Origin: Acidobacteria bacterium RIFCSPLOWO2_02_FULL_61_28
GTDB taxonomy: Bacteria; Acidobacteriota; Terriglobia; 2-12-FULL-54-10
Direction of reading: 5' to 3'
Assembly: GCA_001767035.1 (NCBI GenBank)
Contig: MEKR01000150.1
Coordinates: 1 to 33,251, forward strand
Length of the DNA: 33,251 bases
In this document: in pieces, positions 1 through 33,251 of the stretch
Layout: the number at the start of each line of letters is the position of its first letter
Position numbering within the stretch: position 1 is the stretch's first letter
The notes under the pieces: generated by a model
What the model saw: only the letters and a program-made list of their open reading frames with translations
What the model was told of the DNA's origin: nothing
Database searches by the model: none
Program-made: the position numbers and the translations under genes

Positions 1-111
1 GAGGCGGCTCCCGGCTACGCCAGCACCTCCGCCGTGCAGAATCTCAACGAGCTGCTCGCCAACTTCTCCGCCGGAAAGTACCGCACCTACACGGACCTCC
101 TGGGCCGGTGA
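1..111 (+). CDS. C-terminal end of an unidentified protein (partial)
   Basis: An open frame runs from the first base of the window to a TGA at 109-111 and gives 36 residues, rich in Ala, Leu and Asn and ending in DLLGR. Codon use is typical of the neighbouring genes (G or C at most third positions), which supports real coding. The gene starts outside the window. The visible part holds no motif I recognise, so no function is assigned. Confidence 0.55.
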   Translation, partial: EAAPGYASTSAVQNLNELLANFSAGKYRTYTDLLGR

Positions 112-127
112 ACAAGAACCCGCGGCA

Positions 128-143
128 TCCCGGCTTGCCGGGA
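128..143. other. Short hairpin in the gap before the quinoprotein gene
   Basis: A perfect 7-bp inverted repeat (TCCCGGC, two-base loop, GCCGGGA) lies 17 bases after the first gene's stop. No T-run follows on the plus strand, so it is a weak candidate for an intrinsic terminator. The rest of the 112-276 gap shows nothing I can interpret. No good Shine-Dalgarno sequence precedes the ATG at 277. Confidence 0.25.
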
Positions 144-276
144 CCGTGGCTACGCGTTCCGCTCCTGCCTTCCGCAGAGCGGTGGAATTCATTCGACCCG
201 TCTCTACCGCTGTTGCCTTGGGGCCGGGAAGATCACACTTTCTCACGCATCACCGGGAGTGGTAGACTAAGCCACC

Positions 277-1827
277 ATGCGGATAAAAATGCTGTGTTCG
301 GTTTTGCTGCTTGCCTTCGTTATGACGGCCTGCGGGCAGCGGGCAACCCCCGGCCCGAATTCGGATGCGGACTGGCCCATGTACAACCGCGACTACGCCT
401 CGACGCGGTTTTCGCGGCTTTCCGAAATCACGCCGCAGAATGTCACCCGCCTGCGGAAGGTCTGCTCCTACGTGCTTCCGGAAACAGCCACGTTTGAAAG
501 CGGCCTGGTGGCCGTGGGCGGAACGATGTACTTTACGACCTCCGAATACACCTACGCCCTCGACGCGGCCAACTGCGCCTTACGGTGGCGGGTGCGCCAT
601 GAACTCCCGCAGGCCACCGGCACAGTGCGCGGCGTAGCGCTGGCGGGCAACCGAGTGTTTCGCGGGTTCCGGGACGGGTACGTGATCGCCTATGACGCCA
701 CCAGCGGGGAGCAGGTCTGGGCCACGCAATTGCCCCCGCGCGGTGGCGGGCGCAGTTTCATTTCGGCCTCGCCCATCACCTGGAACGGGATGGTTTTCAT
801 CGGCACCGCCGGCGCCGAGACGGCCTGCCATTGCGAGGTCGTCGCGCTGGACGCCGCCACGGGGCGAGTGGTGTGGACGTTCCCCCTGGTCCCCACCGGC
901 GAGGCTCCCGGCGCGGAGACCTGGCCGAAAGGAGTACTCGTGGGGGGCGGCTCCACCTGGACCAGTTTCACGCTCGACACCGATTCGGGGGCGCTCTACG
1001 TGCCCACAGGCAACCCCGGTCCGGATTTCTCCGGCGATTACCGGCCCGGCGCCAACCTGTACACCGGCTCCGTCGTGGTGCTGGACGCCAAGACCGGCGC
1101 GCTCCGCACCTGGTACCAGCTCGTACCGCACGACACGCATGACTGGGATGTATCGGCGACCCCTGCCCTCATCACCACCAAACTGGGCCAGCGGCGCGCT
1201 ATGGCCACCGGCAAAGACGGATACGTACATGCCATAGACATCGCCGCCGGAAGCGTCGCCTGGAAGACGGCGGTGACCACCATCAAAAATGCCGAGGCCC
1301 CCCTCACCGTCGAGGGCACCTATTTCTGCCCGGGCACGGCGGGCGGCGTGGAATGGAACGGCCCGGCTTACTCCCCGGCAACAAACCTGTTGTATGTGAA
1401 CAGCGTGGACTGGTGCTCCACCTTGAGACTGGACTCCAAGATGCCCGAGTACGAGCCTGGGAAAGTCTTCCTAGGCTCCGCCAACGCCTTTGGCGATAAG
1501 GATTCCAGAAAACTCGGCTGGGTGACGGCCGTGGATGCCGATACGGGAGTCGTCCGCTGGCGCTATCAGGCCCCCACCCCGATGCTGGCGGGCATCGTCG
1601 CCACGGCCAGCGGGCTGGTGCTGACGGCGGATCTCAACGGCGATTTCCTGGCCTTTGAGGCGGACACGGGAAAGCTGCTGCACCGGATCGCCACCCGCCA
1701 GACGGCCGGGGGCGGGCTGATCACCTATCAAATCGGCGGGCAACAGCGGATCGCATTAGCGGCGGGGATGGAGAACCGCATTTTCGAAACTCACGGCCAG
1801 CCGGTGGTTGTGGTGTTCGGGCTGTAA
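277..1827 (+). CDS. PQQ-dependent dehydrogenase-like quinoprotein, lipoprotein
   Basis: This 516-residue protein resembles PQQ-dependent alcohol/glucose dehydrogenases, beta-propeller enzymes that oxidise small alcohols or sugars in the periplasm. The N-terminus is a lipoprotein signal with lipobox VMTAC (Cys19), so the protein is probably anchored to a membrane. Residues from about 33 read WPMYNRDYASTRFS followed by NVTRL, the usual opening of the family. Several propeller blades of the form VVALDAATGRVVW or VVVLDAKTGAL follow, and near residue 245 comes GNPGPDFSGDYRPGANLYTGS then PHDTHDWD, which matches the family's active-site region. No haem-c CxxCH motif is visible, so it is not a quinohaemoprotein; the nearby ETACHCE has a different spacing. 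Substrate is unknown, and so is whether PQQ is really bound; a non-catalytic propeller protein is possible. The gene appears to be monocistronic. Confidence 0.8.
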   Translation: MRIKMLCSVLLLAFVMTACGQRATPGPNSDADWPMYNRDYASTRFSRLSEITPQNVTRLRKVCSYVLPETATFESGLVAVGGTMYFTTSEYTYALDAANCALRWRVRHELPQATGTVRGVALAGNRVFRGFRDGYVIAYDATSGEQVWATQLPPRGGGRSFISASPITWNGMVFIGTAGAETACHCEVVALDAATGRVVWTFPLVPTGEAPGAETWPKGVLVGGGSTWTSFTLDTDSGALYVPTGNPGPDFSGDYRPGANLYTGSVVVLDAKTGALRTWYQLVPHDTHDWDVSATPALITTKLGQRRAMATGKDGYVHAIDIAAGSVAWKTAVTTIKNAEAPLTVEGTYFCPGTAGGVEWNGPAYSPATNLLYVNSVDWCSTLRLDSKMPEYEPGKVFLGSANAFGDKDSRKLGWVTAVDADTGVVRWRYQAPTPMLAGIVATASGLVLTADLNGDFLAFEADTGKLLHRIATRQTAGGGLITYQIGGQQRIALAAGMENRIFETHGQPVVVVFGL

Positions 1828-1904
1828 CTAAATGCAATCCTGCATATCCTGAGCTAGACTCGGACGCCCTTGCAGGGCCGCTCCGGGGAACGCAGTCCTG
1901 CGGG

Positions 1905-2351
1905 TTATTTGCCGGCGTCGAGCAGCTCCACGTCAAAGATCAGTGTGGCATTGGGCGGGATCACGCCGCCGGCTCCGCGCGGTCCATAGCCAAGCTCCGG
2001 CGGAATGCGCAACTGCCGTTTGCCGCCGACCTTCATTCCGGCGACGCCTTCGTCCCAGCCCTTGATCACGCGCCCGCCTCCCAGCGGAAACACGAACGGC
2101 TCGCCGCGATCCACGGAGCTGTCGAACTTCTTGCCGTCGGTCAGCCAGCCGGTGTAATGGACGGTGACCGGTTTTCCGGCGGCCGCAGCGGCGCCTTTGC
2201 CGGGCACGAGGTCCCAATATTGCAGACCGGACGCGGTGGTCGTTGGTTTCCCGTTCACTTTGGTCGGGCTGGAATTGCTGGTTTGCGCGTTCCCGGTTGT
2301 CATTGCGAAGACCCCCACAATAAGAAACAGAATGATTTTTTGTGCAATCAT
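1905..2351 (-). CDS. Secreted FKBP-type peptidyl-prolyl cis-trans isomerase
   Basis: FKBP-type isomerases catalyse cis-trans isomerisation of prolyl bonds and help proteins fold. The 148-residue product begins with a signal peptide ([23 protein letters not shown]), so it acts in the periplasm or outside the cell. A complete FKBP domain spans about residues 42-148. It shows [15 protein letters not shown], the central VIKGWDEGV with the pocket Trp, [10 protein letters not shown] and the closing [13 protein letters not shown], which are the family's substrate-pocket residues. The start at 2351 is supported by a GAGGAGA Shine-Dalgarno sequence at 2353-2359. It lies tail to tail with the quinoprotein gene, about 77 bases away, with no obvious terminator. 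Functional assignment is firm; the client proteins are unknown. Confidence 0.92.
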
Positions 2352-2567
2352 GTTCTCCTCAACTTCTCTTCAGCTTCTACTCTACTGGCGCATGATACAC
2401 CACTCGCGAGCGATTCCGGAAGGTCGCGGACCGCGCGAGCCTCCGCGGCGACAAGGGCACGGACCACCGCCTGCGCGCAACGGGGACAGCACGGGAGTCC
2501 GGACGATGCTCCGCGCCTTGGCCCCGCGGCACGCCGTTCGCCGGAAGGATTCGATTCGAACGAAAAA

Positions 2568-2912
2568 CTACGGGCAGGTCCGCGCGACCATCGTGATCGC
2601 AGTCAGCTTCATATAGTGCGGGTTCTTGGGCACGTTCGCGTCCATTTCCGCCTCGGCGACGGGGACGGCCGTGCCGGTGACCGAGATCTTGTGGCCGACG
2701 TGGGGCGCCAGGTTCGCGGTCGAAGACACGACCCCGAGCGACTTCGGTCCCGTGCCCTCCAGATCGCTCAGCATGAATGTGTTGGCTGCCGTGCCCGCCT
2801 TCAAGCATCCGGTCATGGTGTGCTCTCTGGGGGCGGCCTGTTGGGCCTGGGCGCTCAGCGCAAAGCCAAGCGCGCAGACAACGACCACAACCGCGACGAT
2901 GGAACTTTTCAT
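2568..2912 (-). CDS. Small secreted protein of unknown function, OB-fold-like
   Basis: This 114-residue protein has a clear signal peptide (MKSSIVAVVVVVCALGFALSAQAQQ) followed by about 90 residues with TMTGCLKAG near the start and VGHKISVTGTAVPV in the middle. That arrangement recalls the small beta-barrel proteins common in Acidobacteria with no assigned function. I choose the start at 2912 because GGGAGGA lies 5-12 bases upstream and the signal peptide begins there; the frame stays open to 2960 without a better start. Two cysteines, one in the signal peptide and one in TGCLK, and a third near the C-terminus (ARTCP) are visible. It is a distant look-alike of the secreted protein at 21047-21373. 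The fold is inferred by eye only. Confidence 0.7.
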   Translation of the reverse strand: MKSSIVAVVVVVCALGFALSAQAQQAAPREHTMTGCLKAGTAANTFMLSDLEGTGPKSLGVVSSTANLAPHVGHKISVTGTAVPVAEAEMDANVPKNPHYMKLTAITMVARTCP

Positions 2913-3064
2913 ACAATCCTCCCGTTCGATGGAATTTCTGATTTTGAACTTTCCCGCCACTCCAGAGCATACGCCCGGCTGCCCTGTTAATTCAAGTGGA
3001 GATTGGGTCGTGCCGTTTGCGCTGACCCATGTTCGCCGATGTTTTTCTAGCCCTGGCGTTTACG

Positions 3065-3261
3065 CTTGCATTATTCATGAAGCGCCAAGCTGTTTCTTGC
3101 CGGACGAGGATTCGTTTAGCCCCGGAGGGGCGCAAGATTCTGGCCCCGGCGCAAGCCGTGGGACAACGGCAGCAGAGCGAACAAGCCCCGGCAGGGGCGA
3201 CAGAAAGTTTTGACGACTGCGTTCGGCGGTCATACTCTATAGCAACTGTGAAACCGCTCTA
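3065..3261. repeat. Mosaic repeat: family B end, GC-rich palindromes, family A end
   Basis: The gap between the genes ending at 2912 and 3315 is built from repeats. At 3065-3081 lies a 17-bp sequence that differs at two positions from the left end of the family B element at 27269. At 3115-3207 lies a GC-rich block with short hairpins (GCCCCGGAGGGGC, GCCCCGGCAGGGGC) that I see nowhere else in the window. At 3235-3261 lies a 27-bp end of family A, reading from CTCTATAGCAACTG to AAACCGCTCTA. No family A core or second end accompanies it, so this looks like a degraded nest of insertions. Confidence 0.7.
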
Positions 3262-3314
3262 AGGAAAAAACGGGAGGCTGTTGCTCCGGGTCCGAACCTC
3301 AGGAATCATCCCTG

Positions 3315-4091
3315 TTACGCCGTGCCGGCCGGGGCGCGCTGCTCCGGGGCCTGCTCCACGTGATCAATCAACTGCCGCAAATAACGCATGACGCGGATCA
3401 GGCGCTCGCGCTCCGAGCGCATTTCGAGCAGATTCTGCTTCCAGGTCAAGTCCGGCGGCAGCTCGCTCGCAATCTGAAACGAAAGTTGCTGCTCGCGGAA
3501 CGCGGGAGCGGGTTCCTTGCGGGAGCGGTCGTCGGATTCGAGCAACGCCATCAGGCGGCGATGCAGCTCGATGGCCTGCTGGCGAAGCGGTCCGGCGGGC
3601 GGCTCGGGTTCGTCGTCCTCAAAGAATTGCGGCGTCCCGCGCAGATACGATTTTTCCTGGTTCGGCGACGAGATTTCAAAACGCCGCCGGCCCCGCACCA
3701 GAATGTTCATGCGGCCATCCGGAAAGCGCTGGAGCACTTCCGAGATGGACGCCGTGCACCCGATGGTTGCCACCGAGCGGTCCTGGACCAGCAGGATTCC
3801 AAACTCCCCTTGGTTTTCCAGACAGTCCTGAATCATCTCCTTGTAGCGCTCTTCAAAGATGTGCAGCGGAAGATTCGCGCGCGGAAACAGGACCAGTTGC
3901 AACGGGAAAAGAGGGAGCAGCGGCTCGGGCAGAGGGCGCTCCTGCGCGACGGGCGCGATGCGACTGGTTGCTTTCGCAGCGCCGCCGGCAGAGGCTGCTG
4001 CTTCCAGGAGAGCACTCGCTTGAAGTTGCTGCTTGGCCCAAACGCTGGTCGCCGCCGCTGCCAGGAGTTGCAAGAGTTCTCTGCGTTGCAT
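3315..4091 (-). CDS. LON substrate-binding-domain protein with Tat-like N-terminus
   Basis: The 258-residue product contains a Lon N-terminal (substrate-binding) domain from about residue 54: LPLFPLQLVLFPRANLPLHIFEERYKEMI, then FGILLV, RFPDGRMNILVRGRRRFEI and a helical C-terminal part. It lacks the AAA+ and protease domains of Lon, so it belongs to the stand-alone LON-domain family, whose role is poorly defined. Unusually, the N-terminus reads MQRRELLQLLAAAATSVWA, a twin-Arg plus hydrophobic stretch like a Tat export signal, followed by an Ala-rich linker. The ATG at 4091 is preferred because AGAGGGGGCG lies just upstream; a TTG at 4109 is an alternative. Export is an inference; other members of the family are cytosolic. 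Confidence 0.8.
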   Translation of the reverse strand: MQRRELLQLLAAAATSVWAKQQLQASALLEAAASAGGAAKATSRIAPVAQERPLPEPLLPLFPLQLVLFPRANLPLHIFEERYKEMIQDCLENQGEFGILLVQDRSVATIGCTASISEVLQRFPDGRMNILVRGRRRFEISSPNQEKSYLRGTPQFFEDDEPEPPAGPLRQQAIELHRRLMALLESDDRSRKEPAPAFREQQLSFQIASELPPDLTWKQNLLEMRSERERLIRVMRYLRQLIDHVEQAPEQRAPAGTA

Positions 4092-4222
4092 CAGCCGCCC
4101 CCTCTGCAATTCGAGAATCGAAACCGCCCGTTTCGGTTGCTAGCTCCCGGCCAGTATAAACCAGATTCCTGACCGATGGCCAATGGGCCAGATCAAATGG
4201 ATGTCTGGGCCTGGCCCGGATT

Positions 4223-4492
4223 TCACAATTTGGTTTTCTTGTAGATATCCCTGCGGTGGCCGATCTCGTGCACCACGATCAGCCGTTCCTTGCGAAGAGG
4301 CTAATAGATTACGCGGTAGTCTCCCTCGCGACACTTGAACAAGCCGGCAAGATCGCCGGTCAGCGGCTCGGGCGTAATTTCTTCAAAGTGCTCCGCCAAC
4401 CAACGAATTCGATCCGCGATGCGGCGGGCCACTGGTGGGTCAAGCCGTTCCAGTTGCCGGCTGGCCGATTTGAGGATGCGAGGAGTGTACAC
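4223..4492 (-). pseudogene. RelE/ParE-type toxin gene interrupted by in-frame TAG
   Basis: The frame starts with GTG at 4492, one base after the antitoxin's stop, and encodes a RelE-like protein: RILKSASRQLERLDPPVARRIADRI, then PLTGDLAGLFKCREGDYRVIY. A TAG stop follows at 4303-4301. The same frame continues past it as PLRKERLIVVHEIGHRRDIYKKTKL before a TGA at 4225-4223. That continuation is the expected last strand and C-terminal tail of RelE-family toxins, including the HRRDIY motif. With the TAG read through, the product would be 89 residues, the normal family size. The simplest reading is a nonsense mutation that inactivated the ribonuclease; the remaining 63-residue product would lack the C-terminal basic residues. 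No frameshift is needed to explain it. Confidence 0.8.
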
Positions 4493-4493
4493 G

Positions 4494-4712
4494 CTACGCT
4501 GTCTTTAGACGCCGGATGGCGGTATCCAGTAATTCGCCTCGTTCACCCTTCGCCACTGCCCGCTTCTGGCGAAGAAGCCGCTTGCGCACATTTTCGCGAA
4601 GCACGAACCCGGCATCCGGGTCGCCCAGCAGTTCGACGAGTTTCTGTTCCACCGCAGCTCCAACCAGCTCCCGAAGCTCTTCACCCGTCATTTCAGCAAC
4701 CGTTCTTGCCAT
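4494..4712 (-). CDS. Antitoxin of a RelE/ParE-type pair
   Basis: This 72-residue protein (MARTVAEMTGEELRELVGAAVEQKLVELLGDPDAGFVLRENVRKRLLRQ) has the length, charge and position of the small antitoxins that precede RelE-type toxins. These bind and neutralise the toxin and repress their own operon. The stop codon lies one base before the toxin's GTG, so translation is coupled. AGGAG sits five bases before the ATG, and a promoter with a perfect TATAAT lies just upstream. No known DNA-binding fold is obvious to me in so short a sequence. With its toxin interrupted, it may persist as a free antitoxin or be drifting. Confidence 0.75.
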   Translation of the reverse strand: MARTVAEMTGEELRELVGAAVEQKLVELLGDPDAGFVLRENVRKRLLRQKRAVAKGERGELLDTAIRRLKTA

Positions 4713-4740
4713 GAGCGCTCCTGACTGAAGTCTTGCGCAG

Positions 4741-4770
4741 ATTATACCCCGTCAGGCCTGGTATCGCCAA
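4741..4770 (-). promoter_or_regulatory. Sigma70-like promoter for the RelE-type operon
   Basis: On the minus strand, TTGGCG (4770-4765) and a perfect TATAAT (4746-4741) are separated by 18 bases, about 30 bases upstream of the antitoxin ATG. The -35 box matches four of six consensus positions. No operator palindrome is clear to me here. Confidence 0.55.
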
Positions 4771-4994
4771 TGGCGCTGGCCCTAGCGCCGGGATGCGCGT
4801 TCAGCCCCAGTTCATTCGAGGAGGTAGCCACGGCACGTTCTTTGCGCCGTGGGTTCGTTCCTGGTTGGTTCCGAATCCGAGCCGCCCTTCGGCTTACGCT
4901 CAGGGCCGCCCATTCGACGTTGCTCAGGGCCGTGAGCGAAAGCCGAACGGTGAGCGGCAGTCGAACCGCGACCGCAAGGGAGCGGTCAGCTTTG

Positions 4995-5061
4995 GTAGCC
5001 ACGGCAAATTCGCAGTTCCAATTTGCCGTGGGTTTGTAAAATCCGCCGGAAGGCCCACGGC
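4995..5061 (+). repeat. Family R repeat, copy 1
   Basis: The unit starts GTAGCCACGGCAAATTCGC and ends with an imperfect inverted repeat: CCGTGGG, then TTTGTAAAATCCGCCGG, then CCCACGG. A second near-full copy lies at 6306-6370 and a core-only copy at 5459-5489, all in the same orientation. The two longer copies agree over about 65 bases with few differences. Confidence 0.7.
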
Positions 5062-5458
5062 CCGCCGGACCGAAGGCCCTCTGGGCCGCAGGCTGGCGAG
5101 AAAACCGCGCGCCGTGGCGACCCCGCCCTTGAGTCGTGCCAAACACGGGGGCTGGTGATTCATTTTCCGCACTGCCGTAGGCCCAAGCTTGTCCTGCCTG
5201 CCCTGAGCGAAGTCGAAGGGAGCGTAGTCGAAGGGCGAAGGCCGCGCCGGAGCGCTGGATTCAGTTTTCAAAGAGGGAGGAATTCTATTGATCGCTCCGC
5301 TGGCGCTGCGCGAGGGCCTTCGGCAGAGAGGTACGAATCAGGGACCGTCGCTTTCCCACGGCTCAGCACCCCAACGCGCTGACGGCGGCGCGTTGGGGAC
5401 CCCGCTCTCACGCCGTGGGCTACAATCTACCGCCCCTTTCAGGGGCTGTTCGGGGAAT

Positions 5459-5489
5459 GTGGGTTTGTACAATCCGCCGAAATGCCCAC
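5459..5489 (+). repeat. Family R repeat, core copy
   Basis: Only the hairpin core is present: GTGGGTTTGTACAATCC, then GCCGAAATGCCCAC, with GTGGG pairing to CCCAC at the ends. It lies 15 bases beyond the stop of the HExxH protein gene, in the same orientation as the copy at that gene's other side. Confidence 0.65.
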
Positions 5490-5503
5490 TTTCCGTTTGA
5501 CGT

Positions 5504-6274
5504 TTACGCGCCTGGCCCGTCGAAGAGTGCATCCAAATCAACTCCGTTGAAGTCCGGCTCGTTTTTCATTTCTTGAAGTCGCTTCTCAAGCTCCGATCTG
5601 TAAGGCTTCAACCGTCGGAAAAACAGCTTAGTTTCACCGGCCAGATCATAGGGAGCCGAAGTGTCGATCCCCTGAATATATTGCCAGTCAGCAGCGTCGT
5701 CCTCGTTATCAGGCTTGGTGATCTTCGTATCTATGTATTGCCTCACATCTTCCGCCCCATGCAGAAGCTCAGCAGTTCGTTTCGCGACGACCCTGGCCTC
5801 TCGTTCATGTGGAAAACTAAACGTTTTCAGCCCCAAAGCGGAGTAGCTGGCGGAGTTGAAAAAATCATAGATGAATTTGTTTGCATCCCACAGCTTTGGC
5901 ATATTGCTGCACTGAATGAAGTGCTGCAATTCGTGCGCGAAAGTCATTGTCAGACCCACGTCATTTGCACATGTGCTCCCATGTAAATAGATGAGGCGGT
6001 CAAATAACCAGGTGAGTTGGGCAGAGAAACACTCATCTCGAACATAATGCTGCAGCGACTGCCAGGCCGGGCCTCTCAAAACGGACAGGTAAACGCCGCG
6101 ATTCGCCTCTCCCGCTATTTGCTTGAGGTATGTGCAGTCTGCATCATCGAAAAAACATAGCAATCTAAGGTTAGGAAGCTGATTCCCGAAGTGATCGATT
6201 ACACTCTTCGCCGCTGCTTCTCGCCATGCCTTAATCGTAATGTCATCCGATTTGACGTTTACCGTTGGAGGCAT
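5504..6274 (-). CDS. Orphan protein with zinc-metalloprotease HExxH motif
   Basis: I do not recognise this 256-residue protein as a named family. It has no signal peptide or membrane segment, so it is probably cytosolic. Residues 114-118 read HELQH within TMTFAHELQHFIQC, the HExxH signature of zincin metallopeptidases. About 45 residues later, FPHEREARVVAKRTAELL could supply a third zinc ligand (Glu), as in gluzincins and ImmA/IrrE-like proteins. The C-terminus is acidic (FNGVDLDALFDGPGA). I start at 6274 because GGAAAGG lies six bases upstream; the frame stays open further but crosses a repeat. Base composition is visibly richer in A and T than its neighbours, and it is flanked by two same-orientation family R repeats, suggesting transfer as a cassette. 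Proteolytic activity is an inference from the motif. Confidence 0.6.
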   Translation of the reverse strand: MPPTVNVKSDDITIKAWREAAAKSVIDHFGNQLPNLRLLCFFDDADCTYLKQIAGEANRGVYLSVLRGPAWQSLQHYVRDECFSAQLTWLFDRLIYLHGSTCANDVGLTMTFAHELQHFIQCSNMPKLWDANKFIYDFFNSASYSALGLKTFSFPHEREARVVAKRTAELLHGAEDVRQYIDTKITKPDNEDDAADWQYIQGIDTSAPYDLAGETKLFFRRLKPYRSELEKRLQEMKNEPDFNGVDLDALFDGPGA

Positions 6275-6305
6275 ATATGACCTTTCCGGAGATTTGTACC
6301 AGCGG

Positions 6306-6370
6306 GTAGCCACAGTGAATTCGCAGTCCCATTTGCCGTGGGTTTGTAAACTCCGCCGAAATGTCCACGG
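6306..6370 (+). repeat. Family R repeat, copy 2
   Basis: This unit matches the copy at 4995-5061 over almost its full length (GTAGCCAC, AATTCGCAGT, TTTGCCGTGGGTTTGTAAA, TCCGCCG, CCACGG). It lies just upstream of the HExxH gene and reaches to within about 30 bases of the end of the next gene. Confidence 0.7.
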
Positions 6371-6399
6371 CAACGAAGGCGTTCACCTTAGCTGGCCGA

Positions 6400-6795
6400 T
6401 TATTTTCCAGCGCCGCAATCTTCCCAGGTGCGGTAGACCTTGCCGTTGCGCGGAGACACGAAAGCGAGATCGAGCCGCCGCGCTTGGGTGGACCTTTGTC
6501 CCGGTCGAACGATAACGCAGCCGTGCGAGATACCAACAACCGCAAAGTAGTCTCCTTCAAACGAGGCCGCGTAAAAGTAAATTGAGGCGTCCGGCTTACC
6601 GGGGGCGACAATCCCGAAGTGAAGGGATCGCCCAACCCGGTAGTCACACTCAAGGTCACCTTGCCGGTTCTGGAAACACCGCATACCGGCTGCGACATCA
6701 TCGTACGTCGTGCGGCTCTGCGTTGCTTCGCTCGACGATGAGCCCACAATCAGAGCAAGGACAACCAATAGCCATCTCACTGGTGCACCCGTCAT
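6400..6795 (-). CDS. Small secreted protein of unknown function
   Basis: The 131-residue product has an N-terminal signal peptide (MTGAPVRWLLVVLALIVGSSSSEA). The mature part has four cysteines (MRCFQ, LECDYRVG, HGCVIV, WEDCG) that could form two disulfides. A perfect GGAGGA at 6804-6809 lies eight bases before the ATG, so the start is secure. I recognise no family. The 3' end lies 30 bases from a family R repeat. The gene sits alone between two accessory loci, and its base composition resembles the chromosome more than the HExxH gene next to it. Confidence 0.65.
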   Translation of the reverse strand: MTGAPVRWLLVVLALIVGSSSSEATQSRTTYDDVAAGMRCFQNRQGDLECDYRVGRSLHFGIVAPGKPDASIYFYAASFEGDYFAVVGISHGCVIVRPGQRSTQARRLDLAFVSPRNGKVYRTWEDCGAGK

Positions 6796-6879
6796 TGTCT
6801 TAGTCCTCCGGTCTTTACCGCCACTGAAGCGGGTAGCCGATTACGGTGCTTATTATAACGCCGCTGATGCTCGGCTCGA

Positions 6880-7251
6880 CTAGACTTCTGCCAATCCCAT
6901 GCTGATCCGCAACGCCTGGTTGACTCGCTTCAGGGTTTCCGGCTTCAGCATTCCGAGACGCTCGATCAGGCGGAGCCTGTCCACCGTCCGAACCTGATTC
7001 AGCAGGACGACGCTGTCTACCTCTAGCCCACCTTCTCCCGCAGGGAGGAGTACTTCGGTGGGATACAAGGGCTCTTCAAACCGGGAAGTGATCGCGGCTA
7101 CAATCGTGACGGGACTGTGGCGATTGGCGACGTTGTTCTGCAAGACGAGAGCAGGGCGGGTTTTCCGGATTTCTGCGCCCACCGTGGGATCGAAGCTGAC
7201 TAGATAAATCTCACCCCGTTTGGGAAAAGCTACCGTCCGCCGCTCCGCCAT
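6880..7251 (-). CDS. mazF: MazF/PemK-family endoribonuclease toxin
   Basis: MazF toxins cleave mRNA at short sequences and arrest growth when free of their antitoxin. The 123-residue protein shows the family's opening KRGEIYLVSFDPTVGAEIRKTRPALVLQNN, whose Arg lies in the conserved catalytic loop, then SPVTIVAAITSR with the catalytic Thr/Ser region, and VLLNQVRTVDRLRLIERLGML in the C-terminal part. The ATG at 7251 has GAGGAAG just upstream; an ATG at 7275 is possible but has its purine run too close. The start overlaps the antitoxin's end by about 20 bases, which implies translational coupling. All regions usual for the family are present, so the toxin is probably functional. Confidence 0.9.
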   Translation of the reverse strand: MAERRTVAFPKRGEIYLVSFDPTVGAEIRKTRPALVLQNNVANRHSPVTIVAAITSRFEEPLYPTEVLLPAGEGGLEVDSVVLLNQVRTVDRLRLIERLGMLKPETLKRVNQALRISMGLAEV

Positions 7252-7475
7252 GCTTCCTCGTCGAGGGAAAACCATTCCTCTGCAAGATCCAGGTCGCGCG
7301 CGGCTCGTTGCAGCGCCCCTTCCCGGAGCAACTTCCTCAAGCGCGCCAGGTTCCGGCCACGCAGGTATCGCCGCACGGCCTGGTCAATCAGCCGGCTGCG
7401 GTTTCCCCGCGCAGCCGCGCGATCCAGCAGGCGGACGGTTTCTTCTGGTAAGATCACATTGAGCCGCAGCCGCAT
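7230..7475 (-). CDS. Ribbon-helix-helix-type antitoxin of the MazF pair
   Basis: The 81-residue protein begins MRLRLNVILPEETVRLLDRAA, a short strand and helix typical of ribbon-helix-helix (CopG/Arc-like) DNA-binding antitoxins, followed by NRSRLIDQAVRRYL, the second helix. The C-terminal half (DLDLAEEWFSLDEEAWRSGGR) is acidic and aromatic, as expected for the segment that wraps the toxin. AAGGAGG lies eight bases before the ATG. The gene precedes and overlaps mazF. A near-perfect palindrome in its promoter is the likely autoregulatory site. Confidence 0.85.
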   Translation of the reverse strand: MRLRLNVILPEETVRLLDRAAARGNRSRLIDQAVRRYLRGRNLARLRKLLREGALQRAARDLDLAEEWFSLDEEAWRSGGR

Positions 7476-7501
7476 GATGATGCCTCCTTTTCTTACAATC
7501 T

Positions 7502-7530
7502 ATGCTACACACGAATCATGTGTATGTCAA
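7502..7530 (-). promoter_or_regulatory. mazEF-type promoter with operator palindrome in the spacer
   Basis: On the minus strand a perfect -35 TTGACA (7530-7525) is followed after 17 bases by TAGCAT (7507-7502, four of six matches). The spacer contains ACACATGATTCGTGTGT (7523-7507), a 17-bp palindrome with one mismatch between its 8-base arms. A dimeric ribbon-helix-helix antitoxin bound here would block RNA polymerase. The position between the boxes and the start about 27 bases downstream support autoregulation. Confidence 0.7.
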
Positions 7531-7610
7531 CCAAGTCAGCCCATTCGGGTCGCTAATTTGTCGTTCCGCAGAGCAACTTCCCGGTAAGATGGAGGTGGGA
7601 GAATTTCTTG

Positions 7611-9590
7611 ATGCAACCGCAGTGGGATTTTTCGGGGGAGATCGTCTGGCGGCCGACGCCGGAGCAAGCGGCCCGCAGCCGCTTGGCCGCGTTTATGCGG
7701 GCGCACGGGATCAAGACATTCGATGAACTGATGCGCCGCTCGACCGAAGACCCCGGGGCCCGCGGCGGAATTGACTGGTTCTGGGACGCCGTGATCCGGG
7801 ACTTGGACATCCGCTTCTCCAAACCCTACGAAAAAATTCTCGACACCTCGCAGGGCGACGCTTGGGCGCGCTGGTGCGTCGGCGGCGAGCTGAACATCGT
7901 TGCGAGCTGCCTCGACAAGTGGCTCGGCACGGAGACGGAACATCGCCTGGCGCTGCGCTGGGAGGGCGAAGAGGGAAGCGTCCGCGCGCTCACCTACGGA
8001 GAACTCCGCCGCGAAGTCGTCCGCATGGCCCGCGCGCTGCGGCGCTTGGGCGTCGAGAAGGGCGACGTGGTGGCCATCTTCATGCCGATGGTTCCGGAGA
8101 TCGCCATCGCTCTGCTGGCCGTCGCGCGCATCGGTGCCATCGCTCTGCCGCTGTTCTCGGGCTACGGGGCCGAGGCCGTGTCGTCGCGCTTGAATGCGGC
8201 GGGGGCCAAGGCGCTCTTCACCGCCGACGGATTCTACCGCCGGGGCCAGGTCGTGCCGATGAAGGAAGTCGCCGACCAGGCCGCCGCGCACTCGTCGTCA
8301 GTCGAAACGGTCATCGTTTTTCGCCGGACGGGAGCTTCGGTTCCCTGGACCGCAGGCCGGGACCGCTGGTGGCACGACATTTTGGCTTACGAGAAATTAG
8401 AAAGAACCGAGGGGACCGAGGGAACCCAAGCCGAAGACCCACTGCTGCTGCTCTACACTTCCGGCACCACGGGCTTGCCCAAGGGCGCGGTGCATCCGCA
8501 CTGCGGGTTTCCCATCAAGGCGGCGCAGGACATGGCGCACTGCATGGACGTGCGCTCGTCCGACACGGTGTATTGGGTGACGGACATGGGTTGGATGATG
8601 GGCCCGTGGCTGGTGTTCGGAACGACGCTGCTCGGCGGCACCATGCTGCTCTATGACGGCGCGCCGGATTACCCCGCCTCCGACCGCGTGTGGAGCCTCA
8701 TCGAACGCCACGGCGTTACGGTGCTCGGCATCTCGCCGACGCTGGTGCGATCGCTGATGCAGCACGGCGAAGAGCCGGTCCGGCGGCACGATCTCGCGTC
8801 GCTGCGCATCCTCGCCTCGACGGGCGAACCCTGGAACCCGGAGCCCTGGAAGTGGTTCTATCAAGTGGTCGGTGGCGGCCGCTTGCCTATCCTCAACTAC
8901 TCCGGCGGCACGGAAATTTCCGGCGGCATCTTGTGCGGGAACCTGCTGCTGCCGCTCAAGCCCACCGCCTTTTCCGGACCCATCCCCGGCATGGCCGCAG
9001 ACGTGGTGGACGAGAGCGGACATTCCGTGCGCCAACAGGTCGGAGAGTTAGTGATCCGGCGTCCGTGGATCGGCATGACGCGCGGATTCTGGAAAGCGCC
9101 GGAACGGTATCTGGAAGCCTACTGGTCGCGCTTTCCGGGCGTGTGGACGCACGGCGACTGGGCCGCCGTGGACGCCGACGGAATGTGGTACATCCTGGGC
9201 CGCTCCGACGATACGATCAAGGTGGCCGGCAAGCGCCTGGGACCGGCCGAGGTCGAGTCCATCCTGGTGTCGCATCCCGCCGTGGCCGAGGCCGCCTGCG
9301 TGGGCGTGCCGGATGCGCTGAAAGGCCAGGAAGTGGTCTGCTTCTGCGTCCTGGGAGCGGGCCAAGCGCCGAGCGACGCGCTGCGCGAGGAGCTGCGCGA
9401 GTGCGTGGCGCAGAGCCTCGGCAAACCGCTCCGACCCCGCGAAGTGCGGTTCGTTCGCGACCTGCCGAAGACCCGCAACGCCAAGCTGATGCGCCGCGTG
9501 GCCCGGGCAGCCTATCTGGGCGAGGCCACGGGGGACCTCTCGGCGCTCGAGAACCCGCAGGCCGTCGAAGAAATCCGGCACAGTCTGTAG
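7611..9590 (+). CDS. Acetyl-CoA-synthetase-like AMP-dependent acyl-CoA ligase
   Basis: Enzymes of this family activate a carboxylic acid with ATP to an acyl-adenylate and then transfer it to CoA in the cytosol. The 659-residue length fits the acetyl-CoA synthetase branch, with an N-terminal cap domain before the AMP-binding core. Core motifs are present: LLYTSGTTGLPKGAVH (about 282-295), YSGGTEISGG (about 430), WTHGDWA (about 514), GRSDDTIKVAGKRLGPAEVES and the C-terminal PKTRNAKLMRR, whose Lys (about 625) is the adenylation lysine. The acid substrate (acetate, propionate or a longer one) cannot be fixed by eye. The ATG at 7611 follows GGAGGTGGGAG; a TTG at 7608 is an alternative. It diverges from the mazEF promoter. 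Its TAG stop is also the terminal TAG of a family A repeat. Confidence 0.88.
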   Translation: MQPQWDFSGEIVWRPTPEQAARSRLAAFMRAHGIKTFDELMRRSTEDPGARGGIDWFWDAVIRDLDIRFSKPYEKILDTSQGDAWARWCVGGELNIVASCLDKWLGTETEHRLALRWEGEEGSVRALTYGELRREVVRMARALRRLGVEKGDVVAIFMPMVPEIAIALLAVARIGAIALPLFSGYGAEAVSSRLNAAGAKALFTADGFYRRGQVVPMKEVADQAAAHSSSVETVIVFRRTGASVPWTAGRDRWWHDILAYEKLERTEGTEGTQAEDPLLLLYTSGTTGLPKGAVHPHCGFPIKAAQDMAHCMDVRSSDTVYWVTDMGWMMGPWLVFGTTLLGGTMLLYDGAPDYPASDRVWSLIERHGVTVLGISPTLVRSLMQHGEEPVRRHDLASLRILASTGEPWNPEPWKWFYQVVGGGRLPILNYSGGTEISGGILCGNLLLPLKPTAFSGPIPGMAADVVDESGHSVRQQVGELVIRRPWIGMTRGFWKAPERYLEAYWSRFPGVWTHGDWAAVDADGMWYILGRSDDTIKVAGKRLGPAEVESILVSHPAVAEAACVGVPDALKGQEVVCFCVLGAGQAPSDALREELRECVAQSLGKPLRPREVRFVRDLPKTRNAKLMRRVARAAYLGEATGDLSALENPQAVEEIRHSL

Positions 9591-9822
9591 AGCGCCAGAA
9601 ACTGTTGCACGTCAGGGCACGACTTCAGTCGTGCCGTAACCGTGCGTAGTGAATCCGCTTCCTTCCGGCTTCAGCCGCCCTTCGACAGGCTCAGGGCCGT
9701 GAGCGAAGTCGAACGGCTGAGGGACAAACCTCAGGGGCTAAAGCCCGGTCCCAGGAAAACTTGTTTCGGCATGGCTGAAGCCATGCCCTGACAACCGTCA
9801 AAGAGGTCTGCAACAGTCGCTA
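9588..9822. repeat. Family A palindromic element, copy 1
   Basis: The outer ends are TAGAGC...ACTGTTGCA on the left and its approximate complement TGCAACAGTCGCTA on the right. The core (9611-9792) starts GTCAGGGCA and ends TGCCCTGAC. Inside are hairpins CACGACTTCAGTCGTG, CGGCTTCAGCCG, a CTGAGG/CCTCAG pair and ATGGCTGAAGCCAT. The left TAG is the stop codon of the acyl-CoA ligase. A further 39-bp hairpin has inserted at 9676-9714 beside the second hairpin. This copy runs in the opposite order to copies 2, 3 and 5 (CACGACT hairpin first). Confidence 0.85.
9676..9714. repeat. 39-bp hairpin unit nested in family A copy 1
   Basis: Where other copies read CGGCTTCAGCCG directly followed by CTGAGG, this one has 39 extra bases in between, starting CCCTTCGACAGG and ending AAGTCGAACGG. 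Its arms CCCTTCGAC and GTCGAACGG pair with one mismatch. Related units occur at about 4885-4975 and 5201-5237. Confidence 0.7.
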
Positions 9823-9885
9823 AGCAAACCCAGAGATGCCTTTCGCATCCAACTGTGATAGTCTTTTGGAAGACAGGTTGAAAGA

Positions 9886-10275
9886 GTGAGTTTTCGGACC
9901 AGACGGAATCGCTTCTCCCTGAGGAAGCCCGCGACGCTTCTGTGGCGCCAGTGCGCCATGTTGATGTTGCTCGTGGTGGTCTGGGATATCTGCTTTGACC
10001 TGCTCGCGCCACTCCATGCCAATCCGGAGGCTTCCTTTCCAGGTGTCGGAGTTACAGGCACATCCGAGGCAGACCCCGAAAGCCATCCCGGCTGTGGAAT
10101 CCCGGACCACAGTTGCGTCCTTTCCCACCATCACCATTTTCCCGCGCTGGTCAGCACGACGCAGTTCGTTATCTCAGTCGTCGCCAGCCACGGACCTGAG
10201 GGAGCCTCGCAAGTCAAAGCGGTCCACATCCCGCAGGCCAACCGCCACATCCGCGCCCCTCCGCTAGAAGCCTGA
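9886..10275 (+). CDS. Small His-rich exported or membrane protein, metal cluster
   Basis: This 129-residue reading frame precedes the metal-import genes in the same direction. It has a basic N-terminus, a hydrophobic segment (about residues 22-42, including MLMLLVVVWDICFDLLAP) and then a Cys/His stretch, HPGCGIPDHSCVLSHHHHF, a likely metal-binding site. Its place directly upstream of an outer-membrane porin, a metal-binding protein and a metal permease suggests a role in sensing, buffering or delivering the same metal. The start is uncertain: a GTG at 9886 has only a weak ribosome site, and an ATG at 9958 would begin inside the hydrophobic segment. I recognise no named family, and expression needs confirmation. 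Confidence 0.55.
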   Translation: MSFRTRRNRFSLRKPATLLWRQCAMLMLLVVVWDICFDLLAPLHANPEASFPGVGVTGTSEADPESHPGCGIPDHSCVLSHHHHFPALVSTTQFVISVVASHGPEGASQVKAVHIPQANRHIRAPPLEA

Positions 10276-10328
10276 TCTCCCGTTCGGTTTTTCCGATTTC
10301 AGGAATCTGAAGATTCTAAGGAGAGTGT

Positions 10329-11597
10329 ATGCGGAGATCACGCTTTCTCTGTATTAGCCTGTTTGTATTTGTCGCTTCGTTCTCTTCCTCGCTCTGGGCG
10401 CAGGGCGGGGGAGCTGTGGACGAACGATTTCGCGTGTTGGAAGAGCGGATTCGCGCGCTGGAAGCCGAGGTGCAGTCGTTGAAAGCGGCCGTGCCGACGG
10501 AGGGCGCTGCGGCAGCTCCCGCGCCTGCGGTTCCAACGCCGGCAGCTCAGGCGCCTGCGCCAGAAGCGTTGCAGCTTCCGACTCCATCGTTGCCGGTCTA
10601 CGGAGGGGCGGCATCCTTGTCCAAGGCGCTCAACCCGGACATCGGGGTGATCGGAAATTTTCTCGGCGCGACGGGAAGGAACCAGGTGAATCCGTTTCCT
10701 TCGCTTTCGTTGTCAGAGAGCGAAGTGAGTCTGCAGGCGATTGTGGACCCTTATGCCCGCGCCGATTTCTTTTTAGCGATTGGCGAGGAAGGCATCGAGG
10801 TGGAAGAGGGCTACATCACCTTCCCCGCTTTACCCGGCAACTTTCTGCTCAAGGGTGGAAGAATGCGGGCCAATTTCGGGAAGTCGAATGCGTTCCACAA
10901 TCACTCTCTCCCCTGGATTGATCGCCCCTTGGTTGCATTCAACCTGATGGGAGGGAGTCTTGAGGAAGCCGACATGGGCATCAAAGACGCCGGTCTGTCC
11001 CTGAGTCGCATCTTGCCGGCGCCCGTCTTCCTGGAAGCCACCGCTGAACTCTACCGGGGCGATTCCGGATCGCTGTTCCAGGCGAGCCGCCGCAGCGATG
11101 TCAGCAGCGTCTTTCACCTGCGGGGGTATCACGACTTGAGCGAATCCACGAATCTGGAGATCGGCGGATCGTATGCGCGGGGACACAATGACGTGGGATC
11201 AGACTTCCTGACCCATCTCGCAGGGCTCGACGCCACGCTGCGCTGGAAGCCACTGCGCCGCGCGATCTATCATTCCTTTGTGGCGCGCTCCGAATTTGTC
11301 TGGAGCCGGCGGGAGGAGGAGGACGGCACGCAACGCGCCTTTGGGTTCTTCGCTTCGGCTGAGTATCAATTCGCACGCCGATGGTTTGGAGGAGCGAGGT
11401 TTGATTGGTCGGAGCGGGCGCGCGATCCCAACGCGCATGACAACGCCACCTCGGTGGTGCTTACCTACTGGCCGAGCGAGTTCAGCCAGATTCGCGGGCA
11501 GCTCCGCCGCACCAAGTACGCGGAAGGGAACACCGCGAACGAGTTCCTGTTCCAGTTCCTGTTCACGCTGGGAGCGCACGGCGCGCATCCGTTTTAG
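10329..11597 (+). CDS. Outer-membrane porin-like beta-barrel, metal-import cluster
   Basis: The 422-residue product has a signal peptide (FLCISLFVFVASFSSSLWAQ), a short coiled coil (VLEERIRALEAEVQSLKAAV, about 32-52), an Ala/Pro-rich linker and about 320 residues of alternating polar and aromatic strands that end in Phe (GAHPF*), a typical outer-membrane barrel terminus. This layout recalls trimeric porins with an N-terminal coiled coil. It sits 65 bases before a metal-binding protein gene, so it probably lets the same metal, perhaps as a complex, across the outer membrane. AAGGAG lies five bases before the ATG. The substrate is inferred only from its neighbours. Confidence 0.75.
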   Translation: MRRSRFLCISLFVFVASFSSSLWAQGGGAVDERFRVLEERIRALEAEVQSLKAAVPTEGAAAAPAPAVPTPAAQAPAPEALQLPTPSLPVYGGAASLSKALNPDIGVIGNFLGATGRNQVNPFPSLSLSESEVSLQAIVDPYARADFFLAIGEEGIEVEEGYITFPALPGNFLLKGGRMRANFGKSNAFHNHSLPWIDRPLVAFNLMGGSLEEADMGIKDAGLSLSRILPAPVFLEATAELYRGDSGSLFQASRRSDVSSVFHLRGYHDLSESTNLEIGGSYARGHNDVGSDFLTHLAGLDATLRWKPLRRAIYHSFVARSEFVWSRREEEDGTQRAFGFFASAEYQFARRWFGGARFDWSERARDPNAHDNATSVVLTYWPSEFSQIRGQLRRTKYAEGNTANEFLFQFLFTLGAHGAHPF

Positions 11598-11662
11598 AGC
11601 AGAGTTCGCCGCAGCGGTAACGAGCAGGGCCAACGAGTCGTCTTCCTATGTAAGGAGCACAT

Positions 11663-12604
11663 ATGAAAACAAGACACAGATGGTTGAAACGATGGGCGGT
11701 TGCGATCCTGGCTGTGCTGCTGGGGACTGGGCTGGCCGGCCCGGAAGCGGCGGCCAAGACGTTGAACATCATTACCACCACGGAGGACCTGGCGTCTCTG
11801 GCGCGGGAAGTGGGCGGAGAGCATGTGAAGGTCGAGTCCATTGCGCGCGGCTACCAGGACCCGCACTTTGTCGAAGCCAAGCCGAGCTTCCTGCTCAAAC
11901 TGCAAAAGGCTGACATACTGGTTCTGGTGGGGTTGCAACTCGAGATCGGCTGGCTACCTCCGCTGATCACCCAGAGCCGGAATCCGCGCATTCAGGTGGG
12001 CGCGCCAGGTTACCTCGACGCTTCTCAGGCCGCCGTCATTCTAGACAAACCGACCGGCCCGGTGACCCGCGCTATGGGCGATGTGCATCCGTCGGGCAAT
12101 CCGCATTACTGGCTCGATCCGGAAAACGGCCGCCGCATCGCCCAGGCCATCCAGCAGAAGCTCGCCCAGCTCGACCCGGAGGACGCCGCCTATTTCGGAC
12201 AGCGCTTCCAGGATTTTGACCGCCGCCTGACCGAAGCGGGGAAGCGGTGGGAGCAGGCAATGGCTCCGCTCCAGGGCACCGAGGTCATCACGTACCACAA
12301 CTCCTGGCCAAACTTCGCCCAGCGGTTCGGTCTCCAGGTTGTCGGCTACGTCGAGCCGAAGCCTGGCATCCCGCCGTCACCCCGCCACACCCTGGAGGTC
12401 ATCAGGCAGATCAAGCAGGACAAGGTCCCGCTCATTCTGGTGGAACCGTATTTCGATGAGAAGACCCCCAAGGCGATTGCGGACCAATCCGGCGCAAAAG
12501 TGGTGGTGTTGCTGCCCTCGGTGGGCGGCTTGCCAGAAGTGAAGAGCTATTTTGATCTTTTTGATTACGACATCCGGCTGCTGAAGACGGCGTTGAACAA
12601 GTAA
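11663..12604 (+). CDS. Zn/Mn-type ABC transporter substrate-binding protein
   Basis: Cluster A-I (ZnuA/PsaA-type) binding proteins capture Zn2+ or Mn2+ in the periplasm and hand it to an ABC permease. The 313-residue protein has a signal peptide ending near AAAK and then the family's ITTTEDLASLAREVGG. The expected ligand positions can be seen: His68 (DPHFVEAKPS), His148 (NPHYWLDPEN), Glu231 (YVEPKPG) and an acidic residue near 261-265 (EPYFDEKT). A Glu rather than a His at the third position is more like Mn/Fe binders than classical ZnuA, so the metal is open. No long His-rich loop is present. AAGGAG precedes the ATG. The permease gene follows after 29 bases. Confidence 0.88.
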   Translation: MKTRHRWLKRWAVAILAVLLGTGLAGPEAAAKTLNIITTTEDLASLAREVGGEHVKVESIARGYQDPHFVEAKPSFLLKLQKADILVLVGLQLEIGWLPPLITQSRNPRIQVGAPGYLDASQAAVILDKPTGPVTRAMGDVHPSGNPHYWLDPENGRRIAQAIQQKLAQLDPEDAAYFGQRFQDFDRRLTEAGKRWEQAMAPLQGTEVITYHNSWPNFAQRFGLQVVGYVEPKPGIPPSPRHTLEVIRQIKQDKVPLILVEPYFDEKTPKAIADQSGAKVVVLLPSVGGLPEVKSYFDLFDYDIRLLKTALNK

Positions 12605-12633
12605 GTCCGAAATCGAGATTGCGGGAGAAAACC

Positions 12634-13470
12634 GTGGAAGTTCTGGTGTTCTTAGCGGCGCCCTTCGTGGCGAGCTTGATTCTGACGGGAATCCATGCCT
12701 ACCTGGGCGTACACGTGGTGGAACGGGGCGTGATCTTCGTGGACATCGCCCTCGCCCAAATCGCGGCCCTCGGCTCGACCATGGCGATCCTTGCCGGCAT
12801 GGACGTGCATAGCAGCAAAGCGTACTGGTTCAGCCTGGGCTTCACCTTTCTGGGAGCCGCCGTCATTTCCGTCCTCCGCAGCCATAATGACCGTATCCCG
12901 CAGGAAGCCATTATTGGGATCACCTACGCGGTGGCCTCGGCAGCGGCCATTGTGGCCATGAGCAAGGCGGTCGGAGAAACCGAGCACCTGAAGGACATGC
13001 TGGTCGGCAACATCCTGGCGGTCTCCTGGGACGAGGTCCGCAACACCGCGCTGCTCTACGCCGCCGTCGGAGCCTTCCATTACATCTTTCGCAGGAAGTT
13101 CCTGCTGATCTCGATGCACCCGGAACAGGCCGTGGCCCAGGGCCTCTCGCTGCGCTGGTGGGACTTCCTCTTCTATATGTCGTTCGGGTTTGTAGTCACG
13201 TCTTCGGTGGCAATTGCCGGCGTGCTGCTGGTGTTTTGTTACCTGATCGTGCCGTCGGTGGGCGCCATGCTGTTCGCCGACACCATCGGGCGGCGACTTG
13301 CCATCGGCTGGGCGATGGGGACGCTGGTTTCGGCGCTGGGCGTCTATCTTTCCTTGATAGTTGATTTGCCCACCGGGGCCACCATCGTCTGCACTTTCGG
13401 CGCCGTGCTCGTGCTCATGGCCGTTGCCCGGGCCTTGTTCTTCCGCGGCTCGCGGGGCAAACCCGCGTAG
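12634..13470 (+). CDS. Zn/Mn-type ABC transporter permease
   Basis: This 278-residue protein is an ABC-3 family membrane permease (ZnuB/PsaC type) with about eight hydrophobic segments. It shows GIHAYLGVHVVERGVIFVDIALAQIAALGS near the N-terminus and IAGVLLVFCYLIVPSVGAMLF in the second half, both typical. It would form a homodimer in the inner membrane that passes metal from the binding protein encoded just upstream. I choose GTG at 12634 because CGGGAG lies seven bases before it; a TTG at 12619 in the same frame is possible. Oddly, no ATP-binding subunit gene follows or precedes, although the family usually encodes all three together; an ATPase must be supplied from elsewhere. Confidence 0.88.
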   Translation: MEVLVFLAAPFVASLILTGIHAYLGVHVVERGVIFVDIALAQIAALGSTMAILAGMDVHSSKAYWFSLGFTFLGAAVISVLRSHNDRIPQEAIIGITYAVASAAAIVAMSKAVGETEHLKDMLVGNILAVSWDEVRNTALLYAAVGAFHYIFRRKFLLISMHPEQAVAQGLSLRWWDFLFYMSFGFVVTSSVAIAGVLLVFCYLIVPSVGAMLFADTIGRRLAIGWAMGTLVSALGVYLSLIVDLPTGATIVCTFGAVLVLMAVARALFFRGSRGKPA

Positions 13471-13540
13471 GCGCAGGCGATCCGCCACCATCCCGGGAGA
13501 ATGGCCCCCAACTAAGGGAGGCTGGAGATCGCTCTCTCCT

Positions 13541-13577
13541 GCGTCCCCCACCAGAACACCACATCGCCAATGATCGG
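13541..13577 (-). pseudogene. Remnant copy of the repressor gene's 3' end
   Basis: These 37 bases match 14144-14180 at 35 positions. Read on the minus strand they encode PIIGDVVFWWGTQ, the C-terminus of the self-cleaving repressor, and the frame then runs on to a different stop. The two copies bracket the hicAB pair. The remnant shows that a second repressor-like gene, or a duplicated 3' end, once lay here. Confidence 0.7.
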
Positions 13578-13606
13578 TAGATTTCCGGGGATTCCTGGAT
13601 ATTCGA

Positions 13607-13819
13607 TCAAGCGAAGATCAACCGCCGGCCTTTTGGTTCCGGAATCGGATCGCCGTATTCTTTGGCGGTATCGAGCCAGAGAGTAATGGCATCTTGGACG
13701 TTCGCCAGAGCTGCCTCTTGGGTGGAGCCGTGCGCGGCGCAGCCGGGCAGCTCGGGAACCTCGGCAATAAAGGCCCGGTCTTCCTCACTCCAGTAAATGA
13801 TTACCTCGTATTTATTCAT
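13607..13819 (-). CDS. hicB: HicB-family antitoxin
   Basis: HicB antitoxins neutralise the HicA ribonuclease through a partial RNase-H-like fold. The 70-residue protein reads YEVIIYWSEEDRAFIAEVPELPGCAAHGSTQEAALANVQDAITLWLDTAKEYGDPIPEP, a textbook HicB domain including PELPGC and the following helix. No extra C-terminal DNA-binding domain is present, so autoregulation would need other parts. Its ATG overlaps the toxin's TGA by four bases, which couples translation. It lies downstream of hicA, the classical order. Confidence 0.9.
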   Translation of the reverse strand: MNKYEVIIYWSEEDRAFIAEVPELPGCAAHGSTQEAALANVQDAITLWLDTAKEYGDPIPEPKGRRLIFA

Positions 13820-14067
13820 TCCCTCTCCCCCAGATGATACTTGAGGATCACCGCTCGCACCTGGCGAACCTGGTAGGGCTTCGCGTTGTTTCCTTCCCGC
13901 TGCAAATTCGGTTTCTCTTCGACGCCCGCTTTGCGGAAGATGTGGTGACTTCCATGAACTCGCATCTCAAATCCCAAGTTGTGCAGCAAATTCACACGGT
14001 CGTCGAACCGGATGTTTACATCGGCGGTCCTGCTTAGCACGCGCTCCAACGTTTTCTCAGCGCCCAC
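13816..14067 (-). CDS. hicA: HicA-family mRNA interferase toxin
   Basis: HicA toxins bind and cleave mRNA with a double-stranded-RNA-binding fold and a catalytic His. The 83-residue protein has FDDRVNLLHNLGFEMRVHGSHHIFRKAG, in which GSHHIF carries the catalytic His, followed by NAKPYQVRQVRAVILKYHLG, the usual C-terminal end. The N-terminal KTLERVLSRTADVNIRF is also normal for a common subfamily, so the GTG at 14067 is a reasonable start although no Shine-Dalgarno sequence is visible. The pair is bracketed by two copies of the repressor gene's 3' end. Confidence 0.88.
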   Translation of the reverse strand: MGAEKTLERVLSRTADVNIRFDDRVNLLHNLGFEMRVHGSHHIFRKAGVEEKPNLQREGNNAKPYQVRQVRAVILKYHLGERE

Positions 14068-14135
14068 TGGAGGATTTTACCCAGTTACCAGCAGCTACGC
14101 AATCGGGCCATTTTGTCCCGAGGCGAGTCTGCCCC

Positions 14136-14864
14136 TCACCCTTGCGTCCCCCACCAGAAGACCACATCGCCGATGATCGGGTTGGTCTCGGGCGAGTCGA
14201 GGAGGATGTCGTCGTAGATCGGGTTCTGCGAGCGCAGGATGATGCGGTCAAGCCGGCTCTCTCTCGCCAGCCACTTCACCAGCACGCCTTCCTGCACCAG
14301 CGCCGCCACCATCCGTCCCCGCAGCCCGGCCGGGTCGCGCTGCGTGTGGTCCACCACGACGATGAAGCGGTCGCTCAAGATCGGTTCCATCGAGTCGCCG
14401 CGAATGTAGATGCCGGTGTAAACGCCCGTGCCCTTCGGGACGAACTTTGACGGCACGGCGATGAAGCTGTCAATGTCGCGTTCGTTGATCTCGCGCGGCG
14501 AGCCTGCCGCCGCTTCGTCCCGCAGGACCGGGACCTGCACCTGGAATCGCAGCCGGTCCTCGGTGCCGGGCTTCCATTGCTCCGTTGTGTAGATGCGGAC
14601 CTCGGGAAGCTGCACCGTGCTTTCCGGCCACTTTGAAAGCACCGTGTCGCGGTCCAGCCCCAATTTGCCCAGGAAGAACCGAGCCTCTTCCGGTGGCGCC
14701 AGCCGCGCCAGATGCGCGTAGTTTTCTCCGGAGGGCTGAAAGCGTCCCTGTTCCCAAGAAGCTACTGCCCACGACAACACCCCCAGCTTCTCCGCCAAAG
14801 CATATTGCGTCAGCCCGAGTGTTTTTCGCAACTTCTTGATTCGCAATGAGAAGTCTTTCCTCAA
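14136..14864 (-). CDS. LexA/CI-like self-cleaving repressor (HTH plus S24 peptidase)
   Basis: Repressors of this type bind operators and cleave themselves when RecA is activated by DNA damage. From a TTG at 14864 the product has 242 residues. Residues about 3-55 form an XRE-type helix-turn-helix (LTQYALAEKLGVLSWAVASWEQG). The C-terminal S24 domain has the cleavage-site Ala-Gly (AAAGS, about 120-121), the catalytic Ser158 in RGDSMEP and Lys197 in VLVKWLA; the Ser-Lys spacing of 39 is close to that of LexA. The TTG start has GAGGA just upstream and begins with KDFSLRIKKLRKTLGLTQ; a GTG at 14894 lies inside the first operator and is less likely. The three operators upstream suggest control of itself and of the divergent gam operon. 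Linker residues 60-110 are unfamiliar. Confidence 0.85.
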   Translation of the reverse strand: MRKDFSLRIKKLRKTLGLTQYALAEKLGVLSWAVASWEQGRFQPSGENYAHLARLAPPEEARFFLGKLGLDRDTVLSKWPESTVQLPEVRIYTTEQWKPGTEDRLRFQVQVPVLRDEAAAGSPREINERDIDSFIAVPSKFVPKGTGVYTGIYIRGDSMEPILSDRFIVVVDHTQRDPAGLRGRMVAALVQEGVLVKWLARESRLDRIILRSQNPIYDDILLDSPETNPIIGDVVFWWGTQG

Positions 14865-14873
14865 ATTTTCCTC

Positions 14874-14903
14874 TTGACAACTAGGTGTGTACACCTATAT
14901 ATT
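14874..14903 (+). promoter_or_regulatory. Rightward promoter with operator O1 in its spacer
   Basis: TTGACA (14874-14879) and TATATT (14898-14903) are spaced by 18 bases, a strong sigma70-like promoter pointing at the gam operon. The spacer is filled by TAGGTGTGTACACCTA (14882-14897), a palindrome with perfect 7-base arms. Repressor bound there would exclude RNA polymerase. The following leader to the gam start is about 125 bases long. Confidence 0.75.
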
Positions 14904-14909
14904 GTTCTC

Positions 14910-14939
14910 TGGTTGTTAACACGTAGATGTTAACACCTA
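14910..14939. promoter_or_regulatory. Operators O2 and O3 of the divergent control region
   Basis: Two further 16-base sites resemble O1: 14910-14925 (TGGTTGTTAACACGTA) and 14924-14939 (TAGATGTTAACACCTA). Each has a perfect TGTTAACA core. Their centres lie 14 bases apart, and O1 lies 28 bases from O2, which is twice that spacing. O3 fits the O1 consensus TAGGTGTnnACACCTA with one mismatch; O2 is weaker. A leftward promoter for the repressor probably lies here (TATATA at 14901-14896 on the minus strand), so the layout recalls the lambda or Mu early control regions. Confidence 0.72.
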
Positions 14940-15033
14940 GAAAAGCAGTCGTCAAGCAATTTATGGTTTACACAAAACGCAACCTCGGCAAACCGGGAGT
15001 TCTCAGAAGATGGACGGCAAAGGAGGAGGGGCG

Positions 15034-15780
15034 ATGAGCAACGCAGAGCGGAGCGGACGCGGGCGATCCGGGAAACAGTCTTCGACGGAGCCGCGCAGTT
15101 GGGAAGAGGTCAATCAGCGTCTGGCGTACCTGGGCGAGGCCGAGCGGCAAATCCGGGCGCTGCGGGACCAGTTCGAGCAGAAGGTGGCGGTGCTGAAGCA
15201 GCAGTGGCTCGAAGCCAGCCAGCCGGTGGAAGAAGAGCGCGAGCAGTTGCAGGGGCAAATCGAGCGGTTTTATTGGGGGCATCGCGCGGAGCTTCTGGCC
15301 GAAGGCCGCAAGTCGGTGGAGCTGGCGTTCGGACGGCTGGGTTCGCGGCTCTCGCGCAGCGTGGTGGTCGAAGACGTTGCGGCCGCGCAACAGTGGCTCG
15401 AAGCCCACGGCTTGGGGCGCTTCCTGCGCACGCGCACGGAACTCGACCGCGAAGCCATTCGTTCGACGTTGCTGGCGCCGAACGGGGCCGGGGAGTCCGT
15501 GTCCCACTCCTTGTTGAGCTGCCCGGCGATCCGGCTCCAGGAGGCCGAGCAGTTCTGGTATGAGATCACCCGGCCTGCCCTCCGAAGCCTTGGCTCAGGA
15601 GGGCCTGCGGCCGCAAGCCTTCGGACCAGGCGCCGCGACGGATCCCGAGCCCCTGCAAGAGCGGGAAGGGAAGTGGGAGCATCTAATTCAAGTGGAGGAC
15701 GTGCTCGGGAACTCGTCCGAAGCCACGTCGTCCCCGCAGCCGCAGCGAGTGGAGGAAGCCATGATCGCGCCGTTCAATAA
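15034..15780 (+). CDS. gam: Phage Mu Gam-like DNA-end-binding protein
   Basis: Gam of phage Mu binds double-stranded DNA ends and protects them from host nucleases; it is related to Ku. The first about 180 residues of this 248-residue frame match the family: a long coiled coil (RLAYLGEAERQIRALRDQFEQKVAVLKQQW), RHRAEL-like transition WGHRAELLAEGRKSVELAFGRLGSR, and the hallmark WLEAHGLGRFLRTRTELDREAI near residues 119-140, then EAEQFWYEI. After about residue 180 (near 15570) the frame becomes basic and low in complexity, and the +1 frame looks more like coding. So the real protein may end there, or a frameshift has occurred. The ATG at 15034 has AGGAGGAGGG upstream. It is the first gene under the repressor-controlled promoter. 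No transposase is nearby. Confidence 0.78.
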   Translation: MSNAERSGRGRSGKQSSTEPRSWEEVNQRLAYLGEAERQIRALRDQFEQKVAVLKQQWLEASQPVEEEREQLQGQIERFYWGHRAELLAEGRKSVELAFGRLGSRLSRSVVVEDVAAAQQWLEAHGLGRFLRTRTELDREAIRSTLLAPNGAGESVSHSLLSCPAIRLQEAEQFWYEITRPALRSLGSGGPAAASLRTRRRDGSRAPARAGREVGASNSSGGRARELVRSHVVPAAAASGGSHDRAVQ

Positions 15781-16429
15781 CGCGTGGAGGAACCGGTGGA
15801 TCAGTCCCCGGCAGGTGAAAATACTGCATACGCTTTGGAGCGCAAAGTTGCGGCGCGCCGGCCGCCGACCTCGCCCGGAGCGGGCGCGCGAAGAGCGCCT
15901 GGGGCACATCGCCGAAATCGTCGGACACGCGGTAGCGAGTTCCCGCGAGTTGAACTGGCGGGAAGCGAACCGCGTCATTCACCGGCTGCTCGAGGAGGTC
16001 CGCGTCGAGAGTCTTTCCCCGAGCGGCGGGGCTGCCGTGGGGGGACAAGCGGAAGCCGGACATGGCCGCGCACTTTCGGCAGAACCCGCCGGCCTGCCGT
16101 TTGAAGGCTCCGGGCCGAAGGACAGCCCGAGCGACGCGCAGCTCTGGAAAATCCGCCAGATTGAGCAGTACCTCGGTTGGGGTCGTCCCGCCCAGCGGGA
16201 TGAACGAAGGCTGGGCGGGTTCTTGCAAAAGAAGTTCCATGTGGATCAGCCCGAAGATTTGACTGCGGACTCAGCATCCAGCGCCATCGAGGCGCTTTGC
16301 GCCGTGGGCGCCCGGCAGCGCATCAAAGCGCGCAAAGGGAAGGCCTATGCCGTGAAACGCGCGGAACTCACGCGGGAGGTCGCACGGCTCAAGCACGAAC
16401 TCCAGGAATGGAGGCCGGCGGAATCATGA
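15761..16429 (+). CDS. GemA/gp16-like phage regulatory protein (DUF1018-like)
   Basis: The C-terminal half of this 222-residue protein (AQLWKIRQIEQYLGW...RRLGGFLQKKFHVDQPEDLTADSASSAIEAL) resembles the phage Mu gp16/GemA family, which occurs beside gam in Mu-like phages and whose role is unclear. The N-terminal part (ISPRQVKILHTLWSAKL, then ERLGHIAEIVGHAVASSRELNWREANRVIHRLLEEV) has the same pattern of Q-K-I/L-L, a helix and an A-x-x-x-I-x-x-L helix, so it looks like a second, diverged module. The last 40 residues are a basic coiled helix. GGAGGAAG precedes the ATG at 15761. The frame stays open upstream to 15560 over gam's tail. It overlaps the next gene by ATGA. Homology is judged by eye. Confidence 0.62.
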   Translation: MIAPFNNAWRNRWISPRQVKILHTLWSAKLRRAGRRPRPERAREERLGHIAEIVGHAVASSRELNWREANRVIHRLLEEVRVESLSPSGGAAVGGQAEAGHGRALSAEPAGLPFEGSGPKDSPSDAQLWKIRQIEQYLGWGRPAQRDERRLGGFLQKKFHVDQPEDLTADSASSAIEALCAVGARQRIKARKGKAYAVKRAELTREVARLKHELQEWRPAES

Positions 16430-16869
16430 CCACACGGAATTCGAAGGCACGCCGGCGGTTGCCGCCTCCCTCCAAGAAAAAGCCCGCCCGAGCCGTCAAA
16501 CGCTTGCCGCCGCCAAGCACTCGTGGAAAACAGGAACAACCCTCTTCGAATGTCCTGCTGGTATCGCCGCCGACCGAGGCCCCCAATTCTCTGCGGGAAT
16601 TACAGCACCAGCCGGATGCATCGCCCACGGGCAGTCCAGTCTCGACACCAAAATCCTTCGATTGTGAGAAGGACAGAACGATGACCGTGAAAGAGGCGGC
16701 GTACCGCCTCAGGAAAACCGACGATACGGTGCTCCGCTGGCTCCGCGATGGTCGGCTGCGCGGGTGGCAACCCGGCGGCAAGTGCTGCGCCGTCCTGGTT
16801 TGTGAAGCGTCCGTGAGGGAAGCGTTGGAATGTCAGGCGGGCAGCGACGGCAAATTCGGTGCCGCATAA
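16426..16869 (+). CDS. Excisionase-type helix-turn-helix protein
   Basis: The 147-residue protein has a basic, Pro-rich N-terminal half with runs such as RRRLPPPSKKKPARAVKRLPPPS and an excisionase/MerR-type winged helix-turn-helix at about residues 86-135: MTVKEAAYRLRKTDDTVLRWLRDGRLRGWQPGGKCCAVLV. Such domains bind DNA in phage excisionases and in small regulators. Its ATG overlaps the stop of the preceding gene (ATGA), which shows it is part of the gam operon. A shorter product from ATG 16681, preceded by AGAAGGA, is possible and would be the bare HTH domain. It could be the operon's cro/ner-like second regulator or an excision factor. The partner integrase is not in the window. Confidence 0.7.
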   Translation: MTTRNSKARRRLPPPSKKKPARAVKRLPPPSTRGKQEQPSSNVLLVSPPTEAPNSLRELQHQPDASPTGSPVSTPKSFDCEKDRTMTVKEAAYRLRKTDDTVLRWLRDGRLRGWQPGGKCCAVLVCEASVREALECQAGSDGKFGAA

Positions 16870-16917
16870 CCACGGAATCTCACTGTTGCATGCCGGGTGT
16901 GCTTCTTCCCGAGAGTC

Positions 16918-17247
16918 TCATATCTTCGAGGCCCCGACGCACTCGGCGATCCAGTTCAAGTAATTCGGCGAGCCGTCTATGATCGGCAGGGCGATGATCT
17001 CCGGGACCGAATAGCTGTGGAGTTTTTCGATCTCGGTCTGAAGGGTGGGCAGCAGCTCGCGGCTCGATTTCAAGAGCATCAGGCATTCTTTCTCGTCGGC
17101 GATTTTTCCCTTCCAATGGTAGAGCGAGCGGACCTGCGGGATCAGGTTCGCGCAGGCGATCAGGCGCTTGTCGAGCAGGTGTCGGGCGATCCGCGCGCAC
17201 TCGCGGGCATTGCTGGCGGTGACGAGGACTACAATTTTGTCGGTCAT
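16918..17247 (-). CDS. cutA: CutA-family divalent-cation tolerance protein
   Basis: CutA1 proteins are small trimers with a ferredoxin-like fold, linked to copper tolerance in Escherichia coli though their true role is unclear. The 109-residue protein shows the family pattern: VVLVTASNARECARIARHLLDKRLIACANLIPQVRSLYHWKGKI, then ECLMLLKSS, LHSYSVPEIIALPI and GSPNYLNWI. Length is normal. The ATG at 17247 is preceded by AGAGGCG within a 12-base tandem repeat. It is convergent with the gam operon and has no obvious partners. Confidence 0.93.
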   Translation of the reverse strand: MTDKIVVLVTASNARECARIARHLLDKRLIACANLIPQVRSLYHWKGKIADEKECLMLLKSSRELLPTLQTEIEKLHSYSVPEIIALPIIDGSPNYLNWIAECVGASKI

Positions 17248-17250
17248 TGA

Positions 17251-17280
17251 TTTCGCCTCTGGTTTCGCCTCTGGTTTCGA
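17251..17280 (-). repeat. 12-base tandem repeat carrying the cutA ribosome site
   Basis: TTTCGCCTCTGG occurs twice in direct tandem (17251-17262 and 17263-17274), followed by a partial third unit. On the minus strand each unit contains AGAGGCG, a possible Shine-Dalgarno sequence; the nearer one is correctly spaced for the cutA ATG. The number of copies could vary and alter the leader. Confidence 0.7.
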
Positions 17281-17290
17281 TCTCCGATAC

Positions 17291-17825
17291 TAAGCCATTT
17301 TCACAGTTCCATATAGTGATGTTCCGTCAGGGCATGGCTTCACCTGAATGATTCATAAGGGTTTCGCAAAACAAGCTGGTCCAAGCGTTGCCAAGCAGCT
17401 TCTGCTGCCGTTCCCCTTTTCTCTAGCCCCGGCCTTCAGGCCGGGGTAAGCGGAGCAATTTATTTTACAGGCTGCTTTAGCAGCCTTTCGGTTTTCGGCT
17501 TTAGCCCTGGTTAAACCCTCTGGGTAAACCCGGCCTTGGGAAGCCCGCTGAAGCGGGCTCCGCGCATTTCGTAACGCTACACCACCCAGCACTAAAGTGC
17601 TGGGCTAGAGAAAAAAAGCCTTCGTTTATGAATGATCCAGGTTCAGCCATGCCGTAAATCGTGGTTCTCGAACGCGGCTTCAGCCGCTGAGGTTTGTCTT
17701 GCAAAGCTCACGGAAAGACTCACCTCAGGCGCTAAAGCGCTCCGTAGCCGAATTCGGTCGGCACGACTAAAGTCGTGCCCTGACGGTTAGACATGTCGGT
17801 CTACACCATTTGTGAAACCGCTCTA
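17291..17825. repeat. Family A palindromic element, copy 2, split by a family B element
   Basis: The ends are TAAGCCATTTTCACAGTTCC on the left and TTTGTGAAACCGCTCTA on the right. The core runs from GTCAGGG (17326) to CCCTGAC (17784). Its first hairpin, which should read ATGGCTTCAGCCAT, is interrupted after ATGGCTTCA by the family B element and resumes as TTCAGCCAT. The remaining hairpins (CGGCTTCAGCCG and CACGACTAAAGTCGTG) are intact. Together with the insert it fills the gap between cutA and the phosphohexomutase gene, where I see no gene. Confidence 0.85.
17343..17641. mobile_element. Family B MITE-like element, copy 1 (299 bp)
   Basis: The inverted ends CCTGAATGATTCATAA (17343-17358) and TTATGAATGATCCAGG (17626-17641) pair at 14 of 16 positions. 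Inside are CTCTAGCCCCGG...GGGCTAGAG, an inner inverted pair, and hairpins GGCTGCTTTAGCAGCC, GCCCGCTGAAGCGGGC and CCAGCACTAAAGTGCTGG. It encodes no protein. The bases TTCA flank it on both sides (17339-17342 and 17642-17645) as a target duplication inside family A copy 2. Confidence 0.85.
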
Positions 17826-17902
17826 AAATAACGGCCTGCGGGTGTATATTCTACGACAAGGCGGCCGCCGATGAGCCGCCTGGATTCTTCCAGAGGAGCG
17901 CG

Positions 17903-19318
17903 ATGAGTTCCCCCATTCATTTCGGCACCTCCGGCTGGCGCGCCGTGATCGCCGAGGAGTTCACCATGGCGAATGTGCGGCGAGCCGTCGGCGGCATCGC
18001 CCGCCACATTGTTTCTACGGCGACGGATGCCCCCTCGTTAATTGTGGGCTACGATCCGCGGTTTCTGTCGGAGAAATTTGCCGCGCTCGCCGCCGAGATC
18101 GCCGCCCAGCACGGCATTCACTGCTATCTCTCGCCGGAAGCCGTCCCGACGCCCACGATAGCCTTCGCGATCCGGCAGCGCAAGACCGATGGCGGGATCA
18201 ACTTCACCGCGTCGCACAATCCGGCGGAATATAACGGCATCAAGTTTTCCATGGCCAACGGCGCGCCGGCGTTGCCCGAGGTGACGCGAAAAATTGAAGC
18301 CGAAATCGCCAACCCTTCTCCCGTCGCCCTGCCGGCGTCGCCCGCCCCCATCGAGCGCGCGGATTTCCGCCCCGCCTATCTCGAGGACCTGGCGCAGAAA
18401 GTAAATCTGGAGGTGATCCGCTCCGCCGGCCTGCGCCTGGTCTACGATCCGCTCTATGGGGCCGGCCGCGGCTATTTGGACGGGCTGCTGGCTCAGGCGG
18501 GCGTCCCGGCCGTTTCGCTGCATGGACGGCGCGACGTGCTCTTTGGCGGCCATCCGCCAGACCCCGCCGACGAGCATCTGGGTGAGCTGCGACAGGCGAT
18601 GGCGGAGACCGGCGCGCATCTGGGCCTGGCTACCGACGGGGACGCCGACCGCTTTGGCATTCTCGACGAAGGGGGCGCGTTCATTTCTCCCAACCACATC
18701 CTGGCCCTCGTGCTGGATTATCTGATCGAATCACGCCCGTGGGCCGCCGGCGGAACATGGCAGGGCGGGACCGCCAAGAGCGTCGCGACGACCCACCTGC
18801 TCAACGCGGTGGCCGCGTACCATCACATCCCGCTCTATGAAACCCCGGTGGGCTTCAAGTACATCGGGGAACTGATCGAGCAGGATAAGATCATCCTCGG
18901 CGGCGAGGAGAGCGCCGGCATGACCATCCGGCGCCACGTCCCCGAGAAAGACGGAATCCTGGCTTGCCTGCTCACCGCCGAGATGGTCGCGAGCCGCCGC
19001 ATGTCGCTTGCGCAACAACTCGAGGAACTCTTCCGCAAGGTCGGCAGCTACTATCCCGGACGCTGGAATGTACCATTGACGGAACCCGTGAAAAAGCAGT
19101 TCATCGAACGGAGCCGTCAAGAGTATAGTTCCTTTGAGGGACGGCGCGTGGCAAAGACGGACCGCACGGACGGCCTGAAGCTGGTCCTCGAAGACGGCTC
19201 CTGGGTCCTGTTTCGGCTCTCCGGCACCGAGCCGGTTTGCCGCCTCTATTGCGAAGCGCCCACCCAGAAAGGGTTGGAGGAGCTGGCCGCCGCGGCGCGC
19301 CGGTTTTTATTCGGATGA
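17903..19318 (+). CDS. Phosphoglucomutase/phosphomannomutase family protein
   Basis: Alpha-D-phosphohexomutases move phosphate between C1 and C6 of glucose, mannose or glucosamine through a phosphoserine, in the cytosol. The 471-residue protein carries all four signature loops: TASHNPAEYNGIK with the phosphoserine (about residue 102), the metal loop TDGDADRFG (about 245-253), the sugar loop GGEESAG (about 333-339) and the phosphate loop RLSGTEP (about 438-444). Specificity between glucose and mannose cannot be settled by eye. AGAGGAG precedes the ATG. The stop overlaps the next gene's start by ATGA, so the two genes form an operon linking sugar activation and a division protein. Confidence 0.92.
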   Translation: MSSPIHFGTSGWRAVIAEEFTMANVRRAVGGIARHIVSTATDAPSLIVGYDPRFLSEKFAALAAEIAAQHGIHCYLSPEAVPTPTIAFAIRQRKTDGGINFTASHNPAEYNGIKFSMANGAPALPEVTRKIEAEIANPSPVALPASPAPIERADFRPAYLEDLAQKVNLEVIRSAGLRLVYDPLYGAGRGYLDGLLAQAGVPAVSLHGRRDVLFGGHPPDPADEHLGELRQAMAETGAHLGLATDGDADRFGILDEGGAFISPNHILALVLDYLIESRPWAAGGTWQGGTAKSVATTHLLNAVAAYHHIPLYETPVGFKYIGELIEQDKIILGGEESAGMTIRRHVPEKDGILACLLTAEMVASRRMSLAQQLEELFRKVGSYYPGRWNVPLTEPVKKQFIERSRQEYSSFEGRRVAKTDRTDGLKLVLEDGSWVLFRLSGTEPVCRLYCEAPTQKGLEELAAAARRFLFG

Positions 19319-19671
19319 TCCGGATTTTTCTCGAAGTCGCTAGGGAGCAAGGCCTGAAGCGCGTTTCGATCCTGGCGGGCTGCGCGGTGGCGCTGCTGTC
19401 GCTGGTCGCCCTCGGGGTCGTGGGGGAGAACGGGTATCTGGATCGGCGGGCGCGCCGCCGGCAGATTCAGGCTCTAACCGCCGAAATCGAAAATACCAAA
19501 CTGGAAAACCAGCAATTGAGCCGCATGGTCCGGGACCTGCGCAGCGATCCGCAGGCGATCGAGAAGCTCGCGCGCGAGCGGCTCCGCCTGGGACGACCGG
19601 GCGAAGTCATCATCACGCTGCCGCCCGGCCAGCCGCAGCCGGCGCCTCCCATTTCCACTCTGCCCAACTAG
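19315..19671 (+). CDS. FtsB/DivIC-like septum formation initiator
   Basis: FtsB/DivIC proteins are small bitopic membrane proteins of the division complex. The 118-residue product has a short cytosolic N-terminus, one membrane segment (VSILAGCAVALLSLVALGVVG, about 17-37), a periplasmic coiled coil (RRQIQALTAEIENTKLENQQLSRMVRDLR) and the family's end DPQAIEKLARERLRLGRPGEVII. A Pro-rich tail follows. It starts inside the stop codon of the phosphohexomutase gene (ATGA). The TAG stop at 19669-19671 is at the same time the first bases of a family A repeat. Confidence 0.85.
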   Translation: MIRIFLEVAREQGLKRVSILAGCAVALLSLVALGVVGENGYLDRRARRRQIQALTAEIENTKLENQQLSRMVRDLRSDPQAIEKLARERLRLGRPGEVIITLPPGQPQPAPPISTLPN

Positions 19672-19875
19672 ATTCCTTTTCACAGTTGCCATATAGCGAT
19701 GTTCCGTCAGGGCATGGCTTCAGCCATGCCGAAAAGTCTGGCCGTCCGGTCGGCTTTAGCCGCTGAGGGTCAGTCCTCAGGGGCTGAAGCCCCTCTCCTC
19801 TTGGGTCGCTCGTTCCGGCACGACTAAAGTCGTGCCCTGACGAAAGCACTCTACAGCAACACCAATAATGGTCTA
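19669..19875. repeat. Family A palindromic element, copy 3, flush with two stop codons
   Basis: This 207-bp copy begins TAGATTCCTTTTCACAGTTG and ends ACACCAATAATGGTCTA. The first TAG is the stop of the FtsB-like gene on the plus strand; the last CTA is, on the minus strand, the TAG stop of the formimidoyltransferase gene. The core (19706-19841) is GTCAGGG...CCCTGAC with hairpins ATGGCTTCAGCCAT, CGGCTTTAGCCG, the CTGAGG/CCTCAG pair, GGGCTGAAGCCC and CACGACTAAAGTCGTG. It is the cleanest copy and serves as the reference. It could act as a two-way transcription terminator. Confidence 0.88.
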
Positions 19876-20832
19876 GATTCCTTGCTCCGCGCGACGGGCG
19901 AGGATCGCCGCGAGCCGGTTCTCCAGTATTCTCTGCGGACCAAAACGAGCAAGCTTCAATTCTTCAAGGCGAACCCGTGCCAGAGCCTTCTGCGGCACTA
20001 ATCCGACAATCTCACTACTGTGGGTCGTGATTCCGAGCCGCGACGCTTCCTGTTTCACGGCGCGGTAGGCTTGGGTCAGAGACGTTTGCTCGAAGTCGGT
20101 CAGGTTCATGGAAACCTGTGCCTGCCCGGAGCGGCCACCCACGCTTCGGGATTCGAGCAGCACCCCCATTGCTTTGACGCCCGGTAACCCGCCGCCCGAA
20201 GCGCGAACGGCGCGGGCAATTTGCTCTGCCGCCGCGCGGTCCCCGCTTTCCAGATTGACGTTGAAGGCGATGAGAAACTGCCGCGCCCCGACCATGGTTG
20301 CTCCGGCCGTTGGGTGCAGCCGGGCTTCTCCGATGTCGGGCTTGCGCGAAGGGTCTTCCAGCACCAACTCTTTCAGGCGCTCGTAACCGACGAGGCGCAC
20401 GTTCTCCAGGCGGACGCGCTCGGGGCGGAGCGCTGCCGCGCCGTAGAAATAAACCGGAATCTGAAAGCGCCGCCAAATTTCCTCTCCGGTCTTGTGCGCG
20501 ATCTCGGCGCACTCCGCCAGCGTAACGCCCTGCACGGGAACAAAGGGAACCACGTCGGCGGCGCCGATGCGGGGATGTTCGCCGCGGTGGCGGTTCATGT
20601 CAATCCGCTCGGCGGCCTGGCCCACAGCCCGCACGGCGGCTTCTCCCGCCGTTTCTCTGCTGCCGACAAAGGTGATCACCGAACGGTTGTGATCGGGGTC
20701 CATGTGGATGTCGAGGACCAATGCGTCCGAGACCGTTTCCACGGCCTCCGCGATCTGCTCGACGGTTTCCCGGTTGCGGCCTTCGCTGAAGTTCGCAACG
20801 CACTCCACAATTGTCTGCATGGTCGTCTGCAC
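19873..20832 (-). CDS. ftcD: Glutamate formimidoyltransferase
   Basis: This enzyme transfers the formimino group from N-formimino-glutamate to tetrahydrofolate in histidine breakdown. The 319-residue protein starts VECVANFSEGRNRETVEQIAEAV and has LDIHMDPDHNRSVITFVG, RHRGEHPRIGAADVVPFVP, AEIAHKTGEEIWRRFQIPVYFYG and LTDFEQTSLTQAYRAVK, all characteristic. It lacks the C-terminal cyclodeaminase domain of the animal enzyme, as is usual in bacteria. A GTG at 20832 is preceded by AAAGGA at good distance; the ATG at 20820 is an alternative. No other histidine-utilisation gene lies nearby. Its TAG stop is the outer end of family A copy 3. Confidence 0.93.
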   Translation of the reverse strand: MQTTMQTIVECVANFSEGRNRETVEQIAEAVETVSDALVLDIHMDPDHNRSVITFVGSRETAGEAAVRAVGQAAERIDMNRHRGEHPRIGAADVVPFVPVQGVTLAECAEIAHKTGEEIWRRFQIPVYFYGAAALRPERVRLENVRLVGYERLKELVLEDPSRKPDIGEARLHPTAGATMVGARQFLIAFNVNLESGDRAAAEQIARAVRASGGGLPGVKAMGVLLESRSVGGRSGQAQVSMNLTDFEQTSLTQAYRAVKQEASRLGITTHSSEIVGLVPQKALARVRLEELKLARFGPQRILENRLAAILARRAEQGI

Positions 20833-20929
20833 GCGAAGGCGTCCTTTCTCATTGGGAACAAACTATTATGAGGGCAGGGTGGAAATCGGCGCGGGGAAAT
20901 CGAGCGGGAGGGGTGGCCGTGACGTCTGG

Positions 20930-20968
20930 AAAGAGAAAGGGCTTGGAGAAAGTAATACCCCCAAGCCC
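20930..20968 (-). terminator. Intrinsic terminator after the small secreted protein gene
   Basis: On the minus strand GGGCTTGG (20968-20961) pairs perfectly with CCAAGCCC (20946-20939) across a 14-base loop and is followed by TTTCTCTTT. It lies about 80 bases after the stop of the gene at 21047-21373 and before ftcD, so it separates the two transcripts. The T-tract is interrupted, so strength is uncertain. Confidence 0.6.
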
Positions 20969-21046
20969 CAATATTACTCGGTGCCAGCCTGCTTCCGACG
21001 GAGGCGCGAACCCCTATCGTTCTGTCCGGGAGCAATTCCAGAAGGC

Positions 21047-21373
21047 TTAGCCGGCCTTGGCAACCGAGGTCACAGTGATCTTCAGGCCATCCACTGCGCC
21101 CGTCACCTTGGCTTTTTCAGCCGCCAGGTCTGCAAGCCCTTCGGTCTTCCCTTCCAGCTTATAGACCTTGTCGCCGACCACCAGGGCATAGCCGCCGGTT
21201 CTGGCGCAGCCATTGGTGCACCGCTTGGCGTCCGCCATCTTGTGGGTCATGCCACAACTGGCGTCGGTGACGACGCCTTCCAGGGTCTGGTCCGCGGCAG
21301 TCGCCAGAATCGTGCCGGCTGCCATCGCCACGCCCAGTGCTATAACCGATCCAAACAGCTTCAAACGCAACAT
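21047..21373 (-). CDS. Small secreted Cys-containing protein of unknown function
   Basis: The 108-residue protein has a signal peptide (LFGSVIALGVAMAAGTILATAA) and a short domain that starts LEGVVTDASCGMTHKM, continues KRCTNGCARTGGYALVVGDKVYKLEGK and ends VTGAVDGLKITVTSV. Small exported proteins with this SCG...CTxxCxxxGxxYALV pattern recur in Acidobacteria and related soil bacteria, but I know of no assigned function; the three cysteines and nearby His could bind a metal or form a disulfide. GAGGAGAGG precedes the ATG at 21373. An intrinsic terminator follows. It may share the fold of the protein at 2568-2912. Confidence 0.75.
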   Translation of the reverse strand: MLRLKLFGSVIALGVAMAAGTILATAADQTLEGVVTDASCGMTHKMADAKRCTNGCARTGGYALVVGDKVYKLEGKTEGLADLAAEKAKVTGAVDGLKITVTSVAKAG

Positions 21374-21501
21374 TAGCCTCTCCTCAATTCATTCCCGCCT
21401 GGGGGAAAAATAATGTAACCATTGTATATCAAAAAGCCGCCAACACCCACTGGAATTTTCGCGGTGCTTTCCGGGGATGAGGAGAAGTGGCGAGAAACGG
21501 C

Positions 21502-21969
21502 TCAACCTTCTTCCTGGACTTCGCCCTCCCACTCGACTCGAATGCCCCGCTGAACGCTTTGCGCCACGGGACAGCCTTTCTCGTGGACCTCAATAGCCCG
21601 TTCTGCTTCGGCGCGCTTCCCGCTGGGGACCTTGACGCGATACTTGATGTGGATGCGCGTGATGAGCGCAATGCCGTCCACGTTCTCGACAAACCCTTCG
21701 ACCTCGGCTTCGAGCTTGTCGGGATGAGTCGGAATTTTCCGTGCCGCCAGCGCCCCGGCCAGCGTGCCGGTCATTCAGCCGCCGACGGCCGCCACCACGT
21801 GGTCAATCGTTGCGGGCAGGTCTTCGGGAGGCTCCACTCCGTAAAACTTCTTGATGCCCCCGTGGAGCCCGTAGCGCACCGGCTCCGGAAAATTCTCGAT
21901 GTAGGCGCGCCGCAGCGGCCCCTTGTCCTTCACGATCCTGATATGGGAAACATGAACAATTTCGCCCAT
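21502..21969 (-). CDS. OsmC-family protein with in-frame TGA at the catalytic Cys (candidate selenoprotein)
   Basis: OsmC/Ohr proteins reduce organic hydroperoxides with a reactive cysteine in a buried helix and a second cysteine. Read through one TGA, the product has 155 residues. Residues 1-64 end DHVVAAVGG; codon 65 is TGA (21777-21775); the frame goes on MTGTLAGALAARKIP. In the family this position is the first catalytic Cys. The second Cys is present (EKGCPVAQSV). The downstream half is intact to a TAG-free normal end, so decay is not evident. Just after the TGA, bases can fold as CCG.CA.CGC / GCG.TG.CGG around a TGGCCGGG loop, compatible with a bacterial SECIS element. OsmC-like selenoproteins are known from metagenomes. 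The ATG at 21969 has AGGAG upstream. A plain nonsense mutation or sequence error remains possible. Confidence 0.75.
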
Positions 21970-22055
21970 CGTCCACACTCCTGTTTGTCAGTTGACCCGA
22001 CTATCCTAGCAGTTTTCTCCGTCTGCTGTCGCGCGCGCGATGAAGCTTGCCGTTC

Positions 22056-22278
22056 TAAAGCATTTTCAGTATTGGTGTAGAGTATGTGGGGACGTCAGGG
22101 CACGACTTCAGTCGTGCCGGAGGGCGTGTCAAATCAACTCCTATTCCTTACGGCTTCAGCCGCTGAGGGACGTACCTCAGGGGCTAAAGCCCACCGGTAA
22201 CGACGCGGTTTTTCGGCATGGCTGAAGCCATGCCCTGACGACTTTCATCCCCTATATATCAACGGTGAAAATGCTCTA
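22056..22278. repeat. Family A palindromic element, copy 4
   Basis: The ends are TAAAGCATTTTCAGTATTGG on the left and ACGGTGAAAATGCTCTA on the right. The core (22094-22239) has hairpins CACGACTTCAGTCGTG, CGGCTTCAGCCG, the CTGAGG/CCTCAG pair, GGGCTAAAGCCC and ATGGCTGAAGCCAT. Its order is the reverse of copies 2, 3 and 5. It fills the gap between the OsmC-like gene and the RND gene, where I see no other gene. Confidence 0.85.
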
Positions 22279-22280
22279 AA

Positions 22281-22332
22281 GCCATGCCCTGACGAGATCA
22301 CTTCACTCTACAGTCACTCTGAAAATGGTCTA
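22281..22332. repeat. Right-end fragment of a second family A element
   Basis: Directly after copy 4 comes GCCATGCCCTGACG, then CTCTACAGTCACTCTGAAAATGG and TCTA, the right arm and right end of another family A copy. Its left part is missing, so one element was lost or truncated when the other arrived. Confidence 0.75.
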
Positions 22333-22459
22333 AAACCCGGCAACTTTCCAGGCCGGGAGGGGCGTGATGGATTCCCTCCCGCGGTTCGGCGCAAGCAGAG
22401 GAAAGCAAGGAAGCCGCAAGGAGCGACGGGTGTCCGAGAAGGGTTGGGCGTGCCGGACC

Positions 22460-25400
22460 TTACAGGGTAAAGACGCGGGCCACGCCGACGCGGACGCGCG
22501 CAAACCCGGCGTGGAGATGCTGCAAGGGGTGCTTGGCGGCCAATTCGGCGAAGTAGGAATAGGCGACCGGCGTAACCAGCAGCGTCAGCAACAGGCAGAG
22601 GGTTTGGCCTCCGATGATGGTCACGGCGATGGCGGAGCGCTGTCCCGAGCCCGCCCCGATGCCGAGCGCCGTGGGGATCAGTCCGGCGATGATGGACGAC
22701 GTGGTCATGAGGATCGGCCGGAGCCGCACGTGATTGGCTTGCACAATCGCGTCCCGCAGGGGCACACCCTGTTCGCGCAGCTTGTTGGTGTAATCCACTT
22801 GCAGAATCCCGTTCTTCTTCACAATGCCGAGCAGCAGGAACATGCCCAGGGCGCTCCACAGGTTGAGCGTGCGCCCGGTCAGCCAGAGCGTCAGCAGCGC
22901 GAACGGGACCGAAAGCGGCAGGGCCAGCATGATTGTGAAGGGATGGAGGAAACTTTCGAATTGAGCCGCCAGCACCATGTACATGAAGATGGTGGCCAGC
23001 AGGAAGGCCAGGATCAGGTTGTCGGTGGTCTGTTCCAGAGACCGGGCGGTGCCGGTGAAGCGATACCCATAGCCGGGCGGCAGGTCCAGCGCCCGCACAT
23101 CATCGCTCATGGTCGCGATACCGGCGCTCATGGGCAAGCCGGGGGCCGGGTTGGCGCTCACATTCACCTGGAACTGCCGGTTGCTCCGCTGGATTTGGAG
23201 CGGGCCCGCGCCGCGCTCGATGGTGGCGAGGTTATCCAGGCGCACCTGCCCCACTTTCGCGGAGGGAACCATCAGCCGCCCCAAGATCGCGGGATCTCTT
23301 TGCTGTTCCGGGAGCAACTGCATCGTCACTTCGTACTGGTCGCTGCCTTCTTTGTAGGTCGAGATTTGATCGGTTCCCGCAATCATCAGCCGCACGGCGT
23401 TGCCGACGTCGGCCGCCCGCACTCCCAGGTCCGAGGCGCGCTGCCGGTCCACCTTGACCTGGAGTTCGGGGCTGTTGAGCGTCATGTCCGCGCTCACGTC
23501 CACCAACTGCGGATTCTTGTTCATGCGCGCGACGGCCTCCTGGCCGAATTCCAGCGTTCGGAGGAAGTCTGGGCCCATGATGACCGCGCGAATGCCGCCA
23601 AAGAATTCCCCGCCGCCGCCGACCGCGGAGGGCAGGTTCACTTTTGCGCGGATTTGCGGGTAGAGGCCAAAGAACCGGGCGCGAATCTCGTTGCCGATCT
23701 CCTCGTGAGACCGCGTGCGCTGGGAGACGTCCACCAACCGGGCGAGCACATGGGAGTGGGTCGGCCGCTCCACGCGGGGAGCGACAAACTCGACTTCCGG
23801 AATCTGCGCCATCCGCTTGCCCAGGTCGGCGGCGATCTCCCGGGAGCCTTCGACCGAGTAGTCCGCGGGACTGTCAAATTGCACGTCCACGAAGTTCTGG
23901 TCGTCGGCGGGAATGAAGTCCCGGCCCACCATGCGGTTGAGCGGAACCGTGAGGGCCATGGCGCCCAGCGCCAGTCCTACGATCGCCAGACGGTGGTTCA
24001 GAGACCATTCGAGCATCCGGCCGTAGGTGCGGTCAATCCAGCGGAAGAAGGGGAGGTCTTTGGAGGCGTGGTGCCGGTGCCGGACCGACGCCGCGGCGCC
24101 GGTCTCCCCTTCCGGGCGGGCAATCCGCCGGAGGACCTTGGAAGCGAGCATGGGAGTGAGCGTGAAACTCACCAGCATCGAGACCATCACGGCGAAGGCC
24201 ATGGTCCAGCCGAACTCATGAACGTAGCGGCGGGCGAATCCCGTCATGAAGGCGATGGGAACAAAAATGATGACGAGCGAGAGCGTGGTGGCCATGACCG
24301 CCAGCGTGATTTCCCGGGTGGCGTCAATCGCCGCGCGCACCGGTTCCACGCCTTTTTCCTCCACCCACCGGACAATGTTCTCCAGAACGACAATGGCGTC
24401 GTCAATCACAATGCCCACCGAGAGGGTCAGGGCCAGCAAGGTCATATTGTTCAGCGTAAAGTCCATGGCCCGGAGCAAAGTGAATGTCGCGACAATCGAG
24501 GTCGGGATCGCCATGCCGGCCACCAGGACCGAACGCCAGTCGCGCAGGAAAAACAGAACGACGATGGCGGCGAGCAAAGCGCCCAGCAACAGGTGTTCCT
24601 CCAAAGCGGTCACCGACGCCTTGATAAACGTGGATTGATCCCGAATGGTCTGGATTTGGATTCCCGGAGGCAACGTGCGGCGAAGCTGGGCGAGCCGTTG
24701 TTTGACGGTCTCGGCCACTGCGACCGTGTTGGTTCCCGCCTGGCGGCGCACCTCCATGCCCACCGTCTCTCGTACGACGCCGTCCTTTCCGATGATGGCG
24801 TGCCAATTGGACGGCTCGGCGTAGGTATCCTCGACCCGTCCCAGGTCTCGGACGCGGATGGGTGTGCCGCGGACGTTGGCGATGACAATGTCGCTGAACT
24901 CATTCGAACCCTCGATGCGGCCCAACGTCCGAACGCCGAACCGGGACGCGCCCCGGTTGATGTCGCCCCCGGGGATTTCCACGTTTTCGGCCTGAATGGC
25001 GCTGCGGAATTGATTGACGGTAATCCCGTACGCATTCAATTTCTCGGCATCCAAAAAGATGCGAAGCTGCCGCCGGCGTTCGCCGGAGATCGTGACTTCT
25101 CCGACGCCATCCACGGTTTCAATCGCCGGGCGGATCACCTTGTCCACAATCTCCGTGGTCTCGCGCAGACTTGCCCCGCCTCCCACCACCATGGTCAGAA
25201 TGGGGTCGGAATCCGGGTCGGCCTTCTGCACGATAGGGGTCTCGGCGTTGGGGGGGAAGTTGCGCTGGGCCCGGGCCACTTTTTCCCGGACATCCTGGGC
25301 GGCGTCTTCGACATTGCGTTCCAGCACAAAGCGCATGCTGACCCGTCCGCTTCCCACCTGGGAATTGGAGTTCATCTCATCCACGCCGCTGATCGTGCTC

Positions 25401-25612
25401 ATGGCGTTTTCCAGCGGCAAGACCACCTGTGTCAGGACTTCTTCGGGACTGGCGCCGGGCAAGCGCACCTGTACGAAGACGGCCGGGAAGTCCGCCTTGG
25501 GGAACAAATCCACTCCGAGGTCGCGGAACGAAAAGACCCCCAGCACGACTAGAAAGCAGATCAGCATCACGGCAAAGACCGGTCGTCTGACGCAGACTTC
25601 AGAGATCGTCAT
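22460..25612 (-). CDS. RND-family (AcrB-type) efflux pump inner-membrane subunit
   Basis: RND permeases are proton-driven trimers that expel drugs or other compounds from the periplasm through an adaptor and an outer-membrane channel. The 1050-residue protein is of hydrophobe/amphiphile-efflux type: N-terminal RRPVFAVMLICFLVVLGVFSF, a large periplasmic loop, then TM4 with the proton-relay Asp pair (GIVIDDAIVVLENIVR), and in the second half LLLGIVKKNGILQVDYTN, whose Lys matches the conserved TM10 Lys. Both halves have the paired porter domains. GGAG lies ten bases before the ATG at 25612. The adaptor gene precedes it by 79 bases. No outer-membrane channel gene is in the window, so a shared TolC-like protein is needed. 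The substrate is unknown. Confidence 0.93.
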   Translation of the reverse strand: MTISEVCVRRPVFAVMLICFLVVLGVFSFRDLGVDLFPKADFPAVFVQVRLPGASPEEVLTQVVLPLENAMSTISGVDEMNSNSQVGSGRVSMRFVLERNVEDAAQDVREKVARAQRNFPPNAETPIVQKADPDSDPILTMVVGGGASLRETTEIVDKVIRPAIETVDGVGEVTISGERRRQLRIFLDAEKLNAYGITVNQFRSAIQAENVEIPGGDINRGASRFGVRTLGRIEGSNEFSDIVIANVRGTPIRVRDLGRVEDTYAEPSNWHAIIGKDGVVRETVGMEVRRQAGTNTVAVAETVKQRLAQLRRTLPPGIQIQTIRDQSTFIKASVTALEEHLLLGALLAAIVVLFFLRDWRSVLVAGMAIPTSIVATFTLLRAMDFTLNNMTLLALTLSVGIVIDDAIVVLENIVRWVEEKGVEPVRAAIDATREITLAVMATTLSLVIIFVPIAFMTGFARRYVHEFGWTMAFAVMVSMLVSFTLTPMLASKVLRRIARPEGETGAAASVRHRHHASKDLPFFRWIDRTYGRMLEWSLNHRLAIVGLALGAMALTVPLNRMVGRDFIPADDQNFVDVQFDSPADYSVEGSREIAADLGKRMAQIPEVEFVAPRVERPTHSHVLARLVDVSQRTRSHEEIGNEIRARFFGLYPQIRAKVNLPSAVGGGGEFFGGIRAVIMGPDFLRTLEFGQEAVARMNKNPQLVDVSADMTLNSPELQVKVDRQRASDLGVRAADVGNAVRLMIAGTDQISTYKEGSDQYEVTMQLLPEQQRDPAILGRLMVPSAKVGQVRLDNLATIERGAGPLQIQRSNRQFQVNVSANPAPGLPMSAGIATMSDDVRALDLPPGYGYRFTGTARSLEQTTDNLILAFLLATIFMYMVLAAQFESFLHPFTIMLALPLSVPFALLTLWLTGRTLNLWSALGMFLLLGIVKKNGILQVDYTNKLREQGVPLRDAIVQANHVRLRPILMTTSSIIAGLIPTALGIGAGSGQRSAIAVTIIGGQTLCLLLTLLVTPVAYSYFAELAAKHPLQHLHAGFARVRVGVARVFTL

Positions 25613-25691
25613 AAATCTTCTCTCCTGCTCCAAGTGCGCGCCCCGGCTGGCCGGGGGGAGCGCACGGTGTCCCGGATAAGTTCCCCGCTTC

Positions 25692-27041
25692 TCACGGAGC
25701 GATGTCCACGGAAGCGCCGTTGAATAAAAGCTGGCCCTGGTTGACCGGAATCGCCGCCTGGTCTCCCGCGGCGAGGCCGGCGACGATTTCCACATCGTTC
25801 GCCAGGCGGTCCCCGATCTTCACTTCCCGCTGCTGGACTTGGTTTCCCTGCACGACGTAAACGGAATAAACCCCGTAGGCATAGTTGAGCGCCTTCTGCG
25901 GGATCGTGAGCAAATTCTCGACGCGGTCGGTTGGAATGCTGGCTTTCACAAAGAAACCCGGCCGCAGCAACCCTTCCCGGTTTTGGACCACGGCCTCGGC
26001 CTCATAGGAGCGGGTCTGCGGATCCACCACGGGATTGGCTCGCGCAATCTTGCCGGTGAAGGGGCGATCCGGGTAGGCCTCGACGAAAATCGTCACGGCT
26101 TGGCCCGCCGGAATCCATCCGGCCATCTTCTCGGGGATGGCGATGCGCGCCCGCAGCGGGTCCACGCGGACCAGCGTGAAGACGGGCGTCTGCACCCGGA
26201 GGAACTGGCCCGGGGCCACCGAGCGCGCTTTGACATAGCCGCCGAAGGGCGCCCGGATTTGCGTATCCCGGAGTTTTTTCTGGGCCAGTTCGCTCGTGAC
26301 TGAGACCTGCTTGAGCGCCGCCAGCAGGTTCCGGACCTCCTGCAACGCCAGGTCGTAATTGGCCTGGGCGGATTTGAAACGGGCCTCGGCTTCCTCATAG
26401 CCTTGTCGCGGCAGCAAGCCTTCCTCGGAGAGTTCCTTGGCCCGCTCAAATTTTTGCTGCACGTCGGCGAGGTCGGCGGCGGCCTTCTTGACGCCGGCGG
26501 CATCGCGGATGTCTCGCAACGTCGTCTCGCTTTCGCTCAAGCCCAGCCGGGCCCGGATCTGCTCCAACGCGGCCTGCTGCTGCTGGGAGGCCAGTTGCAG
26601 CTCGGTCGGGGAAATCTGCACCAGGACCTGCCCTTCCGTCACACGGTCTCCGACGTCTACCAGGACTTCATTGGTTCTGCCCTCGACCTCGGAGCTGACC
26701 ACCACTTCTTCGTCGGCAAACAGCGATCCCACGGCCTCCACGGTCCGGCGCACCGGCTGCGTTTTGACCGCCGCGAGCTGCACGGCGATGGGGGTGGTGG
26801 AATTTCCCGAGGCCTGTGCCGGACCTCCCGGGCCACCGCGACCAGCACCTCGCTGGCCGCCTCCTGGCGGACCACCTCCTGGGGTGTCACCTCCTCGCGT
26901 GCAAGAAGAGGCTAGCAGAGCGAGGCCAAGGAAAAGGAAAAACGGGATGGTTCGCTGGCTAGGCTTTTTCTTCGTGATTTGTTTCTGAGCTTGGGTCTGA
27001 AACCGCCGAGGCTGGTCGAGCGCGCCAAATCCGTTTGTCAA
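25692..27041 (-). CDS. RND efflux periplasmic adaptor (membrane fusion) lipoprotein
   Basis: The adaptor bridges the RND pump and an outer-membrane channel. The 449-residue protein starts with a lipoprotein signal (IPFFLFLGLALLASSC, Cys about residue 47), then a Gly/Pro-rich linker. Next come a biotinyl-lipoyl half (VEGRTNEVLVDVGDRVTEGQVLVQI), a coiled-coil hairpin of about 130 residues, the second lipoyl half (IRAPFGGYVKARSVAPGQFL) and a beta-barrel (RARIAIPEKMAGWIPAGQAVTIFVEAYPDRPFTGKI), in the order normal for the family. No ATG fits; I choose TTG at 27041 because AAGGGGG lies nine bases upstream, though TTG at 27080 is open too. It is co-directional with the pump gene. Confidence 0.9.
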   Translation of the reverse strand: MTNGFGALDQPRRFQTQAQKQITKKKPSQRTIPFFLFLGLALLASSCTRGGDTPGGGPPGGGQRGAGRGGPGGPAQASGNSTTPIAVQLAAVKTQPVRRTVEAVGSLFADEEVVVSSEVEGRTNEVLVDVGDRVTEGQVLVQISPTELQLASQQQQAALEQIRARLGLSESETTLRDIRDAAGVKKAAADLADVQQKFERAKELSEEGLLPRQGYEEAEARFKSAQANYDLALQEVRNLLAALKQVSVTSELAQKKLRDTQIRAPFGGYVKARSVAPGQFLRVQTPVFTLVRVDPLRARIAIPEKMAGWIPAGQAVTIFVEAYPDRPFTGKIARANPVVDPQTRSYEAEAVVQNREGLLRPGFFVKASIPTDRVENLLTIPQKALNYAYGVYSVYVVQGNQVQQREVKIGDRLANDVEIVAGLAAGDQAAIPVNQGQLLFNGASVDIAP

Positions 27042-27140
27042 CGCAAAAATCCCCCTTGAGTTTCCGCTTTCGATTCGCAACTGCCGCCAGCTCGGGTGTC
27101 GTGCGAGACCGAGTGCAGTGCCCTCTCTATAAAACAGATT

Positions 27141-27168
27141 ATCATATTATTACGACGGATCGGAGCAA
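27141..27168 (-). promoter_or_regulatory. Possible promoter of the efflux operon
   Basis: On the minus strand TTGCTC (27168-27163) and TATGAT (27146-27141, five of six matches) are separated by 16 bases, about 100 bases before the adaptor start. The region is locally A/T-rich. No clear operator is visible and no regulator gene lies next to the operon. Confidence 0.4.
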
Positions 27169-27268
27169 GAAACGGTTACAGAAAAGCCGAGCCAACGCCT
27201 TGAAAAGCGGCAGTGTCGCAATTCGGCCGATGGATGTGCGCCTATCTTTTTTCCAGCCCAGGGGTCTA

Positions 27269-27575
27269 CCTGTATTATTCATGAACGTTCGCAAGACGCG
27301 CTGGTCCAGGCGCTCCCAGAATGTTTCTGCGCCGGTTCCCCCTTTTCTCTAGCCCCGGTCCCGCTTGGCGGGACCGGGGAAAACGGTGCTATTTATTTTG
27401 CAGGCTGCTTTAGCGGCCTTCCTGGTTTTCGGCTTCAGCCCTTGCTAAACCCTTTGGCTAAAGCCGACTTGGGAAAGCCCGCTGAAGCGGGCTGGGGATC
27501 ATTTCTTAATACTGCCCACCCAGCGCTGAAGCGCTGGGCTAGAGAAAAGGGACCGTCCTTCATGAATAATCCAGG
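27269..27575. mobile_element. Family B MITE-like element, copy 2 (307 bp)
   Basis: The inverted ends CCTGTATTATTCATGAA (27269-27285) and TTCATGAATAATCCAGG (27559-27575) pair at 16 of 17 positions. Inside are the same parts as in copy 1: CTCTAGCCCCGG...GGGCTAGAG, GCTGCTTTAGCGGC, GCCCGCTGAAGCGGGC and CCCAGCGCTGAAGCGCTGGG. Flanks are TCTA and TTTA, an imperfect 4-base duplication. The right flank holds the rsmD stop codon. No protein is encoded. Confidence 0.85.
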
Positions 27576-27576
27576 T

Positions 27577-28158
27577 TTACGCCCCGGCGCGAGCGTCGGA
27601 GGAATCCCGGTAGAAGGTCAAGGCGTTCGATCCTTGGATCAGAACCCGCGCGCGTTTCCAAGGGCCGAGGGTTTCCTCCGGCGATTCCTTGCGGCCGTGC
27701 TGGACGATGATCAGGCCGCCCGGCTCCATCCCTTTGCCGGTACTCAGCCATCGCAGCGTCTGCTCGCGCTCCCGCGGGCTTCCGTAAGGAGGATCGAGAA
27801 AGCAGAAGCGGGCGCGCACGCCTTGCTCCTCTATCCGGCGCAGTCCCCGGCGGGCCGAGGCGCGCAGCAGCACCACATTCCGGGGCGAGCCGAGCGCAGC
27901 CAGATTTCGCTCGATGAGGCGCTGGGCGCTGCCGTCCTCTTCGATCAGGAACACCTGCTCGGCGCCCCGGCTCAGCGCTTCCAGGCCCACGGCGCCGCTC
28001 CCGGCGTAGCAATCCACAAAGACCGCCCCCCGCACCGAGTCACCCAGGACATCAAAGAGACTCTCGCGCAGCCGCTCGCTGGTGGGACGAATGGTCGGCC
28101 CTGGCAACGTTTTCAGGCCGCGCCCGCGAAAAATGCCCCCGATGATCCGCATCGCCAT
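27577..28158 (-). CDS. rsmD: 16S rRNA (guanine-N2)-methyltransferase RsmD
   Basis: RsmD methylates G966 of 16S rRNA in the small subunit. The 193-residue protein starts MRIIGGIFRGRGLKTLPGPTIRPTSERLRESLFDVL, the standard N-terminal substrate-binding part. The SAM-binding motif VDCYAGSGAVGLEALSRGA follows at about 48-67, and FLDPPYGSPRE, with the catalytic DPPY, at about 119-129. Start is the ATG at 28158 or 28152; no strong Shine-Dalgarno sequence separates them. Its usual partner coaD is not adjacent. A family B element ends two bases from the stop. Confidence 0.93.
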   Translation of the reverse strand: MAMRIIGGIFRGRGLKTLPGPTIRPTSERLRESLFDVLGDSVRGAVFVDCYAGSGAVGLEALSRGAEQVFLIEEDGSAQRLIERNLAALGSPRNVVLLRASARRGLRRIEEQGVRARFCFLDPPYGSPREREQTLRWLSTGKGMEPGGLIIVQHGRKESPEETLGPWKRARVLIQGSNALTFYRDSSDARAGA

Positions 28159-28206
28159 CCCAACTTACCACGCTTCGGTTCTGGTTGCCCTGGAAGGCCA
28201 AAAGAG

Positions 28207-28355
28207 GATAGCCGGGGGCAACGCCCCCGGAACGATGCAGCAAATCCGGAGCGACCCTGAAGGGGTCGCACATTTCATTGCGGAGTCTTATGCGACCCTT
28301 TCAGGGTCGGACTTCCCGACGGCAGCGATTTCCGGGGGCGTTGCCCCCGGCTATC
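28207..28355. repeat. Family D palindromic element (149 bp)
   Basis: A perfect 26-bp inverted repeat (28207-28232 and 28330-28355) encloses a second inverted pair, GCGACCCTGAAGGGGTCGCA and TGCGACCCTTTCAGGGTCG. Each outer arm is itself a hairpin (CCGGGGGCAACGCCCCCGG). So four hairpins are arranged symmetrically, as in family A, but the sequence is unrelated. It occurs once in the window, between rsmD and the M50 protease gene. Confidence 0.8.
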
Positions 28356-28429
28356 GGAGTAAATCCCCTGCGGGGATGTTGTCGCGGGCAACCTGACTGC
28401 GAAAGGCTGGGGAGAAATGCGGGCTACGA

Positions 28430-29308
28430 TTACAGCCGAATGGGAACCAGGCTGAAGCAAACCACGAAAATAATTCCCATCAGCACGCCCAGGAGGGTCC
28501 GGCCTTGCCCTAACGGCGACCCGTCATCCCCGGAGGGAGGATGCCGGATGCCGATCACGAACAGCAGCACCAGCAGCGGCAGCCAGGTGTAGTTTTGTCC
28601 GATGATGCTATACACCGCCAGACTGCCGAAGATGCCGAGGGCGACCTGACGGCTCCGAAAGCCGAACAGGGAATGGCTGATATGCCCTCCGTCCAATTGG
28701 CCGATGGGCAGAAGGTTCAAGGCCGTGACAAACATCCCCGCCCAGCCGGCAAAGGCCAGCGGGTGCAACAGGAGGTCCACGTTTTCACCCAGGCTGCCGT
28801 GCGCCAGCCATCCCAGCCCCTGGAACAAGAGCGGTTCGCCCAGCGTAATGACGTTTCCAGGAAGCGCGTCTTTGCGAACCATGGCGGAAAGCGTGATGCC
28901 CACGTACGAAAACGGAATCGCCAGGACCAGCCCGGCCAGCGGACCCGCCGCCGCAATGTCAAAGAGCGCCCGCCGATGGGGGATGCGAGGCGACATCCGA
29001 ATAAACGCGCCCAGGGTTCCAAATAACGAGAACGGGAAAGGAATGAAATAGGGAAGGCTCACCGGAACCCCATACCACCGGGCGGCAAAATAATGTCCAA
29101 ATTCATGGGCCGTCAGGATGGACAGCAGCCCGGCGGCAAACATGGCCCCTCCCACGGTCATCGTGCTGAGGATCGTCAGGAGAAAGAGCAGGACGTGAAG
29201 CCAGACGCGCTGACGCGGCATGCTCGGAGGCGGCAACACTTCCACGGGCGGGTATTCGGTAACCCCGCGTGTGCTCCAATAAGGCTCCGATGGGTACGGA
29301 CTCGACAT
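28430..29308 (-). CDS. M50-family (site-2 protease-like) membrane metalloprotease
   Basis: M50 proteases cleave substrates inside the membrane with a zinc site. The protein of 292 residues has a Pro-rich cytosolic N-terminus and about seven hydrophobic segments. HEFGH (about 68-72) in TAHEFGHYFAARW gives the two His ligands and catalytic Glu, and NLLPIGQLDGGHISHSLFG (about 198-216) gives the Asp ligand. This shape resembles the plant EGY-like and bacterial stand-alone S2P group without a PDZ domain. The start is ATG 29308 or GTG 29311; no strong ribosome site is seen. The substrate is unknown; there is no anti-sigma factor gene nearby. Confidence 0.88.
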   Translation of the reverse strand: MSSPYPSEPYWSTRGVTEYPPVEVLPPPSMPRQRVWLHVLLFLLTILSTMTVGGAMFAAGLLSILTAHEFGHYFAARWYGVPVSLPYFIPFPFSLFGTLGAFIRMSPRIPHRRALFDIAAAGPLAGLVLAIPFSYVGITLSAMVRKDALPGNVITLGEPLLFQGLGWLAHGSLGENVDLLLHPLAFAGWAGMFVTALNLLPIGQLDGGHISHSLFGFRSRQVALGIFGSLAVYSIIGQNYTWLPLLVLLFVIGIRHPPSGDDGSPLGQGRTLLGVLMGIIFVVCFSLVPIRL

Positions 29309-29503
29309 CACTCACTAGTTTACACCATCCACTCCCAAAGCTGGAACCGAACCAGCGAGACCCCTCCATCCGAGCATTCCCTCTCATTGTGCCGCGAACT
29401 GACCTACTCCTGGCCAATCTCCTGAATTGAAATGCAAGCGCGGCGGGCGTATCATGGCCGCCAGTACGGTTGGGTTCCTTCCACCCGATGAGGAGGCCAT
29501 GTC

Positions 29504-31312
29504 ATGGAGAGAGAAAGCAGAGCATCCGTTTTGATCTTCGCAGTGTGCCTGTCGCTTGGAGCGACGATCGCCGCAATGCCCCTCGGGGCAGCCCCGCCGG
29601 TGGCCTTGCGCGTCCTGCGGGACATCCCTTATACGCCTGGTCCTGCCGCCGACCCCCGGCTCCAGACCCTGGACCTCTACTTGCCGGAGGGCAAGTCAAA
29701 CTTCCCCACGATCCTGTTCATTCACGGCGGGGGGGTGATGCGCGGGGACAAGCTGCCGGACGGCTTCCACGCCTTGGTGGACTTCTTCGCCGCACAGGGG
29801 ATCGGCGTGGCTTCGGCCAACTACCGCCTCTCGCCGGCGGCGAAGCACCCGGCCCATGTACAAGACGTGGCCCGGGCCTTTGCCTGGCTCCATCAGAACG
29901 CCGCCCAATATCAGATGGATCGCAACCGGCTCTTCGTCGTGGGACACTCGGCGGGCGCATACTTGGTGGCGCTGCTGGCGCTGAACAAAGATTTCCTCAC
30001 AGCCGAGGGGCTTTCGCCGCAGGCGATCCGGGGAGTCGCGGCGCTCAGCGGAGGCTACGACCGGATAAACACGCGAGGGGCCGCGGGCGCTCCGTCCAAC
30101 CCGGAACCGATCTACGGGACCCGGGACCGGGCGCTGCTCCGGCCGTCCTCTCCGGCGCATCTGGTGGGTACCGACAAACAAATCCCTCCCTTCCTCATTA
30201 CCTACACGGACCACGACCTCTATGGCGTGGCAGAGCAGGGGCGGAGATTCTATTCTCTGTTCCTCCGGCACAAATTGGCGGCGGACCTGTTTGTCGTCAG
30301 TGACCGCGACCACTACAACCAGATTCCCGGCATCGGGAGGCCGTTGCCCCGCCAGGAGGAATCCGGCACGAGGGACCCGAGCGGCTTACTCGCCGAGGAC
30401 TCGCTGGGGCCGGCGCTGCTTCATTTCGTGAATGGGGTCCTGCGCGGACTCCCGGCGGCGAACTTTCTGCTCTCCTCGGCGACTCCGCCGATGAAGACTC
30501 TCAAAGACGTTGCGTATTCCACCGGCCCGGGGGCCGATCCCAAGTTTCACTCGATGGACCTCTATCTCCCGGAGGGCAAGACGAATTTCCCGCTGGTCTT
30601 CTACATCCACGGGGGAGGCTGGCGCGCCGGTGACAAGACCGGGGACGGCTTCGAGAATTTCGTGGCGACCTTCGCCAAAGCGGGGGTCGGCGTGGCCTCG
30701 ACCAACTATCGGCTCTCGCCGGCGGCGAAGCACCCGGCGCACATCCAGGACGTGGCCAAGGCCTTCGCCTGGCTTTCCAAGAACGCTTCCCAATACGGAA
30801 TTGACCGCAACCGGCTCTTTGTCGCTGGCCATTCCGCCGGAGGGCATCTGGCGGCGCTCGTGGCGCTCGATCCGCAATATCTGCGCGCGGAGGGTCTCTC
30901 CCCTAGCGTCATCCGAGGCGTGATCGGCAGCAGCGGCGTCTATGACATGGCCAATCTTTCCGAGGTCGGGGTTATTCCCTCACGGCGCGAGCAATCGTTC
31001 GCGGACGACCCCAAAGTGTGGGAACAGGCTTCGCCCTTGCGGCTGGCGCACGCTCAGGCTCCGCCCTTCCTGATTACCTATGTCGAGACGGACTTGTTCA
31101 CGCTGCGCGAGGACGCGCAGAATTTCTACGCGGCGCTGCGGAAGCGGGGCGCGCCAGCGGAACTCGCGCACATCCCCGGCAGACACCATTTGAACGCGAT
31201 TGCGGGGATGGGCCAGCAGATCGGCCAAGTGGACGATCTCTTGGGTCCCTCGATGGTCCGATTCGTTCTGCGGCGACTCGCTGAGTCCGACGAAACGGTC
31301 GCGCAACGGTAG
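29504..31312 (+). CDS. Secreted tandem alpha/beta-hydrolase (two esterase domains)
   Basis: The 602-residue protein consists of a signal peptide (VLIFAVCLSLGATIAAMPLGA) and two copies of a carboxylesterase-type alpha/beta-hydrolase domain, about 35-315 and 325-590. Each has an oxyanion motif HGGG and a nucleophile GHSAG (Ser149 and Ser444). A downstream Asp can be proposed in each (TYTDHDLYG and TYVETDLFT), and a His in each (SDRDHYNQI and GRHHLNAI). The domains share long identical stretches such as NYRLSPAAKHPAH, so they arose by an internal duplication. Differences near HGGG (VMRGDK versus WRAGDK) may alter specificity. AGGAGG lies just before the ATG. Substrates, perhaps plant cell-wall acetyl or feruloyl esters, are not known. 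Confidence 0.85.
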   Translation: MERESRASVLIFAVCLSLGATIAAMPLGAAPPVALRVLRDIPYTPGPAADPRLQTLDLYLPEGKSNFPTILFIHGGGVMRGDKLPDGFHALVDFFAAQGIGVASANYRLSPAAKHPAHVQDVARAFAWLHQNAAQYQMDRNRLFVVGHSAGAYLVALLALNKDFLTAEGLSPQAIRGVAALSGGYDRINTRGAAGAPSNPEPIYGTRDRALLRPSSPAHLVGTDKQIPPFLITYTDHDLYGVAEQGRRFYSLFLRHKLAADLFVVSDRDHYNQIPGIGRPLPRQEESGTRDPSGLLAEDSLGPALLHFVNGVLRGLPAANFLLSSATPPMKTLKDVAYSTGPGADPKFHSMDLYLPEGKTNFPLVFYIHGGGWRAGDKTGDGFENFVATFAKAGVGVASTNYRLSPAAKHPAHIQDVAKAFAWLSKNASQYGIDRNRLFVAGHSAGGHLAALVALDPQYLRAEGLSPSVIRGVIGSSGVYDMANLSEVGVIPSRREQSFADDPKVWEQASPLRLAHAQAPPFLITYVETDLFTLREDAQNFYAALRKRGAPAELAHIPGRHHLNAIAGMGQQIGQVDDLLGPSMVRFVLRRLAESDETVAQR

Positions 31313-31322
31313 GGAAAGAATC

Positions 31323-31544
31323 TATAACATTTTCAGACTTACTGTAGAGCGGGGTGAGTTCGTCAGGGCATGGCTTTAGCCATGCCGAAAAGACGCCCTC
31401 GCGGAGCGGGCTTTAGCCCCTGCGGTATGTCCCTCAGCGGCTGAAGCCGCAAGGAGGGGACGTTGATTTTGCACGCTGAACGGCACGACTGAAGTCGTGC
31501 CCTGACGTCCTCACAGAGTCCACACCTATGCCCAAAATGCTCTA
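31323..31544. repeat. Family A palindromic element, copy 5
   Basis: The left end is TAACATTTTCAGACTTACTG, the right end CCCAAAATGCTCTA, whose last CTA is the minus-strand TAG stop of the VWFA gene. The core (31362-31506) has hairpins ATGGCTTTAGCCAT, GGGCTTTAGCCC, a CTGCGG/CCTCAG pair, CGGCTGAAGCCG and CACGACTGAAGTCGTG. Compared with copy 3, GGG and CGG stems have exchanged places but each still pairs. It lies between two convergent genes. Confidence 0.85.
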
Positions 31545-32534
31545 TCGGACTGGACTGGCGGCGGGGCCGGAAGGTTCGGTGGGGGGAACAAAGCCCGGCG
31601 GCTGGGTGGCGAAATAGCCTTTGCGCGCCCGCACGCGCAGCCCTCGCTTCTGCGGCTCGATCTCGATCTCGTGATACTTCCCGTCGCGGGCGCTAGTCGG
31701 CCGGTAAGAGATGCTGTACTGGCTGCGAAGCTCGGTGTTGATTGCGTCAAAGGCACTGTCCAGGTCTGAAAAGTTAAACGGCTGGAAATACCTTCCCCCC
31801 GACTCTTCGGCAAACTGCTGGAGCACCTTGTCGCCGGGCATCTTGACGCCGCGGATGTTGGTGCTGATGGTGTAGATAATCACCTCGGCCCGCTGCGCCA
31901 CTTCCAGGGCCTGGAGGCGGCTGTAACGGCTCTGATTGTCCTCGCCGTCGCTTAGAACTACCATCGCGCGCCGGTAGCTCCCCAAGTCGGGCGCGCCTTC
32001 GAGCAACCGGTCGCGGCTGCCATAAAAGATGGCGTCGTAAAGTGCGGTGCCGCCGCCGGGCCGCAACGATTCGATCCCGCTCACCAGCTTGTCCAGATCG
32101 TCGGTGAAGTCCTGGACCAGTTCGGCCATGCTGTCGAAACTCGCCAGAAACGCCCGGTCCTTCTCCGGCCGCAGCAAAGAGCGCAGAAAGTCCGAAGCCG
32201 CCCGCTGCTCAAACGCAAACCGGTCGCGGATGCTGTTGCTGGTATCAATCAGCAACCCGACACGAAGCGGGACGCCTGTCTCCTGGGAAAAGGCGGTGAT
32301 CTCCTGCGGCACCTTCTCCTCGACCACCTTGAAGTCTTCCTTGACGAGGTTCGTGATGATTTTGTTTTTATTGTCGGTGACGATAAACGGGACCGTGACC
32401 TCTTCCACGAAGACCCGGATGGGCGGAGCTTGGTCCTCGCGGCCCGCAGCCCCTTGCACAGGCCGGGGTTGCTGCGCCGACGCGGTGATGGCGCCCACCG
32501 TCCACAGAAATGTCACGAGCAACGCCGTAGGCAT
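31542..32534 (-). CDS. Secreted VWFA-domain protein of the acidobacterial type
   Basis: The 330-residue protein has a signal peptide (MPTALLVTFLWTVGAITASAQ) and about 50 residues, VFVEEVTVPFIVTDNKNKIITNLVKEDFKVVEEK, that typically precede this family's von Willebrand A domain. The metal-ion site DTSNS (97-101) is complete, with GGGTALYDA (Thr about 171) and SDGEDN (about 199-204) further on. It ends with RKGYFATQP, typical of the VWFA-related proteins abundant in Acidobacteria. Their role is unknown; adhesion or protein binding in the periplasm is likely. I choose ATG 32534; the frame is open to 32594, but the promoter's TATAAT lies there. The TAG stop coincides with the end of family A copy 5. 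Confidence 0.88.
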   Translation of the reverse strand: MPTALLVTFLWTVGAITASAQQPRPVQGAAGREDQAPPIRVFVEEVTVPFIVTDNKNKIITNLVKEDFKVVEEKVPQEITAFSQETGVPLRVGLLIDTSNSIRDRFAFEQRAASDFLRSLLRPEKDRAFLASFDSMAELVQDFTDDLDKLVSGIESLRPGGGTALYDAIFYGSRDRLLEGAPDLGSYRRAMVVLSDGEDNQSRYSRLQALEVAQRAEVIIYTISTNIRGVKMPGDKVLQQFAEESGGRYFQPFNFSDLDSAFDAINTELRSQYSISYRPTSARDGKYHEIEIEPQKRGLRVRARKGYFATQPPGFVPPTEPSGPAASPVR

Positions 32535-32550
32535 ACCGTTTCTGCGGATG

Positions 32551-32579
32551 ATTATACCCTGAATCTCCCGCCAATCCAA
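32551..32579 (-). promoter_or_regulatory. Promoter of the VWFA gene with perfect TATAAT
   Basis: On the minus strand TTGGAT (32579-32574) and a perfect TATAAT (32556-32551) are 17 bases apart. The ATG at 32534 is only 16 bases beyond the -10 box, so the transcript would have a very short leader without a Shine-Dalgarno sequence, close to leaderless. Confidence 0.5.
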
Positions 32580-32675
32580 TGGAAGGGATTTCAACTGCGC
32601 GAATCCGGAGATACCGCGGAGGACGCAGAGGGGGAAACCGCTGCGCTCCTCAAGATGACATCAAATGGCCTCTGC

Positions 32676-32868
32676 TAGGTCGGTTTCACCGTTGCTGTAT
32701 AGCGTCATTTCTGCCTGATGACGTCATTCTGAGGGCCGACGCATTTGGTCGGCCCGAAGAATCTGCTTTTCCCACAATAGATTGCTGACCAGAAGGAAAA
32801 ACAGATCCTTCGCTTCGCTCAGGATGACGCCATCACGTTTGTTATACAGCAACCCTGAAAATGGTGCA
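32676..32868. repeat. Element with family A ends but different hairpin core
   Basis: The outer ends, TAGGTCGGTTTCACCGTTG and its partner TATACAGCAACCCTGAAAATGG, match the ends of family A. The inside differs: an inverted pair TGATGACGTCATTCTGAG (32716-32733) and CTCAGGATGACGCCATCA, a hairpin GGCCGACGCATTTGGTCGGCC, and GAAGAATCTGCTTTTC. No protein is encoded. Left of it, 32580-32675 shows nothing I can interpret. Confidence 0.7.
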
Positions 32869-32891
32869 GGGCACGCTGCGTACTCTGCGGT

Positions 32892-33251
32892 TCAAGAGTG
32901 ATCCGCCGCCGGGAATAACCGGGAGAGAAACGCCTCCAACTCCGGCGGCGACGGCGCGCGGACCTCAACCATATTATCAGTTCGCGGATGGCGAAAGCGG
33001 ATGCGAGCCGCATGGAGAAAATTGCGGGGCAGCGTGGGCAACCCCGGCGGCAAATTCCCCGGCGCGCCGTAGAGAGTATCCCCAACGACAGGATGGCCGA
33101 AGCTCGATAAGTGTACCCGCACTTGATGCGTGCGCCCGGTGAGGATTTGCACGTCGAGCAGCGTAAAACCTCGGAACCGGCGGAGCACCCGATAGCGGCT
33201 GAGCGCTGCGCGGACACCCGGGCCGGGGCGGCGGCGGGTGGTCATGCGCGT
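32892..33251 (-). CDS. RluA-family pseudouridine synthase, C-terminal part
   Basis: RluA-family enzymes convert uridine to pseudouridine in rRNA or tRNA. Only the last about 119 residues are in the window; the gene continues beyond its right edge. Visible are SRYRVLRRFRGFTLLDVQILTGRTHQVRVHLSSFGHPVVGDTLYG, a conserved segment of RluD/RluA proteins that includes the RTHQ(I/V)R motif, and NFLHAARIRFRHP before the C-terminus. The catalytic Asp (HRLD motif) lies outside. Whether this is RluD-like (rRNA helix 69) or another specificity cannot be told from this part. Confidence 0.9.
   Translation of the reverse strand, partial: TRMTTRRRPGPGVRAALSRYRVLRRFRGFTLLDVQILTGRTHQVRVHLSSFGHPVVGDTLYGAPGNLPPGLPTLPRNFLHAARIRFRHPRTDNMVEVRAPSPPELEAFLSRLFPAADHS

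Follow-up and report, generated by a model that had tools for sequence, protein, structure and literature searches.

In a bacterium from soil or groundwater, an antioxidant gene appears to be disrupted by a stop codon, and the question is whether this gene is damaged or whether its internal TGA is read as selenocysteine (Sec). The gene lies in the window examined here, i.e., the complete stretch of 33,251 nucleotides that forms one contig (C150) of a 3.86-Mb draft Acidobacteriota genome (G000; 199 contigs, 91.7% complete). In a preliminary description of this DNA, it had been put forward as an OsmC-family gene with TGA in place of the first catalytic cysteine and thus as a candidate selenoprotein gene. 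The analysis reported below supports this proposal through the conservation of the TGA, a SECIS-like hairpin, the presence of SelA, SelB and SelD, and the occurrence of Cys forms in two genomes in which no Sec machinery was found.

Gene structure and coding potential

The coordinates given in the preliminary description were correct, and the strand, which had been left unstated, is the minus strand (Table 1). Read from 21969 to 21502, the frame runs MGEIVHVSH...DHVVAAVGG-TGA-MTGTLAGALAARKIPTHP...HEKGCPVAQSV...QEEG-TGA. OsmC sequence had been recognized on both sides of the internal TGA, and the read-through protein indeed matches the Pfam OsmC family (PF02566) over residues 55-148 with 57.2 bits (E 2.4e-15; gathering score 27.5). 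The placement of the TGA at the first catalytic Cys was borne out by alignment with Cys59 of E. coli OsmC, and the corresponding Cys of T. thermophilus OsmC also aligns with codon 65. The second Cys, reported as intact, is Cys133. When all TGAs in the window were scanned, codon 65 was the only one with open, coding-like sequence extending for 40 codons or more on both sides.

Table 1. Positions of the predicted selenoprotein gene and its elements in the window
Feature	Position	Strand	Description and basis
OsmC-family selenoprotein gene (predicted)	21502..21969	-	155 codons plus stop, Sec at codon 65; PF02566 on read-through, TGA homologues, purifying selection
In-frame TGA, codon 65, predicted Sec	21775..21777	-	Aligned to E. 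coli OsmC catalytic Cys59 (PDB 1qwi/1ukk); 119 TGA vs 3 TGC distinct homologues
Second catalytic cysteine Cys133 (KGCPVAQS)	21571..21573	-	Aligned to E. coli OsmC Cys125; invariant in both homologue alignments
Shine-Dalgarno-like AGGAG	21978..21982	-	8 nt before ATG at 21969; direct sequence reading
SECIS-like hairpin core CGCUGGC - loop CGGGGC - GCUGGCG	21745..21764	-	Apical loop 17 nt after TGA; RNAfold -18.0 kcal/mol
Extended hairpin, lower stem around core	21739..21770	-	RNAfold minimum free energy structure

Comparison with five relatives gave dN values of 0.13-0.21 and dS values of 0.8-2.6, and purifying selection was equally strong 5' and 3' of the TGA, which indicates an osmC gene without decay. 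The earlier statement that the part downstream of the TGA is otherwise undamaged also held, as dN stays far below dS there and the gene carries no other lesions. Trouble for automatic annotation had been foreseen as well; the standard list of open reading frames shows just a 90-aa downstream piece (21774-21502). Since standard ORF callers split or truncate every copy of this gene, much of the existing annotation probably overlooks what would be a widespread antioxidant selenoprotein.

Conservation of the TGA across bacteria

The comparison with homologues that had been proposed in the preliminary description was carried out at several scales. In a search of 150 relatives, 32 near-full-length homologues besides the window gene contained a single internal TGA, and three had none. 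Among the best 80 relatives from approximately 85,000 GTDB species genomes, which were scanned with a profile carrying X at codon 65, the TGA was present in 80 of 80. In a sample from the phylum of the window, the gene occurred in 33 of 396 genomes, and every match spanning codon 65 had exactly one TGA and zero other stops. Over all searches, TGA was found at this codon in 150 homologous matches, corresponding to 119 distinct sequences, and TGC in three distinct sequences; in the homologue alignment, codon 65 always specifies Cys when it is not TGA. Thus, the codon is conserved as TGA in many species and phyla rather than being replaced by other stop or missense codons, and the Cys forms are rare.

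The TGA genes span more than 10 phyla. Carriers include Acidobacteriota, Rokubacteria, Methylomirabilota, Tectomicrobia, Nitrospinota, Hydrogenedentota and deltaproteobacterial groups, as well as Bacillota (Fictibacillus, Alkalicoccus and Frackibacter), Armatimonadota, Chloroflexota and others. The genes of Rokubacteria and Methylomirabilota and those of its own family are equally close to the window gene. Phylogenetic analysis of 131 proteins placed the three TGC genes together on a single branch (100/100 support) that falls within the TGA genes, so that the change from Sec to Cys is the derived direction; the Cys form would have arisen once inside the Sec tree, with loss of the machinery in two of the three genomes concerned. 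No close relative of the window gene was found on plasmids, and no conserved partner gene emerged from the gene neighbourhoods compared across phyla. A separate observation is that a flavin-reductase-like gene lies closely 3' of the Sec-osmC gene in eight loci (for example, L172:3476-3992 in Acidobacteriota).

These data bear on the possibility that the gene is a pseudogene, or that its TGA is a sequencing or assembly error of TGC or TGT, which requires one base change in a draft genome of 199 contigs. That about 119 distinct homologues, originating in more than 10 phyla and in different sequencing projects, share this TGA argues strongly against it, as do the constraint described above and the intact remainder of the gene. 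As a general explanation, error or gene decay is already refuted by the conserved TGA, and the probability left to it is very small.

A SECIS-like hairpin downstream of the TGA

The hairpin with a GG-containing loop noted in the preliminary description exists as a 7-bp stem closed by the loop CGGGGC (Table 1), and its minimum free energy is below that of 99% of synonymous recodings of the same stretch. Two G-U pairs stand in the window copy where most others pair A-U. In the clade of the window gene, which it shares with Rokubacteria and Methylomirabilota, the hairpin is shifted upstream, has the form CGCU(A/G)GC - loop CGGGGC or CGUGGC - GCU(A/G)GCG, and places its apical loop 17 nt after the TGA. 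Within this clade, 100 of 105 stem pairs are formed, against 64.4 +/- 4.0 expected from synonymous recoding, and full stems occur in 11 of 15 sequences, against 0.3 expected.

Most homologues (group 1) have a 6-bp stem with a UGGAA-type loop located 25 nt after the TGA. Synonymous recodings of the 91 sequences gave 307.5 +/- 10.4 of 546 stem pairs, compared with the 513 observed, and full stems were present in 76 of the 91, compared with 2.7 expected and a maximum of 9 in 1000 trials. The stem is kept through amino-acid changes by matched codons, namely GCG..GCG for Ala-Leu-x-Ala, GCA..GTG in most cases of Ala-Leu-x-Val, and GTG..GCA for Val-Leu-x-Ala. The covariation score of the UGGAA-type hairpin was reached by none of 500 shuffles and was the top value of all slid registers. 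RNAalifold preferred a register of its own with a 4-bp core, shifted by two columns, because the GCGC repeats permit slipping. The full stem is missing from all three TGC genes (0/3), which nonetheless fold somewhat better than their synonymous recodings by overall minimum free energy. Single-sequence fold z-scores against dinucleotide shuffles were weak (-0.1 to -1.9); comparison across sequences and against synonymous recodings was far more informative.

A published model of the bacterial SECIS (bSECIS) specifies a stem of 4-16 bp, a loop of 3-9 nt, a G in the first two loop positions and a distance of 16-37 nt from the UGA (PMC13188914), and both hairpin types fall within it. The SECIS prediction suggested earlier therefore came out in favour of the candidate, with compensatory codon changes in addition. 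The osmC hairpins resemble the bSECIS consensus in their stems of 6-7 bp, loops of 5-6 nt, G at loop position 2 followed by another G, and distance of 17-25 nt from the UGA, and depart from it in having two clade-specific registers, i.e., the UGGAA-type majority and the CGGGGC/CGUGGC type in the clade of the window gene.

Selenocysteine machinery in the host genome

The preliminary description had expected Sec machinery elsewhere in the genome, and this was largely confirmed: selA is present on contig C183, selB on C17 and selD on C12, but selC was found only on an apparently foreign contig. The SelB of C17 is 71-74% identical to the SelB of the same-family genomes G001, G002 and G004, which identifies it as native; selB is hence not absent from this genome. 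The selD gene (G000:C12:32371-33300; loci L022 and L030) has an in-frame TGA of its own at AAG-U-ASKLSP and represents a second predicted selenoprotein gene of the genome. Near the native selB, a cobalamin riboswitch (95 bits; L028:4629-4811) was detected upstream of a TonB-dependent receptor gene.

The sole tRNA-Sec gene of the assembly belongs to a selC-selB-selA cluster on contig C197 (L027). This contig was rejected as the Sec locus of the host, as its SelB shares 36% identity with the native type and shows no greater similarity to that of any relative. Its tetranucleotide profile is the outlier among the larger loci, its content (including a TorF porin and a Rieske dioxygenase) has a proteobacterial look, and it is probably a foreign binning contaminant. 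Adjoining the foreign tRNA-Sec gene is a gene for an ArsM-like methyltransferase with an in-frame TGA (L027:4826-5660; NIDLWTG-U-IAGALQ), which resembles the known arsenite methyltransferase selenoprotein.

No native selC was found in the 199 contigs of the 91.7%-complete assembly, including in a search with the tRNA-Sec of a sister genome. Because the sole tRNA-Sec gene lies on the apparently foreign C197, the native selC is probably situated in an assembly gap. In the same-family SelB carriers G001 and G002 (86 and 88% complete), tRNA-Sec was likewise not recognised, which offers a divergent tRNA-Sec as an alternative to the gap. A tRNA-Sec gene is present in 16 of the 17 other genomes with a TGA gene that were tested, the exception (G006) being 82% complete. 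Neither tRNA-Sec nor SelB was found in two of the genomes with the TGC form (G101 and G125; 97% and 94% complete), and the third (G097) has kept the Sec machinery together with a TGA paralogue.

An unusual long tRNA is encoded on contig C157 (G000:C157:803-889; L008), which ARAGORN classified as tRNA-Ile(UAU). It has an 8-bp acceptor stem, a 4-bp T stem and a long variable arm and resembles published allo-tRNAs, and its locus has a GC content of 51% versus approximately 60% for the genome. Such a tRNA brings to mind the reading of UGA as another amino acid, e.g., Trp or Cys, through a suppressor tRNA or an altered genetic code; but its anticodon, UAU, cannot read UGA. A comparable internal TGA is found in no other gene of the window, codon 65 specifies Cys whenever the TGA is absent, and the Sec machinery and the SECIS account for the TGA directly, all of which makes such recoding extremely improbable.

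Fold, active site and proposed mechanism

An AlphaFold model built with 38 homologues has the OsmC fold with a mean pLDDT of 96.2, and Foldseek matched it with a probability of 1.00 to many OsmC and Ohr structures. In the model, the central helix carries residue 65, and Cys133 sits where one of the two later helices gives way to the other, which is the usual layout of the OsmC/Ohr family. The protein would thus have the fold and the two-residue redox centre in common with OsmC/Ohr organic hydroperoxide reductases such as those of E. coli (PDB 1qwi, 1nye and 1n2f; TIGR03562), and the spacing of the redox residues is alike (65/133 versus 59/125 in E. coli OsmC). The two differ in that a predicted Sec takes the position of the peroxidatic Cys; moreover, identity is only about 15-20%, and TIGR03562 gives 31.6 bits for the window protein, compared with a cut-off of 85.8.

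The modelled fold is also relevant to the idea of two separate products, in which translation would stop after 64 residues and begin again at the ATG that follows the TGA to give a C-terminal piece. An ATG does follow the TGA directly in the clade of the window gene, and the ORF finder reports the 90-aa piece; however, many other homologues have CTG, CTC or CTT at this codon, and in the model such a split would cut through the central OsmC helix. Since two products would also leave the constrained hairpin and the Cys replacements in genomes without Sec machinery unexplained, there is next to no chance that the gene is used in this way.

On the evidence of the gene structure, the conservation of the TGA, the selection on the hairpin, the Sec machinery, the fold and the position in the active site, the gene almost certainly encodes a 155-residue selenoprotein of the Ohr/OsmC fold, in which UGA65 would be decoded as Sec by SelB, Sec-tRNA(Sec) and the hairpin within the gene. 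The hairpin, starting a few bases after the UGA in the coding sequence, would direct SelB and Sec-tRNA(Sec) to codon 65. In the protein, the selenolate of Sec65 would most likely be the peroxidatic residue of a thiol (here selenol) peroxidase of the Ohr/OsmC type, reducing what is presumably an organic (or sulfur-based) peroxide; Sec65 would then form a selenylsulfide with Cys133 as the resolving residue, and this bond may be reset by a cellular thiol reductant. These roles are proposed because of family membership and position, and we infer that selenium is of benefit to the protein.

Implications

With some preference, we regard the gene as a member of an undescribed OsmC subfamily in which Sec is ancestral and near-obligatory, which occurs in more than 10 phyla and has been moving between them, and which may contribute to the retention of Sec decoding where a bacterium has few selenoproteins. 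Its existence would add peroxide defence to the predicted uses of Sec in many uncultured lineages from soil and the subsurface. Cultured carriers of this TGA, among them Fictibacillus solisalsi and Alkalicoccus saliphilus, make the prediction testable, and the rarity of Cys forms makes this subfamily a good case for studying why some enzymes keep selenium.

Comparison with known OsmC-like selenoproteins

Predictions of OsmC-like selenoproteins go back to 3-5 marine sequences that share the motif UxxT (PMC1088965, PMC2398784), and in a 2026 review there is still a single OsmC-like family, again with this motif (PMC13188914). The preliminary description was therefore right that such proteins are known from marine data; by published motif and HMM score, however, they appear to belong to a different subfamily. 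An OsmC selenoprotein subfamily with UxxGT was not found in the open literature searched.

That the window protein is merely a member of the described family (Sargasso Sea, UxxT; NCBIfam NF041052), with nothing new about it, deserves some weight, since it shares the Pfam family and the replaced cysteine with OsmC-like selenoproteins that have been reported repeatedly (PMC1088965, PMC2398784, PMC9312934, PMC13188914). Like the protein from the Sargasso Sea and Global Ocean Sampling (GOS) data (PF02566), it has an OsmC domain, a Sec in place of Cys in the redox motif and a SECIS-like hairpin after the UGA, and NF041052 (OsmC-related (seleno)protein) is likewise an OsmC domain family named for its Sec members. 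Nevertheless, NF041052 gives the window protein 22.2 bits against a curated cut-off of 95, and a phylum-wide search with it yielded no match in the host genome at E<=1e-12 but other, almost all uninterrupted proteins. Membership in the described family is accordingly considered unlikely. The motifs also differ: the marine proteins have UxxT, whereas the listed members of the present subfamily have U-[ML]-x-G-[TN], with G at position +3 (U-M-T-G-T in the window gene), and come from soil, sediment, groundwater and cultured bacteria belonging to many phyla. Judging by the published motif and the NF041052 score, the UxxGT subfamily appears to be separate from the marine one and far more widespread.
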